Source of the DNA: Gluconobacter japonicus | Lineage (GTDB): Bacteria; Pseudomonadota; Alphaproteobacteria; Acetobacterales; Acetobacteraceae | Direction of reading: 5' to 3' | DNA: 64,000 bases | Assembly (NCBI RefSeq): GCF_002723975.1 | Contig: NZ_BEWO01000004.1 | Span: forward strand, 1-64,000 | Shown here: piece by piece, positions 1 through 64,000 of the stretch | Layout: each line of letters starts with the position of its first letter | Numbering within the stretch: the stretch's first letter is position 1 | Notes under the pieces: model-generated | Seen by the model: only the letters and a program-made list of their open reading frames with translations | Told to the model about the DNA's origin: nothing | Databases searched by the model: none | Translations under genes and position numbers: made by a program

Positions 1-231
1 TCACAGTCTCTAACCGTCCCGGCCAGACCCTCGAAGAAGGCCCCGCCGCGTCGGTGAACGGGCTTATACGGGGACCAACTCACACTGTCAAACAATCATC
101 ATAAACGAGTTATCCACAGAATGGATGGCGGAAAACAAGAGAAAAAACGAGAAATCCACATTTTTCATCTGTTTAGAGCCCTGAAAAAACTTCCTTTTCC
201 TGCATTTTTTCTTAAAAATCTTTCTCCCCGC
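1..231. other. left-edge intergenic region, AT-rich, with one DnaA box
   Basis: No convincing gene is seen here. The stretch is AT-rich from about 90 onward with A and T runs, and holds a perfect nine-base DnaA box TTATCCACA at 110-118. It lies beyond the 3' end of the minus-strand phosphoesterase gene, so it may be the 5' region of a gene outside the window or simply a spacer. A single box does not make an origin. Confidence 0.4.
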
Positions 232-1047
232 TCAAAAATCCGGCCAATTAGGCGCCAGATGACCTCCCATTCTCAGGGGAGCCACCTTTGTGGCCAGTCC
301 AGTGGCATCATTTGTTTCCACCAGAAGACCACAGACTGTCGCCTCCCCTTCCGCTGGCTGCGGCCGCTCTCCAGGGATTTTCCGGACCAGCTTGTGGAGA
401 GCCGCTTCTTTTCCCATCCCGATCACGCTGTCGTAGTCACCGCACATCCCGGCATCCGTCTGATACGCTGTGCCCTTTGGTAGAATACGGTGATCAGCCG
501 TTGGAACATGTGTGTGCGTCCCAACAACAAGAGACACCCGACCGTCAAAATACTGGCCGAAGCCCATTTTCTCGCTGGTGGCTTCTGCATGGATATCAAT
601 GATAATCGCATTCACGGTCATACCGAGCCGATGTCGTGAGAGGAGTTCACTCACAACGCGAAACGGGTCATCCAGGGGATCCATGAAGATGCGCCCCATC
701 ACATTGATGACGAGCGCACGACGTCCCCGCTCTAGATCGATAATATAACTCCCCTGCCCCGGCGTACCGGCGGGATAGTTAATAGGCCGAACAATGTTGG
801 GCATCTGATTAATATGCCCGATCATGTCCCGGCGATCCCAGGCGTGGTTCCCCAGTGTGATGACATCCACACCAGCAGACATGAGATTTCTCGCGATATC
901 CGGGGACAGACCATAACCGTGTGAAGCGTTCTCGCCATTCACGACCACAAGATCCAGAGCCAGCTTCTTGCGCCACTCCGGCAAATTGCGGGTAATCGCC
1001 TCACGTCCGCTACGACCTACAACGTCACCCAGAAACAGAAATCTCAA
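232..1047 (-). CDS. TIGR00282/YmdB-like metallophosphoesterase
   Basis: A 271-residue cytoplasmic protein of the TIGR00282 family of calcineurin-like metallophosphoesterases (YmdB type). The metal-binding motifs are visible: LGDVVGRSGR at the N terminus, NGENASHGYG near residue 38, TLGNHAWDRRD near 63, and the histidine motifs DIHAEATSEK and GTHTHVPTAD in the second half. YmdB-type proteins hydrolyse 2',3'-cyclic nucleotides or cyclic dinucleotides; the substrate here is unknown. It starts three bases after the fthC stop and is probably cotranscribed with it. Length is normal and no key residue is missing. Confidence 0.88.
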   Translation of the reverse strand: MRFLFLGDVVGRSGREAITRNLPEWRKKLALDLVVVNGENASHGYGLSPDIARNLMSAGVDVITLGNHAWDRRDMIGHINQMPNIVRPINYPAGTPGQGSYIIDLERGRRALVINVMGRIFMDPLDDPFRVVSELLSRHRLGMTVNAIIIDIHAEATSEKMGFGQYFDGRVSLVVGTHTHVPTADHRILPKGTAYQTDAGMCGDYDSVIGMGKEAALHKLVRKIPGERPQPAEGEATVCGLLVETNDATGLATKVAPLRMGGHLAPNWPDF

Positions 1048-1050
1048 CAG

Positions 1051-1632
1051 TCAGCCTTTCGAGTTATGGAAACCTGTCTTGATCGTCTCTTTCTCGGTGA
1101 CGATGACAGACAGGGGAATATCGTATGGTCCCGCTGGAAGGGCTTCCATTTCCTGAATGGAAAACCCGTAGCCGATTGCGGGTATCTTCAACTTGGCAAG
1201 AGTGCGGTCGTAGTAACCGCCTCCATAGCCCAACCGGTAACCAGTTCGATCAAATGCGAGAAATGGAACCAGAACAAGGTCAGGAATAACCTCCGGGCCG
1301 TCCGGATAGGACGTCCCAAAGCGACCCTCGCACATAGGAACGCTCTCTTTCCATTCGCGAAAGAGGAGCGGATGTCCTTTTGGGGGCGTTTCCGGGAACC
1401 CTATCCGGCGACCTGCTTTCAGAAGTTGAAAGCAAAGAGGCCTAAGGTCGATTTCTCCCGGCAAAGGCCAGACAGCCGCGATAACGGAAGCACTCTGCGC
1501 TTCTATGACGTTATGCAGGCGATGCAGAAGCGCTGCTTCCATATCTCTGGACGCAGCATTCCTCCGTTCGGCCATCTGCCGACGGAGTTCTTTCTTCTGA
1601 AGATCGATTTCGGAAATCTGTGGAGCCGCCAA
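1051..1632 (-). CDS. fthC: 5-formyltetrahydrofolate cyclo-ligase
   Basis: A 193-residue protein of the 5-FCL family, which uses ATP to convert 5-formyl-THF to 5,10-methenyl-THF in folate one-carbon metabolism. The N-terminal basic helix KKELRRQMAERR and the family signature GYRLGYGGGYYDRTL near residue 135 are present. No ATG lies early enough to include the N-terminal helix. The TTG used here is the best start seen, but a strong AGGAGGG at 1652-1658 sits about 19 bases upstream, so the true start is uncertain. It lies directly downstream of 6S RNA, the usual arrangement in proteobacteria. Confidence 0.88.
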   Translation of the reverse strand: MAAPQISEIDLQKKELRRQMAERRNAASRDMEAALLHRLHNVIEAQSASVIAAVWPLPGEIDLRPLCFQLLKAGRRIGFPETPPKGHPLLFREWKESVPMCEGRFGTSYPDGPEVIPDLVLVPFLAFDRTGYRLGYGGGYYDRTLAKLKIPAIGYGFSIQEMEALPAGPYDIPLSVIVTEKETIKTGFHNSKG

Positions 1633-1654
1633 AGCCGTTGGTCTTTTCAGCCCT

Positions 1655-1774
1655 CCTAGACCTGCAAGTGCAGGTGGGCACCGGTTAACGTGACCAGGGC
1701 CACGACAGAGCCAGTTCCCGTAGGAATGCTTATCGGCCCGGGGGTTGATTTGCCTGACGCACCAGGCAGCTCCG
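1655..1774 (-). ncRNA. ssrS: 6S RNA
   Basis: The spacer between zapA and fthC is the classic 6S RNA locus. Read on the minus strand it contains a stretch close to the central part of E. coli 6S: CCCCCGGGCCGATAAGCATT (compare CCCCUGAGCCGAUAUUUCAU). It ends with a hairpin ACCTGC-ACTT-GCAGGT. A promoter-like -35/-10 pair lies just upstream. 6S binds sigma70 RNA polymerase holoenzyme and sequesters it in stationary phase. Both ends are estimates; the 5' arm looks short compared with E. coli. Confidence 0.65.
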
Positions 1775-1780
1775 CATTAC

Positions 1781-1808
1781 ATATTAGACAGTGCCGGAAG
1801 ATATTCAA
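1781..1808 (-). promoter_or_regulatory. putative sigma70 promoter of 6S RNA
   Basis: On the minus strand, TTGAAT (1808-1803) and TAATAT (1786-1781) are separated by 16 bases, placing transcription start near 1774, about 50 bases after the zapA stop. This fits an independently transcribed 6S RNA. A transcript starting further upstream is also possible. Confidence 0.5.
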
Positions 1809-1823
1809 CGGCAATCGCAAAAA

Positions 1824-2168
1824 TCACTCGGAAGTTTCGAGTACGCCCGCAAGTTCCTCAGCCCGCTGCGCCAGTTGAGCCAGACGTTCCTGACGGGCTT
1901 CAGCAATACGCAGCGCTGCTTTCGCTTCCTCAACCGTTGCCAGCATGTCATCTGGAAGAGGACGGCGCTTGAGCTCGAAGATCTCATCCGCCATGAGCAA
2001 CGCCGCCATCATGAGCGTCTTGGATTCACTGGCAGCGCCCCCCAGCGTCCGGGCGCGTTGTAGCCAGCTTTCGACCTGTCGTGCCATCGCATAAAGATGA
2101 TGTTCTTCACCATCCTGACAGCCGACACTGTAGACATATCCGTTCAGACGGATGGAGACCTGCGCCAT
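1824..2168 (-). CDS. zapA: cell division protein ZapA
   Basis: A 114-residue ZapA-family protein, which binds FtsZ and promotes protofilament bundling at the division ring. The N-terminal beta region SIRLNGYVYSVGCQDGEE is typical (ZapA usually has a YxixCxxGEE-like motif), followed by a long coiled-coil helix from about residue 70 to the end that drives tetramer formation. It follows a small coiled-coil gene by three bases and precedes 6S RNA, the common alphaproteobacterial order. Confidence 0.9.
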   Translation of the reverse strand: MAQVSIRLNGYVYSVGCQDGEEHHLYAMARQVESWLQRARTLGGAASESKTLMMAALLMADEIFELKRRPLPDDMLATVEEAKAALRIAEARQERLAQLAQRAEELAGVLETSE

Positions 2169-2171
2169 GTG

Positions 2172-2417
2172 TTATTCCCCTTTCCGCTCTAGAATGCCAC
2201 GGATACGAACACAGAGTGCGTCGATGTTTGCAGCAATTTCAGGAAGATCAGGAGCAGAACGGGCTTCCCGCTCACGCTCTTCACGGGCTCGGGCCTGCTG
2301 TTCCATTGCACTGGAAATCCGCGCCATTGCTTCCTCAAGACGATCAATAGTCTTATCGTCCTGCAGATATCCTGCCTGCTCGCTCAAAACGCGCTCTTCC
2401 CGTTCCTGCCATGACAT
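2172..2417 (-). CDS. small coiled-coil protein, DUF4164-like, upstream of zapA
   Basis: An 81-residue, highly charged, almost wholly helical protein with heptad character (for example DRLEEAMARISSAMEQQARA) and no signal or membrane segment. A DUF4164-type coiled-coil gene often precedes zapA in Alphaproteobacteria, so that family is my best guess from size and context. It is separated from zapA by three bases and is probably cotranscribed. A role in division-ring assembly is inferred from linkage only. Confidence 0.7.
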   Translation of the reverse strand: MSWQEREERVLSEQAGYLQDDKTIDRLEEAMARISSAMEQQARAREEREREARSAPDLPEIAANIDALCVRIRGILERKGE

Positions 2418-2507
2418 GCCGATGAAATGACCGACACCTGTTCCACTGGTCTACCCTCTCAGGAAAGACCTGAACCCCTCATCAGGTCAAGCACCTCTCA
2501 GCCTTTG

Positions 2508-2834
2508 ATGAAGCCGGTCTTTGTCATTTCCTGCCATGGTGACATGACAGACCTGAAGATACGCCATCCTTTCCCGTTCCTCGCTATGTCCCCGATGGGA
2601 GCCGGCAATAGTTTCGGAGTCCCCTGGTGGTTACAGGTTGTTGGGGACGAGCGTTCAGCATCTATTCTGGATTGCGGGGCATCGGCCGCGCTCGCTCGCA
2701 TTGCACTTCTTGCTGGAATCGGATGGGTCGTCTGCAAGGCCTCGCCTCGGCAATTGACAGCCCTCTCTTCGGACGAGCTCCATAGACGACGTATTCTTAC
2801 GGCCAGACCACAAGCTACACCCTGGCCCCGCTAG
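2508..2834 (+). CDS. conserved-looking hypothetical protein
   Basis: A putative 108-residue protein starting PVFVISCHGDMTD after Met and containing a coherent stretch ILDCGASAALARIALLAG followed by GWVVCKASPRQL. Residue composition and the run of conserved-looking hydrophobic and small residues suggest a real protein rather than chance. The frame stays open from 2427, so the start is uncertain, and no clear ribosome binding site is seen. The ThiE-like gene follows by 33 bases. I do not recognise the family. Confidence 0.45.
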   Translation: MKPVFVISCHGDMTDLKIRHPFPFLAMSPMGAGNSFGVPWWLQVVGDERSASILDCGASAALARIALLAGIGWVVCKASPRQLTALSSDELHRRRILTARPQATPWPR

Positions 2835-2867
2835 CCTGAACCTCCTGAATCTGCGACACTCACCCTT

Positions 2868-3446
2868 ATGATACCCTGCGACCTGTACCCTGTTCTGCCA
2901 GCCAGCTTTGAGGCAGACGCCCTCTTTGACATTCTGCCTGCGCTTCTGGCGCATCCAGAAGTCACCGCCCTGCGCTTTCCGATAAAGCACACGCTGGACA
3001 AAGCGCAGTTTTCAAGAGTGTTGGCACTTCTGCATGACAATGATGTTGCCTTGATGCTTGATGTACCGGACGGGTTTTCCGCTCTTTCCGCCGATCTTAT
3101 GAAAGTTGCGGACGGGTTGCATGCTCCTTCAGCAGACAGCCTGCCAACCCTTCGCAAACTTGCTGGCGACGATATCCAGATCGGATGCTTATGCCAGAGC
3201 CGCGATGAAGCCATGCTGGCTGGAGAAAGCGGAGCCGATTACATTGCCTTCGCTGTGGAGCACGCAGACATGATCCGGTGGTGGACGTCTGTCATGGAAC
3301 TCCCTGCCGTGGCAGAAAATATTCAGACAGTTGACGAAGCCGCCACTGCAACAACAGCTTCAGCAGATTTTCTTGCAATACCGCTCAAACTTGATGGAAC
3401 TGACGAGACGCTGTTCTCCAGCCTTCTCGCCAGACTTCAGGGCTGA
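2868..3446 (+). CDS. thiamine phosphate synthase/TenI-like protein
   Basis: A 192-residue TIM-barrel-type protein resembling the ThiE/TenI family. The pattern of strand ends is recognisable: VALMLDVPDG, ADGLHAPSADSLPTLR, IQIGCLCQSRDEAMLAGESGADYIAF and ADFLAIPLK. The canonical diphosphate-binding GP...T motif of active ThiE after the GADY segment is not evident, so catalytic activity as thiamine phosphate synthase is doubtful. No TPP riboswitch is seen upstream and no other thiamine genes are near. It probably forms a transcription unit with the hypothetical gene before it. Confidence 0.7.
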   Translation: MIPCDLYPVLPASFEADALFDILPALLAHPEVTALRFPIKHTLDKAQFSRVLALLHDNDVALMLDVPDGFSALSADLMKVADGLHAPSADSLPTLRKLAGDDIQIGCLCQSRDEAMLAGESGADYIAFAVEHADMIRWWTSVMELPAVAENIQTVDEAATATTASADFLAIPLKLDGTDETLFSSLLARLQG

Positions 3447-3454
3447 TCGAGCCT

Positions 3455-3480
3455 CCCTGTTTCTTCAGCGGGAAACAGGG
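3455..3480. terminator. hairpin between convergent genes
   Basis: CCCTGTTTC (3455-3463) pairs perfectly with GAAACAGGG (3472-3480) around an eight-base loop. It separates the plus-strand ThiE-like gene from the minus-strand fasciclin gene, whose stop codon begins in the loop. There is no long T run on either side, so its efficiency is unknown. Confidence 0.6.
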
Positions 3481-4196
3481 ATCAGGGCATCCTGTGTGAA
3501 ATACAGAACGCCGTTTGATTGCGGGAAAGACTGCCCCCACAGACGCGTTGTCTGACCTGCAGGGTTGTTCAGCAGAATAGCGCCCGTCTGTGGTTCGATG
3601 TGAACGCTCAGAATATCTCCATAAAGCGTTTTCAGACCAATCCCCTGCCCATGACGGCGAGCAATGGTCTTACGGATAGTCTTCTCATCCCAACGACCCG
3701 AAACAATCGTATATCCCAGAATATGGGTAAGTTGTCCGCGCATGGCAGGAGTCATAAGGCCTCCCGACCAACGGCTGGAAAGTTTTTCCATGGCTTCGTT
3801 GGGAATGGCGAAGACCGTAATAGGGCCCGGTCCCGTAATCCATGGGACCAATCCGGTAGCCCTGAGGCCAGCCATATAATTTGCCAGTTCGACGGAAGCG
3901 CCAATGTTCTCGTCCAGAGGGCGGTCATCATAGGAGGGTGTTGCGGGACGGTAATAGGCGACTTGTGTGCTGGGTTCGTTGTTCTTGGGCTCGACAAACG
4001 CCTTTGCGACGGTATCGGGCATATAGGACATGGACGTGCTGGCAGGCGTCTCGAAGCTGTCCTGATAATTGTGCGACCAGTCCGTTCCATGACAGCCAGC
4101 AAGGGCAAGACCCAAGGCAAGGCCTCCTCCCAGCTTCAGACCTGAAGTTCTGGACTTGCTACTGAAGAGAAAAGGAAACCCGAATCGCACCTGCAT
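3465..4196 (-). CDS. fasciclin (FAS1) domain lipoprotein
   Basis: A 243-residue lipoprotein: signal peptide with lipobox LALAGC (Cys35), a low-complexity linker to about residue 110, then one FAS1 domain containing VFAIPNEAMEKL, GQLTHILGYTIVSGR, LKTLYGDILSVHI and a final SNGVLYFTQDALIPV. FAS1 domains mediate adhesion or surface binding; in Acetobacteraceae several are outer-membrane or periplasmic proteins of unknown role. The frame stays open far upstream because it runs opposite the glycine-rich gene. I chose the ATG that gives a normal signal peptide. Confidence 0.82.
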   Translation of the reverse strand: MQVRFGFPFLFSSKSRTSGLKLGGGLALGLALAGCHGTDWSHNYQDSFETPASTSMSYMPDTVAKAFVEPKNNEPSTQVAYYRPATPSYDDRPLDENIGASVELANYMAGLRATGLVPWITGPGPITVFAIPNEAMEKLSSRWSGGLMTPAMRGQLTHILGYTIVSGRWDEKTIRKTIARRHGQGIGLKTLYGDILSVHIEPQTGAILLNNPAGQTTRLWGQSFPQSNGVLYFTQDALIPVSR

Positions 4197-4252
4197 GTCT
4201 TGGTCACACCATCTTACTGAAGAGGATGCGACCATAGACCAGGAAAACGATT

Positions 4253-4669
4253 TCAGCACCCATCCCCGCGCATGGTCCATCCGACGACATGGCCACTCAC
4301 GAGTTCGAAAGTCGTCTGACAGCTGGTGTTGTAATAGGTGGAGGGGAAACCGCCGCCCCAGCCGCCACCCCAACCGGGTCCGCCCCAGCCTCCCCAGCCA
4401 CCGCCCCAGCCGGGTCCACCCCAACCGCCGCCCCAGCCACCCCAGCCCCAGCCGCCACCGCCGGAATACTGGGTCTGGTTCTCGATATAGGCGAGGAAGG
4501 AATGGCCCTCTGTCTGGTAGCTTCTGGTCGGCACACCGAACTGGCGCACAACGTCTACTTCCGTTTTGCCAACCATGCCGTCGAGAACCTGACGCTGCTG
4601 GAGGGTAGGCACCTCACAGGCAGACAGAGCCAGAAGTGCGACGACGGAAAGCAGTTTTGCCTTTTTCAT
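4253..4669 (-). CDS. Gly/Trp-rich lipoprotein with BamE/SmpA-like N-terminal part
   Basis: A 138-residue lipoprotein with signal peptide KKAKLLSVVALLALSAC (Cys18), then a segment VLDGMVGKTEVDVVRQFGVP that resembles the start of the SmpA/OmlA (BamE) fold. Residues from about 68 to 110 are a tandem run of GGWGG and GGPGW units, and the C-terminal tail carries two cysteines (NTSCQTTFE and GDGC at the end). The chosen ATG has a weak GGGACAAAG upstream; an earlier in-frame start would add 16 residues ahead of a normal signal peptide. Function unknown; probably an envelope protein. Confidence 0.78.
   Translation of the reverse strand: MKKAKLLSVVALLALSACEVPTLQQRQVLDGMVGKTEVDVVRQFGVPTRSYQTEGHSFLAYIENQTQYSGGGGWGWGGWGGGWGGPGWGGGWGGWGGPGWGGGWGGGFPSTYYNTSCQTTFELVSGHVVGWTMRGDGC
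4365..4465. repeat. in-frame tandem repeat encoding GGWGG/GGPGW units
   Basis: This stretch of the glycine-rich lipoprotein gene is built of near-identical units alternating TGGGGC/GGCTGG-like words on the minus strand, coding for Gly with regularly spaced Trp and Pro. Such DNA is prone to slippage, so unit number may vary between strains. Confidence 0.75.
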
Positions 4670-4776
4670 TTTCTTTGTCCCCCGCTGGATGAGCAGCGCA
4701 GATATAGTCTTCAGCACGATGTTCTAGCCCGTTTGGTCTCAGAAACGGATTAAAACTCCTGCAAGTTTCAAAACGG

Positions 4777-5772
4777 CTAGCTTAACCACAAAATGTCACG
4801 GATTTTCGGCGCCCCTGTTGCGAGCAGAACCAGCCGATCAAATCCCAGTGCAATACCGGAACATGATGGCATATCTGGCAAGGCCGTCAAAAAAGCTTCA
4901 TCAAGCGGCCAGTCCTGATCCGGCGAAAATTCCAGACGTTTCTGACGATCTGCTTCAAAGCGCTGACGCTGCTCCACAGGGTCCGTCAGTTCCTCAAACG
5001 CATTCGCCAGTTCGATGCCACCAATATAAAGCTCGAACCGTAAAGCCGCCCGTGCATCCGAAGGGTCTTTGCGCGCAAGAGCCGCCTGTTCTGCAGGCCA
5101 GTGCGTCAGGAAAGTCGGCCGTTCGCGCCCGATCACTGGCTCGACACGCTCGAGAAGAAGACGGAAAAACAGGTCTTCCCAGTTTTCTCCATCTCGCAGA
5201 ACGGCGTTTGCCTGATCGGCAAGCGCGTCAGCGTCCCCTGCCGTTCCCAACAGATCTGCTCCCACATAACGCGCAAAAGCATCCTGCATCGTCAGACGCT
5301 CAAAGGGCTCCGTCACGGGAATCAGAACACCATCACGGTAAACCTGATCCGGCAGAAGCGTGCGTACGAAGGCCTCGGTTTCGTCCATCAGCGCGTCAAG
5401 ATCAGCGCCCGGCGCGTACCATTCCAGCATGGTAAACTCTGGAACATGCGTCGCGCTGGCTTCCCCATTTCTCCAGACCCGCGCGAGCTGAAAAATGGGC
5501 ATGCCAGTCGCTGCAATGATCCGCTTCATGGCAAATTCGGGACTGGTATGCAGGAAACGCGCCTCGCGCGAGCCATCCGAGTGTTCCAGTTCAGTCCGAA
5601 AACACCGGAGATGAACCTCTTCTCCAGGCACTGGCACCGCATAAGGTGTATCGACGTCCAAATATCCCCGCTCATCGAAGAATTTCCGCGTTGCCTGCAC
5701 CATCTGGGCCCGGCGGCGCAAAAGCGGGAGACGTTCGGCAATCCTGTCCGGATCGGAGGAAGAATGGGTCAT
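4777..5772 (-). CDS. epmA: elongation factor P--(R)-beta-lysine ligase
   Basis: A 331-residue class II lysyl-tRNA synthetase paralogue without an anticodon-binding domain, the size and layout of EpmA (GenX/PoxA). Class II motifs are visible: motif 2 region FQLARVWRNGEASATHVPEFTMLEWY and motif 3 GIALGFDRLVLL near the C terminus. EpmA ligates beta-lysine to a conserved lysine of EF-P. It is divergent from epmB with 51 bases between starts, and efp is 1.7 kb away, so the pathway is clustered. The open frame extends across epmB; I chose the ATG giving the family-typical MTHSSSDPDR start. Confidence 0.92.
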   Translation of the reverse strand: MTHSSSDPDRIAERLPLLRRRAQMVQATRKFFDERGYLDVDTPYAVPVPGEEVHLRCFRTELEHSDGSREARFLHTSPEFAMKRIIAATGMPIFQLARVWRNGEASATHVPEFTMLEWYAPGADLDALMDETEAFVRTLLPDQVYRDGVLIPVTEPFERLTMQDAFARYVGADLLGTAGDADALADQANAVLRDGENWEDLFFRLLLERVEPVIGRERPTFLTHWPAEQAALARKDPSDARAALRFELYIGGIELANAFEELTDPVEQRQRFEADRQKRLEFSPDQDWPLDEAFLTALPDMPSCSGIALGFDRLVLLATGAPKIRDILWLS

Positions 5773-5823
5773 CGAAGCGAGTTCCTGTTGCAACACACGG
5801 CCAGCCAGCGTTAGAGCCACCAC

Positions 5824-6870
5824 ATGCATGATACGGTCAAGACCTCTCCGAAGCGGCGCGTCCTGCGTACGCCGTCCGATCTGATTCAAGCCGGTCTCGC
5901 CCCCGAAGCTGCGCGCAACACGCTGGATGCTGTCGCCAGTCAGTTCGCGACGGCGATCCCGCCTGCGTTTCAGGCCCTGATCGAAGCACCGGACGATCCG
6001 ATTGGTCGGCAGGTCATTCCGGATGCACGAGAGCTCTCCACACAGCCTTACGAAACCCTTGATCCGATCGGAGACGATGCGCTCTCTCCTATCAAGGGAA
6101 TCGTGCATCGTTATAAAGATCGTGCGCTCCTCAAGCCTCTGCTGATCTGCCCGCTCTATTGCCGTTTCTGTTTCCGGCGGGAGCATGTTGGCCCGGATGG
6201 TGGATTGCTGAACGACACCGAGCTTGAACAGGCTCTGGATTGGGTCAGAACCCACCCAGCCATCCGTGAAATCATTCTGACGGGTGGCGATCCGCTCATG
6301 CTGGCGCCCAGACGGCTGAACCATATCGTTCAGTCGCTATCGGCCATTCCCCATATTGAGACGATCCGTATTCACTCGCGCGTCCCAGTAGCCGACCCTG
6401 CCCGCATCACGCCGGAACTGCTCGACGCCATGGAAACGGATCGCGCCATGTGGGTCGTCGCACACATCAATCATGCACGGGAAATGACCGCCGAAGCCCG
6501 CACCGCCATTCGGTCCATTCTGGAGCGTGCTATACCCGTCCTCTCCCAGTCCGTTCTGCTGCGCGGCGTGAATGATACGGAAGAGTCTCTTGAAGCGCTG
6601 CTTCGGGCGCTGGTGACGGCACGGGTCAAACCCTATTACCTGCATCATCTGGATGCAGCTCCTGGCACCAGTCATTTCCATGTTCCCGTTGAGGAAGGAC
6701 GGGCCCTGCTCGCCCGTCTGCGTGGGCGGGTCACCGGCCTGGCCTGGCCCACTTATGTCCTCGACATTCCGGGAGGCAAAGGAAAAGTGCCGCTTGGGCC
6801 AGACTATCTGGTGGCCGGGAATGATGGAAAAGTTCGCTCTCCGAAGGGAGAAATTGCGTCCTTTACATGA
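5824..6870 (+). CDS. epmB: EF-P beta-lysylation protein, lysine 2,3-aminomutase
   Basis: A 348-residue radical SAM enzyme of the EpmB/YjeK type, which converts lysine to (R)-beta-lysine for EF-P modification. The iron-sulfur motif CPLYCRFCFRR (CxxxCxxC) is intact, followed by the SAM-binding EIILTGGDPLML and the PLP-binding region near the C terminus (VLDIPGGKGKVPLG). It is transcribed away from epmA. Together with efp it implies that EF-P is beta-lysylated here. No EpmC hydroxylase gene is seen in the window. Confidence 0.93.
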   Translation: MHDTVKTSPKRRVLRTPSDLIQAGLAPEAARNTLDAVASQFATAIPPAFQALIEAPDDPIGRQVIPDARELSTQPYETLDPIGDDALSPIKGIVHRYKDRALLKPLLICPLYCRFCFRREHVGPDGGLLNDTELEQALDWVRTHPAIREIILTGGDPLMLAPRRLNHIVQSLSAIPHIETIRIHSRVPVADPARITPELLDAMETDRAMWVVAHINHAREMTAEARTAIRSILERAIPVLSQSVLLRGVNDTEESLEALLRALVTARVKPYYLHHLDAAPGTSHFHVPVEEGRALLARLRGRVTGLAWPTYVLDIPGGKGKVPLGPDYLVAGNDGKVRSPKGEIASFT

Positions 6871-6883
6871 GACGCGTGTCGGA

Positions 6884-6910
6884 ACCGGACGGAATATACC
6901 TCCGTCCGGT
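6884..6910. terminator. hairpin between epmB and the AhpD-like gene
   Basis: ACCGGACGG and CCGTCCGGT form a perfect nine-base stem with a nine-base loop between the convergent epmB and AhpD-like genes. There is no T run, so it could also act as a transcript-end stabiliser. Confidence 0.5.
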
Positions 6911-6919
6911 CCAAGACTT

Positions 6920-7234
6920 TCAGCCTTCGCTCTTTGGAAACAGATGCGTGGCGTGTGTAACAGCTCCACCCGCACGAATTGCTGCAGCCACGAGAGCAAT
7001 TTCTGCAAGCTGGGCATCCGTCGCCCCAGCATCCCGTGCTGCCTTGCCATGCAGTTCAATACAGTAAGGGCATTGTGTCGTCAGAGCGACGGCCACGGCA
7101 GCAAGCTGTTTAGTCAAGGCGCTGACAGCCCCGTCTTCAAAAGCCGCACGGTCAAACTTCCAGAACGCGTCCATGCCTTCGCTGGCATTGGCTTCCAAGT
7201 GTGGAATACGGGAAAGATTCTTCATGTCGTACAT
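6920..7234 (-). CDS. AhpD-like carboxymuconolactone decarboxylase family protein
   Basis: A 104-residue helical protein of the AhpD/CMD fold. The redox motif CPYC (Cys55, Cys58) followed by ELH (His62) is intact, as is the second-half signature EIALVAAAIRAGGAVTHA. Family members act as alkylhydroperoxidases or small redox proteins; the partner here is unknown. The start at 7234 is preceded by GGAGGCTCC, a good ribosome binding site, so I reject the longer open frame upstream. It lies convergent to epmB. Confidence 0.85.
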   Translation of the reverse strand: MYDMKNLSRIPHLEANASEGMDAFWKFDRAAFEDGAVSALTKQLAAVAVALTTQCPYCIELHGKAARDAGATDAQLAEIALVAAAIRAGGAVTHATHLFPKSEG

Positions 7235-7449
7235 AGAGGGAGCCTCCAGTTGCATGCCCCGCCTGCACGACAGGGTCCGGTCAGTACCATGAACGTGTCC
7301 AGGACGTGCCCCAAGAGGGCAACACTTCACACTTTCCTGAGCCATTCCGTTCAATGAAGCCGCCTTGTGCCTTGCCGACCTCCCCTCTGCGGCGCTAGAA
7401 GCCCACAAGACGTGATAAAAACCCCACCATTGCAGGGTCAGGACACACC

Positions 7450-8016
7450 ATGAAGCAACAAGCCAACCTTATCCGCGCAGGCCAGGTCATCGAGCATGAT
7501 GGTCGCCGCTGGACGGTTCTCAAGCAGCAGATCATCACCCCGGGTAAGGGTGGCGCCTTCATTCAGGTCGAAATGCGCGACCTGAACACCGGCAACAAGA
7601 CGAACGAGCGCTGGAGAACGGCTGACAGCGTCGAGCGTCTGATGACGGAAGACAAGGACTACACCTATTCCTACATGGACGGTGACAACGTCGTCCTGAT
7701 GGACCCGGAAACCTTTGAGCAGCTGATTCTGCCCCAGGACATTTTCGGCGACCAGTTCGCATTCCTTCAGGACAACATGCCCCTGAACGTGAAGCTGGTT
7801 GAGGGCGACCCGGTTGGCGTTGAACTGCCGCCGCACGTCACGCTCGAAATCACGGAAGCCGATCCGGTCGTAAAGGGCCAGACAGCCTCCTCGTCCTATA
7901 AGCCTGCTGTCCTGTCCAACGGCGTCAAGACGATGGTTCCTCCTTTCATTGAAGCTGGCGAGCGCATTGTTGTCCGTACGGATGATGCGTCTTACGTCGA
8001 GCGCGCCAAGGACTGA
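7450..8016 (+). CDS. efp: elongation factor P
   Basis: A 188-residue EF-P with the KOW-like N-terminal domain and two OB-fold domains. EF-P binds stalled ribosomes and relieves pausing at polyproline stretches. The modification loop is TPGKGGAF with the acceptor lysine at residue 33, matching the lysine-type EF-P that EpmA modifies. The C-terminal signature VLSNGVKTMVPPFIEAGERI is present. suhB starts two bases after the stop, so the two are probably cotranscribed. Polyproline tracts occur nearby, for example in the OmpA-like protein at 8906. Confidence 0.96.
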   Translation: MKQQANLIRAGQVIEHDGRRWTVLKQQIITPGKGGAFIQVEMRDLNTGNKTNERWRTADSVERLMTEDKDYTYSYMDGDNVVLMDPETFEQLILPQDIFGDQFAFLQDNMPLNVKLVEGDPVGVELPPHVTLEITEADPVVKGQTASSSYKPAVLSNGVKTMVPPFIEAGERIVVRTDDASYVERAKD

Positions 8017-8018
8017 TC

Positions 8019-8846
8019 ATGCGTCTTTCCCCGCACATGGCCGTCATGCAGAATGCAGCGCAGAAGGCAGCCCGCCGTCTGCTCCGCGATTTTGCAGAGG
8101 TCGAGCAGCTTCAGGTCAGCATCAAGGGTCCGGGAGACTTCGTGTCCCAGGCCGACCTGCGTGCAGAAACCATCATCCGCGAAGAACTCGCCCGCGCACG
8201 GCCAGGCTATGCCTTCCTCATGGAAGAAACAGGCGCTTCGGGCGGGGATAACTGGACCTGGCGCTGGATCGTCGACCCTCTGGATGGCACGACGAACTTC
8301 CTGCACGGTATTCCGCACTGGGCCATTTCCATCGGTCTCCAGCGTCGCCTTCCTGACGGAAGCGTCGAAATGGTCTGTGGACTGGTTTACAACCCAGCCG
8401 CCAACGAGATGTTCTGGGCCGAGAAGGGCATCGGTGCGTTCGTGAACGAGCGTCGCCTTCGTGTCTCCGCACGCCGGAACATGCAGGAAGCCGTGTTCGC
8501 GACCGGCATCCCGTTTGCGAAGGTTCCGTGCAGCCAGCGTCTCCCGTTTGCCCGTGTTCTGGGCGCACTCATGCCGCAGGTTGCGGGCATCCGTCGCTTC
8601 GGCGCCGCCGCCCTCGATCTCGCATGGGTCGCCGCTGGCCGTTACGAGGGCTACTGGGAATTCGGGATCAAGCCTTGGGATTGTGCTGCTGGCCTGCTGA
8701 TCGTACGTGAAGCCGGGGGCCATGCCACCGACCCGGACGGCAAGGAACTTCATGACCTTGATGATGACGTCAATGTTGTCGCCGGTAACGCCCAGCTTCA
8801 TGGCACATTGCGCACCATCGTCCACGAAGCCCTGAACCGGGAGTAA
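8019..8846 (+). CDS. suhB: inositol monophosphatase family protein (SuhB-like)
   Basis: A 275-residue Mg-dependent phosphatase of the IMPase family. Metal-binding motifs are intact: MEETGA near residue 68, WIVDPLDGTTNFLHG near 86, and the C-terminal KPWDCAAGLLIVREAGG. SuhB proteins hydrolyse myo-inositol-1-phosphate and, in enterics, also join rRNA antitermination complexes; which role dominates here is unknown. It sits two bases downstream of efp. Confidence 0.88.
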   Translation: MRLSPHMAVMQNAAQKAARRLLRDFAEVEQLQVSIKGPGDFVSQADLRAETIIREELARARPGYAFLMEETGASGGDNWTWRWIVDPLDGTTNFLHGIPHWAISIGLQRRLPDGSVEMVCGLVYNPAANEMFWAEKGIGAFVNERRLRVSARRNMQEAVFATGIPFAKVPCSQRLPFARVLGALMPQVAGIRRFGAAALDLAWVAAGRYEGYWEFGIKPWDCAAGLLIVREAGGHATDPDGKELHDLDDDVNVVAGNAQLHGTLRTIVHEALNRE

Positions 8847-8905
8847 GCAGAAGTCGCTCCCGCCCCATTGCGGGAGGATGGACCGCTCGGTTAGGATCAC
8901 GCCAT

Positions 8906-9652
8906 ATGTACAGGCCGATCCTAACCTCCCTCTCAGTGGCGGCCGCTCTGGCCTGCCTTCAGCCCTCCGGGGCACATGCTCAGGTTTCCAGCAATCTGGA
9001 TGATCTGCCTCAGGGCAAACCGGTCGCCGTTGCAAAACCGGCAGCCCCGCCCCGCCCCGCACATCACGCAGCGGCAGCCCCCCAAACATCCAAACCATCT
9101 GCCGCGACTGCTCCTGCCTCTTCAGTGAAGGCATCCGCACCCGCAAAAGCAAGCGTGCCGGGAGTGCCGCCTGCACCGCCGCCGCCTGTTGTGCTGCCCC
9201 CTCCGTTCGTTCCCATTCAGACGCACGCCCCCGTGCCCCCCGCAGACATCAAGCCGGTTGCGGACGCCAAAACCCGTACGGAAACACTTGAAGGCGGCGG
9301 AATGCGCGTTCTGTTTTCGCCGGAAAGTTCTGATCTGAACGATGAAAGCCTGAAATCCGTTGAGGCCTACGCAAACACCCTCAAGGATCAGCCAGAGAAA
9401 CGCATCATCCTGACGGCCTATGCGACGCTGCCGGGAGATGACATTTCGATGCCACGCCGCATTTCCCTTGCGCGCGCGCTGACAATACGCTCCATTTTCA
9501 TCAAGGCAGGCGTCGCGACCACCCGCCTCTATCCGCGCGCCATGGGACGTCCCGACAAGGGCGACGCAAGTCCGGCTGACCGTCTGGATATTGTGACCGA
9601 GAGCAATCCCCAGCCTTCCGAATCCGCAACCCCGGCAAGCGGCACGCCATAA
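8906..9652 (+). CDS. secreted Ala/Pro-rich protein with OmpA-like C-terminal domain
   Basis: A 248-residue envelope protein: signal peptide ending AHA (about residue 25), a long Ala/Pro linker with PPAPPPPVVLPPPF, then an OmpA/MotB-like region from about 130 (MRVLFSPESSDLNDESLKSV, RRISLARALTIRSIFIKAG, DRLDIV). The OmpA domain usually binds peptidoglycan diaminopimelate. The 17-base gap to the next gene suggests one operon with the proton-channel pair that follows. The polyproline linker would be a natural EF-P target. Confidence 0.78.
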   Translation: MYRPILTSLSVAAALACLQPSGAHAQVSSNLDDLPQGKPVAVAKPAAPPRPAHHAAAAPQTSKPSAATAPASSVKASAPAKASVPGVPPAPPPPVVLPPPFVPIQTHAPVPPADIKPVADAKTRTETLEGGGMRVLFSPESSDLNDESLKSVEAYANTLKDQPEKRIILTAYATLPGDDISMPRRISLARALTIRSIFIKAGVATTRLYPRAMGRPDKGDASPADRLDIVTESNPQPSESATPASGTP

Positions 9653-9669
9653 GCCAGGAAAGACCCGCC

Positions 9670-10818
9670 GTGACCCGTCCCACCACCTTCCTTCTGCGTA
9701 TGGGTATCTTCATTGTCGTCGTTGCACTTCTTGCAGCGTCGATGGCGAAGACCCTCCTGAATGCCTTCAACGCCAACCCGAAACTGGATGCTGTCATTCT
9801 TGGCGTTCTAATTCTGGGCATCATCTGGAATCTGAGAGTCGTTCAGCGGCTTATGCCTGAAGTCCAGTGGGTAGAGCTTCTTCGCCAGCCCCGGACGGGT
9901 CTGGGCACCCCCAATCCGCCGAAACTACTTGCCCCCATGGCAAGCATGTTAGCCGCCCGCAGCCGGACGGACCGCCTGACGCTCTCCACCCAGACGACAC
10001 AGGCCATGCTCGACAGCCTGTCGTCCCGTCTGGATGAAAGCCGCGAAATCTCGCGCTACATGACGCAGCTTCTGATTTTCCTTGGTCTTCTGGGAACATT
10101 CTACGGCCTGCTGCTGACCGTCAGTTCAATTGCCTCGGTGATCGGCGGAATGTCGGCTGGGAATGGCGATCTGGACGCGATGTTCAACCAGCTTAAAACG
10201 GGTCTGGCTGGTCCGCTTGCTGGTATGTCCACGGCGTTTTCTGGTTCAATGTTCGGCCTTGCTGGCGCACTGGTTCTCGGTTTTCTGGATCTGACTGCTG
10301 GTCAGGCACAGACACGGTTCTTCAATGAACTTGAAGAGTGGCTCGCCGGTCTGACCCGGGTGAGTAGCGGTACAAGCATCGACAGCGATGGCGCGCCAAT
10401 CCCGGCTTATGTTCAGGCACTCCTTGAGCAGACGGCTGAAAATCTGGAAACGCTTCAGAACGCGCTTTCCCGCAGTGAGGAAGGTCGTGTTCGTGAAGTG
10501 CAGCTTCTGGACAGCTTGCAGGAACGCCTTCGCGGCATGACCGAACTACTGAAAGCCAACCAGCAGATCATGGCGCGGACGGCAGAAACCAACGCCGCGC
10601 TCGTTCCGCTCCTGCGCCAGATGGGCGAGGAAGGCCAGCCGGGCTCACAGGGCACGCCCTTGCTGCGCATTGAGAGCCATCTTTCCCGCCTCGTGGAAGA
10701 ACTGCATCAGGGCCGTGCTCAGACCGTTGGCGAAATCCGCAACGATCTTCGGGTTCTGGCGCGGACCATCGCAGCAGCGTCTGGTAGCACGACTGGCACT
10801 TCCAGCAGGCAGGACTGA
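9670..10818 (+). CDS. MotA/TolQ/ExbB-like proton channel protein
   Basis: A 382-residue inner-membrane protein. Two N-terminal hydrophobic helices (about 9-28 and 38-55) are followed by two channel helices, LLIFLGLLGTFYGLLLTVSS near 140 and GMSTAFSGSMFGLAGALVLG near 185, the MotA/ExbB signature. The C-terminal 130 residues are a hydrophilic coiled coil. It starts with GTG after a short spacer and is followed three bases later by a MotB-like gene, so the two should form a stator-like complex. No flagellar genes are nearby. The long tail resembles ZorA more than ExbB. Confidence 0.8.
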   Translation: MTRPTTFLLRMGIFIVVVALLAASMAKTLLNAFNANPKLDAVILGVLILGIIWNLRVVQRLMPEVQWVELLRQPRTGLGTPNPPKLLAPMASMLAARSRTDRLTLSTQTTQAMLDSLSSRLDESREISRYMTQLLIFLGLLGTFYGLLLTVSSIASVIGGMSAGNGDLDAMFNQLKTGLAGPLAGMSTAFSGSMFGLAGALVLGFLDLTAGQAQTRFFNELEEWLAGLTRVSSGTSIDSDGAPIPAYVQALLEQTAENLETLQNALSRSEEGRVREVQLLDSLQERLRGMTELLKANQQIMARTAETNAALVPLLRQMGEEGQPGSQGTPLLRIESHLSRLVEELHQGRAQTVGEIRNDLRVLARTIAAASGSTTGTSSRQD

Positions 10819-10821
10819 CCC

Positions 10822-11823
10822 ATGGCCCGGCGCAGACGCGGACCCAATAACGCCCTGGATGCATGGCCCGGCTATGTGGACGCCCTGTCTACGCTGCTGA
10901 TGGTCGTGACATTCGTTCTGCTGGTTTTTGTTGTAGGCCAGCAGTTTCTGTCCGTCTCCCTGATGCGGCGTGAACATACGCTGGATGACTTGCAAAAGCA
11001 GTTGGCCGAGCTGTCGCACATGCTCTCCATGACGGAGGACAAGAACAAATCCCTGAATGCGACCGTCGCCAGTCTGGCCAATGACAAGCAGAAGAATGAA
11101 GACCAACTGAAGGCCCTGGCCGGACAAATGGCTCTTCTGAACGGTCAGCTCCAGTCGAAGGATCAGGCCCTTGCTTCTGCTGATAGCGCAAGCCAGCAGC
11201 AGAACAGCAAGATTTCAGACCTTCAGGCGCAGATCGAGGAACTGACGCGCCAGCTTCAGGCCATCAGTAATGCCCTCGATATTGAGAAGAAAAACGAAAC
11301 CGCGAAAGACGTCCAGATTCAGGATCTTGGCAACAAGCTGAACATCGCCCTAGCAGACAAGGTGAACCAGCTCAAACGCTATCGTTCGGAATTCTTTGGG
11401 CGCCTGCGGGATATTCTGAAGAACCAGAAGGGCGTGAATGTTGTTGGAGACCGTTTTGTCTTCCAGTCCGAAATTCTGTTCCCTCAGGGGAGCGCTGATC
11501 TGACGGCAGAAGGCAAAAAGGAAATCACGACGCTGGCCAAGACGTTCAAGCAGGTTTCCTCAACGATTCCGACTGATATTCCGTGGATTCTGCGCATCGA
11601 TGGCCATGCCGACAAACAGCCGATCCACAGTGCTTTTCCGAGCAACTGGGAACTGTCGTCCGAGCGCGCCATTACAGTCGTGAAGCTTCTGATCTCGGAA
11701 GGCGTTGACCCCCGGCATCTGGCTGCGACCGGCTTTGCTGACTACCAGCCGCTTGACGCGGCCAACACTCCAGCGGCATACGCCCGCAACCGCAGGATCG
11801 AGTTCCGTCTTACGGATCGCTGA
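10822..11823 (+). CDS. MotB/OmpA-like stator partner with long coiled coil
   Basis: A 333-residue protein with one N-terminal membrane helix preceded by WPGYVDALSTLLMVVTF; the Asp in this segment is at the position of the ion-carrying Asp of MotB. A coiled coil spans about 55-190, and residues 210-333 form an OmpA-type peptidoglycan-binding domain (ILFPQGSADLTAEGKKEI, IDGHADKQPI, RNRRIEFRLTDR). With the upstream MotA/ExbB-like gene it fits a proton-driven envelope motor. Its job is unknown; cell-wall or outer-membrane maintenance is likely from the linked OmpA-like gene. Confidence 0.82.
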   Translation: MARRRRGPNNALDAWPGYVDALSTLLMVVTFVLLVFVVGQQFLSVSLMRREHTLDDLQKQLAELSHMLSMTEDKNKSLNATVASLANDKQKNEDQLKALAGQMALLNGQLQSKDQALASADSASQQQNSKISDLQAQIEELTRQLQAISNALDIEKKNETAKDVQIQDLGNKLNIALADKVNQLKRYRSEFFGRLRDILKNQKGVNVVGDRFVFQSEILFPQGSADLTAEGKKEITTLAKTFKQVSSTIPTDIPWILRIDGHADKQPIHSAFPSNWELSSERAITVVKLLISEGVDPRHLAATGFADYQPLDAANTPAAYARNRRIEFRLTDR

Positions 11824-11832
11824 TCCCTTTTG

Positions 11833-11856
11833 ACCTGCCTTTGGAAAAAGGCAGGT
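11833..11856 (+). terminator. terminator before lepA
   Basis: ACCTGCCTTT and AAAGGCAGGT form a perfect ten-base stem around a GGAA tetraloop, followed by TTT. It closes the envelope-module operon ten bases after its last stop. Confidence 0.7.
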
Positions 11857-11907
11857 TTCCCCGCAGGTCTGCTGACATTCCTGCCAGAATCCCGTATGTA
11901 CCCTGCC

Positions 11908-13710
11908 ATGACCGACACCCCGCTCTCCCTCATCCGCAATTTCTCGATCATCGCGCATATCGACCATGGCAAGTCCACACTTGCCGACAGGCTGATTCAG
12001 GCCTGTGGCGCACTTACCGAGCGTGAGATGAAAGCCCAGGTCCTCGATTCGATGGAGCTGGAGCAGGAGCGCGGCATCACCATCAAGGCGCAGACCGTCC
12101 GCCTCACCTATCCGGCCAAGAACGGCAAGGTTTACACGCTGAACCTCATGGACACCCCGGGCCATGTCGACTTCGCTTATGAAGTCAGCCGTTCACTGGC
12201 GGCCTGTGAAGGCTCGCTGCTGGTCGTGGATGCCTCACAGGGCGTGGAAGCGCAGACGCTGGCCAACGTCTATCAGGCCATCGACGCCAACCACGAAATC
12301 GTTCCCGTCCTGAACAAGATCGACCTTCCAGCCGCAGAGCCGGAACGCGTCCGGGCACAGATTGAAGAAGTCATCGGCATCCCTGCTGATGACGCCGTGG
12401 AAATCAGCGCCAAGACCGGCATTAACATCGAAGGCGTACTGGAAGCTCTCGTCGAGCGCCTTCCGGCACCAAAGGGTGACCGCGATGCGCCTCTGCAGGC
12501 CCTGCTGGTTGATAGCTGGTACGACCCGTATCTCGGCGTCATCATCCTGATCCGTGTCATGAACGGTACCGTCAAGCGTGGTGATCGTATTCGCATGATG
12601 CAGGCTGGCTCGACCTATCACGTTGATCAGGTCGGTGTGTTCCTGCCACGCATGACGAATGTGGATGAGCTTGGTCCGGGCGAGATGGGCTTCATCAATG
12701 CTGCCATCAAAACGGTGGCGGACGTTGCCGTTGGTGACACCATTACCCTTGATCGCAAGCCGGCAGAAAAGATCCTTCCTGGCTTCAAGCCTTCCATCCC
12801 GGTCGTGTGGTGTGGCCTGTTCCCGATTGACGCGGACGATTTCGAGAAGCTGCGTGATAGTTTGGGCAAGCTGCGCCTGAATGACGCATCGTTCCACTTC
12901 GAAGCAGAAAGCTCTGCGGCTCTTGGCTTCGGTTTCCGTTGTGGATTCCTAGGACTGCTGCATCTGGAAATCATTCAGGAGCGTCTGTCCCGCGAGTTCA
13001 ATCTGGATCTGATCGCCACTGCGCCGTCCGTCGTCTATCGCATGACTCTGACGAACGGCACGAAGGAAGAACTCCACAATCCGGCTGACATGCCGGACCC
13101 AGCCCTGATCGAGACCATTGAAGAGCCTTGGATCAAGGCCACAATCATGGTGCAGGACGAGTATCTGGGTTCCGTACTCACGCTCTGCTCCGAGCGTCGC
13201 GGTATTCAGGTCGATCTCACCTATGTCGGCAATCGTGCCATGGCGGTCTATCGTCTGCCACTGAACGAAGTGGTGTTCGACTTCTATGATCGTCTGAAGT
13301 CCCTCACCCGCGGGTATGCGTCGTTCGATTATCAGGTCGATGGTTATGAGGAGAGCGATCTGGTTCGCATCTCCATTCTCGTGAACCATGAGCCGGTCGA
13401 TGCGCTGGCGTTCGTAGCGCATCGCACGGTTGCTGAAACCCGTGGTCGCGCCATCTGTGGCAAGCTCAAGGATCTGATCCCAAAGCAGCTCTTCAAGATT
13501 GCCATTCAGGCCGCCATTGGCTCCAAGGTTATTGCGCGTGAGACTATTGGCGCCTTGTCTAAAGACGTGACCGCAAAGTGCTATGGCGGAGACATCTCCC
13601 GTAAGCGCAAACTGCTGGACAAGCAGAAAGAAGGCAAGAAACGGATGCGACAGTTTGGTAAGGTCGAAATTCCACAAAGCGCCTTCCTTGCCGCACTTAA
13701 AATGGATTGA
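11908..13710 (+). CDS. lepA: elongation factor 4 (LepA)
   Basis: A 600-residue translational GTPase, the family's normal length. G1 [10 protein letters not shown]2/G3 [10 protein letters not shown] and DTPGHVDF, G4 NKID and the unique C-terminal domain ending near GEK-like [19 protein letters not shown] are all visible. EF4 back-translocates ribosomes and helps initiation. An in-frame ATG four codons upstream is possible; I chose the one giving [12 protein letters not shown], the usual LepA start. The glycosyltransferase gene follows after nine bases. Confidence 0.95.
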
Positions 13711-13719
13711 TTCTGCTTT

Positions 13720-15129
13720 ATGTTAAAAACAGCCGCTGTTCTGTTCGTCCATAACGAGGTCGACAACATTGGCTGGTGGATCAGTCATCACAGAGCGATT
13801 GGTTTTTCGACACTGATCATCTGTGATGACCATTCTACAGATGGCACATGGACGGTTCTTTCCAGTGCAGCTTCTTTCCACGATATTCGCCTTCATCGCT
13901 CAGACGCCCGTATTCCTGATCGCCTGGAGCGACAGAACGCGTTTCAGGAGAAAGCACTCCGTGACGGTAGAAGCGCCTTTGACTGGATGATGATTCTCGC
14001 TGCAGACGAATATCTGCACTTTGAGGAAAGCGCCTCTCTCGAAGATTTTCTTTCATCCGCGACAGACAATACTCAACCTGTTCATTGGTGCCTTTTCGGG
14101 TCCAACGGACATGAAGAGCCCTCTCCGTTTGCGCCGATGCAGGCTTTCACTCGACACGCGCCGCTGGAAACAGCAGATCATCGTGTAATCCGAACACTTG
14201 TACGGTCAGAGGATTATGAAGGACCAGTTCCAGATCCACTCTCCCGCCTGAACTTTGCACCAAACTGGTCTCGGGCCCGCATTCTGCATTATGCAGCAGG
14301 CGACCGGCGCAGCTTTCTAAACCGTCACTCAAGCGCCACGCCGGAAGATGCATGGAACCATTTCAATCGAAATGACGTGTTGGACACATCTGCTCAACGG
14401 TGGCTTCGGCAAACACGTCAATTTGCAGCTTCCATTGTTCAGGCTGGTCTGACGGATCTTTACTGGCAGCTCCGGCAGATGGTCGTCCGCAATGATGAGG
14501 ATGCATTTGCCAAACTGGGATTGAATTCCTCAGTTCTTTTTGAGCACGAAGACGTCTTTTTCCCTGACTTCAAGTTCTATGCGCTTGGGCAAACAACTCA
14601 ACTCGCACTGGATCTGGATACTGAAGACCTCGTTACACTTGAGACCACGGCTCTTGACGCTGCACGCTATGTCCGTTTGCTGCTGATGATCGAAACAAGT
14701 GCTCCCGCTCCTCACCCGGCATATCTCATTACAGAGCGCCTCTGTTCCGTATCCTGTCTGGATGTGGAACAATCCCCATGCCTTCTCCCGATCGTTCCCC
14801 TCAAACTCGATCCCGAGAAACGTCTCATTGTGTCTCCTCTGACGGGTCAGGACGTGGCACTCCCAATACCCGACCAAGCACTCGTCAAACAGATGCCCTC
14901 TGCAGAGCTTTCCAGTCGCATCACCGCACTCACGGTCCTCTGTCAGGGTGGGCACACTCTTGCCGCGCTTTTGCGCGGGCTTGAAAGATTGCCCACTCCA
15001 GACGCAACCGCTTTGGGATGCGCCATTGCAATGCTTCCACCCGACGAAGCAGAGCGGCTGTCTGAAGCATTTCCAGGCCTTGTTCCCCGCAACATTCGCC
15101 CCGGCAAATGCGCGCCACCTATCCCCTGA
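13720..15129 (+). CDS. family 2-like glycosyltransferase (Glyco_tranf_2_4 type)
   Basis: A 469-residue protein. The N-terminal 240 residues match the DUF23/Glyco_tranf_2_4 pattern: AAVLFVHNEVDNI, the nucleotide-binding ICDDHSTDGTW, and the metal-binding-like AADEYLHF (in place of the usual DxDEF). His-rich segments follow (RILHYAAGDRRSF). The C-terminal half is not recognised. No signal peptide. The acceptor is unknown. It is probably cotranscribed with lepA at a nine-base spacing and overlaps the convergent heme oxygenase gene by 11 bases. Confidence 0.75.
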   Translation: MLKTAAVLFVHNEVDNIGWWISHHRAIGFSTLIICDDHSTDGTWTVLSSAASFHDIRLHRSDARIPDRLERQNAFQEKALRDGRSAFDWMMILAADEYLHFEESASLEDFLSSATDNTQPVHWCLFGSNGHEEPSPFAPMQAFTRHAPLETADHRVIRTLVRSEDYEGPVPDPLSRLNFAPNWSRARILHYAAGDRRSFLNRHSSATPEDAWNHFNRNDVLDTSAQRWLRQTRQFAASIVQAGLTDLYWQLRQMVVRNDEDAFAKLGLNSSVLFEHEDVFFPDFKFYALGQTTQLALDLDTEDLVTLETTALDAARYVRLLLMIETSAPAPHPAYLITERLCSVSCLDVEQSPCLLPIVPLKLDPEKRLIVSPLTGQDVALPIPDQALVKQMPSAELSSRITALTVLCQGGHTLAALLRGLERLPTPDATALGCAIAMLPPDEAERLSEAFPGLVPRNIRPGKCAPPIP

Positions 15130-15649
15130 GAGTTGCAGCCCTCCGGAAAAGGTCGAACGCTGACGTCACGCCATCCATGACTGACTGACGGTAACTGTCG
15201 TCAGCATTCTGAAGACGTTCTCTCAAAGTTTGGAGGAAAGCTGGCCACCCGCCTTTTTCGTGCCCTGCCGAAAGATAGGTGTGCGGCAAACCTTCACCAA
15301 CCTGGGCAGCCAGCATTTTACCGCCAAGCCGGGATCCTTCCAGAACATACAAAACCCCGAGTGGAGCACCGATCCCGGAAGGGGGCTGCCAGTCCAGACA
15401 CTCCGGAAGATCATGCCCCAATTCAACAAGATCGCTTCGGAGATACTCCGTCCGTTCGCGCCAGGATGGAAGTTTCACAACCGTTTTCAACCAGGCTTCA
15501 ACCTGCGGCAAAACACGTCCGTGCGCCTGTAGAAACGCAGTGTAGGAAGCAGCATCTGACAGACTGAATCCCGAATAGGCTCTGTCAACCTGCTCGTGAA
15601 TGGTGCGGCTGACTTCACGCAGCTTGGTCAGAGGGTCGTCTTCACGCAT
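15119..15649 (-). CDS. biliverdin-producing heme oxygenase
   Basis: A 176-residue alpha-helical heme oxygenase of the bacterial HmuO/BphO type. The proximal heme ligand is likely His18 in TIHEQVDRAYSG, and the distal helix glycine motif is seen in GAPLGVLYVLEGSRLGGKML. The enzyme opens heme to biliverdin, CO and iron. No phytochrome or heme-uptake gene lies in the window, so it may serve iron recovery or an unlinked phytochrome. Its 3' end overlaps the upstream convergent glycosyltransferase gene by 11 bases. Confidence 0.85.
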   Translation of the reverse strand: MREDDPLTKLREVSRTIHEQVDRAYSGFSLSDAASYTAFLQAHGRVLPQVEAWLKTVVKLPSWRERTEYLRSDLVELGHDLPECLDWQPPSGIGAPLGVLYVLEGSRLGGKMLAAQVGEGLPHTYLSAGHEKGGWPAFLQTLRERLQNADDSYRQSVMDGVTSAFDLFRRAATLRG

Positions 15650-15758
15650 TTTCCGTACTCTTTTCCCTGCGAGCGAAACTGGCCCGACTGCAAATCGTAT
15701 TCATACCAATGCAGTCATCTTTTCAATCCTGCCAGATTTTTTGTGATGGGGAATTACA

Positions 15759-17873
15759 ATGGTGAATGAAACATCTTCGTCCCCCGGATCAACCAATCGT
15801 TGTCGGCACTTAGCCCTTAAGACGACCGGTGGTGTCTTTGGGGTCTTCGCCCTTGGCATCCTCATTCTGGTCATGATCTGGCAGTGGGACTGGTTTGTCC
15901 CTCTTATCAATCGCAAAGCCTCTGATGCGCTCCATAGACCGGTCAGCATTGCTCATCTCCATGTGTCGCCGGGGCTTAGAACCAGCGTTACGGTCGATGA
16001 TCTGAAGATTTCCCAACCCGAAGGGTTCGAAAAGGAAAAGGCAGATTTCGCATCTGCGAAATCCCTGACAGTCAAAGTAGATGTCTGGCGCTATCTGACG
16101 GGACGGGGTCTTTTTATTCCAATCATTCGAATGGATACGCCAACGGGCGATATCGTTTCCCGGATAAACGGCCAGAACAACTATAGCTTCAGCGACACGA
16201 CTGAGAAGACACAAACACAAACGCCATCAAAGCCCATGACCCTACCGGACATTGGCGAAATTGATATTCAGAATGCCGATATCCGGCTGGCGCTCGCACA
16301 GCTCAAGACCGACATGCACGTCTTGATTCACACAACGCCACCACAGAACGGCACCAAGGGTAATGTTGTTGTGGATCTCAAGGGCCGTTACGCCCAAGCG
16401 CCAATTAATGGCCATATCGTTGGAGGCGCCCTGCTCTCCCTGACACAACCCGCAGAGCCTTATCCCATTGATGGGCGCATTGAGAATGGTCCGACTTATG
16501 TCACTCTGAAAGGTACGGTTGATGATCCTCTGCACTTCAAGGGCACGAAGCTAGCACTTCACTTTGCAGGACCGGACATGTCTTTGCTTTATGGTCTGAC
16601 AGGCATACCTATCCCGCATACACCTGCCTACAGCATCACGGGTAATCTCGGTTATTCCGAGAGCGCCATTCGTTTCCAGAAATTTGAAGGCAGGATGGGC
16701 TCGTCCGATATCGGCGGCGACATCAACGTCAACCCGCATCTCAAGCCCCCATTCGTCGAAGCAGCACTCCATTCCCATTCGGTTGATCTGGCCGATCTGG
16801 GAGGGTTCGTTGGTGCCAAAACAGGCGAAGCAAAAAAGACTGCTCCACCCAGCCGCAGCGTTCTACCTGACCAGAAAATCAATGTTCCCAAGCTGAATGC
16901 CGTCAATGCGCATGTCACCTATCACGGTGATCATATCCGCAACAAAGATTGGCCTCTGGACAACATCGATACGGAATTTGCAGTCAAAGATGGTGCTATT
17001 GATCTGAAGCATCTGTCCTTTGCGACGGGTTCGGGAAAAATCAGTGCAACAGCAACGCTGCAACCGACTAAAAACGAACAGTTCCGAACGAAATTCCGTC
17101 TGGATGTGTCGCGTCTGCCCCTATCCCGAATCATGAAGGCTACGGACACCTTCAAGGGTGAAGGGACAATTGGCGGCCATATCACACTCACATCAACCGG
17201 CAATTCCGTCGCGTCTCTGGTTGCCAATGGCGATGGCGGAACCACGCTGGTACTGGATCGCGGTGGCGATGTGACGGCTCTTCTGCCCGACCTTCTGGGC
17301 CTCAAACTGGGCTCTGCCGTTCTTTCCGCACTTGGAATCCCGGACCGATCCAAGCTGGAATGCCTCGTGGCGGACATGCCTCTGGACAACGGTATCCTGA
17401 AAACAAAGTCCCTCCTGCTACAAACAGAAACGACCCGTACGACCGGGACAGGCACAGTCAACTTCCACAATGATACGCTGGATTACGCTGTTACCACGCG
17501 CGCCATCCATCCACAGATCCTCTCTCTACCTGGCGCGGTTCACATTTTTGGCCCTCTTAGCAGCCCCAATATTTTGCCTGGAGCAGAACTGATTGGCCGG
17601 GTTGCTGCCTCTGTAGGACTTGGCGTCCTGTTCCCGCCCGCAGCTTTGATTCCGACGATCCAGCTTGGTGTCGGAGAAGGCTCTGCGTGTGAGCGGGCAG
17701 TTCAGGAAGCCAACACAAATCCGGCTGCTGGAATTGCACCAGGTGAAACGACAGGCGCAGGAGCCAGCAGCGTGCCGCATCCTGAAAAACAAAGCGAAAC
17801 AGGCAAGCCTACAAAACACCTGACACCGTCCCAGGTACGCAAAGCATGGGCACAAAAATCGAAGCCGAAATGA
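15759..17873 (+). CDS. AsmA family protein
   Basis: A 704-residue envelope protein with an N-terminal membrane anchor (about residues 26-46, GVFGVFALGILILVMIW) and a long AsmA-type beta-rich periplasmic region (for example RKASDALHRPVSI and the late LLLQTETTRTTGTGTVNF, the AsmA C-terminal signature). AsmA-like proteins are bridge-type lipid-transfer or outer-membrane biogenesis factors. The start has a GGGGA ribosome binding site eight bases upstream. The C-terminal tail (ending QKSKPK) is low-complexity. It is divergent from the heme oxygenase gene. Confidence 0.85.
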   Translation: MVNETSSSPGSTNRCRHLALKTTGGVFGVFALGILILVMIWQWDWFVPLINRKASDALHRPVSIAHLHVSPGLRTSVTVDDLKISQPEGFEKEKADFASAKSLTVKVDVWRYLTGRGLFIPIIRMDTPTGDIVSRINGQNNYSFSDTTEKTQTQTPSKPMTLPDIGEIDIQNADIRLALAQLKTDMHVLIHTTPPQNGTKGNVVVDLKGRYAQAPINGHIVGGALLSLTQPAEPYPIDGRIENGPTYVTLKGTVDDPLHFKGTKLALHFAGPDMSLLYGLTGIPIPHTPAYSITGNLGYSESAIRFQKFEGRMGSSDIGGDINVNPHLKPPFVEAALHSHSVDLADLGGFVGAKTGEAKKTAPPSRSVLPDQKINVPKLNAVNAHVTYHGDHIRNKDWPLDNIDTEFAVKDGAIDLKHLSFATGSGKISATATLQPTKNEQFRTKFRLDVSRLPLSRIMKATDTFKGEGTIGGHITLTSTGNSVASLVANGDGGTTLVLDRGGDVTALLPDLLGLKLGSAVLSALGIPDRSKLECLVADMPLDNGILKTKSLLLQTETTRTTGTGTVNFHNDTLDYAVTTRAIHPQILSLPGAVHIFGPLSSPNILPGAELIGRVAASVGLGVLFPPAALIPTIQLGVGEGSACERAVQEANTNPAAGIAPGETTGAGASSVPHPEKQSETGKPTKHLTPSQVRKAWAQKSKPK

Positions 17874-17956
17874 AAAAACATCAAGGCCCCATGGCGGAAT
17901 GAGCATTTTTCACTATAGCTGAGCACAATGTTCGTTCCCGCCGGAGTGCCTGATCG

Positions 17957-19288
17957 TTGCTGTCCACACTCGACCGCTGGTTTCATATTTCCGCCCGCGG
18001 CTCCACCGTACCCCGTGAGATCGTTGCTGGTCTGACGGTCTTTGGCGCCATGGCCTATATCGTCGCCGTCAATCCTTCCATCCTGTCCGCCGCAGGGCTG
18101 GACCGGCATGATATGGTCATGACGACCATCGCCGGAGCGGTCGCTGGCACGTTGCTGATGGCGCTCTGGGCGCGGCTACCCATTGCGCTGGCTCCCGCCA
18201 TGAGCAGCAACGTGCTGTTTGCACAGGTTGTGGTTCAGCAGGCGCATGTCAGCCCACGTACAGCCTTTACTGTTGTCCTGTTCAGCGGCCTCTGCTTCAC
18301 AGCGCTCTCTCTCAGCCAGATCAGACAGCGCATCATCCGTGGTTTTCCGCCCTCAATCGTTCTGGGCATCCAAGTCGCACTTGGCGCATTCATCGCCCGT
18401 ATTGGTCTGACGACCGGTGGTATTGCCGTCCCTACTGCACAGGGTCTGACCTTCGGTTCCCTAAGCGATCCATCAGTCCTCCTCAGTATGGCGGGCGTGC
18501 TTCTCTGTGCGGTTCTGGTCGTCCTGCGTGTTCCAGCCGGGCTGCTTCTGGCAATTTCAACCCTGACGATTGCGGGTCTTTTCATCCATACGGACAAGGG
18601 TACGATCACAACTCTGCCTGCGCATGCTGTGGACTGGCCGCATTATCCCACCAATCTCTTCCTGCCTTTTGATTTTGCTGGTTTCTTTTCCCATCTTGGC
18701 CTGCTCATCCCCATCACGCTTTACTTCCTCATCAGCGATTTTTTTGATGCAACGGCCACTATGATGAGCGTGGCTCACCGCGCAGGACTGGATGGAACAC
18801 CGGAGAAGCCAGCGCTGGATCATCGCGCTTTTGCCTCTGATGGTGCTGCCAGCATCATTGGTGCCAGCCTCGGGACCTGTACGGTTTCGGCATATGTAGA
18901 AAGTCTGGCTGGCGTGGAAGCCGGTGGCCGTACAGGGCTGAGCGCACTGGTTGTGGCGCTTCTGTTCGCTGTATCGTCTGTTTTCTGGCCACTGATTACT
19001 GCCATTCCAGCAATCGCAACAGCGCCTGTTCTGGTTCTGGTGGGGCTGAACATGCTCGGAAGCCTGCATCGCGTTGCAGACAATCCGTCCGATGCCATTC
19101 CACCTTTGACGATGCTGCTCATCGCAGGCGTGACCGGCAATTTCATGCTCAGCCTGTCCTGTGGTCTGCTCCTTTATACCGGACTGGCGCTCGCCCTTCG
19201 GGACTTCAAACGTCTGACACCGATCGTTCTTGGCCTTGATGCCGCATTTCTTTTCTACATGGTTCTTCAGAGCCATATGGGCAGCTAA
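17957..19288 (+). CDS. NCS2 (AzgA-like) purine permease
   Basis: A 443-residue multi-pass inner-membrane protein. The N terminus PREIVAGLTVFGAMAYIVAVNP, the ALAPAMSSN segment and later FFDATATMMSVAHRAGL match the AzgA branch of NCS2 transporters, which import adenine, guanine or hypoxanthine; the GMNAYFA of many AzgA proteins is replaced by AMSSNVLFA, so the substrate may differ. The start is TTG, placed directly after an in-frame TGA, and is the only one that keeps the whole first conserved region. Confidence 0.85.
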   Translation: MLSTLDRWFHISARGSTVPREIVAGLTVFGAMAYIVAVNPSILSAAGLDRHDMVMTTIAGAVAGTLLMALWARLPIALAPAMSSNVLFAQVVVQQAHVSPRTAFTVVLFSGLCFTALSLSQIRQRIIRGFPPSIVLGIQVALGAFIARIGLTTGGIAVPTAQGLTFGSLSDPSVLLSMAGVLLCAVLVVLRVPAGLLLAISTLTIAGLFIHTDKGTITTLPAHAVDWPHYPTNLFLPFDFAGFFSHLGLLIPITLYFLISDFFDATATMMSVAHRAGLDGTPEKPALDHRAFASDGAASIIGASLGTCTVSAYVESLAGVEAGGRTGLSALVVALLFAVSSVFWPLITAIPAIATAPVLVLVGLNMLGSLHRVADNPSDAIPPLTMLLIAGVTGNFMLSLSCGLLLYTGLALALRDFKRLTPIVLGLDAAFLFYMVLQSHMGS

Positions 19289-19339
19289 GGACTTTAATCG
19301 GTTTCACTTTAAGCCTTTTTTAAGAAGGGCTGGCCCAAC

Positions 19340-20125
19340 ATGCGCAGCATGAGTGCCAGCCCCCATATTTTTATCGCAACACCCTGCTTCGGCGGATCTG
19401 TTACCCAGTCCTACATGCAGTCCGTCATCGGCTGCATGGCAGAAGCCGCCTCCCAGAATATCCGCCTGACGCTCTCAACGCTGGGAAGCGATGCGCTGAT
19501 TACCAGAGCCAGAAATACGCTTCTGCATCAGTTCATCACCATGACAGATGCAAGCCATTTGCTTTTTATCGACAGCGATATCGGTTTTTCATTTTCGGAT
19601 ATTCAGGCCCTCCTGGCCGCTGACAAACCTGTTATCGGGGGCATATATCCCCTCAAATCCCATTACTGGGATAAGAACACGGAGCGATTTCTCGCATCGG
19701 GCGAACCCCCCGAAACTGCCAGTCTCCGCTATGTTGGAGATTGTGCGGCTCTTTATGAAGAAAAAACGCCTTCAGATGATGTGGCGCAGGTCTCTTATGT
19801 TGGAACAGGCTTCCTTTTATTAACCCGCGCGACCATTCAACGCATGACCGCTGCCTATCCAGAGAGCCGCTATAGACGGATTGATGCTCAACAGAGCGGA
19901 GACCACAGCCCATTTATCCATGAACAAACAGACGCATTCGCTCTCTTCGATTGTATGATCGAACCAGAAACCCGAACCTATCTTTCCGAAGATTATGCCT
20001 TTTGTCGCAGATGGATCGATATTGGCGGAACAGTCTGGATTCACCGTGGACTGATTCTTTCTCACACTGGTCCGGCAACCTTTTGTGGAAATCCTGCAAA
20101 CCGAATATTGCCACTCATCAGATAA
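19340..20125 (+). CDS. glycosyltransferase-like protein (GT-A fold, unassigned)
   Basis: A 261-residue soluble protein. Segments IFIATPCFGGSVTQSYMQS, ITRARNTLLHQF, the DxD-like LLFIDSDIGF and KPVIGGIYPLK are characteristic of a GT-A fold family often annotated as hypothetical or LPS/phage-associated glycosyltransferase. The end contains EDYAFCRRW and an SHTG motif. AAGAAGGG lies ten bases before the chosen ATG; a second ATG is three codons in. It borders a phage lysis relic, so it could be phage-derived cargo. Confidence 0.65.
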   Translation: MRSMSASPHIFIATPCFGGSVTQSYMQSVIGCMAEAASQNIRLTLSTLGSDALITRARNTLLHQFITMTDASHLLFIDSDIGFSFSDIQALLAADKPVIGGIYPLKSHYWDKNTERFLASGEPPETASLRYVGDCAALYEEKTPSDDVAQVSYVGTGFLLLTRATIQRMTAAYPESRYRRIDAQQSGDHSPFIHEQTDAFALFDCMIEPETRTYLSEDYAFCRRWIDIGGTVWIHRGLILSHTGPATFCGNPANRILPLIR

Positions 20126-20256
20126 TTATAAAAACCAATCAAATAAAACCCTTCCGCATAAGCGACGCCACTATTCTGTCATAATAAGGCGGTTTAAGGT
20201 CAGGTCTGCGGTGTCGGGAGCGTGATGCATACAAGTCCCCGGCATCGCTCATTCTT

Positions 20257-20736
20257 CTATGCCTGCAATGCCGCCTTGAAATAGACGGCATTCGCGCCAG
20301 GGTCAGCCGCGCCCAGAACCGTATTATAATGCACCTTATGATAGCGACTGAGGGCATAAGGGTCATTCGCACCCGGCAGAGCCTCCTTCACGCGATAAAA
20401 ACGAATACGAGCCATCGCGCAGGCATATCGCAGGTTTGTAATCATCTGGGCGCTACGGGGCAGATCCGGCGCCAGCATCTCCTCCAGAAGACAACCAAGA
20501 CGTTTTCCCACTGGGAAACGGAGAAAGTTGTTCCAGCAATCGTCATGTGTTGCTGGTTCCATTTGCCACAATCCAAGCGCAGGGCCTCCGCCGACCTGCT
20601 TCAGATACATGCCTCGACTTTCTGCAAGTGCCGTTCCAGTCAGGAGGTTAACAGCCGCTGCTCCTCCGAGTCCAAGACCCGTCAGTGTGGGGTCAACGAC
20701 ACAATGCTTGAGTTGAGCAACATCAAGTCCAGTCAT
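20257..20736 (-). CDS. phage-type lysozyme/transglycosylase-like protein
   Basis: A 159-residue protein with the lysozyme-like pattern LLTGTALAESRGMYLKQ followed by GPALGLWQMEPATHDDCW; the Glu in AESRG would be the catalytic acid. This is typical of SLT-fold endolysins of tailed phages. A holin-like gene lies 12 bases upstream, so the pair looks like a lysis cassette. AGGGGGCGG precedes the start. No other phage gene (terminase, capsid, tail, integrase) is seen nearby. Confidence 0.65.
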   Translation of the reverse strand: MTGLDVAQLKHCVVDPTLTGLGLGGAAAVNLLTGTALAESRGMYLKQVGGGPALGLWQMEPATHDDCWNNFLRFPVGKRLGCLLEEMLAPDLPRSAQMITNLRYACAMARIRFYRVKEALPGANDPYALSRYHKVHYNTVLGAADPGANAVYFKAALQA

Positions 20737-20748
20737 GATACCGCCCCC

Positions 20749-21093
20749 TCAATGCGTACTCAGGGACAGGGCAAAATGCACCATTCCTGTGCCAAGAATA
20801 GATGTCGCCAATGTCACAAGAGCCGTCAGAACCGCACGTCCACCGATCAGACGGTCCAATTTTCCATTCACAATCCTGTTACCGTCATCCATCTTGGTCT
20901 CAAGAGATTTCATCTGGTTACGAAGAGAACTGATCTCCTGACGCATTTCTGTCCGCAGTTGCTCATACCGATCAGACAATCCTCCAGCCACGGTTTCCAA
21001 CCGCAGAACCCGGTCTTCCAGAACCCGCAACGTATAGGCGCGGCGCTCATTTCCCTCAGAAACCGATGGGCTCTCGCACACCTGCTTTTCCAT
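20749..21093 (-). CDS. holin-like protein with coiled coil and C-terminal membrane helix
   Basis: A 114-residue protein: a charged coiled coil (about 15-75, with VLEDRVLRLETVAGGLSDRY and MRQEISSLRNQMKSLETKM) and one hydrophobic segment near the C terminus (LTALVTLATSILGTGMVHFAL). This layout is seen in phage hemolysin XhlA-like holin partners. The start has TTGGAG eight bases upstream, so I reject the longer open frame. It precedes the lysozyme-like gene and is probably cotranscribed with it. Confidence 0.6.
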   Translation of the reverse strand: MEKQVCESPSVSEGNERRAYTLRVLEDRVLRLETVAGGLSDRYEQLRTEMRQEISSLRNQMKSLETKMDDGNRIVNGKLDRLIGGRAVLTALVTLATSILGTGMVHFALSLSTH

Positions 21094-21230
21094 ACATTCT
21101 CCAAAAACAGAAAAAGCGCCCCGAAGGACGCTTTGTGGCATTAAGCCACAAATATAGAAAAATCCTCACATTCCAGCAACGGAAAAACGATCTCTTGGCC
21201 CGCGATCCATGCCGAGGCATAACGGACACC

Positions 21231-21485
21231 ATGACATTACCTCCGACGGAGACCCTGCTGGACCTGCGCGGTCTCGCCTGCCCCATGCCTGTTCTCAAGG
21301 CGAACCGTGCGCTCCGCGACATGACGCCCGGCGCACGCCTTCGCATTCTGGCGACAGATCGCGCCTCGGTGGCAGATTTCCAGTCCTACTGCCGTGAAAC
21401 AGGACATGCCCTCGTCGCCTTTACCGAAAGCGCAGGCGTCCTGTCCTTCGTCATCCGCAGGCGTGCAGAAACGCAACCCTCCTGA
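21231..21485 (+). CDS. TusA/SirA-family sulfur-carrier-like protein
   Basis: An 84-residue protein of the TusA (SirA/YedF) family. The signature LDLRGLACPMPVLKAN places the sulfur-accepting Cys at residue 17 in CPxP. Family members relay persulfide sulfur for tRNA thiolation or molybdenum cofactor synthesis. The ATG follows an ACGGACACC stretch; longer open frame upstream overlaps the holin-like gene and is rejected. xseB starts 97 bases downstream. Confidence 0.88.
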   Translation: MTLPPTETLLDLRGLACPMPVLKANRALRDMTPGARLRILATDRASVADFQSYCRETGHALVAFTESAGVLSFVIRRRAETQPS

Positions 21486-21582
21486 GGAAACTCCCCCGTT
21501 CCCATGCACAGGGCTGGCAAAAGCTGTCATCTGGCTGTAATCCCTCGCTACCTTGTTTCCAAAACATGTCCTGAGGCTTTCC

Positions 21583-21834
21583 ATGCCCGAACCTATTGAT
21601 GCCATGTCTTTCGAAGAGGCTCTCTCCGAGCTGGAGCGGATCGTCCGTGGCCTTGAGGGCGGACAGATGAAGCTTGAAGACGCCATTTCAGCCTATGAAC
21701 GCGGTGCTGCCCTGCGCAAACACTGTGATGCAAAGCTGGGAGAGGCCGAAATGCGTGTGCGTGCCATCGTGCAGAACGATGACGGCAGCACAGGCACGGA
21801 GCCTCTTGCCGATACCGGAGAGACCGGCCGATGA
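21583..21834 (+). CDS. xseB: exodeoxyribonuclease VII small subunit
   Basis: An 83-residue XseB with the family core MSFEEALSELERIVRGLEGG and LEDAISAYERGAALRKHC. It joins XseA to form exonuclease VII, which degrades single-stranded DNA to oligonucleotides. Its stop overlaps the ispA start (ATGA), the usual xseB-ispA-dxs order. The chosen ATG gives MPEPIDAMSF; starting at the later Met of MSFEEA is possible. xseA is not in the window. Confidence 0.93.
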   Translation: MPEPIDAMSFEEALSELERIVRGLEGGQMKLEDAISAYERGAALRKHCDAKLGEAEMRVRAIVQNDDGSTGTEPLADTGETGR

Positions 21835-22736
21835 GTGCCACCACCACGTCCACCTCCCTCAAGGAGGCTCTCGCCCACGCCTGCACGGATATTGAAGCGA
21901 CAATCGACGCTCTGCTCCCAATGGTCCCGGGTGACGAATCCGTTCTTCTCGAAGCCATGCGCTACGCCTCCCTCGGCGGCGGCAAGCGTCTGCGCGGCTT
22001 TCTGGCCGTAGAAGTTGCTTCCCTGTTTGGAGCGGATCGTCGGGCCGCACTGCGCGTTGCGGCGTCCGTCGAGATGCTGCACGCCTACTCGCTGGTGCAT
22101 GACGATCTCCCTTCCATGGATGACGATGATCTGCGCCGCGGACAGCCCTCAACGCACCGCCAGTTTGACGAAGCGATTGCAATTCTTGCGGGCGATGCCC
22201 TCCAGACACGCGCGTTCGAAATCCTCGTTGAACCTGAAACCAGCCCGGATGCCACAATCCGCGCCAATCTGGCCCTCGCTCTGGCCCGTGCTTCCGGCGC
22301 GGCCGGCATGGTCGGTGGTCAGGTCGTGGATATTCGCGGTGAAGGCCGCGCCCTGCCGCTGAACGACGTCCGCCGCCTTCACGCTCTGAAGACAGGCGCC
22401 CTGATCCGATACGCAGCCGAGTCTGGCGCCATTCTGGCTGGTGTGAACGATGAACGCCGGGACGCCATCGTCGCTTATGGTCGTGATCTTGGAACGGCTT
22501 TTCAGGTCGCTGACGATGTTCTGGACACGACCGCAAGCGCCGAGGAACTCGGCAAGACTGCTGGCAAGGATGAAGCCAGCGGAAAATCAACCTATGTCTC
22601 CCTGCTCGGCATTGACGGAGCCCGCGCCGAGGCCCGCCGCCTGAGCGATCAGGCCCGGGAGGCCCTTTCATCTTTCGGCGCACAGGCCGCAGCCCTCAGG
22701 GCCCTTGCAGACTACGTCGTCGAGCGCAGGAACTGA
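21831..22736 (+). CDS. ispA: polyprenyl (farnesyl/geranyl) diphosphate synthase
   Basis: A 301-residue trans-isoprenyl diphosphate synthase. The first Asp-rich motif is [15 protein letters not shown] and the second is [18 protein letters not shown] provides the diphosphate-binding residues. It condenses IPP and DMAPP to farnesyl (or geranyl) diphosphate for ubiquinone, undecaprenyl carrier and hopanoid synthesis. It overlaps xseB by four bases and dxs begins four bases after it, so all are one operon. Confidence 0.93.
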
Positions 22737-22740
22737 TTTC

Positions 22741-24723
22741 ATGAGCAACCCGTCTTCTACGATTCCTACTTACGGCCGCTATCCGGTTCTGGACCGCGTA
22801 ACGCTGCCATCAGACATGCGGAATCTTTCCGTCGATCAGCTCAAGCAGCTTGCTGACGAACTGCGCTCAGAAACGGTTGACGCCGTTTCCACGACCGGCG
22901 GCCATCTTGGTGCGTCGCTTGGCGTCGTCGAACTGACCGTCGCGCTGCACGCCGTATTCAACACGCCTGATGACCGGATCATCTGGGATGTTGGCCATCA
23001 GGCGTACCCGCACAAAATCCTGACGGGCCGTCGTGATCGCATCCGTACGCTGCGTCAGCCAGAAGGTCTGTCCGGTTTCACCCGTCGTGCGGAAAGCGAA
23101 TACGACCCGTTCGGTGCAGCACATTCCTCCACATCCATTTCCGCCGGTCTCGGCATGGCTGTGGCCCATCATCTTCACGCCGAAAAAGATCCGAGCTACC
23201 ACGAACGCAACGTGATTGCGGTCATCGGTGACGGTTCCATTTCTGCTGGCATGGCTTACGAAGCCATGAACAACGCCGCCGTTGCAGGACCAGGCGCAAA
23301 CCGCCTGATCGTAGTGCTGAACGACAACGAAATGTCGATCGCCCCCCCGGTCGGTTCAATGTCGAACTACCTGTCGCGCCTGATGTCCTCACGCCAGTTC
23401 TTCGGCCTGAGGGATCTGGCTGGCAAGGTCGCTAAACGCCTACCGGGCAAGATCGAGCGTACAGCCAAGCGCGCCGAAGAATATGCCCGTGGCATGATCA
23501 CTGGCGGCACGCTGTTTGAAGAACTCGGGTTCTATTATGTCGGCCCGGTTGACGGCCATGACATGAGCCAGCTTGTTCCCATCCTGCGCAACCTCCGTGA
23601 TGCGGACGATCAGGGACCGATCCTGCTCCACATCATCACGGAAAAGGGTCGTGGCTATAAGCCTGCCGAAGCTGCAGGTGACAAGTACCATGCCGTCAGC
23701 AAGTTCAATGTTGTGACGGGTGAGCAGAAGAAGGCACCAGCTGGTCCGCCAAGCTATACGTCCGTTTTCAGCCGCGAACTAATGCGCCGCGCCAAGACCG
23801 ACGACAAGCTCGTCACAGTCACGGCTGCCATGCCGTCCGGCACCGGCCTGACAGCTTTCGCAAAAGCCTATCCTGACCGTTTCTTCGACGTCGGCATTGC
23901 AGAGCAGCACGCCGTCACTTTTGCCGCCGGTATCGCCTCCGAAGGTCTGCGTCCGTTCTGCGCAATCTATTCGACGTTCCTTCAGCGCGCCTACGATCAG
24001 GTCGTCCATGACGTTGCTCTGCAGAACCTGCCAGTTCGCTTTGCGATCGACCGCGCAGGTCTCGTTGGCGCTGACGGCGCAACGCATGCTGGTTCTTTCG
24101 ACCTGAACTATCTGTGCTGTCTGCCGAACATGGTCGTCATGGCACCGTCTGACGAAATCGAACTGCTCCATGCGACCGCCACGGCCTGCGAATACGATGC
24201 TGGCCCGATCGCTTTCCGTTACCCGCGCGGCAGCGGCATTGGTCTGGACCTTCCTGAAAAAGGAGAAGTTCTGGAAATCGGTAAGGGTCGTATCGTTCGC
24301 GAGTCCCGTCAGGCTCCGGGCACACGTTCCGGTGTCGCCATCCTGTCGCTGGGAACCCGTCTGCACGAATCCCTTCGCGCAGCAGACCAGCTTGCCGCAC
24401 AGGGCGTCGCCGTAACAGTCGCAGATGCACGCTTCGCCAAGCCGATCGACACCAAGCTGGTAGACGATCTGGTGGCCCAGCATGACGTGCTGATCACGTT
24501 GGAAGAAGGCGCTATCGGCGGCTTTAGCAGCCTGGTCGTTCAGCATCTTGCTGAAACCGGCAAGCTGGATACGGTGAAGTTCCGCCCGATGGCACTACCA
24601 GACAAATACATCGACCATAACAACCCGGACGTTCAGTACGACGAAGCTGGGCTGACGGCTCCGCACATTGTGCGCACCGCCGCTGCAGCGCTGGGCGTTG
24701 AAGTCGCCCAGCAGTCCGCCTGA
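22741..24723 (+). CDS. dxs: 1-deoxy-D-xylulose-5-phosphate synthase
   Basis: A 660-residue TPP enzyme that makes DXP from pyruvate and glyceraldehyde 3-phosphate, the entry step of the MEP pathway. Visible motifs are [28 protein letters not shown], the TPP motif [16 protein letters not shown], and in the second domain [16 protein letters not shown] and [15 protein letters not shown]. Length is slightly above the usual 620-640. It lies four bases from ispA and four from tlyA. Confidence 0.96.
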
Positions 24724-24726
24724 TCC

Positions 24727-25482
24727 ATGGCCAAACGCCGCGCAGACCAGCTCCTCGTTGATCGGGGGCTGGTCGAAAGCCGGACCCGCGCCCAGGCCCT
24801 CATCATGGCGGGTCTGGCCTATAATGGGGACAGGCGCATCGCGAAAGCTGGTGACCAGATTCCCGAAGATGCTCCCTTATCCCTCAAAGGGCAGGATCAT
24901 CCCTGGGTCTCGCGCGGTGGTCTAAAGCTCATTCATGGCATCGAGCATTTCGGGCTGGACCCGAAAGGCCGTATCGCGATTGATGTCGGTGCCTCGACAG
25001 GCGGCTTTACAGATGTTCTGCTGACCCATGGCGCCAGCAAGGTCTATGCCGTCGACGTCGGGCACGGTCAGCTTTCATGGAAGATCCGCTCCGACGAGCG
25101 GGTCGTCGTCATGGAAAAGACGAATGCCCGCGCCCTCACGGCGGAGCAAATCCCAGAACTGGCCGGCATTGTCGTCTGTGACGCAAGTTTCATCGGCCTC
25201 AAGACAGTTCTTCCCGCCGCTCTGGCTCTTACAACGTCTGACGCATGGGCCATTGCGCTGATCAAGCCTCAGTTCGAAGCTGGTCGCGGAGAAGTGGGGG
25301 CAAAAGGTGTGGTGCGAGATCCTGCCGTCCATGATCGTGTCTGCGCCGAAATCCGGGACTGGTTTGCCTTACTCCCCGGCTGGGAAGTCCTTGGAATCGA
25401 AGCCAGCCCGATTACTGGCCCCGAAGGCAATCGGGAATTTCTTATTGCAGCCTGCCGCACGGAAACCCCAGCCGACGCCTGA
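24727..25482 (+). CDS. tlyA: TlyA-family 16S/23S rRNA methyltransferase
   Basis: A 251-residue protein with an N-terminal S4 RNA-binding domain (RADQLLVDRGLVESRTRAQALI) and a FtsJ-type methyltransferase domain (IDVGASTGGFTDVLL, VYAVDVGHGQLSWK, KPQFEAGRGEVG). TlyA proteins 2'-O-methylate rRNA; some are annotated as hemolysins. It is the last gene of the xseB-ispA-dxs operon, an order widespread in proteobacteria, and its 3' end overlaps the convergent TetR gene by 41 bases. Confidence 0.9.
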   Translation: MAKRRADQLLVDRGLVESRTRAQALIMAGLAYNGDRRIAKAGDQIPEDAPLSLKGQDHPWVSRGGLKLIHGIEHFGLDPKGRIAIDVGASTGGFTDVLLTHGASKVYAVDVGHGQLSWKIRSDERVVVMEKTNARALTAEQIPELAGIVVCDASFIGLKTVLPAALALTTSDAWAIALIKPQFEAGRGEVGAKGVVRDPAVHDRVCAEIRDWFALLPGWEVLGIEASPITGPEGNREFLIAACRTETPADA

Positions 25483-26017
25483 ATGACTGCATCCGACGCA
25501 GGAAAATTCCTGCATCGGATTGCGCGTGTGCCAGAACCAGAGCCCCTTGAATCCCACTGACAATCTCTTCTGCAAGATCAGTGGCTTCCTCCTGCGGCTT
25601 TCCAGATTTGTAAATCGCTGAAGCCAGAGCAGTCTGCCAGTCAGAAAAATAAGCCTGAATCTGTGTCCCGAACGGGGTGTCCCCATCCAATGCCATAAGG
25701 CCCATCAGGCAAATTCTCTGACCTGATTGGAAATACTGTTCCGTACTCCGAAACATGCGCTCAATTCCCGCCGACGGGTTTTCAGTTTCTTCAAGTGGTA
25801 CAAAAATTTCTGTCTCAAACCATCGTTGGATATGAGCCAGCACTTCGGCGATCATTTGCTCTTTCCCATGCGGGAAAAGGTTATAAAGACTCCCCTTTCC
25901 CAGCCCGGTTGCGGTGGTCAAACGACTAAGAGAAGTCCCCTCATATCCATGACGCCGGAAGACCTCAGCAATTGCCTGAAGAACTGGATCACGGTCCCGA
26001 CGGGAAGAAGTCGTCAC
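25442..26017 (-). CDS. TetR/AcrR family transcriptional regulator
   Basis: A 191-residue one-component repressor. The helix-turn-helix lies in residues 8-55 ([40 protein letters not shown]), and the ligand-binding domain follows (for example [16 protein letters not shown], a YcdC/AcuR-like segment). It is the second gene of a pair with DUF1348, overlapping it by four bases. A perfect 20-base palindrome at 26515-26534 just upstream of the pair is the probable operator, giving autoregulation. Confidence 0.88.
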
Positions 26018-26481
26018 AGACCCATCTCACTCAGCCCTGGATGAAAATCAGGCCGCACCGATTCTTCCCAACGGAATAAACGCTCTGCCTCTCCAATCCG
26101 AACGTCATTGATACTGGCATGCCGTTCATCCATCAGCCCGGCATCATTGAAGCGCCAGTTTTCGTTTCCATAAGAACGCCACCACTGACCATTCTGATCG
26201 CGCCATTCATAAGCGAACCGTACCGCGATCCTGTTTCCATCAAATGCCCAAAGCTCTTTGATCAAGCGGTATTCAAGTTCCCGTTCCCACTTCCGGATGA
26301 GAAATGCCGTAATTTCCACCCGACCAGCGAGAAATTCATCCCGATTTCGCCAACAGCTATCCTGCGAGTAGGCCAGAGCTACCCGCTCCGGGCACTGGCC
26401 ATTCCATGCATCTTCTGCAGCACGAACTTTCTGTATGGCCGTTTCACGCGTGAACGGTGGCAAGGGTGGTCTGACGTTCAT
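26014..26481 (-). CDS. DUF1348 nuclear-transport-factor-2-like protein
   Basis: A 155-residue protein of the DUF1348 group of the NTF2/SnoaL-like fold: [42 protein letters not shown] and the Trp-rich [18 protein letters not shown] are characteristic. Such genes are often paired with TetR regulators and induced by electrophiles or quinones. Here it leads a two-gene unit with TetR. No metal ligands or catalytic residues can be assigned. Confidence 0.85.
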
Positions 26482-26514
26482 AGTGAAGTTTCCTGATTAA
26501 AAGGATAAGCCCAG

Positions 26515-26534
26515 TTTGTACCGATCGGTACAAA
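26515..26534. promoter_or_regulatory. perfect 20-bp palindrome, probable TetR operator
   Basis: TTTGTACCGATCGGTACAAA is a perfect palindrome with a TACCGATCGGTA core, a shape typical of TetR-family operators. It lies 34 bases upstream of the DUF1348 start and 75 upstream of rlmN, so it could control the minus-strand pair and perhaps rlmN. Confidence 0.8.
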
Positions 26535-26608
26535 GAGTCCATCCCATTGCATCAAGACTCACTTTCCTTTGGAAATCCGCGCTCTCTCCGTGCTATGGGT
26601 CCGCCGCC

Positions 26609-27820
26609 ATGACCGTCCTGACACACCCAGATACCCGCCCGCGCATCAACTCCGTCGCTTCAGATGATCTGAACGAGGCAGAACGAGAGCGTATCCGCGC
26701 GAAATCCGCCCTCTTTGCTCCGCCGGAAGCACGGCTGGAGGATGGCCGCCGCGATCTGGTTGGCATGTCGCGTGAGGAACTTGCCACCCTGATGACCGAA
26801 ATTGGCGAAAAGCCATTCCGGGCAAAGCAGATCTGGCACTGGATCTACCACCAGGGTGCGACCGATTTTTCGAAGATGAGCACCATTGCCAAGCCGCTTC
26901 AGGCCAAACTGGCAGAACACTTCATCGTCGGCCGTCCCACGACAACGACGGAACAGACATCCGTCGATGCCACCCGCAAATTCCTTTTCCGCTTCCGCGA
27001 CGGACAGGAAGCCGAGACGGTCTATATTCCGGACCGCAAGGAAGACCGTGGTGCCGTTTGCATTTCTTCGCAGGTCGGCTGCACCCTCTCCTGCACATTC
27101 TGTCATACCGGAACCCAGAAGCTCGTCCGCAATCTGGGACCGGCAGAAATCGTCGGCCAGTTCATGGCAGCACGAGACAGCTACAAGGAATGGCCAAGCC
27201 CGAGCGCAGACATGCCGCGCTTCCTGTCCACCATCGTTTTGATGGGAATGGGTGAGCCGCTCTATAATTATGACAACGTGGCCAAGGCCATGCGCATCAT
27301 CATGGATGGTGAAGGCATTGCTCTGTCGCGCCGCCGCATCACGCTGTCCACATCCGGTGTTGTCCCGATGATGGACCGCTGCGGCGATGAACTCGGCATC
27401 AATCTTGCCATCTCCCTCCACGCCGTCACGAACGATCTACGCGACCAGATCGTCCCGCTGAACCGCAAATATCCGATCGAGGAATTGATGGCGGCCTGCA
27501 GGCGTTATCCCGCAGCATCGAATTCCCGTCGTATCACGTTCGAATACATCATGCTGCGTGGCGTCAATGACAGCGAAGCCGATGCCCGCGAACTGGTCCG
27601 CCTGATCAAGGACATGCCAGCCAAGGTCAACCTGATCCCATTCAACCCATGGCCCGGTTCAGACTTCAAACCGTCCACACGAGAGCAACTCGCAAAGTTT
27701 GCGAAAATCGTGATGGATGCAGGCTTTGCCTCTCCGATCCGTACCCCACGTGGGCAGGACATTCTTGCGGCCTGCGGGCAGCTCAAGACCGAAAGCGAGC
27801 GTCAGCGCAAAACCGCCTGA
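26609..27820 (+). CDS. rlmN: dual-specificity 23S rRNA/tRNA m2A methyltransferase
   Basis: A 403-residue radical SAM enzyme that makes m2A2503 in 23S rRNA and m2A37 in some tRNAs. The iron-sulfur motif CTLSCTFCHTGTQ (CxxxCxxC) and the C-terminal resolving-cysteine region ILAACGQL are both present, so it is active-type rather than a Cfr-like variant. The longer open frame upstream crosses the operator and is rejected; the ATG here gives MTVLTHPDTR. argG follows after 72 bases. Confidence 0.93.
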   Translation: MTVLTHPDTRPRINSVASDDLNEAERERIRAKSALFAPPEARLEDGRRDLVGMSREELATLMTEIGEKPFRAKQIWHWIYHQGATDFSKMSTIAKPLQAKLAEHFIVGRPTTTTEQTSVDATRKFLFRFRDGQEAETVYIPDRKEDRGAVCISSQVGCTLSCTFCHTGTQKLVRNLGPAEIVGQFMAARDSYKEWPSPSADMPRFLSTIVLMGMGEPLYNYDNVAKAMRIIMDGEGIALSRRRITLSTSGVVPMMDRCGDELGINLAISLHAVTNDLRDQIVPLNRKYPIEELMAACRRYPAASNSRRITFEYIMLRGVNDSEADARELVRLIKDMPAKVNLIPFNPWPGSDFKPSTREQLAKFAKIVMDAGFASPIRTPRGQDILAACGQLKTESERQRKTA

Positions 27821-27892
27821 CGCCCGGTTTCCCTCACGAACGCGGGATGCTAGAAACGCCTTCCGAACGAAAACCATAAGGACCACGCAGTT

Positions 27893-29125
<1,233 letters not shown>

Positions 29126-29148
29126 TCCATAACCAGTTGCGGGGGACC

Positions 29149-29637
29149 ATGACCAGCCTGTTTCGCCTTACATCAGCCCTGACCCTTTGTGGTGCACTCC
29201 TTGCGGGGTGTGCCGGACACAAGGAAGACGCGCCTGAACTGACGCCTGAGCAGTTCATGGCAAAAGTGCGGGCAGAACCGGGCGTCAAGACCCTCCCCGA
29301 CGGGCTGTCTTACAAGGTTCTGAAATCAGGGCCAAAGGACGGAGAAAGCCCGCATCGTGGCTCCACCATGATGGTGATCTATGAAGGCCGTCTGCCGGAT
29401 GGGGGCATCTTTGACAGTTCCGACCAGCATGGTAACGGCGCTTACATGGAAATGCCACTGGATGGTCTGGTCGAAGGCTGGCTTGAAGCGCTGCCCATGA
29501 TGCATGTTGGGGATGAGTGGATGCTCTACCTTCCCGCCAAGCTAGGTTATGGCAAGCGCTCCATGGGCATCATTCCGCCGAACAGCCCGCTGATCTTCAA
29601 GATCCAGCTTCTGGGCGTCAACAACGGGCAGCAGTAA
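29149..29637 (+). CDS. FKBP-type peptidyl-prolyl isomerase, lipoprotein
   Basis: A 162-residue lipoprotein: signal peptide with lipobox LLAGC (Cys21), a short helix, then one FKBP domain (LSYKVLKSG, VIYEGRLPDGGIFDSS, GLVEGWLEALPMMHVGDEW, AKLGYGKRSMGIIPPNSPLIF). Residues that line the active site in FKBP (Tyr, Phe/Asp, Trp-type) are present. It should fold proteins at the outer or inner membrane periplasmic face. GCGGGGGA precedes the ATG. Its 3' end faces tdk across a strong hairpin. Confidence 0.88.
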   Translation: MTSLFRLTSALTLCGALLAGCAGHKEDAPELTPEQFMAKVRAEPGVKTLPDGLSYKVLKSGPKDGESPHRGSTMMVIYEGRLPDGGIFDSSDQHGNGAYMEMPLDGLVEGWLEALPMMHVGDEWMLYLPAKLGYGKRSMGIIPPNSPLIFKIQLLGVNNGQQ

Positions 29638-29649
29638 AAACTGCCCTAC

Positions 29650-29683
29650 CCTTCCAGAGAAGCCTCAGGGCTTTTCTGGAAGG
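29650..29683. terminator. bidirectional terminator hairpin between FKBP and tdk
   Basis: CCTTCCAGAGAAGCC and GGCTTTTCTGGAAGG pair with one or two mismatches around a short loop that contains the tdk stop codon (29665-29667). It serves the convergent FKBP gene and tdk. Confidence 0.65.
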
Positions 29684-30207
29684 CACCAGTGTGCATTGCA
29701 CCGCGCTTCATAAAGTTCCTGATCGCCCGTCTCTAGAAGACGCCCTGTTTCATGCGTCTTGGCCGTCCAGCGTGCAGGATCGTTGCAGGTATGGCACCGG
29801 GCCTCAAGATGAATGATATCATCGGCAAACTGCATCAGTTTTGAAACGATTTCGAACGGCTGCTGCCGATAATCACTATCCAGCCCGCCAACGGTCACTA
29901 TTGCCCCACGCAGTTTCGCTGCCTGCAATTCCGCAACAATGTCGCCTTCATAATGCGGGGCAACCATGAACTGCACTTCGTCCAGCACGATATGATCGTA
30001 TTCGTCCGCCTGTGAGGGCCACTGACGCACGGATTGGGCAGCAAAATGTGATCCGTCCCGGCTCACCAGTTCGGCGCCATCCCGCGTATCGAATCCCGGC
30101 TTGAGAGCAAGAACACGCTCATGCGCAGCCGCGGCCTTGATCAGATGCGAGGATTTTCCTGCAAACATTGGCCCCACATACAGTACCAGACGTCCCTTGC
30201 TGCTCAT
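29665..30207 (-). CDS. tdk: thymidine kinase, type II
   Basis: A 180-residue type II thymidine kinase of the salvage pathway. The P-loop GPMFAGKSSHLI, the Walker B-like IVLDEVQF and the zinc site built of ARCHTC and ARCNAHWC (two CxxC/CxxxxC pairs) are intact. The lasso region between the zinc cysteines ends near DQELYEARC. It is divergent from the cytochrome c pair. Confidence 0.94.
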   Translation of the reverse strand: MSSKGRLVLYVGPMFAGKSSHLIKAAAAHERVLALKPGFDTRDGAELVSRDGSHFAAQSVRQWPSQADEYDHIVLDEVQFMVAPHYEGDIVAELQAAKLRGAIVTVGGLDSDYRQQPFEIVSKLMQFADDIIHLEARCHTCNDPARWTAKTHETGRLLETGDQELYEARCNAHWCLPEKP

Positions 30208-30303
30208 GCTTTCTCCCTTCGATAGCGCCCATGAGCCCTATCGGGACGGATTTGCCAAGACCCGCCCTTGCTGAATGCGGTCTGAAAATGCGACAAACAG
30301 TCC

Positions 30304-30789
30304 GTGATCAGATTAGACCCCGCAATCCGGCTTCCCCTGTTTATCGCCATTTTTCTGGCGATTGCATTTGTCGTCGGTCATGCTTGGGAAAATCGTGAAC
30401 AGGCGCCTCGCGAATATTCGAATGAATGCAGCATCTGCCATCACGGTGGACATGGGCAGGTCCGGGCCGTCGCTCCGATCTTTGGTCGGGTCGGCCATAT
30501 CGCACTGACGCCAGAAGGTCACCGCTACATCATTCATGTGCTGTTGAATGGTCTTGATGGCCCCATTACCGCAGGCGGCGCGTCCTACAACAGCTCTATG
30601 CCGTCATTTCACCGACTTCCTGACGATGAAATCGCACGGATCCTGACATTTGTGGCCAGTCAGGAAATGTCCTCCGGTGGCCCGACCTTTACAGCCGCAG
30701 AAATCGCTGAAGAGCGCAAACATCTGCTTTCTCCCGAAGAAGTTCTGCTCGAACGCCAGAAACTGGAACAGCAGACGCCTCTGCCATGA
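30304..30789 (+). CDS. membrane-anchored c-type cytochrome
   Basis: A 161-residue protein with an N-terminal membrane helix (about 10-26, PLFIAIFLAIAFVVG) and one heme motif CSICH at 42-46. A likely axial ligand is Met99 in NSSMPSF. The start is GTG with no clear ribosome binding site. It overlaps the next cytochrome gene by four bases, and the two proteins share the C-terminal ending (ERQKLEQ..PLP against ERQILNQ..PLP), so they are probably paralogues. Likely role: electron transfer in the periplasm. Confidence 0.82.
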   Translation: MIRLDPAIRLPLFIAIFLAIAFVVGHAWENREQAPREYSNECSICHHGGHGQVRAVAPIFGRVGHIALTPEGHRYIIHVLLNGLDGPITAGGASYNSSMPSFHRLPDDEIARILTFVASQEMSSGGPTFTAAEIAEERKHLLSPEEVLLERQKLEQQTPLP

Positions 30790-31235
30790 AACGGATCGCT
30801 CTTCCTCTCTGCCTTGCTCTGACCTCTTGTGGAAAGAAGCCGGCTGGACAAGCCGTTTACGGCCCAAACTGCGGAATTTGCCATCATGGTGGCAGCGGTA
30901 TGCCGGGCGAAACGCCTCCCCTGGTTGGTCGGCTGGACGTCATTGCCCAGACGCCGGAAGGCCGCCATTACCTTGCGACGGTTCTTTTGAACGGACTTCG
31001 CGGCCGTTTTGACACGCAGGGGTATCGTTATGACTATTCCATGCCCGCTTACCGTGATCGCCTCAATGATCAGCAGATCGCCGACGTCCTGAACTGGCTG
31101 ATCGTCCGGGGCCAGAGCAAACCCACACCTGCCCTTACGGCAGCCGAGGTCGCCAGCGTCCGCGCCCAACCAGGCGACCCCGCAACAAGTTATCAAGAAC
31201 GCCAGATCCTCAATCAGAAGCACCCGCTTCCATGA
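30786..31235 (+). CDS. c-type cytochrome lipoprotein
   Basis: A 149-residue protein with lipobox LTSC (Cys15) and heme motif CGICH (29-33) after a signal sequence; axial Met is probably in YDYSMPAY. It overlaps the upstream cytochrome gene by four bases. The pair may pass electrons between a periplasmic donor and a terminal oxidase. trpS starts 39 bases later. Confidence 0.82.
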   Translation: MKRIALPLCLALTSCGKKPAGQAVYGPNCGICHHGGSGMPGETPPLVGRLDVIAQTPEGRHYLATVLLNGLRGRFDTQGYRYDYSMPAYRDRLNDQQIADVLNWLIVRGQSKPTPALTAAEVASVRAQPGDPATSYQERQILNQKHPLP

Positions 31236-31274
31236 GGACATTGATTTTCCCCAAAGCTGAAGACTGAGTTCATC

Positions 31275-32264
31275 ATGCAGCGTGTATTTTCCGGCATTCA
31301 GCCGACCGGTATTCCTCATCTGGGTAACTACCTGGGCGCCATTCGCAACTGGGCCGCCATGCAGGCAGACCATGACTGCGTCTTCTGCCTCGTGGACATG
31401 CATTCCCTCACGATGCCCTGGACGCCGGAAGACCTCCGGAAGCAAACCCTGGGCTCCGCCGCGTGCCTTCTGGCAACAGGCATTGAGCCGACGCGCCTCT
31501 ACAACCAGTCTGCCGTCAGCGCTCATGCCCGTCTCGGCTGGATTTTCAACTGCGTCTCCCGCCTTGGCTGGCTGAACCGTATGACCCAGTTCAAGGACAA
31601 GGCAGGCAAGAACCGGGAAAACCATTCCGCGGGCCTGTATGTCTATCCGAACCTGATGGCCGCTGACATTCTGGCGTTCCATGCCACCCGCGTGCCGGTT
31701 GGCGATGACCAGAAGCAGCATATCGAACTGGCCAATGACATCGCCCAGAAGTTCAATCATGACATGGGCACGGACTTCTTCCCGCAAATCGAGGCATTCA
31801 TTCCACCGGCAGCAGCCCGCGTCATGAGTCTGCGCGATGGTACGAAGAAAATGTCCAAGTCGGACCCATCCGAGCAGAGCCGGATTGTCCTGACCGACAC
31901 GCCGGATGAAATTGCTCTGAAGATCCGCCGTGCCAAGACAGATTCCGAAGTTCTGCCGAGTGAAGTTGAAGGACTTGGCGACCGTGCAGAAGCACGCAAT
32001 CTGGTGGCGATTTACGCCGCAATGTCAGGAGAAACGATGTCTGACGTTCTGGCGCGCTTCGGTGGTGAGGGTTTTGGGCCGTTCAAGAGTGCTCTAGCAG
32101 ATCTGCTGGTGGAGAAAATTGGTCCCGTGGCTACCGAGACTGCACGCCTGATGCAGAACGAAGATCATATCATCTCCGTCCTGCGTGCAGGTGCCGACCG
32201 TGCCCGTGAGATTTCCGAGCCGATCGTGCAGGAAGCCGAGCGTCTGGTCGGCTTTATTCGCTAA
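31275..32264 (+). CDS. trpS: tryptophanyl-tRNA synthetase
   Basis: A 329-residue class I synthetase. HIGH is HLGN in TGIPHLGNYLGAI, and KMSKS is intact (KKMSKSDPSEQS). The family motif VYPNLMAADILAFHATRVPVGDDQKQHIEL is present. It overlaps the convergent lpxB gene by 11 bases. No Trp attenuator is seen. Confidence 0.96.
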   Translation: MQRVFSGIQPTGIPHLGNYLGAIRNWAAMQADHDCVFCLVDMHSLTMPWTPEDLRKQTLGSAACLLATGIEPTRLYNQSAVSAHARLGWIFNCVSRLGWLNRMTQFKDKAGKNRENHSAGLYVYPNLMAADILAFHATRVPVGDDQKQHIELANDIAQKFNHDMGTDFFPQIEAFIPPAAARVMSLRDGTKKMSKSDPSEQSRIVLTDTPDEIALKIRRAKTDSEVLPSEVEGLGDRAEARNLVAIYAAMSGETMSDVLARFGGEGFGPFKSALADLLVEKIGPVATETARLMQNEDHIISVLRAGADRAREISEPIVQEAERLVGFIR

Positions 32265-33519
32265 AAACTTTGGCCTGTCTGGGTGAGCGGGAAACCGGCT
32301 CATCCAGTAGATCCATGATTTCGGACGCCGCTGCATCCGCCGGGGTTCCAACGGGCGGCGAGAGTTTTTCAAGCACTTCCGCGAATGCCATACGCTGTTT
32401 GTCAGCCGCTGCAGGATCATCCAGCAGCTTGCCAATCGTCGCGGCCAGCTTCTCAGGCGTGCAGTTTTCCTGAAGCATTTCAGGAACCACTTCCCGGCCA
32501 GCCAGCAGATTGACCATGGCGACATACGGCACCTTGATCATCCGACGTGCCATCATCGCTGTCACGGGATTGACGCGGTATGTGACCACCATGGGAACGT
32601 TCCCCATAGCCAGTTCAAGCGTGGACGTCCCCGATTTCGTCAAAGCCCCCTGAGCCGCCGCGAACGCATCATGCTTGTCATGAATGTCCGTCACGATATG
32701 GGGCTGAACTGGCCATTTCCGGATCAGGTTTCGCACCGTTGGTGCAATGACAGGTGCGACTGGAATAACCGGGCAGATATCCGGATGTGTCTTGCGAAGA
32801 ATATCCAGCATTTTGCGGAAAACGGGCAGCAGTTTCGGAACCTCAGAGCGACGGCTTCCCGGCATCAGGATCAGAACAGGCGCATTGTCCGGAATATTAT
32901 GCCGACACCGGAAACGGGCAGCGTTTCCCTGTCTTACACCCGACTGGAGAACCGGGTGCCCGACAAAACGCGCTTCCAGCCCACGCTGCGCAAACCATTC
33001 CGGCTCAAACGGGAGAAGGCACAGAAGCCTGTCCCAAAGACCCGGAAACTCCTTTACGCGCTTTTCACGCCAGGCCCAGACTTGAGGGGCAACGTAATGA
33101 ACACGCTTGATCCCTGAATTTTCGATTTTCTGAAGCAGCCGGAGAGTAAAGCCCGGACTGTCGATCGTCACAACAAGGTCAGGCTTACGCAGTTCAATAT
33201 CCTGCACAGCCTCAAGAAGACGTTGCCTGAGATGCTTCACCTTTGGAAGGACCTCAACCAACCCCATGACGGCGAGATCGCTCATGGGAAACAAACTATG
33301 CAGCCCCAAAGCTTCCATCCGGCCACCGCCAACCCCGGCAAACACCAGACTCGGGTCCTGTGCATGCAGCGCCAGCATGAGACGTGCACCGATCACGTCT
33401 CCGCTGGCTTCTCCTGCCAGAATCCAGATCACACGCCCATGCTGGGGAACAGGCGCCCCCGACTTGAAAGACCTGTTCATCGAATGATCGCCTGATCCGG
33501 AGTCTGCAAGAGAATTCAT
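32254..33519 (-). CDS. lpxB: lipid-A-disaccharide synthase
   Basis: A 421-residue GT19 enzyme that forms the lipid A disaccharide from UDP-diacylglucosamine and lipid X. Motifs GEASGDVIGARLM, FAGVGGGRMEALGL, LLPFEPEWFAQRG, PGSRRSEVPKLLP and GTSTLELAM are visible. Its start overlaps the pheT stop by four bases (ATGA), an odd coupling of lipid A and tRNA synthetase genes. Earlier Mets give a 14-residue variable N terminus. Confidence 0.94.
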   Translation of the reverse strand: MNSLADSGSGDHSMNRSFKSGAPVPQHGRVIWILAGEASGDVIGARLMLALHAQDPSLVFAGVGGGRMEALGLHSLFPMSDLAVMGLVEVLPKVKHLRQRLLEAVQDIELRKPDLVVTIDSPGFTLRLLQKIENSGIKRVHYVAPQVWAWREKRVKEFPGLWDRLLCLLPFEPEWFAQRGLEARFVGHPVLQSGVRQGNAARFRCRHNIPDNAPVLILMPGSRRSEVPKLLPVFRKMLDILRKTHPDICPVIPVAPVIAPTVRNLIRKWPVQPHIVTDIHDKHDAFAAAQGALTKSGTSTLELAMGNVPMVVTYRVNPVTAMMARRMIKVPYVAMVNLLAGREVVPEMLQENCTPEKLAATIGKLLDDPAAADKQRMAFAEVLEKLSPPVGTPADAAASEIMDLLDEPVSRSPRQAKVFSE

Positions 33520-35984
33520 CGACGCAGCGTGGCCCCTGTTGCCTTGAGAACTGCACCTTCCACCGATTTGGAAAGCGCTTCAAGGCCAGCCTCGGTCAGA
33601 CTCTCGGTCTGTGGCTGAAGAACAACCTCCACACCGAGCGAACGATACCCTTCCGGCAGGCTTCCACCTTCGAAGACGTCAAAGAGACGCACATCCTGAA
33701 TAAGGTTCCGATCCGCCATGCGAACAGCCTTCAGAACACCCTGCGCCTCGACATCCGGTCCGGCAAGGAACGCGAAGTCACGACGAACTGGCTGGAGTGC
33801 TGACAGAACAGGCGCGGACTTCTTCTTGGCCTTCGGCTGCGGAATACGATCCAGATACAGTTCAAACGCTACAACCGTTCCACTCAGCCCGAGCGCACGC
33901 GCGACGCGAGGATGAAGCTCACCGAAAGTTCCGAGAACGAGCTTCGGCCCCTGACGTACCTGACCAGAACGACCCGGATGGTAGAAACCGGGGGCGTCTG
34001 CCGTTACGGCCAGCGAGGCTTCCGGCACACCCAGTGCGTTCAGAGCCGCCGTTAGATCGGCCTTGGCATCCCAAAGCGTCGCTTCCTGCGCTGCACGACC
34101 AGGTTCACGCGCCGTCAAACCGCCACGCAGACCGGCAAGACGCAGATGCTGCCCCTCAAAGTCAAAACAGGGCCCAATCTCAAAGAGCGATCCTTCGCCG
34201 GAAAGTCCCAACCCGCGAGCCAGATTACGCCCCAAAGCGCGCGCCAGATTGACGAGTGGCGTTGGACGCAACTGATCCAGATCGGTTGCAATCGGGTTCA
34301 ACAGGCGCTGCGTTTCCGGCACATCCCCGAAAAGTACCGCATCTTCATTGGCGACAAATGAGAAGCCAACTGTTTCCATCATGCCGCGCGCTGCACAGAT
34401 CCGGCGCAGGAGTGCTGTTCGCGCCTGCAGAGGCGTTACGGCAGGAGCAGAAATCATCGCGGTTTGTGGAAGCGGGACAGGAGGGACAGCATCCAGCCCG
34501 TGAAGGCGCAGCACTTCTTCCACCAGGTCGCATTCCGCTTCCATGCGCGACACGCTGGCTGCAGCCTTGGCAGCAACGTCTTCGTCCAGTGTTGCGGCCT
34601 GAGCCAGCACCTGTCCGGACGCGACGTCATTCCTCCAGGACGGAACTGCGAATGTCGCGCGCTCATCGTCACGCTCGACAACTTCAAAGCCGAGATGCTC
34701 CAGGGAGCGAACAGCGTCATCAGCCGGAATCTGTACGCCACCCAGTGTTGCCAAACGCTCGAAACGGAGAGTCGCCGTACGCTTCCAGTTTGGTACCTCG
34801 CCAGATTCCGTGATCTCGCTTGGCTCACCACCACAAAGATCCCGGATCATGATGGTGGCGGCTTCAAGGCCACTCCGCACCAGCGCCGGATCAATACCAC
34901 GTTCGAAACGCTGCCGCGCATCGGTATGAATGGCCAGACGTCGGCCTGTCAGGGCGATACGAACGGCATCGAACAGAGCGGACTCAACAAACACATCTGT
35001 TGTGCTCTCCTCCACCCCGCTCTGCTGACCACCCATAATGCCTGCAAGAGACTGCACCCCGGCATCATCGACGATGACCATATCATCCGTACCAAGGACG
35101 TATTCGTTGCCGTCCAGTGCCGTAAACGTCTCGCGTGCGGCATGGGTAACGGTCAGAGTAGTGCCAGAAAATTTTGCAACATCAAAAACATGCAGCGGAC
35201 GGCCGAGGTCGAATGTAAAGTAATTCGTGACGTCAACCAGCCTGGAAATCGGCTTGAGACCAACAGCCTTCAGTCGGCGCTGAAGCCATTCTGGGCTGGG
35301 GCCATTCTTTACGCCACGAATGACACGTCCCACGATATAGGGACAGCCTGGATTTTCCGTCTTCCACGTAATCGGAGACTCGAAATCTCCTTCAACGGCT
35401 TCCGTTAACCACGGTTTCAGATGACCCATACCTGCAGCTGCAAGGTCACGCGCAATACCGCGAATGCTCAGTGCATCACCACGGTTGGGCGTAATGGCGA
35501 TTTCAATGACCGGGTCATCAAGCTCGGCATACGTCGCATATGCCTCACCAATCGGTGCCGTTTCCGGCAACTCGGCAATGCCGTTGCTTTCCTCGCCGAG
35601 GCCAAGCTCGCGCAGGGAGCACAGCATGCCGCCGCTTTCCTCACCACGGATCTTGCCCTTCTTGATGGTGATATCGAGCCCCGGGACATAAGTGCCCGGA
35701 GGTGCAAAAATCACATGAAGGCCAGCGCGTGCATTCGGTGCGCCGCAAACGACCTGAAGGTCTTCATAGCCTGCCCCAGCTGCCACGCGACAAAGCTGAA
35801 GACGGTCCGCATCCGGATGACGATGTGCTTCCAGAATTTTGGCTGTCCGAAAGCCAGCGAGCTTCTCGGCTGGATTTTCCACACCTTCGACTTCAAGACC
35901 AATGCCGTTCAGACGCGCACAGATCTCTTCACAAGAAGCCGTAAAATCAAGGTGTTCACGCAGCCAGGAGAGAGAGAACTTCAT
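33516..35984 (-). CDS. pheT: phenylalanyl-tRNA synthetase beta subunit
   Basis: An 822-residue beta subunit (usual 790-820). It starts MKFSLSWLREHLD, carries the tRNA-binding domain (HPDADRLQLCRVAAG), B3/B4 editing domain, B5 and the C-terminal FDX-ACB domain (RRDFAFLAGPDVEAQGVL). It begins one base after the pheS stop and ends overlapping lpxB, so all three form one unit. Confidence 0.97.
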   Translation of the reverse strand: MKFSLSWLREHLDFTASCEEICARLNGIGLEVEGVENPAEKLAGFRTAKILEAHRHPDADRLQLCRVAAGAGYEDLQVVCGAPNARAGLHVIFAPPGTYVPGLDITIKKGKIRGEESGGMLCSLRELGLGEESNGIAELPETAPIGEAYATYAELDDPVIEIAITPNRGDALSIRGIARDLAAAGMGHLKPWLTEAVEGDFESPITWKTENPGCPYIVGRVIRGVKNGPSPEWLQRRLKAVGLKPISRLVDVTNYFTFDLGRPLHVFDVAKFSGTTLTVTHAARETFTALDGNEYVLGTDDMVIVDDAGVQSLAGIMGGQQSGVEESTTDVFVESALFDAVRIALTGRRLAIHTDARQRFERGIDPALVRSGLEAATIMIRDLCGGEPSEITESGEVPNWKRTATLRFERLATLGGVQIPADDAVRSLEHLGFEVVERDDERATFAVPSWRNDVASGQVLAQAATLDEDVAAKAAASVSRMEAECDLVEEVLRLHGLDAVPPVPLPQTAMISAPAVTPLQARTALLRRICAARGMMETVGFSFVANEDAVLFGDVPETQRLLNPIATDLDQLRPTPLVNLARALGRNLARGLGLSGEGSLFEIGPCFDFEGQHLRLAGLRGGLTAREPGRAAQEATLWDAKADLTAALNALGVPEASLAVTADAPGFYHPGRSGQVRQGPKLVLGTFGELHPRVARALGLSGTVVAFELYLDRIPQPKAKKKSAPVLSALQPVRRDFAFLAGPDVEAQGVLKAVRMADRNLIQDVRLFDVFEGGSLPEGYRSLGVEVVLQPQTESLTEAGLEALSKSVEGAVLKATGATLRR

Positions 35985-35985
35985 G

Positions 35986-37056
35986 TCACACGCCCTCCGT
36001 CAGCGTGGCGGGAGAGAAAGCCGAAAATCCGTAGTGACGCAGCCAGCGCAGATCGCTCTCATAGAAAGAGCGCAGATCCGGGATACCATTCTTGAGCATG
36101 GCCAGACGCTCAACGCCCATGCCAAATGCAAAACCCTGCCACTCAGCCGGATCAAGCCCACAGTTGGCCAGCACGCGTGGATGTACCATGCCGGACCCGA
36201 GAACTTCGAGCCAGTCAGAACCGCCACCGATTTCACCGGTCGCCTTGGACCAGCCGATATCCACTTCCATGGAAGGCTCAGTGAAGGGGAAGTAAGACGC
36301 GCGGAAACGCACCGGCAGATTGGGCTTGTCGAAATAGACGCGCAGGAATTCGATCAGACAGCCTTTCAGGTGCCCGAGGGTAATATTGCGATCAATGACC
36401 AGACCTTCGCACTGATGGAACATTGGCGAATGGGTGGCATCATGATCTGCACGATAGGTGCGGCCAGGAGCGATAATGCGGATGGGCGGCTTCTGACCCA
36501 GCATCGTCCGGATCTGAACGCCGGAGGTCTGCGTTCGCAGAACACGCGGCTCATTGGTTCCTGACTTCGGCGGCAGGTAGAATGTGTCGTGCTCGGTACG
36601 GGCTGGATGATGGTCTGGCGTGTTCAGCGCAGAGAAATTGTGCCACTGGCTCTCGACATCCGGTCCTTCAGCAACCGAAAAGCCCATCGCTCCAAAAATG
36701 GCCGTCATTTCTTCAATGGTACGGCTGATCGGATGAATAGCGCCCGTCGCAACCGACGGCGCAGGCATCGTCACATCCACCCGTTCGGACTTCAGGCGCG
36801 CTTCAAGAGCCTGCTCCTCGATCTCACGACCACGCTCCTCAATCGCTTTGGTCAGGTCGTCCCGCAGGCGGTTCAAAGCCTGTCCGCGCAGCTTGCGCTC
36901 TTCGGGATCAAGTTTTCCAAGCTGTTTGAGCAGCCCGGTCAGGGCACCAGACTTCCCCAGTGTTCCAACGCGAATGGCATCCCATTGCGCGCGATCCTGA
37001 GCAGCGCCCAGCGCAGCAAGAGTGTCATTCTTCAGCGTGTCGAGATCGTCAGCCAT
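35986..37056 (-). CDS. pheS: phenylalanyl-tRNA synthetase alpha subunit
   Basis: A 356-residue class II catalytic subunit. N-terminal coiled coil (to about 90), motif 2 RTYRADHDATHSPMFHQ and motif 3 GFAFGMGVERLAMLKNGI are present. The start here gives MADDLDTLK; an in-frame ATG three codons upstream has an equally weak ribosome binding site. A terminator-like hairpin separates it from rplT, so expression may depend on readthrough or a local promoter. Confidence 0.96.
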   Translation of the reverse strand: MADDLDTLKNDTLAALGAAQDRAQWDAIRVGTLGKSGALTGLLKQLGKLDPEERKLRGQALNRLRDDLTKAIEERGREIEEQALEARLKSERVDVTMPAPSVATGAIHPISRTIEEMTAIFGAMGFSVAEGPDVESQWHNFSALNTPDHHPARTEHDTFYLPPKSGTNEPRVLRTQTSGVQIRTMLGQKPPIRIIAPGRTYRADHDATHSPMFHQCEGLVIDRNITLGHLKGCLIEFLRVYFDKPNLPVRFRASYFPFTEPSMEVDIGWSKATGEIGGGSDWLEVLGSGMVHPRVLANCGLDPAEWQGFAFGMGVERLAMLKNGIPDLRSFYESDLRWLRHYGFSAFSPATLTEGV

Positions 37057-37081
37057 ACCGCCCATCGCTTACAGTACAAAT

Positions 37082-37114
37082 ACAAAACGGGCCGCCCTGA
37101 TAACAGGACGGCCC
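37082..37114 (-). terminator. terminator-like hairpin between rplT and pheS
   Basis: On the minus strand GGGCCGTCCTG and CAGGGCGGCCC form an eleven-base stem with one G-T pair and a TTAT loop, followed by CGTTTTGTATTTG. It is a convincing intrinsic terminator after rplT and lies 26 bases before pheS, the place where enteric bacteria have the pheST attenuator. No Phe-rich leader peptide is visible. Confidence 0.72.
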
Positions 37115-37157
37115 GCCAGTCACCAGCCCCCACACGTGGGGATCAGGTCTGAAAAGC

Positions 37158-37517
37158 TCAGGCTGCGAGAGCAGCCTGTGCCTTCTTGACGATTTCTGCG
37201 AATGCAGCTGCGTCGTCGAAAGCAATGGCAGCAAGGACCTTACGGTCGATCTCGATGCCAGCCTTGTCCAGGCCATTGATGAACTTGCTGTACGTCAGAC
37301 CGTGCTCACGGACGGCAGCGTTGATACGCTGGATCCACAGGGCGCGGAAATCACGCTTCTTGTTGCGACGGTCGCGATACGCATAGCGCAGCGCCTTCTC
37401 GACGCGCTCCAGAGCAATACGGTAGTTCGTGGACGAACGGCCGCGGTAACCCTTGGCGAGGTCGAGAACTTTCTTGTGACGGGCGTGCGTCGTTACGCCC
37501 CGCTTAACACGTGCCAT
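37158..37517 (-). CDS. rplT: 50S ribosomal protein L20
   Basis: A 119-residue L20 with the standard [18 protein letters not shown] start and the conserved SYSKFINGL-like region ([20 protein letters not shown]). L20 organises early 50S assembly and autoregulates rpmI-rplT in enterics. rpmI precedes it by 14 bases; infC is not adjacent. Confidence 0.98.
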
Positions 37518-37531
37518 GTTACCTTATCTCC

Positions 37532-37732
37532 TTAGAGCCCGTAGGGCGCCCACTGCTTGATGGTCTTAGCGTCCATATCCGTCATGGTCTGAGGACCACG
37601 GTTGGTGCGCTTCATCTTCTGCGGACGGTTGATAAGGCCGTGGCGCTTGTTGCCTGGGCCGCATGTTACCTTGCCGGTCGCGGTGATCTTGAACCGCTTC
37701 TTGACCGACGACTTGGTCTTCATCTTGGGCAT
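37532..37732 (-). CDS. rpmI: 50S ribosomal protein L35
   Basis: A 66-residue L35 ([20 protein letters not shown]) of normal length. GGGAGACC lies about eight bases before the ATG. It leads the rpmI-rplT unit. The 5' region up to 37900 holds its promoter and leader. Confidence 0.97.
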
Positions 37733-38036
37733 TTCGGTCTCCCTCGCCGTAAACGATTGGTCCCACAAAAGCGGGACTCTGCACGGCCGGGCATGCCACT
37801 TGAGGCCCGGACGCGTACACGGAGCGGCTGCCTTATCCCATCTGGATGATTCTACCAAGGACTTTATTTTCTTTAACGCGCAAGCAAAAGAAAGCTCTTT
37901 CTTCAAGTCACGTCACTGTGATCTCACTCACAGTGACGTGAGCAACATGAACCTTCTGACATCTTGATTCTTAATGCGCTTCTATGTGTTTGTCCGAAGG
38001 TCAAGTGCTGCACCACATAACAGCTCTAGGAACATC
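37733..38036. other. 304-bp divergent intergenic region between rpmI and gdh
   Basis: No gene is seen. It should hold the rpmI leader and promoter on the minus side and the gdh promoter on the plus side. Its prominent element is the inverted repeat at 37908-37941 with an embedded CRP-like site. A short GTCCC/GGGAC hairpin at 37760-37777 lies in the rpmI leader. I could not assign firm -35/-10 boxes for gdh. Confidence 0.6.
37908..37941. promoter_or_regulatory. 13-bp inverted repeat containing a perfect CRP-type site
   Basis: TCACGTCACTGTG (37908-37920) is repeated in inverse as CACAGTGACGTGA (37929-37941) with eight bases between. The centre reads TGTGATCTCACTCACA (37917-37932), an exact match to the CRP consensus TGTGA-N6-TCACA. 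It ends 95 bases before the gdh ATG and is 175 bases from rpmI. It is a likely operator for a CRP/FNR-family regulator of gdh. Confidence 0.7.
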
Positions 38037-40463
38037 ATGAGCACATCCTCCCGGCCAGGGCTTTGGGCCCTGATTACGGCCGCGGTCTTCGCGCTTTGCG
38101 GCGCGATCCTGACCGTGGGCGGCGCCTGGGCCGCATCCCTCGGCGGCCCACTGTATTACCTCATTCTCGGCCTTGCGCTTCTCGCAACGGCTGTCCTTGT
38201 ATGGCGCCGTAATCCGGCTGCCCTGTGGCTCTTTGCTGCCGTCGTGTTCGCAACGGTTGTGTGGGAACTCTCCGTGGTCGGCCTCGACCTGTGGAGCCTC
38301 GTCCCCCGCTCCGATATCGTGATCATTCTCGGTATCTGGCTGCTGATCCCGTTCGTGTCCCGCCAGATCGGCGGCACACGCGCGACGACGCTGCCACTCG
38401 CTGGTTCCGTTGGTCTGGCGATTTTGGTGCTCATCGCCGGTCTGTTCACGGACCCGCATGACATCAGCGGCAATCTGCCAACGCAGTTGACCAATGCAGC
38501 CCCGGCTGACCCGGACAACGTGCCGGACAGCGAATGGCACGCCTATGGCCGTACGCAGGCTGGCGATCGCTGGTCTCCGCTGAAGCAGATCAATTCGACC
38601 AATGTTCAGAACCTCAAGGTGGCATGGCACATCCACACCAAGGATCTGATGGGACCGAATGATCCGGGCGAAGCCACCAACGAAGTCACCCCGATCGAAT
38701 TCGACAACACACTTTATCTGTGCTCGCTGCATCAGAAACTGTGGGCCGTCGATGCCGCAACCGGCCACGTCAAGTGGACGTTCGATCCGCATCTTCAGGT
38801 CAATCCAGGCTTCCAGCATCTGACCTGCCGTGGTGTGAGCTTCCATCAGACGCCTGCTGATGCAACGGACAGCGATGGCAACCCCGCTCCGACGGATTGC
38901 GCCAAGCGTATCATTCTGCCGGTCAACGACGGTCGCCTTGTCGAAGTCGATGCAGAAACCGGGCAGAAGTGTTCCGGCTTTGGCAACGACGGCGAACTGG
39001 ATCTGCGCGAGCCGAACCAGCCTTACGTCACGCCAGGCATGTATGAGCCGACGTCTCCGCCGGTCATTACCGACAAGCTGATTATTGCCAACAGCGCCAT
39101 CACCGATAACGGCTCCATCAAGCAGGCATCGGGCGCAACGCAGGCATTCGACGTTTACACCGGCAAGCGCGTCTGGGTCTTTGATGCGTCCAACCCGGAT
39201 CCGAACCAGATGCCGGATGCAGACCACCCGGTCTTCCATCCGAACTCCCCGAACTCCTGGATCGTGTCGTCCTACGACAAGGCCCTGAACCTTGTTTACA
39301 TCCCGATGGGTGTTGGCACGCCGGATCAGTGGGGCGGTTACCGCACCAAGGAATCCGAGCGTTATGCTCCAGGCGTCATCGCGCTGAACGCAGACACGGG
39401 TAAGCTGGCTTGGTACTACCAGACCGTTCACCATGATCTGTGGGATATGGATGCTCCGTCTCAGCCGAGCCTCGTAGACGTCACCCAGAAGGACGGTTCC
39501 ATCCTTCCGACGATCTATATCCCGACCAAGACAGGCGATATCTTCGTTCTCGACCGTCGCACAGGCAAGGAAGTTGTCGCTGCTCCTGAAACACCAGTTC
39601 CAGGTGGTGCAGCTCCGGGCGATCACACCAGCCCGACGCAGCCGATGTCGCAGCTGACCCTCCGCCCGAAGAACCCGCTCTCCGATGCTGATATCTGGGG
39701 TGGCACAATCTTCGACCAGATGTTCTGCAGCATCTACTTCCATTCCCTGCGCTACGAAGGTCCGTTCACGCCGCCGTCCCTCAAGGGCACGCTGGTTTTC
39801 CCGGGTGATCTGGGCATGTTCGAATGGGGTGGCCTGTCGGTTGATCCACAGCGTCAGGTGGCCTTCGCCAACCCGATCTCCCTGCCGTTCGTCTCCCGTC
39901 TGGTTCCCCGTGGTCCGGGTAATCCGCTATGGCCGGAAGGCGATGCAAAGGGAACAGGTGGCGAAACCGGCCTGCAGCACAACTACGGCATCCCGTATGC
40001 TGTTGATCTGCACCCGTTCATGGACCCGGTCCTGCTACCGCTCGGCATCAAGATGCCTTGCCGCACACCGCCCTGGGGTTATGTGGCAGGTATCGATCTG
40101 CGCACCAACAAGGTGGTCTGGCAGCATCGTAATGGTACGCTCCGTGACTCCATGCACGGCAGCTCCCTGCCCATCCCGCTGCCTCCGATCAAGATCGGTG
40201 TTCCGAGCCTTGGTGGCCCGCTCTCCACGGCTGGTAACGTCGGCTTCCTGACGGGCACGATGGACTACTACATCCGCGCTTACGATCTGACGACGGGCAA
40301 GACCCTGTGGCAGGATCGTCTGCCGGCTGGGGCACAGGCCACGCCGATGACCTATGCCGTCAATGGCAAGCAGTTCGTGGTCACCTACGCAGGTGGTCAT
40401 AACTCCTTCCCGACCGTCATGGGTGACGATCTGATTGCTTACAGCCTTGCTGATCAGAAGTGA
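38037..40463 (+). CDS. gdh: membrane-bound PQQ-dependent glucose dehydrogenase
   Basis: An 808-residue quinoprotein, the same length as the Gluconobacter oxydans enzyme. It oxidises D-glucose to glucono-1,5-lactone at the periplasmic face and passes electrons to ubiquinone. Five N-terminal membrane helices (about 10-145) precede the PQQ propeller, which starts at EWHAYGRTQAGDRWSPLKQI. The catalytic Asp region HHDLWDMD lies at 465-472. His788 in AGGHNSF is the residue whose change to Asn is known to widen substrate range in some Gluconobacter strains, so this is the narrow-range type. A strong terminator follows. An upstream open frame adds 21 codons; the ATG at MSTSSRPG is the known start. 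Confidence 0.97.
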   Translation: MSTSSRPGLWALITAAVFALCGAILTVGGAWAASLGGPLYYLILGLALLATAVLVWRRNPAALWLFAAVVFATVVWELSVVGLDLWSLVPRSDIVIILGIWLLIPFVSRQIGGTRATTLPLAGSVGLAILVLIAGLFTDPHDISGNLPTQLTNAAPADPDNVPDSEWHAYGRTQAGDRWSPLKQINSTNVQNLKVAWHIHTKDLMGPNDPGEATNEVTPIEFDNTLYLCSLHQKLWAVDAATGHVKWTFDPHLQVNPGFQHLTCRGVSFHQTPADATDSDGNPAPTDCAKRIILPVNDGRLVEVDAETGQKCSGFGNDGELDLREPNQPYVTPGMYEPTSPPVITDKLIIANSAITDNGSIKQASGATQAFDVYTGKRVWVFDASNPDPNQMPDADHPVFHPNSPNSWIVSSYDKALNLVYIPMGVGTPDQWGGYRTKESERYAPGVIALNADTGKLAWYYQTVHHDLWDMDAPSQPSLVDVTQKDGSILPTIYIPTKTGDIFVLDRRTGKEVVAAPETPVPGGAAPGDHTSPTQPMSQLTLRPKNPLSDADIWGGTIFDQMFCSIYFHSLRYEGPFTPPSLKGTLVFPGDLGMFEWGGLSVDPQRQVAFANPISLPFVSRLVPRGPGNPLWPEGDAKGTGGETGLQHNYGIPYAVDLHPFMDPVLLPLGIKMPCRTPPWGYVAGIDLRTNKVVWQHRNGTLRDSMHGSSLPIPLPPIKIGVPSLGGPLSTAGNVGFLTGTMDYYIRAYDLTTGKTLWQDRLPAGAQATPMTYAVNGKQFVVTYAGGHNSFPTVMGDDLIAYSLADQK

Positions 40464-40491
40464 TCACTCGGTAAAGCATCGATTTTCAGAA

Positions 40492-40519
40492 AAGGGGTAC
40501 CTTCGGGTGCCCCTTTTTT
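40492..40519 (+). terminator. terminator of gdh
   Basis: AAGGGGTACC-TTCG-GGTGCCCCTTTTTTA: a stem with one mismatch around a stable TTCG-type tetraloop, followed by a T run, 29 bases after the gdh stop. A classical intrinsic terminator. Confidence 0.88.
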
Positions 40520-40591
40520 ATCTTCAAATCCCAACAAAAACTTTCTAAGTTTCCGTTACATTATGAAATACATTCCTACAGTGAGGGTACA

Positions 40592-41248
40592 GTGCTTGTT
40601 TTTCGGTACGGAATGGCTCTCACCATCTCGGCCTTCTTGGCAATTGCCCCTTTTCCCGCGCACAGCGACGATACCGCACCTGTAATAGCGGTTCTGGATC
40701 CCAATCATCGCGGACACCTGGTGTATCCACCAGCCGAACTTGAAGCACGACATGAGGGTTCGGCCCACATTCTCTGCATCATTACGGAAAAAGGTCAGCC
40801 TCGAAGCTGCCAGACATCCGCTACCGCACCAGATTTCGCGCTGGCCGCGGAAGCGTATGCTTATTCATCCAAATTTTTACCCGCTTATAAAAACGGCCAG
40901 CCCATAGAAAGTCATTGGGAAGACACCCTTCCCTTTCGAGCTAGCAAAACAGCAACTGCCCCTGTCTTGGATCACGCGCACACTGCATTTCCGTACTATC
41001 CTGATTTTGCCAATGACAAAGATATTTCAGGACGATTTACTGTAACGTGCCAGATTGATATGGCGGGCATTGCACATGACTGTTCCGCCAGCCCAGGACC
41101 AGAAATTTTGAAACAGGCAACACTCGCCTATTTCACGTTGGCTCGATACTTTCCGGCCATGAAAGACGGACAACCTGTCTCGGCGCCTTATCATGGCAAA
41201 ATAAACTGGACGTCAGACGCAAAAGACAAAAACGATGGGTTTCAGTGA
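40592..41248 (+). CDS. periplasmic protein with two TonB C-terminal-like repeats
   Basis: A 218-residue secreted protein: signal peptide (about 1-25, ending PAHS) and two repeats of roughly 80 residues resembling the TonB C-terminal domain (YPPAELEARHEGSAHILC and YYPDFANDKDISGRFTVTC, each followed by a Cys about 12 residues later). There is no membrane anchor and no Pro-rich linker, so it cannot be a normal energy transducer. The GTG start has GAGGG eight bases upstream; a later ATG lacks one. Function unknown. Confidence 0.72.
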   Translation: MLVFRYGMALTISAFLAIAPFPAHSDDTAPVIAVLDPNHRGHLVYPPAELEARHEGSAHILCIITEKGQPRSCQTSATAPDFALAAEAYAYSSKFLPAYKNGQPIESHWEDTLPFRASKTATAPVLDHAHTAFPYYPDFANDKDISGRFTVTCQIDMAGIAHDCSASPGPEILKQATLAYFTLARYFPAMKDGQPVSAPYHGKINWTSDAKDKNDGFQ

Positions 41249-41330
41249 AACCTTGTGCCCAATAGGCAGACCATTCCATAATCTGCATCAAACCCTGCCG
41301 CTTCAGGGTAGAACTGCATAGAGGCTACGC

Positions 41331-41540
41331 ATGACCTTTCGTAAAGTCGCTCTTCTTGCTTGCGCCACCATTGCTTTTGGCGGCCAGCTTGCACACGCCA
41401 AGTCCCAGCCCTGCCGCGATGCCAAAGGCAAATTCACCAAATGCGAGGCTCCAAAGAAGCCAAAACCCTGTCGCGACGCCAAGGGCAAGTTCACCAAGTG
41501 TGATGCTCCTGCCCCTCAGGCGGCACAGCCATCCAACTGA
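41331..41540 (+). CDS. small secreted protein with tandem CX9C repeat
   Basis: A 69-residue protein: signal peptide ending AHA (residue 23), then two identical copies of PCRDAKGKFTKC separated by a short Lys/Pro linker, and an Ala/Pro tail. Each copy has two Cys nine residues apart around a basic DAKGKF core. GAGG precedes the ATG by about eight bases and a strong terminator follows, so it is a real gene. I do not recognise a function; metal or peptide binding is possible. Confidence 0.78.
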   Translation: MTFRKVALLACATIAFGGQLAHAKSQPCRDAKGKFTKCEAPKKPKPCRDAKGKFTKCDAPAPQAAQPSN

Positions 41541-41544
41541 GCAT

Positions 41545-41585
41545 AAAAAAGGCCCCTGCCAGCAAAGTTGGCAGGGGCTTTTGCT
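41545..41585. terminator. bidirectional terminator
   Basis: GCCCCTGCCA and TGGCAGGGGC form a perfect ten-base stem (41552-41578) with a seven-base loop, flanked by AAAAAA on the left and TTTTG/CTTTT on the right. It serves the plus-strand CX9C gene and the minus-strand sufE. Confidence 0.88.
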
Positions 41586-41606
41586 TTTACATAATCCAGT
41601 AGAAAA

Positions 41607-42041
41607 TCAGGCCGCAGCGCGTTTGAGAATAGCCTGCGCCATGGCTTCGACCCCGTTTCCACGATTGGTAGACAGTGCCTTGACCAGCCCCATATCGTGC
41701 AGGAAAACCGGGCTCGTCTGAAGAATTTCCTCACAGGGACGACCCGAATAGACGCGTAGCAGCAACGCTACGAGCCCCTGCACAATCGCAGCATCCGAAG
41801 CCCCGGCAAAAAAGAGCCGGCCATCGCGGTCTTCCGCTTCAAGCCAGACCTGGCTCTGGCATCCCGGAACACGATGGGCATCATCCTGCCATTCTGTCGG
41901 GAAAACAGGCAGCTTACGCCCCATCTCGATGATGTATTGATACCGCTCCATCCAGTCGTCGAACATGGCCAGCTCGGCTTCGATTTCCTCAATGGCAGCG
42001 GCAGCAGTTTCCTCTTGCGGCGCAAGGAAGGCATCACTCAC
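41607..42041 (-). CDS. sufE: SufE family cysteine-desulfurase partner
   Basis: A 144-residue SufE that accepts persulfide sulfur from SufS and passes it to the Suf scaffold. The acceptor motif HRVPGCQSQVW is intact, as is the C-terminal GLVALLLRVYSGR and HDMGLVKALSTNRGNG. hslU ends 13 bases upstream, so sufE may ride on the hslVU transcript. No other suf gene is in the window. Confidence 0.92.
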   Translation of the reverse strand: MSDAFLAPQEETAAAAIEEIEAELAMFDDWMERYQYIIEMGRKLPVFPTEWQDDAHRVPGCQSQVWLEAEDRDGRLFFAGASDAAIVQGLVALLLRVYSGRPCEEILQTSPVFLHDMGLVKALSTNRGNGVEAMAQAILKRAAA

Positions 42042-42054
42042 AAATCAGTCTCCG

Positions 42055-43377
42055 TTACAGAATGAAGCGGCTCAGATCACCCTTGCGGGCAAGTGGCGCC
42101 ACCCTGTCACGAACATCCTCTGCCGTCACCCTCACGGTCTCGCCTTTGCGCTCGGAAGCCGCAAAAGACACGTCCTCCAGCAGCTTTTCAAGAACGGTTG
42201 CCAGACGACGCGCGCCAATATTTTCAACACGCTCGTTGATATCCGCGGCCAGTTCCGCCAGCGCGTCTACCGCGTCATCCGCAAATTCAAGCGTGACACC
42301 TTCCGTTCCCAGTAGGCTGACATACTGCTTGAGGAGCGAGTGTTCCGGCTCCATCAGAATACGTTTCAGATCGTCCCGGTTCAGCCCTGACAGCTCCACA
42401 CGAATGGGGAGACGCCCCTGCAACTCAGGCAGCAGATCCGACGGTTTAGCGACGTGGAAGGCCCCGGAAGCGATGAAGAGAATATGATCCGTCTTCACAG
42501 AACCATATTTCGTGCTGACCGTCGTCCCCTCGATCAAAGGCAACAGATCGCGCTGCACGCCTTCGCGAGAGACATCCCCGCTCCGCGTTCCATGCTCGGA
42601 CGTCGCACAGACTTTGTCGATCTCATCCAGAAAGACAATTCCATGGTTCTGGGTATGCTCCACGGCCTCGCGCTTCAGTGCATCATCATCCAGAAGCTTG
42701 TCGGCCTCTTCCCGAATAAGCTGTTCCCGCGCCACAGACACCTTCAGCTTTTTGCGTGAAGGCATCCGGTTCACAAAGCCTTTCATCATGTCATTGAAGC
42801 TGATGATCTGCCCAGACTGTAAACCAGGAATATCGCTGCTTTCCTTACCACCTCCGGTCTGTGGATCAGGGGCAATCTCGATCTCGATTTCCTTGTCTTC
42901 CAGCGTTCCATCCCGGAGCATCTGGCGAAACTTGACCTTTGTATCGGCCGTGGCCCCTTCCCCGACAAGCGCATCAACCAAACGGTTTTCAGCCGCTGCC
43001 CGGGCTTTTTCCTGCACATCCTTGCGGCGGCTTTCGCGCAGCATGGTCAGCGAGACTTCAACAAGATCCCTGATGATGCTGTCCACATCACGGCCCACAT
43101 AGCCCACTTCCGTGAACTTCGTGGCTTCGACCTTGAGGAACGGTGACTGTGCCAGCTTCGCCAGACGACGGGCAATTTCCGTCTTGCCACACCCTGTCGG
43201 GCCGATCATCAGAATGTTCTTGGGAACAACCTCGTCCCGCAGGCCGTCCGGAAGCTGGGACCGGCGCCAGCGGTTACGCATGGCAATTGCGACAGCGCGC
43301 TTGGCATCGGACTGCCCGACAATAAAGCGATCAAGTTCGGAGACGATTTCGCGGGGTGCAAAATTTGGTACGGCCAT
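42055..43377 (-). CDS. hslU: HslU ATPase subunit of HslUV protease
   Basis: A 440-residue AAA+ unfoldase of the HslVU (ClpYQ) protease. Walker A is [17 protein letters not shown], Walker B is [10 protein letters not shown], and the pore motif GYVGRD is present; the I-domain lies between them. Its start is one base before the hslV stop. It unfolds substrates for HslV. Confidence 0.96.
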
Positions 43378-43378
43378 A

Positions 43379-43957
43379 TCAGGAAGCCTCCCCGCCAAGT
43401 GTTTCCAGCGTCACGGAATAGTTCGTGTAAACGCAGATATCGCCAGCAATCTTCATGGCCCGGCGCGCAATCTCTTCCGCACTCAGACCTTCAACCGTCA
43501 TCAACGCCCGAGCAGCCGACAGGGCGTAGTTCCCGCCCGACCCAATGGCGACGATGCCATCTTCCGGCTCCAGCACATCGCCATTTCCTGTCAGCGTGAA
43601 GGAGCGCTCCGCATCGGCAACGGCCATCATGGCTTCCAGTCGGCGCAGATAGCGATCCGTTCGCCAGTCCTTTGCCAGTTCGACGCAGGCCCGCTCAAGT
43701 TGCCCCGGATAGCGCTCGAGTTTTGCCTCTAACCTTTCCAGCAATGTGAAGGCATCAGCGGTCGCACCAGCAAAGCCCGCAAGGATTTTGCCATGCGGAC
43801 CAATACGCCGAACCTTGCGCGCATTGCCTTTGATAACAGTCGCTCCGAGAGAGACCTGCCCGTCCCCCGCCATGGCAACATGCCCATCGCGGCGGACACA
43901 GAGAATGGTCGTGCCATGCCAGCCGACCGGATCGTGGGGAGTAGTTTGATAAGACAT
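43379..43957 (-). CDS. hslV: HslV peptidase subunit
   Basis: A 192-residue Ntn-hydrolase peptidase. A short propeptide ([15 protein letters not shown]) ends at the catalytic Thr16 of [21 protein letters not shown]. The open frame extends 12 codons further to a TTG, but that region overlaps a sigma32-like promoter and I chose the ATG. It is the first gene of the hslV-hslU(-sufE) unit. Confidence 0.95.
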
Positions 43958-43966
43958 CACCTGAAA

Positions 43967-43994
43967 AGATGGGGCTGCCTTTTCCACTGACAAG
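43967..43994 (-). promoter_or_regulatory. sigma32-like heat-shock promoter of hslVU
   Basis: On the minus strand CTTGTCA (43994-43988) and CCCCATCT (43974-43967) are separated by 13 bases. The -10 is an exact CCCCATNT match. Heat-shock control of hslVU is known in many bacteria. The predicted start point is only a few bases before the hslV ATG, so the mRNA would be nearly leaderless, or the spacing estimate is off. Confidence 0.5.
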
Positions 43995-44025
43995 AGGGCG
44001 CTCGATTTCAGATCATGACGCCAGG

Positions 44026-45942
44026 TTATGCTGAAGAAGGCTGCATCAGACGCTGGATCGCGGACTGCAACCCTTTATGCGTGAACGGTTTGGCAAGAGG
44101 CTCTTCCGAGCCTTGCGTTGGCACCGTGTCCGTATGCCCACTAATGAACAGGACCTTTAGATCCGGAAGCCTTTTTGTGAGGGCCACTGCACAGGCGGGA
44201 CCGTCATGATCCGGCATCCGCATGTCAATCACCGCGAGATCGAACGGTTCACTTTCGTCCACAACCGTCAGCGCCTCTGCAAGACACGAGACAGCGCTCA
44301 CGTTATGCCCATCATGACGAAGGAACCCGGCTGTCACCATCCGGACAGGCGCTTCATCATCAATCACAAGCACACGCAAAGACACAGCCGCCTGGTCCTG
44401 CTCCTTTTGCTCGGCCATGACTTCTGCTCGAACCACGGGTAAAATCAGGGTCATGCACGTCCCGATCCCGGGCGTGCTGTCTACAACAATCTCGCCATAA
44501 CTCCGGCTCAGAAAACCATAGACACTGGACAGACCAAGACCGGTTCCACGCCCCACATCCTTCGTGGTGAAAAACGGATCGAAAATCCGCTTCATCACCT
44601 CTGGAGACATGCCCTCGCCTTCATCGATCACATCAATCGCTACGGCCTGCTCAAGACAACATTCCGGTGGCAAAGTATCGAATTTCTGCCCGACCAGACG
44701 GGCCGAAACCCGTACGGTTCCTCCCTGGCTCATCGCATCACGCGCATTTACGCACAGATTGAGAAGCGCCATTTCAAGCTGATCCTGATCCGACCAGACC
44801 GCAGGAAAATCCGCAGCCAGTTCGCCAAGAGACAGAACACATGCGGCATCTCCCCCACCTGTTCTGCGCTTGAGACTCTGCACCAGCAAAGCCTCAAGCC
44901 CCGGCAAAAGGTCCTGCAACCGTACCGGAGCCAGCCTTGCCTCCCGCGGGCGCCCGAACTGAAGAAGCCGCCGCGTCAGAACTGCGCCCCGCTGCGCAGA
45001 TTCCATAGCATTTTTGACGAGTGCACCGGATGTCTCATCCAGATCTACCATATCTTCCAGCAACTCAAGAGATCCAGAAATCGCTGCCAGAAGATTGTTG
45101 AAATCATGCGCGATACCCCCCGCCAGCGTTCCAAGGGACTGGAGTTTGTCCGCCTGACGTAACCGGCTTTCCATCATGACCCGGCGGGTGACATCCCGGT
45201 CCATGCTGACCTGCCAACGCTCCGACAAAGGGACTTTCTCCGGCCATGCGAGAGCAAGGCGCGTGAGTTCGTGCCAGCGTTGCGTCGTCCCACTTTCTTC
45301 GTCGGGAACGCTTTCCGCGATCAACCGCTCTTCCTGACCGCTCTGCCGAACGTCTTCCCGCATCTGCCGGACGTCTTCGCGCAGCGTTTCAGGAAAATGC
45401 AGGAGTTCATCGCCAACATTCTGAACCGTTTCGTCCAGAATATTACTCCGGATGCATCGCCCCTGCGCATCCGAAAAAACCAGTCCGATGGGCAACGCAT
45501 CCATCAACCCGCGCAACAGCGCCTGTTCCGTCTGCAAGGCACGCTGGGCCACGCAATGCTGCGTAACTTCCCCGACCAGAGACCTCAGCGCATCCGAATC
45601 CCAGGGCTTATGCACATAGGCCTGCACCTGCCCCAGATTGAGCGCCGAGACCACGGCATCCAGATCCGCATACCCCGTAAGAAGAATACTGCGCGCATCG
45701 GAAAACGCGCGGGCTTTCATCAGAAGCTGATCGCCCGTCAGGCCCGGCATCCGCTGATCGGAAATAATCGTTGTGACATCCGGATGCGCGCGCAGAAGAT
45801 CCAGCGCCCTGAACGGGTCCGTCGTGGCGAGGATTTCGTACTGGTCTTCCAGCAGGTCCTCAAGCGCGACAAGGATTTCCTCCTCATCATCCACCAGAAG
45901 AATCCGGGGACGACTTGGCCCCTTTGCACTCCATACACTCAT
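44026..45942 (-). CDS. hybrid sensor: receiver-PAS-histidine kinase-receiver
   Basis: A 638-residue cytoplasmic protein: N-terminal receiver ([20 protein letters not shown], phospho-Asp in IISDQRMPG), a PAS-like middle ([19 protein letters not shown]), HisKA with the His in [16 protein letters not shown], HATPase (N box [34 protein letters not shown]) and a C-terminal receiver ([27 protein letters not shown]). Both receivers keep their Asp. It overlaps the preceding kinase gene by four bases. No DNA-binding output regulator is linked, so the target is unknown. Confidence 0.88.
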
Positions 45943-47759
45943 ACGGGACGACCAGTCGCAACTGGCCCCTCTTCTGTCATTGTCACGGGCAGGCTGAGCC
46001 GGAAGCAAGCTCCCACTCCTCGGCCATCCGGCAGATTGGCATCCGTGATTTCGATGGTTCCGTCGTGGGCTTCCATGACGCTATAGGCAATCGCCAGCCC
46101 CAATCCCGTTCCGGTGCCAACAGGCTTCGTTGTAAAAAACGGATCGAAGACACGGTTTCTCAATTCAAACGGCAGACCCGGCCCGTCATCGCTGATCGTC
46201 ATGTCATACCGACCATTCTCCAGCCGTGACGTAATGACAATTCGCCCCTCCACCGGACCGCCTTCCGGAGACATGTCCGCCAGAGCATCGGCAGCATTGG
46301 AGATGATGTTCATGACGACCTGATTCAAAAATGCAGGCTGACAGACCAGATGCGCCGGTGCCTGAAGGTCCTTCTCAATAATAATATCTGGTCCCAGCTT
46401 ATGTCCCAACAGGGCCAAAGCCGTTTCCAGAGCTTCGGGAACATTGACTGTCTGAAATGAACTCTCATCCAGCCTCGAAAAGCGCCTTAGGCTCAGGACA
46501 AGGTTCTGGATACGCTGGAGACCCAGCTTCATGGACTCCAGGCGCGAAATTCCCTTCTGCATGAGAGGAGCCCCCTCTTCAGGGCCACCCATCGTCTGAA
46601 GGCGTTTCAGGGTACGCTCAACCGTGTCCGCATGAGCGATCGTAAACGCCAGCGGATTGTTGATCTCATGCGCGATGCCCGCCACCAACTCACCCAAAGA
46701 CGCCATCTTGGCGGTCTGAACGAGTTTGGACTGGGCCTGAATGAGCTGCTCATTCGTCCGGGCCAGTTCCATGTTGGCCTGCGCCAGTGCCTCGGCCATT
46801 TCAGCTTTGGCTCTTGCAGCCTCAAGCGTCAGGGCATTCTGCTGACGTTCGATTTCCTGCTGGCGAAATTCATCCTGCGCCATACGCCGCTGGGCCAGCG
46901 TCCTGATCCGCATCGCCAGGGCTTCGATGGCAATATCGCTGGGCACCAGATCATCAATGCCCGCTTCAAAGAACTCGCCGGAAGACTGCCGTCTGAATCG
47001 CGATGCCTCGACAATGCCCAACGTCCGGAACGGAATACCGCCCGCCTCAAGCACGGCCTGCCGACGGGCATCGAGCAGCCAGCAGAACTTCAGATCCTCT
47101 TCGCCGCTTCCCAGCTCCAGGACCAGACAGTCAGGCCCATCCGCGCCCCGCAACCAGCCACCTTCAATCAGATCATCAGACCGCTCGATGGACGTAACCG
47201 TATGACCATCGCGCCAGAGCAGTTCGCCCAGCGTAGTCTCAGGCGCATCGTCGGAAATCTCTTCGTCTTCTTCCTCATCGCGGGGAGAATTGACGATCAC
47301 GATTCTGGCCCGTCGCAGGCGGGAGGCTTCGTCTACCTGAAGAAGCTCCGGCCCCTCCCGCAAAAGTGCTCGCATGCGCAGCACCAGGAGATCAGGATGC
47401 GCGGATTTGGAAATATAGGCATCGGCCCCGCTCTCCAGTCCTTCACGCTCCACGCCCGGAGACGCGTCTTCCGTTAGCATCAGAATGGGAATGGTCCGGG
47501 TCAACGCATCCAGCCGCAGACGCCGCGCAAGCTGGCCGCCCGTCATGCCCGGCAATTCTGAGCAGACGACCACAAGATCGGGCATCAGGTCTTCGACCAT
47601 GCCCAGCGCGGCCTCGCCACTCCCCAGACAGGTAACGGCAAAACCTTCTTTCAGCAGAACACGCCAGATCCGCTGGGCATGGGTGTCATCCGGCTCCACG
47701 AGCAGAACGCGCGCCGTCTCCGTCACTCCAGACGAAGTTTTGAGATCAGAAGGCAGCAT
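45939..47759 (-). CDS. histidine kinase with two degenerate receiver domains
   Basis: A 606-residue protein: receiver-like domain (about 17-133) in which the phospho-Asp position is Cys (DLVVVCSELPGMTG), a second receiver-like domain (about 150-290) with Glu at that position (CLVLELGSG), a coiled coil (about 295-345), HisKA (SLGELVAGIAHEINNPLAF) and HATPase ([40 protein letters not shown]). The kinase core looks active; the N-terminal domains look like sensors or docking sites. It is upstream of, and translationally coupled to, the hybrid kinase. Confidence 0.88.
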   Translation of the reverse strand: MLPSDLKTSSGVTETARVLLVEPDDTHAQRIWRVLLKEGFAVTCLGSGEAALGMVEDLMPDLVVVCSELPGMTGGQLARRLRLDALTRTIPILMLTEDASPGVEREGLESGADAYISKSAHPDLLVLRMRALLREGPELLQVDEASRLRRARIVIVNSPRDEEEDEEISDDAPETTLGELLWRDGHTVTSIERSDDLIEGGWLRGADGPDCLVLELGSGEEDLKFCWLLDARRQAVLEAGGIPFRTLGIVEASRFRRQSSGEFFEAGIDDLVPSDIAIEALAMRIRTLAQRRMAQDEFRQQEIERQQNALTLEAARAKAEMAEALAQANMELARTNEQLIQAQSKLVQTAKMASLGELVAGIAHEINNPLAFTIAHADTVERTLKRLQTMGGPEEGAPLMQKGISRLESMKLGLQRIQNLVLSLRRFSRLDESSFQTVNVPEALETALALLGHKLGPDIIIEKDLQAPAHLVCQPAFLNQVVMNIISNAADALADMSPEGGPVEGRIVITSRLENGRYDMTISDDGPGLPFELRNRVFDPFFTTKPVGTGTGLGLAIAYSVMEAHDGTIEITDANLPDGRGVGACFRLSLPVTMTEEGPVATGRPV

Positions 47760-47876
47760 GACGGTGACGGAATGTTTGCATTGACGGCCTCTTGCAGCTA
47801 GTCCGAAGCTGATGTTCGTCCGATTTCCAAGGGGCGAAGACTAACTCCCGTTACCGGACCAGTGGAAGCCGTATCT

Positions 47877-48287
47877 ATGGACATTCAGCCCTCCCGCAAC
47901 ATTACGGATCGCCTGCTCAACACCCGTAGCGGGGAAAGTGGTCCTCTTTCAACCGGGGCCCTGATCCGGACGGGCATCTGGTCCGTGTGCTATTTCGTCT
48001 TCTACTTCGCCCAGCAGGTGGCCGAACTGCTGGCTCCACTGCTGCTGATCCTGGGTCTGGGCTGGTATATCCTGCCCCATATCGTCAGCGCCATCACGAC
48101 CAGCGCTGCCAGCGCCGACCCGCAGGCCAAGGACATCATGAATCACGTCGCCGGTACGCTACCGACGCATCTTCAGATCGGAAGCCACCTGCTGACGCCG
48201 GGTTCGCTGATGTTCGACGGCTTCCTGCTTATGGGCCTCGCCGCTATCGGAGCTACGCTTTCTGCACTGGCTGCCCGCAACATGTGA
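47877..48287 (+). CDS. small membrane protein, unknown
   Basis: A 136-residue protein with two hydrophobic segments (about 45-75, YFVFYFAQQVAELLAPLLLIL, and 110-130, MFDGFLLMGLAAIGATLSAL). GGAAG lies eight bases before the ATG; a GTG 15 bases upstream is also open. It is divergent from the sensor kinase gene and faces the zinc-ribbon gene. I do not recognise a family. Confidence 0.7.
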   Translation: MDIQPSRNITDRLLNTRSGESGPLSTGALIRTGIWSVCYFVFYFAQQVAELLAPLLLILGLGWYILPHIVSAITTSAASADPQAKDIMNHVAGTLPTHLQIGSHLLTPGSLMFDGFLLMGLAAIGATLSALAARNM

Positions 48288-48293
48288 GAAAGC

Positions 48294-48779
48294 TCAGGGG
48301 GAAACAAAATGGCCAACACCTGGCCACAGGTGAACCAATTCCCCCGCTTTCAAGTGCCATGCGGCAACGGCACCACCCCCGACCATGGCAAGGCTGACAC
48401 CCCATGCGGCCAGCCAGCGCCCTGTACTGCCAATCATTTTTCGAGCCATGGGTTCTGATCCAGCTGGCGCGCCAACGGATGAACGGGAATGCAGCACAGC
48501 CTGCCGACGCTCGATTTCTCTTGCAGCCAGACTACACACCCCAACTGACTGAGGCTTCAGAGAAACCGCTTCGTTATCCTGCAGCTCATCCGACCCCACC
48601 TCTGGGGCAACTGGTTGCTCCACACCCTGATCGCCCCCTTCAGCCCCCGGCAATTCAGGCTCGGAAGACATTATCTCCCAGCTTTCCCCACAATTTGCAC
48701 AGCGCAACCGGCGTGCATGGTCCAAAAGTGCCTCAGGCACTTCAAAAACCGCATGACAGTGGGGACATTCGAGACGCAT
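48294..48779 (-). CDS. MJ0042-type zinc-ribbon membrane protein
   Basis: A 161-residue protein: N-terminal zinc ribbon with CPHCHAVFEVPE and LRCANCGESW (two CxxC), an acidic linker, and one membrane helix near the C terminus (WLAAWGVSLAMVGGGAVAAW). Proteins of this type occur upstream of ftsEX in many Alphaproteobacteria. AAGGA lies nine bases before the ATG. It is divergent from ftsE with 122 bases between. Confidence 0.8.
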   Translation of the reverse strand: MRLECPHCHAVFEVPEALLDHARRLRCANCGESWEIMSSEPELPGAEGGDQGVEQPVAPEVGSDELQDNEAVSLKPQSVGVCSLAAREIERRQAVLHSRSSVGAPAGSEPMARKMIGSTGRWLAAWGVSLAMVGGGAVAAWHLKAGELVHLWPGVGHFVSP

Positions 48780-48901
48780 CACAGTATCCTTCAACAATCA
48801 GGCTCTACCGATATCAGCCTGATCTGAACTGGCTTGCCCATATGAAGGGGTTACCGTTAATAAATGGTTAATGTACCCGCAACACCTTTGATTGCCCATT
48901 C

Positions 48902-49573
48902 ATGATCCGGCTGCGCGATGTGTCTCTGAAACCTGCTGGCGTTGGGCAACCCGTTCTGCACAGCATGACGCTGAACATTCCGCAGGGTGAATTCCGCTGG
49001 CTGCTTGGGCCATCGGGCGCCGGCAAATCCAGCCTGCTCCGCCTTCTGACCCTTGGTGCACGCCCTGCGTCTGGCCAGATGGATATTCTGGGAACATCCA
49101 TCACCAACGCCAGCCGGGGGGCTTTAAGAAATCTGAGGCGGCGCATCGGATTTGTACCGCAGGATTATCGTCTGATCGGGGAATGGACCGTTTTTGACAA
49201 TGTTGCCCTCCCGCTTCGGTTACGAGGCCGGTCAGAGCGCGATATCCGGCAGGAAGTTTTCTCCGTTCTGGAATGGCTGGATGTTGCCGCCCACGCACAC
49301 TCCCGCCCTACCATTCTCTCAGGCGGAGAACAGCAGCGCGTTGCCATCGCCCGCGCCCTGATCGGACGCCCAGATATTCTTCTCGCAGACGAACCCACCA
49401 ACGCCCTTGAAGAGTCTCAGGCCAGACGTCTTCTCTCCACCTTTCAGGAACTGATTGATCTCGGAACCACCGTTATCGTTGCCACCCATAATGAAGGACT
49501 GGTGCGAGAAGCCCCTGCACCGTCCATCATGCTTCGCGACGGCACGCTTGATCCACAGGCTGTCAAGCCATGA
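48902..49573 (+). CDS. ftsE: cell division ATP-binding protein FtsE
   Basis: A 223-residue ABC ATPase. Walker [15 protein letters not shown], signature [15 protein letters not shown] and Walker [12 protein letters not shown] are intact. With FtsX it regulates periplasmic hydrolases or division-site remodelling. It overlaps ftsX by four bases. Confidence 0.94.
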
Positions 49574-50469
49574 GCCGCCGCGTCTCTCCCGGCCTGCGCT
49601 CCGGCAGCCTGCCCCTTCTCGTTGCCCTCATGACCCTTCTGGCAGGACTGGCCCTTGCCGGATTGACGGGTATTCAGGCCTTGGCCGAAGGGTGGTCCCG
49701 GGCTGCTCATAGTGCAGCAACCATCGAAATCCCGACGGATATCCCGAATGCGTCGGACCGAACGAACGCACTTATCCAAGCTCTGAAAGCAATGAACGGT
49801 GTCACGAACATCCAGAAACTCTCGACCGACAAGGTACAGGAGCTTCTTTCTCCGTGGCTCGGGCAACCCGTAGGTTCTCACAAAGGCCTGCCGGGCCTTT
49901 CTCTTCCTGAAGTCCTGATTGTCGCTCACACTCCTGGAACCGACCTGACCACGACAGTCCACGATACACTCCCGGAAGCCGTTCTTCAGGAAGACCTTCA
50001 ATGGGGACAGAGACTCGAGCGCCTCGGCACAAGCCTGACCGGTTGCGCATGGCTGGCTGTGACCCTGATTGCAGCCATCGCCGCCCTCTCGATCGGCATG
50101 ACCGTTCGACGTTCCGTGGCTGCGCAGAAGCGTGCGGTGGAGATTGTGCATGCCCTCGGCGCCGCCGACCTCACTATTTCGAGCCATATCGCAGGTCGCG
50201 CTGCGCTCCTCAGCTTCCTTGGTGGCATCGCAGGACTGGTCCTGCTCACGCCGCTCACAACCTCCCTTGCAACGACACTTTCACCTTTCGCGCATCAATC
50301 CGCACTTCCAACGGCTTTTCCAACGACGCTTGATGGTTGGTGGACCACTCTGCGCATCCTTCCGTCGTCTCTTTTGAAAGAACTGGGAGCACTGCCCTTC
50401 ATTGCGGCCTGCCTTGGCTGGCTCACGGCACAGGGTGTGGTTCTCGTCTGGCTGAGACGACTGCCTTGA
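49570..50469 (+). CDS. ftsX: cell division protein FtsX
   Basis: A 299-residue permease-like partner of FtsE, with an N-terminal helix (LLVALMTLLAGLALAGLTGI), a periplasmic loop (about 45-170) and three C-terminal helices (LAVTLIAAIAALSIGMTV; AALLSFLGGIAGLVLLTPL; the last ends at the C terminus). The FtsX pattern AQKRAVEIVHALGAAD is present. The next gene starts within its stop. Confidence 0.92.
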   Translation: MSRRVSPGLRSGSLPLLVALMTLLAGLALAGLTGIQALAEGWSRAAHSAATIEIPTDIPNASDRTNALIQALKAMNGVTNIQKLSTDKVQELLSPWLGQPVGSHKGLPGLSLPEVLIVAHTPGTDLTTTVHDTLPEAVLQEDLQWGQRLERLGTSLTGCAWLAVTLIAAIAALSIGMTVRRSVAAQKRAVEIVHALGAADLTISSHIAGRAALLSFLGGIAGLVLLTPLTTSLATTLSPFAHQSALPTAFPTTLDGWWTTLRILPSSLLKELGALPFIAACLGWLTAQGVVLVWLRRLP

Positions 50470-51059
50470 GAGCCGCCGCCTCCATCCTGCTGCTGACCGC
50501 TCTGATATGGACCCTTGGTCTGGCGTGGTTCATCCATGACTCCAGACAGCCTCCCCAGGTCGCAACGGTCTGCGACGGAATCGTCACTCTCACAGGCGGA
50601 CAGTCACGGATCGACACGTCCATGACCCTTCTCAAGGGCGGGTACGGCCAGCTCCTTCTTATTTCGGGGGTCGGGCCACATGTCACGCTCGACCAATTGG
50701 CAAAACTGCAAAGACAGTCCCTGTCAGAAGACATGATCGCCCGCATCACGCTGGGGCGCCGCGCCGTCAGCACCATCGGCAATGCGTATGAAATCACCAC
50801 ATGGGCGCGGGAACACAAGCTGCACAGCCTGCTTGTCGTCACGGCCGGGTATCATATCCGGCGCGCCATCGTGGAACTGCATCGTACAGCACCGGAACTG
50901 GATCTGGTGCCATATCCCGTTCTGCCTCCCGCACTGGAAGCCCCTTTAACGCGCCAGACCCTGCATCTTCTTGTTCGCGAATATCTCAAGCTTCTTGGAG
51001 CCGAACTTGGCAACCTCACAGGGCTTCCTGATGGAAAAGCGGGCCTGACCACACACTGA
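50466..51059 (+). CDS. YdcF-like DUF218 family protein
   Basis: A 197-residue protein with one N-terminal helix (ILLLTALIWTLGLAWFI) and a DUF218 domain (DGIVTLTGGQSRIDTSM, NAYEITTWAREHKLHSLLVVT, AGYHIRRAIVEL). DUF218 proteins (SanA/YdcF) act in cell-envelope maintenance, substrate unclear. Its TTG start overlaps the ftsX stop (TTGA). It continues the ftsEX-DUF218-plsC order common in Alphaproteobacteria. Confidence 0.85.
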   Translation: MRAAASILLLTALIWTLGLAWFIHDSRQPPQVATVCDGIVTLTGGQSRIDTSMTLLKGGYGQLLLISGVGPHVTLDQLAKLQRQSLSEDMIARITLGRRAVSTIGNAYEITTWAREHKLHSLLVVTAGYHIRRAIVELHRTAPELDLVPYPVLPPALEAPLTRQTLHLLVREYLKLLGAELGNLTGLPDGKAGLTTH

Positions 51060-51103
51060 TTGCCCTTGTCTAACGGGCCATTTTCTGGTGAGCAGACAGC
51101 ATC

Positions 51104-51841
51104 ATGAGCATATTCCGTGGCCTGCTGTTCAATCTGTATTTCCTGCTCCTTACGCTGATCATGGGGCTTGGCGCCCTGCCGATACGCGCGCTAGGCCGAA
51201 AGGATCTGGCCCTGAGCTACGCCAAGCTCTGGTCCAGAGCGGTTCTGTTTGGCTTCTCACACCTCTGCTCTGTTCGCATCGCCATCACGGGCCAGGAAAA
51301 CATTCCCTCAGGCCCATGCCTGATCGCATCGCAACACCAGTCCTTTTTCGACGGGTTTGTCTGGATGAATTTGGTGCCTCTGCCGACCTACATCATCAAA
51401 CAGGAACTCACACGCATTCCTCTCGTCGGCCCCATGCTCATCCTTGCAGGCATGATACCGGTCAAGCGCAGCGACGGCTCCAAAGCCCTTCGGGCCATGA
51501 TGAAAGACAGCGCAGACGCTCATGCAGCGAACCGCCAGATTATCATCTTCCCCGAAGGGACCAGAACCCTCCCCGGAGAACGGCAGTCCATTCAGCCCGG
51601 GATCATAGCTCTCGCCCGACAAGCCAGTGTCCCTGTCGTCCCGGTCGCCACCAATTCCGGCCTCTTCTGGGACCGCTCCCCCTGGCACAAAAGACCGGGC
51701 ATTCTGAAGGTCGCCATTGGCAAACCGCTCCCCACGACGCAAGGGCGCGGCGCCTTCACCGGGGCGCTGGAAAATGCATGGGACGAACTGTGCGCAACTC
51801 ACGCATTGCCACGAGATCCTGTGGATAACTCTGTGGAATGA
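51104..51841 (+). CDS. plsC: 1-acyl-sn-glycerol-3-phosphate acyltransferase
   Basis: A 245-residue membrane-bound acyltransferase that makes phosphatidic acid from lysophosphatidate. Catalytic HQSFFD (HX4D) and substrate motif FPEGTRTLPG are intact; an N-terminal hydrophobic segment anchors it. It lies 44 bases downstream of the DUF218 gene. A perfect DnaA box overlaps the end of its coding sequence at 51820-51828. Confidence 0.92.
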   Translation: MSIFRGLLFNLYFLLLTLIMGLGALPIRALGRKDLALSYAKLWSRAVLFGFSHLCSVRIAITGQENIPSGPCLIASQHQSFFDGFVWMNLVPLPTYIIKQELTRIPLVGPMLILAGMIPVKRSDGSKALRAMMKDSADAHAANRQIIIFPEGTRTLPGERQSIQPGIIALARQASVPVVPVATNSGLFWDRSPWHKRPGILKVAIGKPLPTTQGRGAFTGALENAWDELCATHALPRDPVDNSVE

Positions 51842-52112
51842 GAAACGCTTCGGCTTCCCTTGAGAGATGATGATATTTCATACCTTTACGCGGCAGGAAT
51901 AAGGAAGAAACTTTCCAGTTTCCAAGGCTTTCCCGAAAATCGCTTTTTTCCGGGATTTTCTTGGAATTTCGCCACCGAATCTCTGCCTTTTTTCTGTCAT
52001 ATTGACGCCCCGCCATTTTTCGCGTGACTGTTTTTTCCCTCAATCCTTTTTTGGGGATAAAATAGACCTGCCAGAAACAGGATTTACATCCGTCTTCATA
52101 AAGACAGGCTCA
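51842..52112. other. intergenic, T-rich on the plus strand
   Basis: No gene or hairpin stands out. T-rich runs (CTTTTTTCC, CTTTTTTCTG, CTTTTTTGGGG) suggest a promoter region for the downstream DUF2125 gene or unstructured leader. A short open frame across it would extend the DUF2125 protein by 37 residues, which I reject. Confidence 0.4.
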
Positions 52113-53180
52113 GTGAAGCTTTCTCTCAATACTGCCCGTTACCTCAAACCAGGACTTGTCATTGCCTGTCTCGTGACAGTCCTTCTCTGCGCGGACACCC
52201 TTCTGTGGTGGCGTACAACGCGTATGATCGAAAGAGAAATTGCCACCTGTCGCATGGCCCTTCAGACAGCAGGATGGACCACCACGGTCGAACGGACCTC
52301 ATCTGGTGGATGGCCATTTGGCGCATGGGTTACCCTGTCTTCCCCACGCCTGCGCCACGAGCAGACTGTTGCAGCCCCCTTTGACGCAGGATGGAGCGGA
52401 ACAACCCTCCGAGCGGGAGGATCATGGCTGGATCTGATGCGTACAGACCTGCCTGTCTTCCTGTCTGGCAGAAATGCAGCACGTTTCCTCTCTCTGACCG
52501 CTCAGGCCACAGTCCTGTCGCAGGATCTGCATCTGCGGTTCTCAAAAGATCAAAACACGACGTTCAAGGCGCCTTCGGCAGAGCTTGCCTTGACGACAGA
52601 AGGACTGGATCAATCCGCGTCCCTGACCGAAGTAAGCGGACGCCTGCTCGCAGTCCCGCACGCCGCTTACGGGACAACGCGTCTGGGCCTTGAACTCTCC
52701 GCCCGATCCCTCCATTCGCCAGCCCTCCCGTCCCTTCAGCTTTCTGCAAGAGGCGTCCGCTTCATAGCAGCTCTGACATCCTCAACACGGAAAGACACAG
52801 CTTCTTTCTTCTCTCTTGAGGGATATGACCGTCTTCTCCTGCAAACAGCGACATTTTCATTCGGAGACGACAATCGCCTGTCTTTTTCAGGAGCGCTTGA
52901 TCTGCCAGCCGCTACCGGTCATCTCACACTTACGCTGCTGAACTGGCATGAGGCGGCAGAGCAGCTTTTGAATACAGTTCCCGTCCGAACGGCTCTCGCC
53001 CCTGACCTTCAAATCATTCTGGAGCGCACTCTTCACAACCAGTCACCGGACATCCTCAGGAATAACCAGTCGGTGAGCCTAGATATACCGGTCGTCAACG
53101 GACATTTTCCGATGCCTCTGGAAACACTTCTGAAAAATATCTCCACACAAAAAATTGACGTATCACATTCGCGAGAGTAG
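52113..53180 (+). CDS. DUF2125 family periplasmic protein
   Basis: A 355-residue protein with an N-terminal anchor or signal (LVIACLVTVLLCADTLLWW) and the DUF2125 features: TTTVERTSSGGWPFGAWVTL near residue 60, a beta-rich middle and a late ATGHLTLTLLNWHEA. The GTG start is chosen to give a short positive N terminus before the hydrophobic segment; the ribosome binding site is weak. Function unknown; the family is typical of Alphaproteobacteria. Confidence 0.72.
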   Translation: MKLSLNTARYLKPGLVIACLVTVLLCADTLLWWRTTRMIEREIATCRMALQTAGWTTTVERTSSGGWPFGAWVTLSSPRLRHEQTVAAPFDAGWSGTTLRAGGSWLDLMRTDLPVFLSGRNAARFLSLTAQATVLSQDLHLRFSKDQNTTFKAPSAELALTTEGLDQSASLTEVSGRLLAVPHAAYGTTRLGLELSARSLHSPALPSLQLSARGVRFIAALTSSTRKDTASFFSLEGYDRLLLQTATFSFGDDNRLSFSGALDLPAATGHLTLTLLNWHEAAEQLLNTVPVRTALAPDLQIILERTLHNQSPDILRNNQSVSLDIPVVNGHFPMPLETLLKNISTQKIDVSHSRE

Positions 53181-53194
53181 ACGCGGGGAATGTC

Positions 53195-53208
53195 TTGATC
53201 TTTGTCAA
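53195..53208. promoter_or_regulatory. FNR-like site upstream of cioA
   Basis: TTGATCTTTGTCAA differs from the FNR consensus TTGAT-N4-ATCAA at one base (GTCAA). It lies 183 bases before the cioA ATG in a 210-base gene-free region, so oxygen-responsive control of cioAB is plausible. The remainder of this region shows no other clear element. Confidence 0.5.
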
Positions 53209-53390
53209 AATCGTGGCGCAGGCAAAAACTTTTGTCGTGCTACGGCTTTCAAGGTTCAGGTCCGGGTCATGTGTGCAGTGCGGTGCGCATGATCTTCGCT
53301 CTTTTCCTGACTTCTAAGGCGCGAGCGTAGCTGACGGCTCCTTCCGGGCTGGTTCTGCGATCCGCCGTCCAAGCAGAAGGCACCATCGCA

Positions 53391-54815
53391 ATGTTCGGCC
53401 TGTCGGCTTTATTTCTTGCGCGCTTCCAGTTCGCGTTCACAGTCGGGTTTCACATCGTGTTCCCGGCATTCTCGATCGGGCTCGCTGCCTATCTTGCCGT
53501 TCTTGAAGGCCTCTGGCTCAAGACCGGACGCAGCGCTTACCTGGACCTCTTCAAATACTGGTTGAAAATCTTCTCCGTCGTCTTCGCGATGGGTGTGGTT
53601 TCCGGTCTGGTCATGTCCTACGAGTTTGGCACCAACTGGTCCCAGTTCTCGCAGAAGGCTGGCCCCATTCTTGGCCCGATGCTGGCCTATGAAGTGATGA
53701 CGGCCTTCTTCCTTGAAGCCGGGTTCCTCGGCGTCATGATGTTTGGCCTGAACCGCGTGGGCAAAGGACTGCATTTCGGTGCAACCTGCATGGTCTCGAT
53801 CGGCACGCTGATTTCCATGACGTGGATTCTCGCCTCCAACTCCTGGATGCAGACGCCACAGGGCTACATCATTGATGAAGCTACGGGGCGTTTCCTGCCG
53901 GGCAACTGGTGGCAGATCATCTTCAACCCGTCCTTCCCGTTCCGCCTCGTGCATATGGGACTGGCAGCCTTCCTGTCCGTCGCGTTCATCGTGGCTGGCG
54001 TCGCTGGCTGGCATCTGCTGAAGGCACGTCGTGAAGACCGTCAGGCGTCCGAACAGGTCCGCCTGATGTTCTCCATGGCTATGTGGATGGCCGCGATCGT
54101 TGCCCCGGTTCAGTTTCTGGCCGGTGACACGCAGGGTCTGAACACACTGGAATACCAGCCTGCCAAGATCGCCGCGATGGAAGGTGACTGGGAGTCCGAA
54201 GGTCGCGCGCCGGAAATCCTGTTCGGTATTCCGGACATGGAAAACGAGACGACGCACTACAAGGTCCAGATCCCGCTCCTCGGCTCCCTGATCCTGACGC
54301 ACAGCCTTGATGGCAAGGTGCCGGGCCTGAAGGACTATCCGAAGGATCTGCGCCCGTACTCGCCCCTGCTGTTCTTCTCCTTCCGCATCATGATCGCGCT
54401 TGGTTCGCTCATGGTTCTGGTGGGCCTGTGGTCCCTGTTCCTGCGCTGGAAGGGCAGCCTGTACGACAACGCTCTGCTGCATCGCGTGGCGCTCTGGATG
54501 TCTCCGGCGGGCTTCATCGCTCTGCTCTGCGGCTGGATCACGACGGAAGTGGGTCGTCAGCCATACACTGTTTACGGTCTGCTCAAGACATCTGACAGTG
54601 TGTCAGAAATCGCCCTGCCGAGCATGGCAACGTCCATGATCGCCTTCGTGATCGTGTACTTCATCGTTTTCACAGGCGGTATCACGATCCTGCTGCGCAG
54701 CTTTGCCCAGGAGCCTCATTCGGGTGAAGAGGGTCCGTCCGAGCACGAGCCGCACATGTCTGCCGGTACGACGCAGGTGTCTCACCATCCCCACAATGCT
54801 GGTCTGGCGGAGTAA
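53391..54815 (+). CDS. cioA: cyanide-insensitive quinol oxidase subunit I
   Basis: A 474-residue CydA-family subunit, short for the family, which is typical of the CIO branch with a short Q loop. Heme ligands are in FQFAFTVGFHIVFP and SYEFGTNWSQF regions, and GWITTEVGRQPYTVYG is conserved. It oxidises ubiquinol and reduces oxygen without pumping protons, supporting fast overflow oxidation in acetic acid bacteria. cioB follows after six bases. Confidence 0.94.
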   Translation: MFGLSALFLARFQFAFTVGFHIVFPAFSIGLAAYLAVLEGLWLKTGRSAYLDLFKYWLKIFSVVFAMGVVSGLVMSYEFGTNWSQFSQKAGPILGPMLAYEVMTAFFLEAGFLGVMMFGLNRVGKGLHFGATCMVSIGTLISMTWILASNSWMQTPQGYIIDEATGRFLPGNWWQIIFNPSFPFRLVHMGLAAFLSVAFIVAGVAGWHLLKARREDRQASEQVRLMFSMAMWMAAIVAPVQFLAGDTQGLNTLEYQPAKIAAMEGDWESEGRAPEILFGIPDMENETTHYKVQIPLLGSLILTHSLDGKVPGLKDYPKDLRPYSPLLFFSFRIMIALGSLMVLVGLWSLFLRWKGSLYDNALLHRVALWMSPAGFIALLCGWITTEVGRQPYTVYGLLKTSDSVSEIALPSMATSMIAFVIVYFIVFTGGITILLRSFAQEPHSGEEGPSEHEPHMSAGTTQVSHHPHNAGLAE

Positions 54816-54821
54816 GCGATC

Positions 54822-55847
54822 ATGACCGAATCCGCCGCCTTCTGGCTTCCCGTGGTCTGGGCCGTTCTCGCGGCCTCTGCCATCTTCCTCTACGTCATCC
54901 TTGACGGCTTTGACCTTGGCATCGGCGTCCTGTTCCTCAAGGAACGCGATCACGATCACCGCAACGTCATGGTCAACACGGTCGCTCCTGTCTGGGACGG
55001 CAACGAAACCTGGATGATCTTTGGGGGCGCCGCACTCTACGGCGTCTTCCCGGTCGCTTACGGCACGATCCTTCCCGCGCTGTACCTGCCGATCCTGTTC
55101 ATGCTGCTGGCTCTCATCCTGCGCGGCGTCTCTTTCGAGTTCCGCTTCAAGATGAAGTCCGCACGGTCACAGCTTTTCTGGGACGCATCGTTCTGCGGTG
55201 GCTCCATCGTCGCGGCGTTCATGCAGGGTGTCATCCTTGGCACGCTCGTTCAGGGCATCCCGGTCCAGAACAACGTCTTCGTTGGCACATCCCTCGACTG
55301 GGTCACGCCGTTTGCCCTGTTCTGTGGTGCTGCCGTGACCATCGGCTATGCGCTTCTAGGCTCCACATGGCTGATCTGGCGCTGTGAGGGCGAACTTCAA
55401 GACACAATGCGTCGCGTTTCCTACACGCTCGCAGGCCTGATGTTGCTGACGATCGTGGCTGTGTCCGTCTGGACGCCGCAGCTTCACACGACCTACATGC
55501 AACACTGGCTCGAATGGCCGCAGCTTGCTCTGGTTCTGCCGGTTCCGGTGGCTGTCGTAGCTGTTGCCGGGGCACTGTTCCTGGGCCTGCGTAACCGCAA
55601 GTCGCACCTGCTGCCGTTCATCTCGACGCTCGGTCTGTTCTTCCTGTGCTTCTCCGGACTGGGGATCAATGTCTGGCCGTACATCGTACCGCCGACCATC
55701 ACCATCTGGCAGGCTTCTTCCCCGCCGAGCAGTCAGGCTTTCGTCCTGTTTGGCGCCATGTTCCTGCTGCCGGTCATTCTCGGATACACGATCTATTCCT
55801 ATTACGTGTTCCGCGGAAAAGTGACAGCAGAGCATCACTACCACTGA
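54822..55847 (+). CDS. cioB: cyanide-insensitive quinol oxidase subunit II
   Basis: A 341-residue CydB-family subunit with multiple membrane helices and the family start VVWAVLAASAIFLYVILDGFDLGIG. It stabilises the CioA hemes. A DUF2474 peptide gene follows after 19 bases. Confidence 0.94.
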   Translation: MTESAAFWLPVVWAVLAASAIFLYVILDGFDLGIGVLFLKERDHDHRNVMVNTVAPVWDGNETWMIFGGAALYGVFPVAYGTILPALYLPILFMLLALILRGVSFEFRFKMKSARSQLFWDASFCGGSIVAAFMQGVILGTLVQGIPVQNNVFVGTSLDWVTPFALFCGAAVTIGYALLGSTWLIWRCEGELQDTMRRVSYTLAGLMLLTIVAVSVWTPQLHTTYMQHWLEWPQLALVLPVPVAVVAVAGALFLGLRNRKSHLLPFISTLGLFFLCFSGLGINVWPYIVPPTITIWQASSPPSSQAFVLFGAMFLLPVILGYTIYSYYVFRGKVTAEHHYH

Positions 55848-55866
55848 TTTTCCGGGAGTTCGGACC

Positions 55867-56022
55867 ATGAGAATCGAGTACGGAAAACCCGATCAGAAAA
55901 CAGGCCCCGTCGCCTGGATGAAACGGGTCGGGTGGTTCGTTCTTTTCTGGGCCAGCGGCGTTCTCGTCGTTGGCGTGGGAGCCGAACTCCTCAAGAAAAT
56001 CATTTTCGGCGGTCATCACTGA
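55867..56022 (+). CDS. DUF2474 small membrane protein of the bd oxidase
   Basis: A 51-residue protein: MRIEYGKPDQKTG, then WMKRVGWFVLFWASGVLVVG forming one membrane helix, ending HH. DUF2474 genes lie directly after cydAB/cioAB and probably play the role of CydX. GGGAGTT lies eight bases before the ATG. It falls between cioB and a strong terminator. Confidence 0.85.
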   Translation: MRIEYGKPDQKTGPVAWMKRVGWFVLFWASGVLVVGVGAELLKKIIFGGHH

Positions 56023-56035
56023 CCTGCCCCGGAAC

Positions 56036-56069
56036 AAAAAACCCCGCCTTACAAAGGCGGGGTTTTTTG
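56036..56069. terminator. bidirectional terminator after the cio operon
   Basis: ACCCCGCC and GGCGGGGT form a perfect eight-base stem around TTACAAA, with AAAAAA before and TTTTTT after. It serves cioAB-DUF2474 and the convergent gloB. Confidence 0.9.
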
Positions 56070-56075
56070 TTACCG

Positions 56076-56792
56076 TCAGAACGTATCTTTCTGACGTCTC
56101 AGTTCCGCAAAGCGCGCCACATCTGGTGCTCTCAGAAACGGATTTGTCGCCCGTTCGGTACCAAGAGACACCGGCAATGTCGGGCGTCCTGCTTCCAGAA
56201 GCGTTTCGACTTCGGCTGCCCGCACCCTGAGCGCTGCATTGTCCGGATCAACATGCAGCGCGAAAGCAATGTTGGAGCGCGTGTATTCGTGCCCAGCGCA
56301 GACCAGCGTGTCCTCTGGAAAAGCATCATAACGATGCAGACTCCGGAACAGCTCTTCCGCCGTTCCTTCCAGTAGACGCCCACAGCCAGCGCTGAAAAGA
56401 ACATCTCCACAGAAAAGCGCTGGCACTTCCGGAACAACATAGGACAGATGCCCCACAGCATGGCCCGGCGTCAGCAGAACCTCTACGGCCACGTCGCCAA
56501 TGAAAAACGTGTCTCCATCTTCTAGACCACGATCCAGTCGAGGCAGCCATTCCGGCTTCTGTGATGGACCGAAGACCTTCGCCCTGTATCGGTCCCGCAA
56601 AGCGTCAACACCACCCGTATGATCCGCGTGATGATGCGTCAGCAAAATCAGATCCAGTCGCCCCTCACCCAGAGCATCCATGACCGGTCCGACCTCTCCC
56701 GGGTCCACGACAGCGCGCGCCCCATCCCCTGCCGTCAGAAGCCAGACATAATTGTCTGACAGAACCGGGATAGACTGAATATCGAGTGACAT
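56076..56792 (-). CDS. gloB: hydroxyacylglutathione hydrolase (glyoxalase II)
   Basis: A 238-residue metallo-beta-lactamase fold enzyme that hydrolyses S-lactoylglutathione. The metal motif LTHHHADHTGGVD and later TPGHAVGHLSYV, FCGDVLFSAGCGR and CAGHEYT are intact. The open frame upstream is rejected because the ATG at MSLDIQSIP is the family start. It is divergent from a methyltransferase gene by 41 bases, a common arrangement. Confidence 0.92.
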   Translation of the reverse strand: MSLDIQSIPVLSDNYVWLLTAGDGARAVVDPGEVGPVMDALGEGRLDLILLTHHHADHTGGVDALRDRYRAKVFGPSQKPEWLPRLDRGLEDGDTFFIGDVAVEVLLTPGHAVGHLSYVVPEVPALFCGDVLFSAGCGRLLEGTAEELFRSLHRYDAFPEDTLVCAGHEYTRSNIAFALHVDPDNAALRVRAAEVETLLEAGRPTLPVSLGTERATNPFLRAPDVARFAELRRQKDTF

Positions 56793-56833
56793 GACGGTTC
56801 CTTTGGTCTTCGCTTGCTGATTAGATACATACC

Positions 56834-57550
56834 ATGCTGACGCGCCTGACACGTACCCGTTCCGAAGATGCCGCGACCTTCTACGGAAGCCGGACAGGCA
56901 CGCACACTGCGGCACTTCTGAACCAGAGGTTGCAAGCACTGGTGCCGGATCTGCAAACACGCCGCCTTCTCGGCATCGGTTATCCCGGCCCTTATCTCCC
57001 ATCCCATGCAGCCTACGCTGTCTCAGCCCGCCTTCAGCATCCGCAGACACAGAATGCTTTCCCGCATATCGCTCAGGATTGCATGGTTGATAGCGGACGA
57101 CTGCCTTTCGATGATCTGTCGATGGAAGCCATCATGGTTATTCATGGCATGGAGTTTACCCGATCGGCACCGGATTTCCTCCGGTCCATCTGGAAAGTCA
57201 TGACCGATGATGGCGTCCTGATCCTCGTTGTCCCCAACCGGTCAGGATGCTGGGCCCATACGAATGCAACCCCTTTCGGGCATGGAACGCCCTTCAGCAC
57301 AGGCCAGATCACGCGACTTCTTGAACAGGGGCTTTTCCGCATCGAGCAGCATACGGGCGCCCTCATGACGCCACCGGCCCTGCTTTCAGGTCTTTCAGGA
57401 GCCCTCCCCGAACGACTTGGAAAAATAGCCCGGTTTCCCTGCGCCGGCGTCCATATCGTGCTGGCCCGCAAAAACATTTATGCAGGACTGCCTCTCATGG
57501 AGGAAAAAAGCCGCGTAGCCATTCCCAGACAGGTTGCGGAACCTGCCTGA
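56834..57550 (+). CDS. class I SAM-dependent methyltransferase
   Basis: A 238-residue protein of the Methyltransf_11 group found next to gloB in Alphaproteobacteria. RRLLGIGYPGPYLPSHA is the SAM-binding loop (usually LGxGyG), RLPFDDLSMEAIMVIHGME is motif II, and the GVLILVVPNRSGCWA segment is typical. Substrate unknown. It ends 61 bases before psd. Confidence 0.8.
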   Translation: MLTRLTRTRSEDAATFYGSRTGTHTAALLNQRLQALVPDLQTRRLLGIGYPGPYLPSHAAYAVSARLQHPQTQNAFPHIAQDCMVDSGRLPFDDLSMEAIMVIHGMEFTRSAPDFLRSIWKVMTDDGVLILVVPNRSGCWAHTNATPFGHGTPFSTGQITRLLEQGLFRIEQHTGALMTPPALLSGLSGALPERLGKIARFPCAGVHIVLARKNIYAGLPLMEEKSRVAIPRQVAEPA

Positions 57551-57611
57551 AAAACGCCTTCTTTGTGGCGAATTCTTGACCCAAACTCCCTGTGCCGTAA
57601 GAGTGCGTCCC

Positions 57612-58289
57612 ATGTCGTTGATCCAGTCCTTCAAGCTCGTCCTGTCGCCGCCGCATCGCGCCGCGACTCCTTTCCTCGCCGCCGGCGCCCTCGTCGGGCT
57701 CATCGGTCGCGCGACGCCATGGCGCTGCACGCGCCTTCTCGGCAAGACAGGCATCGCGTTCTCCGCGTTCTGCCTGTACTTCTTCCGCGACCCGAAGCGC
57801 ACCCCCCCGCCGGGCGCGAACCTGGTTCTGGCCTCAGCCGATGGCCGCGTGACAGGCGTTTCGCTGGTTTCGCCACCGCCCGCTCTGGAAATGGGCAGCA
57901 CACCCGTCTGGCGCGTTTCGACGTTCCTGTCCGTGCTGGATGTTCACATCAACCGTATGCCAGCCGCCGGTCAGGTCACGAAAATCGCCTACCATGCAGG
58001 CAAGTTCCTGAACGCCAGCCTCGACAAGGCTTCCGAACACAACGAGCGCAACGAAATCCGCCTGACACTTCCAGACGGCCGCAATATCGGGGTCGTGCAG
58101 ATTGCTGGCCTGATTGCCCGTCGTATCCTGTGCTTCGTTGAAGAAGGCGACCATCTGGAAGCAGGCGAGCGTTTCGGTCTGATCCGGTTCGGCTCCCGTA
58201 CTGACGTGTATCTGCCACCAGGTGTTGAACCGATTGTCGTCGAAGGTCAGACCATGATCGGGGGCGAAACCGTCCTGGCGAAGCTCTGA
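57612..58289 (+). CDS. psd: phosphatidylserine decarboxylase, short (PSD-A) type
   Basis: A 225-residue pyruvoyl-dependent enzyme. Motifs FFRDPKRTPPPG, STFLSVLDVHINRMP and the self-cleavage region RFGSRTDVYLP (the Ser of GS becomes the pyruvoyl group) are present. It makes phosphatidylethanolamine. pssA follows by 14 bases, so the two pathway steps are cotranscribed. Earlier open frame overlaps the methyltransferase and is rejected. Confidence 0.93.
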   Translation: MSLIQSFKLVLSPPHRAATPFLAAGALVGLIGRATPWRCTRLLGKTGIAFSAFCLYFFRDPKRTPPPGANLVLASADGRVTGVSLVSPPPALEMGSTPVWRVSTFLSVLDVHINRMPAAGQVTKIAYHAGKFLNASLDKASEHNERNEIRLTLPDGRNIGVVQIAGLIARRILCFVEEGDHLEAGERFGLIRFGSRTDVYLPPGVEPIVVEGQTMIGGETVLAKL

Positions 58290-58303
58290 GCCAGAACGCC
58301 TCC

Positions 58304-59185
58304 ATGACCACTCCTGAAACGGCGGATATCTCCCGTCCTGCCCGCCGACGTCGCATCCGACGCAGGCTCCGCCGTATGGGACGGACTCCCCGCACACGCG
58401 TGCGGGGTCCGTCCTTTAACCGGCTGATTCCCAACATCCTGACCATGCTCGGCCTCTGCGCCGGGCTGAGCGGGATGCGCTTTGCACTGGAGCATCGTTT
58501 CGCCCATGCGGCGGTCGCTCTTCTCATCGCAGCCTGCATCGACGGACTGGATGGCCGGATCGCGCGCCTCCTTCGCGGAACCACACGGTTCGGCGCAGAG
58601 TTCGACAGCCTGTCGGATTTCGTGTGCTTTGGCGTCGCCCCCTCTTTTGTGCTGCTGATGTGGTGCCTGGAAGATGCCGGACGTTATGCTTTCGTGCCGT
58701 GCATCATGTTCACGGTCTGCATGGCGCTGCGTCTGGCACGCTTCAATGCCAGCCTTGATGATGACGACAAGCCGGACTACTCCGCGAATTTCTTCACGGG
58801 CGTTCCCGCTCCTGCCGGTGCAGGCATCGTACTGTTCCCGGTCTTTCTTGGGCTGGAAGCAGACCGCATGCATGCCGAAGGACTGTCGGCTTTTGCACGT
58901 GAACCGATCGTTTCCGCCATCTGCCTTATCCTGACGGCCCTTCTTCTTGTGTCCACGCTTCCTGTGTGGTCCTTCAAGAACTTCAAGGTTCCAGCCCGAT
59001 ATGTACTGCCCCTGATGCTGGGAACCGGCCTCTATGCCGCTGTTCTCGTTGCTGATCCTTGGGGGGCACTGGCTGCGGCAGGTCTGTTCTATGTCGCCAT
59101 TCTGCCGTTTTCCCGCCGTTCCTATCACCGGCTGAGAAAAGCCGCCGAGGATATGTCGGAAACGGTGGACGAAGAGCCCGCCTGA
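58304..59185 (+). CDS. pssA: CDP-diacylglycerol--serine O-phosphatidyltransferase
   Basis: A 293-residue integral membrane CDP-alcohol phosphotransferase. The catalytic motif DGRIARLLRGTTRFGAEFDS (DGx2ARx8Gx3Dx3D) is intact. It makes phosphatidylserine for psd. An Arg-rich N terminus precedes the first helix. A strong terminator follows. Confidence 0.93.
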   Translation: MTTPETADISRPARRRRIRRRLRRMGRTPRTRVRGPSFNRLIPNILTMLGLCAGLSGMRFALEHRFAHAAVALLIAACIDGLDGRIARLLRGTTRFGAEFDSLSDFVCFGVAPSFVLLMWCLEDAGRYAFVPCIMFTVCMALRLARFNASLDDDDKPDYSANFFTGVPAPAGAGIVLFPVFLGLEADRMHAEGLSAFAREPIVSAICLILTALLLVSTLPVWSFKNFKVPARYVLPLMLGTGLYAAVLVADPWGALAAAGLFYVAILPFSRRSYHRLRKAAEDMSETVDEEPA

Positions 59186-59190
59186 AACAT

Positions 59191-59222
59191 AAAAAGCCGC
59201 CGGGATGTCCGGCGGCTTTTTT
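59191..59222. terminator. bidirectional terminator after pssA
   Basis: AAGCCGCCGG and CCGGCGGCTT form a perfect ten-base stem around a GATGT loop, with A run before and T run after. It separates pssA from the convergent fructokinase gene. Confidence 0.9.
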
Positions 59223-59262
59223 AATGCCTGACAAACCGGAAAATCCGGCTTCCCAGAAGTTT

Positions 59263-60198
59263 TTACTCTGTCACATCCCACAGCCATGCAGCGCCGCGAA
59301 CGCCAGAGCTGTCACCATGCAGGTTCTTCACGATCGGCGTCGTGCAAACCGGCGTAATAACGTGCTTGCTCAACAGCGGCGGAACGCGGTCATAAAGTGA
59401 CGCAAGGTTCGAAATCCCACCACCTAGAACAATAACGTCCGGATCAAGGAAGTTGATCGCCAGCGAACACGCACGGGCAAAACGCTCCATGTAACGGTTC
59501 AACGCTGCAATCGCAGCCTGATCCCCGTTCGCAGCAGCCTCTTCAATCCCAGCGGTGTTGCGGTTTCCTTCGCCCTTCCAGTCAGCAGCAAGAGCGGGTC
59601 CGGACAGGTAGCGCTCCATGCACCCCTTGTTCCCACAGAAGCACGGGCGTGGTTCACCGTCTTCTGGCAAAGGCCACGGAAGCGGAAGATGCCCCCACTC
59701 ACCGGCAATGTGATGGCGACCTTCAATCACGCGGCCATTATTCACAATGCCTGCGCCCATGCCGGTCCCGACGATGATACCGAATACTGTCTGAGCCCCC
59801 TTCGCCGCGCCATCTGCTGCTTCTGAAAGAGCGAAACAGTTCGCATCGTTCTCGGTGCGGACCGGACGGGCCAGAGCGGATTCCAGATCCATGCCGAAAG
59901 GCTGATCATTCAGCCACGTCGCATTGGCATTCTTGATCAGGCCCGTTTCCGGAGAAATGGATCCCGGAATACCAATGCCCAGCGTGGACGTGCTCTGACC
60001 GGCGGAGACCCGGTGGCTTGGTACAGCCCCCAGACGATGGTCCACACTCGTTACGAGGTCACGGATCGCAAGAATAGCTTCCGGATAGACACCCGGATTA
60101 GGAATTCGCTCACGCAGGACAAGATCGCCCTGGCGATTGAGAACTGCAATCTCGATCTTCGTTCCACCAAGATCGATACCAAGGCGATAGTCAGCCAT
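59263..60198 (-). CDS. ROK-family fructokinase
   Basis: A 311-residue sugar kinase. N-terminal ATP motif GIDLGGTKIEIAVLN, IGIPGSISPETGLIKNANATW, the catalytic Asp in RTENDANCFALSEA, and the ROK zinc motif CFCGNKGCMERYLSG with upstream EWGH are all present. The sequence is closest in pattern to fructokinase/mannokinase ROK enzymes. It would phosphorylate intracellular fructose in a genus that lacks a complete EMP pathway. Confidence 0.86.
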   Translation of the reverse strand: MADYRLGIDLGGTKIEIAVLNRQGDLVLRERIPNPGVYPEAILAIRDLVTSVDHRLGAVPSHRVSAGQSTSTLGIGIPGSISPETGLIKNANATWLNDQPFGMDLESALARPVRTENDANCFALSEAADGAAKGAQTVFGIIVGTGMGAGIVNNGRVIEGRHHIAGEWGHLPLPWPLPEDGEPRPCFCGNKGCMERYLSGPALAADWKGEGNRNTAGIEEAAANGDQAAIAALNRYMERFARACSLAINFLDPDVIVLGGGISNLASLYDRVPPLLSKHVITPVCTTPIVKNLHGDSSGVRGAAWLWDVTE

Positions 60199-60371
60199 CT
60201 CATGCCCTGTACTGTTTTAACGGCCCCCGAAACGGGGAACCAGAAACGGATTAACGCACTGTATGCGCCCGTCTGCTTGAACGGGAAAGCCTCTGCGGGC
60301 AAGCTGTCCCATCACAAAAAATCAATATTTCTGTTTTTAGCCGGAGACCTGAGTGCGGGAGCCGATCTGTT

Positions 60372-60857
60372 TCAACGCCCGGCCAGCCGCTGCAAACCCA
60401 GAAGAATGTCCTGCGGAGATGGCGGACAACCAGGAATAGACCGGCGAACCTGGGTCAAAGCCCTGAGCCCCCCGATCGTGGCATAACCCGATCCGAACAC
60501 ACCCCCATCGACAGCACACGCGCCTACAGCCACCAGACTTTTCCCCGGCGGCATGGCGTTCCAGACGCGCTCAAGCATTTGCACGCAGGCCCGACTCATA
60601 GCCCCCGTCACCAGCAGCCAGTCTGCATCTGCCGGATCTGCCACACGCCTGAACCCATACCGATCCAGCGCAAAAGCAGAACCACAAAGACTTTCCACTT
60701 CCATGGCACAGCCTTCGCAGCCACCGGTCTCCAGCACATACAGACTGATCATGTCATTGTGTACGGAAGCCTCTTTGTCCGCAGAGGCTCTCCAGCGGGA
60801 CGCATCCATAAAGGCATGAAGGACACTCAGCGGTCCGGTCTTCTGAAACACACTCAC
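60372..60857 (-). CDS. complex I NuoB/HyfI-like small subunit of Ehr-like complex
   Basis: A 161-residue protein with four Cys of a proximal 4Fe-4S cluster: TGGCEGCAMEV (CxxC, hydrogenase type), VGACAVDGGV and IPGCPPSP. It thus resembles the small subunit of group 4 hydrogenases and complex I. It overlaps the large-subunit gene by four bases. No HyfH/NuoI ferredoxin gene lies between them, unlike in hyf operons. Confidence 0.82.
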   Translation of the reverse strand: MSVFQKTGPLSVLHAFMDASRWRASADKEASVHNDMISLYVLETGGCEGCAMEVESLCGSAFALDRYGFRRVADPADADWLLVTGAMSRACVQMLERVWNAMPPGKSLVAVGACAVDGGVFGSGYATIGGLRALTQVRRSIPGCPPSPQDILLGLQRLAGR

Positions 60858-62293
60858 ATCGCCACTCCCGAGGGAGACAGAGCCAGAGACCTCAGAGCCG
60901 CAGGCAGACCCTCCGGCAGTTCTCCCTTCAAAATATCCGGGAGAACAGACAGTAACGAAACCGCTGGATCACGAGCCTGAACGGCCTCGATCTTTCCGTG
61001 CCTGAGCCTCACCCAGTACCAGATATCGCCGCGGGCACCTTCAGCAGCACCAATACCTTCCTGCGTCGCCTCAGGTGCGGGCTCGTCATCATCCATGCCG
61101 ATACTGCCCAGAATACGCTGAATCAAAGCCAGAGAGTCGCGGATCTCGTTCAGACGCAAAGCATCTCTCGCCGCGCCATCACCCTCACTTGATCCTGTCG
61201 AGCGCAAAGCATCCAGCCGCATCCCGGCTTCCCGACGACGCACATCCAGACTTCGCCCCGAGGCTCTCCCCACCAGTCCACCTACTGCAAATTCCCGCGC
61301 CTGTGTCGGTGTCAGAACAGCAAGACCCTTCAGTCGTGGCGCAAAAACGGATTGCAGTTCCCGGAGTTGGGCCATGCGGGGCTGCATTGCACTCACAACA
61401 GCCTGTGCCAGCGGAACGATTTCCAGTCCTGCGCGAAAACCATCACACCGCACCAGATCCGTCAGGCGGCGGGACACACCCTGTTCAGCACAGGCGAAAG
61501 CAATCGCCTCACGCGCATGTTCGCAATGCGTCGCCAAAAGCCCCGCATCCACGGCTCTGGCCGTTCGCGCCATATCAAACAGGTGAACAGACATCCGCTC
61601 GATTTCCAGCAGGATCATCCAGCAATCCCGAACACCTGGACCGGGCTGCAAGCCGCGAGCCTGAGCCACAGCCCGGCAGAACGCGACCGGATGCGCCACA
61701 AATCCTCCGGCGGTCATCCGCGACACCAAAGGTAAAGCCTCCTCAGGTGTAAGGCCGATCATCCGGTGCAGCACACCCCGATGCGCCAGCCCCGCATTGA
61801 CGGACACCGCTTGCACTCGCCCCCGAACGACATCAAAGGACAGCTCCAGCGGACCCGTCAGACCCGACTTTTCAGCAGGCAGAACAGTACGCCCCGGAAC
61901 AGGACGCGCCGCCTGACCACCCGGGCCGGGACGGGAAGAGAGTGGCCACGTAGCTTCCCACACTCCTTCATCCAATGCAGGCTGCCCCTCCCCGGAGGCC
62001 CCCATCGCCTCAACACCCCAGAGATCATAAGCCACCCGCTCGCCCCATTCCGCCGCCGGGAAACGGGAAGACGGCGCAAGGTAACGACGGTCTTCTACTG
62101 CCGTGCTCGCCATCAGGGGGCAATCGCCTTTAAGCAGCAGAACATAGACACGGTGTTCATCAGCCCAGCAGGACAGAAGCGGCAATGTCGCACCCGGGGC
62201 AGCCAACATGGCTTCCCACTGCTCTGCATCCAGAGAATAATGAGACAGCGCGACACGCTCCCCGCTTCGGATAACCTTTCCCATGTCGCTCAT
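60854..62293 (-). CDS. HyfG/NuoCD-like large subunit lacking NiFe ligands
   Basis: A 479-residue protein: an N-terminal NuoC-like part (to about 150, with VYVLLLKGDCPLMASTAVED) and a C-terminal NuoD/hydrogenase-large-subunit-like part (AGLAHRGVLHRMIGLTPEEA, RMTAGGFVAHPVAFCRAVAQ, LEIERMSVHLFDMARTA). The L1 CGIC position reads TAGG and the C terminus lacks the CxxC of L2, so no NiFe site can form. It is typical of Ehr complexes. It overlaps the upstream gene by four bases. Confidence 0.85.
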   Translation of the reverse strand: MSDMGKVIRSGERVALSHYSLDAEQWEAMLAAPGATLPLLSCWADEHRVYVLLLKGDCPLMASTAVEDRRYLAPSSRFPAAEWGERVAYDLWGVEAMGASGEGQPALDEGVWEATWPLSSRPGPGGQAARPVPGRTVLPAEKSGLTGPLELSFDVVRGRVQAVSVNAGLAHRGVLHRMIGLTPEEALPLVSRMTAGGFVAHPVAFCRAVAQARGLQPGPGVRDCWMILLEIERMSVHLFDMARTARAVDAGLLATHCEHAREAIAFACAEQGVSRRLTDLVRCDGFRAGLEIVPLAQAVVSAMQPRMAQLRELQSVFAPRLKGLAVLTPTQAREFAVGGLVGRASGRSLDVRRREAGMRLDALRSTGSSEGDGAARDALRLNEIRDSLALIQRILGSIGMDDDEPAPEATQEGIGAAEGARGDIWYWVRLRHGKIEAVQARDPAVSLLSVLPDILKGELPEGLPAALRSLALSPSGVAM

Positions 62294-63381
62294 GGCTGCC
62301 ACCCCGGCGTTGGATGCCACGTCAGCAGCAAAGGCCCGCACAGCCCGATCGCGAGAAGGGCAGCCTCAACCACCGGCACAATTTCGGCTTTCAATGCCAG
62401 ACCAGACGGCATCAATGTGGAAAAGCGAATTTGCCTCAATCCCGGTAACAGGCACACAATCATCAGAGCCAGAAGGAACGGTTCAAGAGACCGGCCTATT
62501 GCCAGAAGTGCGCAGAAGACCGGCCAAGGCGCCATCCCATCGGCAACAGATCGGTAATGGTCAGCATCTCCCTCCCGTTCCAGGACCGCCAGCCCCAGTG
62601 ACGTGATGAGCAGCAGCACAATCGCGCTACCTTCCCCGACGGCTGCCGCAATCGCCCCGAGAGCCGCCAGAACCGGCAGGAACTGCCCTCGCCCTTTCGA
62701 CTGCACGGCCATCTTCATGATGAGCGTTCCGAACCCCGCGACCAGAACCAGCAGATGAACAAGCGCATGATGATCAAGCCGAAGCATCAGAAGGATTGCT
62801 GCAAAGCGCAAACCCGTATCCAATAGAGCAGCCTCAGGCTCCGGAACGGGCGATGGCCCGAGACCGGCCATCATGCAAAGACCAACCGTCAGCAGAACAG
62901 GCCCAAGCGGAGACTGCTCCATGGAGAGCAGCGACGCCCCCAGAACGCCCAGAATGACGCCTCCCAGACGGGACCGCGCCATGTCCCAGACGATCGCCGC
63001 CTTCTGCACCCCGCGTCCTTCCCGCCACGCCAGCAGAACAGTCCCAGCCCCACACAGCACCGTCACGGCGAACGCCGAATGAACATTCAGCGCCATCAGG
63101 GCGCACCCTGTCACCAGAAAGGGCAGTATACGGCCAGTTCTATCCCTTGCAGGGGGTAGCAGCAGCGGCATAACGGCCACGGCACACGAACATGCCGCCG
63201 CCAGTGCATCTGCCCCTGGCATCAGCCAGACCGCAATCGGCGTCATGATCGCCCCGGCAATGGCGAATGTCAGACTGCTGGCGGCCTGACGGTTGGCGGG
63301 CGTAAGCATGAGCAGAAAGGCCGCCAGAAGCGGCCAGACCGTGACGGCAAACAATGTCCCGATCGGAGCAAGCGGATGCAT
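62290..63381 (-). CDS. HyfF/NuoN-like antiporter-type membrane subunit
   Basis: A 363-residue, multi-pass hydrophobic protein (about ten helices) with weak similarity in pattern to NuoL/M/N-type proton-translocating subunits; a membrane Lys (TLIMKMAVQSK) and acidic residue (LKAEIVPVVEAAL) lie in helices. It is shorter than typical HyfF. Its start overlaps the upstream stop (TGATG). Assignment rests largely on context. Confidence 0.7.
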   Translation of the reverse strand: MHPLAPIGTLFAVTVWPLLAAFLLMLTPANRQAASSLTFAIAGAIMTPIAVWLMPGADALAAACSCAVAVMPLLLPPARDRTGRILPFLVTGCALMALNVHSAFAVTVLCGAGTVLLAWREGRGVQKAAIVWDMARSRLGGVILGVLGASLLSMEQSPLGPVLLTVGLCMMAGLGPSPVPEPEAALLDTGLRFAAILLMLRLDHHALVHLLVLVAGFGTLIMKMAVQSKGRGQFLPVLAALGAIAAAVGEGSAIVLLLITSLGLAVLEREGDADHYRSVADGMAPWPVFCALLAIGRSLEPFLLALMIVCLLPGLRQIRFSTLMPSGLALKAEIVPVVEAALLAIGLCGPLLLTWHPTPGWQP

Positions 63382-63902
63382 CAGTTTTCCTCCACGCGGC
63401 GCCAGGCCAGACGCGGCAGCAACGTCACGCCCAGCGCACCCAGAACGCCCCAAAGCGCAACAGCCGCGGCAAACAACGGCCAGGATTGCAGGATGCACGC
63501 CATAACGATCAGACCGTCAGCCGCCACCAGAAGGCCCGTAAACTGCACAAGAGACGGCCCGAACGCCGCGCCACAAAGCCCGATCAGAACAACACCGGCA
63601 CCAAGAACAGGCGCAAGTCCCAGACTAGCTCCAGAGAGACCCAGCGCTAGCAACAGCAAAAGAGCCCCCACGACAGGCAATACAGCGCCGCGATCCGGCG
63701 CGTGAGGTGCAAAACGTCGCAGCCAGATCCAGGCGCCAATATTCAGCCCGACCAACGTAACGGACGTCAGCAGCGCAAGAAGACCGCCACAGACCGTCGC
63801 CCCGGCAAACGCACAGACCAACCCGTACAGCGGTAATCCCCGTCCATCCCGGCCCAGGCCAGCCAGCGCCAGAAGAAGGAGAACGCCAAACCCGACAATC
63901 AT
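63381..63902 (-). CDS. HyfE-like hydrophobic subunit
   Basis: A 173-residue membrane protein with about six helices, corresponding in size and place to HyfE (NuoK-like). It overlaps the upstream partial gene by four bases (ATGA). Sequence alone gives little family signal; the operon order supports the call. Confidence 0.65.
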   Translation of the reverse strand: MIVGFGVLLLLALAGLGRDGRGLPLYGLVCAFAGATVCGGLLALLTSVTLVGLNIGAWIWLRRFAPHAPDRGAVLPVVGALLLLLALGLSGASLGLAPVLGAGVVLIGLCGAAFGPSLVQFTGLLVAADGLIVMACILQSWPLFAAAVALWGVLGALGVTLLPRLAWRRVEEN

Positions 63903-64000
63903 GTCGCGAACCTCCCAGCCAGTGCCAGAAGAAGCGCTACACCTGCGAACAGTGCCGTCAGCCGTTCACTGCGCTCCTGCGCTGTCAGCCTCAATGCCAC
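63899..64000 (-). CDS. C-terminal end of a membrane protein, partial
   Basis: Only the last 33 residues are in the window (ending TALFAGVALLLALAGRFAT), a charged stretch followed by one membrane helix. By operon order it may be an antiporter- or NuoH-like subunit of the same complex. The 5' part lies outside. Confidence 0.55.
   Translation of the reverse strand: MALRLTAQERSERLTALFAGVALLLALAGRFAT

Follow-up and report, generated by a model that had tools for sequence, protein, structure and literature searches.

A hydrogenase-4-related operon of Gluconobacter japonicus encodes a predicted Ehr descendant that has probably given up ion pumping

Can a relative of complex I and the group 4 hydrogenases that lacks a [NiFe] site still translocate ions and, if not, which other task might it serve in Gluconobacter? 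The question is raised by the right-hand end of the window, a stretch of 64,000 nucleotides of Gluconobacter japonicus DNA (contig NZ_BEWO01000004.1, positions 1 to 64,000), in which a sequence-only reading had recognized a complex of the Ehr type. Ehr complexes, related to energy-converting/Ech hydrogenases, are described for example in Geobacter sulfurreducens, comammox Nitrospira, and Sulfobacillus, and the available parts of these papers assign them no function (PMC7894505, PMC10284858, PMC4378227, PMC6349859). Our literature search found no Ehr or hydrogenase-4-like operon described for acetic acid bacteria, Gluconobacter included, a result that covers the main text of the two G. oxydans knockout-collection papers. 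In the available parts of PMC4378227 and PMC2621215, "Gluconobacter" and "group 4 hydrogenase" occur in unconnected places.

Layout of the operon and identity of its subunits

The operon, which is related to hydrogenase-4/FHL, lies on the minus strand and consists of six genes in the order B-C-E-F-G-I (hyf naming). The window contains the genes for the small subunit I (NuoB/HycG/HyfI-like, 161 aa, 60372..60857, PF01058 E 5.4e-24), the large subunit G (NuoCD/HycE/HyfG-like, 479 aa, 60854..62293 with its ATG at 62293, PF00346 E 2.1e-12), and the membrane subunits F (HyfF/NuoN-like by descent, 363 aa, 62290..63381) and E (HyfE-like by descent, 173 aa, 63381..63902), together with the 3' end of the gene for membrane subunit C (HycD/HyfC/NuoH-like, 63899..64000). 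The continuation of the contig (L002, which is G000:C4:58000-77999) shows the whole operon, which extends ~2 kb beyond the window. The rightward extension that had been proposed from the window thus recovered the remainder of C (286 aa, G000:C4:63899-64759, equivalent to L002:5900-6760) and, next after it, B (G000:C4:64756-66060). Adjacent genes share one to a few bases, as had been seen for the linked genes of the window, and the earlier remark that no HyfH gene lies between the subunits extends to the entire operon, in which comparison with E. coli hyfABCDEFGHI revealed no gene for HyfA, HyfD, or HyfH. The arrangement is not due to chance, since the six-gene set recurs in identical order in 6/6 other Gluconobacter loci and all six genes are under purifying selection (dN/dS 0.007-0.14 against L003 and L005, the nearest two of the loci compared).

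Relatives of the family were divided into 14 canonical Ehr loci and 44 derived loci, with Gluconobacter among the latter. Both G and I are homologous to the corresponding subunits of group 4 hydrogenases and complex I, and their derived and canonical profiles align at 100% (hhalign). The G profile (A5, 29 relatives) matches HycE (7z0s_E) at E 6.4e-55, the C profile (A4, 25 relatives) matches HycD (7z0s_D) at E 7.9e-27, and derived-only and canonical-only C profiles align at 97.4%. Pfam searches returned no match up to E 10 for B, C, and E and four matches far below the cut-off for F (best E 0.032); at the equivalent gene positions of canonical loci, PF00361 is found at E 1.9e-48 (B) and 1.7e-47 (F) and PF00146 at 1.9e-35 (C) in L072, and PF00361 at 1.5e-43 (F) in L068. 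Direct profile comparison with the canonical loci yielded 31.8% for B and 9.4% for E, and found no homology between F of the acetic acid bacteria and canonical F (0.7%). When hhalign was carried out stepwise through intermediates, the values were 97.0, 99.9, and 100% for B and 99.0, 97.1, and 99.9% for F, and the chain for E had a mid-to-early step of 53.6% and a mid-to-canonical step of 88.4%; CydA/CydB-like negative controls reached at most 1.0%. A NuoH-like subunit is thus recognized by profile, and the putative identities of B, E, and F, including the antiporter-like subunits, rest on profile intermediates and gene order. On this footing the labels first given to the membrane genes (antiporter, HyfE-like, and partial membrane subunit) are retained, with no Pfam match over the cut-off behind them. 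A predicted structure of F from a seven-row alignment had a mean pLDDT of 49.8, and no conclusion was drawn from this model.

Former metal site and cavity of the large subunit

The alignment places TAGG and SPSG of the large subunit opposite CGIC and CYSC of E. coli HycE/HyfG, which confirms the replacement of CGIC and the missing C-terminal CxxC initially read from the window. Across the derived loci, Ser and Gly still predominate at the two C-terminal positions once used for NiFe binding. A search of the genome found a single match to PF00346 and no second large subunit and, at E 1e-3, neither a PF00374 nor a HypD match. Thus, neither the four Cys ligands nor a sign of the maturation system of a group 4 [NiFe] hydrogenase was found, and these results support the sequence-only reading of an Ehr-type complex that is not a hydrogenase. 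Intact Cys ligands or a separate NiFe large subunit had been named as findings that would speak against it; neither was found and the Ehr reading stands. The operon resembles those of E. coli hydrogenase-4 and FHL-1 (Hyc; 7z0s) in its gene order and in the profile matches of G and C, but differs from them in lacking the NiFe ligands, HyfA/D/H in the operon, and HypD in the genome, and in having B and F subunits that are about one third shorter (F, 363 aa versus 526 aa in HyfF; B, ~434 aa versus 672 aa in E. coli).

Several substrate-cavity residues common to HycE, HyfG, and canonical Ehr are also missing from the Gluconobacter large subunit. The His of the GPxH loop, present in HycE, HyfG, NuoCD, and 14/14 canonical Ehr, is kept in only 4/44 derived loci, with Lys (K142) in its place in the window, and T146 occupies the column of H224, a quinone-site His of NuoCD. 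Retention of the complex I quinone His was considered as well and rejected, the conserved H171 being part of an HRG motif common to HycE and HyfG. The predicted structure of the large subunit (seven-row alignment, mean pLDDT 40.9) was not used for any conclusion. With complex I (NuoB, NuoCD, NuoH, NuoL/M/N, NuoK), the Gluconobacter complex shares its ancestry and the N2-like [4Fe-4S] ligands of the NuoB-like subunit; it differs in the Thr at the H224 column, in its missing channel residues, and in the absence of a NuoE/F/G module for NADH input from the operon. Because PF00346 was matched only once in the genome, there is no sign of a complex I.

Proton-path residues in canonical and derived loci

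The membrane subunits of the 14 canonical loci retain the residues of E. coli HyfB/C/E/F that are thought to carry protons. For F, the E, K, H, N, H, and K of HyfF are kept in 14/14 and one further H in 13/14. In the derived loci, where residue columns of such divergent membrane proteins are alignment-dependent, K (TM7), N (TM8), the second H, and K (TM12) of F are each found in 0/44, H (TM11) in 1/44, E (TM5) in 2/44, and H (TM7b) in 4/44; the F subunit of the window lacks the TM5 Glu, the TM7 Lys, and the TM12 Lys/His. Positions E166, K247, H254, H261, K278, E335, H369, H373, K377, and E432 of B are kept in 0-1/42 derived loci and the equivalents of HyfE K76 and E167 in 0/35. The carboxylate loop of C is missing in the window, and the HycD carboxylate columns, which fall in a gappy stretch, are kept in 0-10/44 derived loci. 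The flanks are in register: P238, G242, F243, and W247 of B are found in 17-18/18 acetic-acid-bacterial rows and in 12/12 canonical rows with the intervening Glu lost, and in F the Lys between G167, G173, and L174 is replaced by Met in the window. Conserved columns of the membrane subunits are chiefly Gly, Pro, Trp, and Leu.

Since the ion-translocation residues are absent from the membrane subunits, we class the complex as a descendant or variant of Ehr and not as a working Ehr pump. It resembles the Ehr complexes in the available parts of the literature in that its large and small subunits, akin to those of group 4 hydrogenases and complex I, have no NiFe CxxC motifs, and in its NuoL-, NuoH-, and HyfE-like membrane subunits. 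What sets its clade apart is a further loss, that of the proton-path residues in B, C, E, and F and of cavity residues in G, which are retained by canonical Ehr within the family. The Mbh and Mbs complexes of Thermococcales retain their channel residues. Although the large subunit and C match Mbh/Mbs (6cfw, 6u8y) by profile, the Gluconobacter operon is without their Mrp-like extra subunits, and its channel residues are missing.

An Ehr that still translocates ions would need electrons passing from a donor to an acceptor to drive the membrane arm by a rearranged path. Such a pump would be consistent with a layout like that of canonical Ehr and of E. coli hyf minus A, D, and H, with the match of C to HycD, with the conserved core of the small and large subunits, and with some ionizable residues whose conservation is new in the group of acetic acid bacteria (B H251, D342, and R412; C D217 and R282; E D40, R42, and R185; F R138). 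Protons may be transferred via water chains or other residues, and published Ehr are suspected, in the available part of PMC6349859, of coupling redox chemistry to charge translocation. However, the TM5 Glu, TM7 Lys, and TM8/TM12 residues are gone from both antiporter-like subunits throughout the clade, as are the Lys/Glu of E and the carboxylate loop of C, all kept by canonical loci, and F and B are shortened. We therefore consider a rearranged pump quite improbable and, judging from the residue columns, the complex has very probably ceased to pump along the known route. The early suggestion of an ion-translocating complex is not supported, as the proton-path and cavity residues kept by canonical Ehr are missing.

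The [4Fe-4S] site, descent, and possible task

The small subunit retains four [4Fe-4S] Cys residues, C47, C50, C114, and C144 (CEGC, VGAC, and IPGC; alignments A2 and A6), which align with those of HycG/HyfI as proximal cluster ligands and verify the four Cys first read from the window. The surrounding Gly and Pro are also conserved. The ligands are retained in 35/38 derived loci that have a small-subunit gene in the stretch read, including a full-length subunit in L058 with all four. The small-subunit gene has been relocated in several genera, and the displaced copies keep the Cys in 5/5 further cases (L079, L080, and L082-L084). Its loss from Acetobacter-like genomes was considered and rejected, the gene being present in 16/16 genomes searched and far from the large subunit in 11/16; a second, NuoB-like match occurs in 14/16, and the Ehr-type complex is kept there too.

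In the large-subunit tree, the derived rows group together as a single clade (40 rows, SH-aLRT 98) that branches from within canonical Ehr. As reconstructed from the sequences compared, the ancestor was an Ehr with the HyfB-C-E-F-G-I layout, and its living canonical relatives are already without NiFe ligands; the same comparison places the loss of the B/E/F proton residues, the C carboxylate loop, and several G cavity residues in one clade toward the acetic acid bacteria. This residue loss is observed in one family only. Slow decay of a dispensable relic could be suspected from the fast divergence of the membrane subunits and the relocated small-subunit gene, but we regard it as highly improbable: the dN/dS values given above are, apart from those of B and C (0.10-0.14), close to the values of the flanking pepA and aldo/keto reductase genes (0.057-0.073), and among the subunits E evolves most slowly against both L003 and L005 (0.007 and 0.035). 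Furthermore, F was found in seven Gluconobacter genomes and in seven g33 genomes of 1.9-2.0 Mb; among the 20 listed of 236 genomes without an F match, none is from Gluconobacter or g33.

A metal site and proton-carrying residues that are lost, next to one Fe-S site that is kept, probably point to a different job. On balance, the sequences favor a non-pumping Ehr descendant that is probably a redox-responsive membrane complex. The redox-responsive role taken by itself is tentative, and we think that a sensor or electron valve is more likely than an energy-conserving enzyme. In such a complex, the small subunit would contain a [4Fe-4S] cluster that changes its redox state and exchanges electrons directly with a cytosolic partner, the operon encoding no HyfH/HyfA relay, and the membrane part would anchor the complex or transmit the redox change without moving ions.

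Two further readings without pumping are each rather unlikely. The first is an electron-transfer enzyme that would pass electrons from a cytosolic donor through the [4Fe-4S] cluster to a quinone or another small acceptor, serving as a safety valve where the chain has no complex I. The kept Cys with their Gly and Pro neighbors and the lack of a complex I large subunit in the window genome agree with it; the near loss of the GPxH His, the Thr at the H224 column, the absent relay ferredoxin, and the persistence of the complex where a second NuoB-like match exists do not. The second is a structural or regulatory membrane assembly without electron transfer, in which the cluster, where kept, would only stabilize the small subunit. 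In one genus, three species (L066, L085, and L086) have lost three of the four Cys and kept the complex, with dN/dS of 0.12-0.38 over the five genes measured, and the only other small-subunit match found in their genomes is NuoB-like. This genus counts against a universal redox role and, like the Gly, Pro, Trp, and Leu columns of the membrane subunits, fits a structural assembly. However, all four ligands are present in the other derived loci read, and the exceptional genus, under weaker selection, may be in transition toward loss of the complex.

Returning to the redox-responsive descendant, a broader statement is quite possibly correct: a complex I-type assembly, now without a NiFe site or proton channels that can be recognized and with a degraded substrate cavity, has been diverted to another task, redox-responsive or scaffold, with its membrane and peripheral subunits inherited jointly in acetic acid bacteria and their relatives. 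The same family holds genera with and without the proton-path residues and with the rest kept, so pumping would be separable from the other task of the complex, and this separation is directly testable in Gluconobacter, which is genetically tractable. If true, a complex I relative would have survived without the known coupling machinery and, in one genus, a repurposed complex I-type assembly would persist even without its Fe-S cluster ligands, which would bear on the ways in which peripheral and membrane parts of complex I relatives join and separate.

Operon layout and the hydrogenase question

The source genome of Gluconobacter japonicus comprises 3.16 Mb in 75 contigs, with the window being bases 1-64000 of contig C4. 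The operon is located on the minus strand and continues beyond the window's right end, and the locus read there (L002, G000:C4:58000-77999) contains a complete B-C-E-F-G-I set, each subunit being named after its Hyf counterpart. In transcription order, the minus-strand genes encode B (L002:6760-8061, about 434 aa), C (286 aa), E (173 aa), F (363 aa), the large subunit G (479 aa), and the small subunit I (161 aa), and adjacent genes overlap one another. By reading, a putative aldo/keto reductase-like gene and pepA are found upstream on the same strand, and a putative ROK-type kinase and a phosphatidylserine synthase-like gene are found downstream. The six-gene set occurs in identical order in 6/6 other Gluconobacter loci. 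In a contig scan, 58 stretches fit a pattern and six of them encode a relative, all from Gluconobacter, with 64-92% identity in the large subunit. The conserved B reading frame has no ATG, GTG, or TTG at its start (L002:8059-8061, G000:C4:66058-66060), and the same is true of the Gluconobacter loci L003, L005, L007, and L008. ACC-CTG is conserved at this position in all five loci read, which suggests that B may use a CTG start codon.

The sequence-only reading had described a small subunit with four cluster cysteines and a large subunit without NiFe ligands, and both descriptions were confirmed by alignment. The small subunit residues C47, C50, C114, and C144 align with Cys of E. coli HycG and HyfI. 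In the large subunit, TAGG and SPSG occupy the columns of CGIC and CYSC in E. coli HycE and HyfG, leaving no intact Cys ligands. A HyfH gene had been described as absent between the subunits; as compared to E. coli hyfABCDEFGHI, the operon has no counterpart of HyfA, HyfD, or HyfH. PF00346 has a single match in the source genome, which is the operon's large subunit, and thus no complex I large subunit was seen there. PF00374 has no match in the genome at E 1e-3, so a separate NiFe large subunit was not found, and HypD was not found by a search whose control detected it in 4/14 named genomes. Taken together with the replaced NiFe columns, these results establish, as had been proposed, that the operon's complex is not a hydrogenase.

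Descent of the membrane subunits and loss of the proton path

The membrane subunits are difficult to recognize directly. At thresholds up to E 10, Pfam returned nothing for B, C, and E of the operon and, for F, four matches far under the cut-off (best E 0.032); 0/10 membrane proteins from five relatives reach the cut-off. Genes at the same position in L072, a relative from the same bacterial family, match Proton_antipo_M (1.9e-48 for B and 1.7e-47 for F) and NADHdh (1.9e-35 for C), and F of L068, also from the family, matches Proton_antipo_M at 1.5e-43. A profile of C (25 proteins) matched the FHL subunit HycD (7z0s_D, 7.9e-27) and a profile of F (24 proteins) matched Nqo14 (4he8_N, 5.6e-16). 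Because these two profiles include canonical members, that is, relatives that keep the residues thought to carry protons, separate group profiles were compared as well. Direct comparison of acetic-acid-bacterial with canonical profiles gave 100% for G and I, 97.4% for C, 31.8% for B, 9.4% for E, and 0.7% for F. When the comparison was run stepwise via two intermediate groups, the values were 97.0, 99.9, and 100% for B, 99.0, 97.1, and 99.9% for F, and 98.4, 53.6, and 98.3% for E (mid versus canonical, 88.4%). The negative controls, two window proteins encoded by adjacent genes for putative cytochrome bd-type quinol oxidase subunits (window 53391-55847, by reading), were included in both the direct and the stepwise analysis and gave at most 1.0% in every stepwise comparison. 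Based on this chain, B, E, and F are judged to be HyfB-, HyfE-, and HyfF-like by descent, having drifted beyond direct comparison.

What individual residues do in complex I and HyfB/F is established knowledge. To follow these residues, 60 loci were read, made up of L002, L003-L008 (the six other Gluconobacter loci), and 53 drawn from further genomes sampled within the family, with two 100-base stretches left out of the count. The loci divide into 14 canonical, two intermediate (L089 and L099), and 44 derived, the window's operon included. Canonical Ehr complexes of the family keep the F and C residues, whereas the window's clade has lost them. As in HyfF, canonical F has E(TM5), K(TM7), H(TM7b), N(TM8), a second H, and K(TM12) in 14/14 loci and H(TM11) in 13/14. 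In derived F, K(TM7), N(TM8), the second H, and K(TM12) are each found in 0/44 loci, H(TM11) in one, E(TM5) in two, and H(TM7b) in four. The carboxylate loop of canonical C is present; in derived C its acidic columns are kept in 0, 4, 7, and 10 of 44 loci, in a gap-rich stretch of the alignment. Ten positions of B are kept in at least 11/12 canonical rows versus 0 or 1 of 42 derived rows, and K76 and E167 of E in 11/11 versus 0/35, counts that omit loci whose B or E call was unusable and include some near-copies. In canonical L068, B itself seems cut or split (L068:5640-6926, a 428 aa open frame without the N-terminal half).

Several residues indicate that the alignment is in register at the key places of B and F. 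Of 18 acetic-acid-bacterial rows, 17 or 18 keep the P, G, F, and W of the B motif P...GFxxEW, as do 12/12 canonical rows; the Glu is lost in the acetic-acid-bacterial rows. D107, R474, and R644 of B are retained in 35, 31, and 32 of 42 derived rows. G167, G173, and L174 of F are retained, and the intervening Lys is Met171 in the window. A simple picture of loss is countered by ionizable residues that are newly conserved in the acetic-acid-bacterial group, namely H251, D342, and R412 of B, D217 and R282 of C, D40, R42, and R185 of E, and R138 of F.

The cavity of the large subunit has changed as well. The GPxH-loop His is present in HycE, HyfG, and 14/14 canonical loci and in 4/44 derived loci. 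Of the former NiFe positions, the first pair is variable in derived loci (T, S, A, D, N, and others) and the C-terminal pair is mostly Ser (29/44) and Gly (35/44). At a further 37 positions, conservation reaches at least 90% in canonical and derived loci alike.

History, selection, and the small subunit

A large-subunit tree was built by a quick method with SH-aLRT support only, from 59 rows (56 loci, HycE, HyfG, and NuoCD) after removal of the near-copies L004, L006, L054, and L061. The 40 derived rows form a single clade (SH-aLRT 98) nested among canonical rows, in a tree where 15/56 inner branches are open and NuoCD, L067, and L059 have long branches. Intermediate L099 is sister to the derived clade (support 90); L089 is placed elsewhere, within the canonical group and adjoining canonical L088, with a partial and apparently independent erosion of the proton path. 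The simplest reading is that the proton-path residues were lost once and the loss retained since, with a second erosion ongoing in L089.

A derived-F profile (A9) matches 63/299 family genomes at E 1e-15, spanning 19/102 genera and including seven genomes from Gluconobacter; 236 genomes have no match at this threshold, 20 of them listed. The profile misses some derived members (G100, G157, and G200, from the genus of L066). In a class-wide sample (289 genomes, E 1e-5) it matched three genomes from the family and, weakly, two others (1.9e-9 and 3.9e-6). One in-frame stop is tabulated in 7/63 matches; for the L055 genome, the coordinates place it at the gene's own stop codon.

Such an operon could be decaying into pseudogenes; low dN/dS across the six genes speaks against this. 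Against L003, the ratios are 0.100 (B), 0.103 (C), 0.007 (E), 0.051 (F), 0.062 (G), and 0.074 (I). Against L005, they are 0.140, 0.125, 0.035, 0.054, 0.070, and 0.084, which are rough since dS of the operon genes exceeds 1. The controls gave 0.073 and 0.057 (pepA) and 0.057 and 0.066 (aldo/keto reductase) against L003 and L005, respectively, and more distant pairs are saturated.

All four small-subunit cysteines are present in 14/14 canonical, 2/2 intermediate, and 35/38 derived loci whose stretch includes the gene (L058 was scored on the uncut protein). The gene is absent from the stretch in L045, L048, L049, L051, L065, and L067. A small subunit was found in 16/16 genomes searched, far from the large subunit in 11/16, and 14/16 had a second, weaker, NuoB-like match. 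The displaced small subunits read (L079, L080, and L082-L084) have four Cys in 5/5. In one genus (L066, L085, and L086), three of the four Cys are replaced in 3/3 species with the operon kept, the only other match is NuoB-like, and dN/dS still stays at 0.12-0.14 in G, with 0.22-0.38 across B, C, F, and I.

In Acetobacter-like genomes, the displaced gene has a NUDIX gene, an NrtR-type regulator, or both beside it. These neighbors are Pfam-supported in L078 (NUDIX), L081 (NrtR), and L082 (both), putative by eye in L079, L083, and L084, and none was recognized in L080. In L082 (682-2879) the small-subunit gene overlaps the regulator by four bases. In a small-genome relative (L042:12520-16930), it lies 4 kb downstream, past a TonB-dependent receptor and a diacylglycerol kinase-like gene.

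A putative redox-responsive membrane complex

Sequence comparison shows that the operon's complex descends from Ehr and has lost the NiFe ligands, some cavity residues, and the putative proton-carrying residues. The cluster ligands are retained in nearly all lineages read, and the genes are under purifying selection. The assignment to the Ehr type stands; the suggestion of an ion-translocating complex is not supported, given that the putative proton-carrying residues of B, C, E, and F are lost in the derived class. The [4Fe-4S] cluster would be made and redox-active, and its partner would be cytosolic, in direct contact with the cluster because the operon lacks HyfH and HyfA. The complex may instead be a scaffold with no redox role. 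The membrane part would no longer move ions by the known route, and the complex may also be an electron valve that does not pump.

Four papers describe Ehr complexes as lacking Ni/Fe ligands, suspected of charge translocation, and of unknown function (PMC6349859, PMC10284858, PMC7894505, PMC4378227). A search of open-licence papers turned up none that treats the operon from acetic acid bacteria, nor any that describes an Ehr complex without its proton path. Ehr complexes being already known, what we rate as new is the apparent Ehr variant without proton-path residues, for which a redox-responsive membrane complex is favored over a pump.
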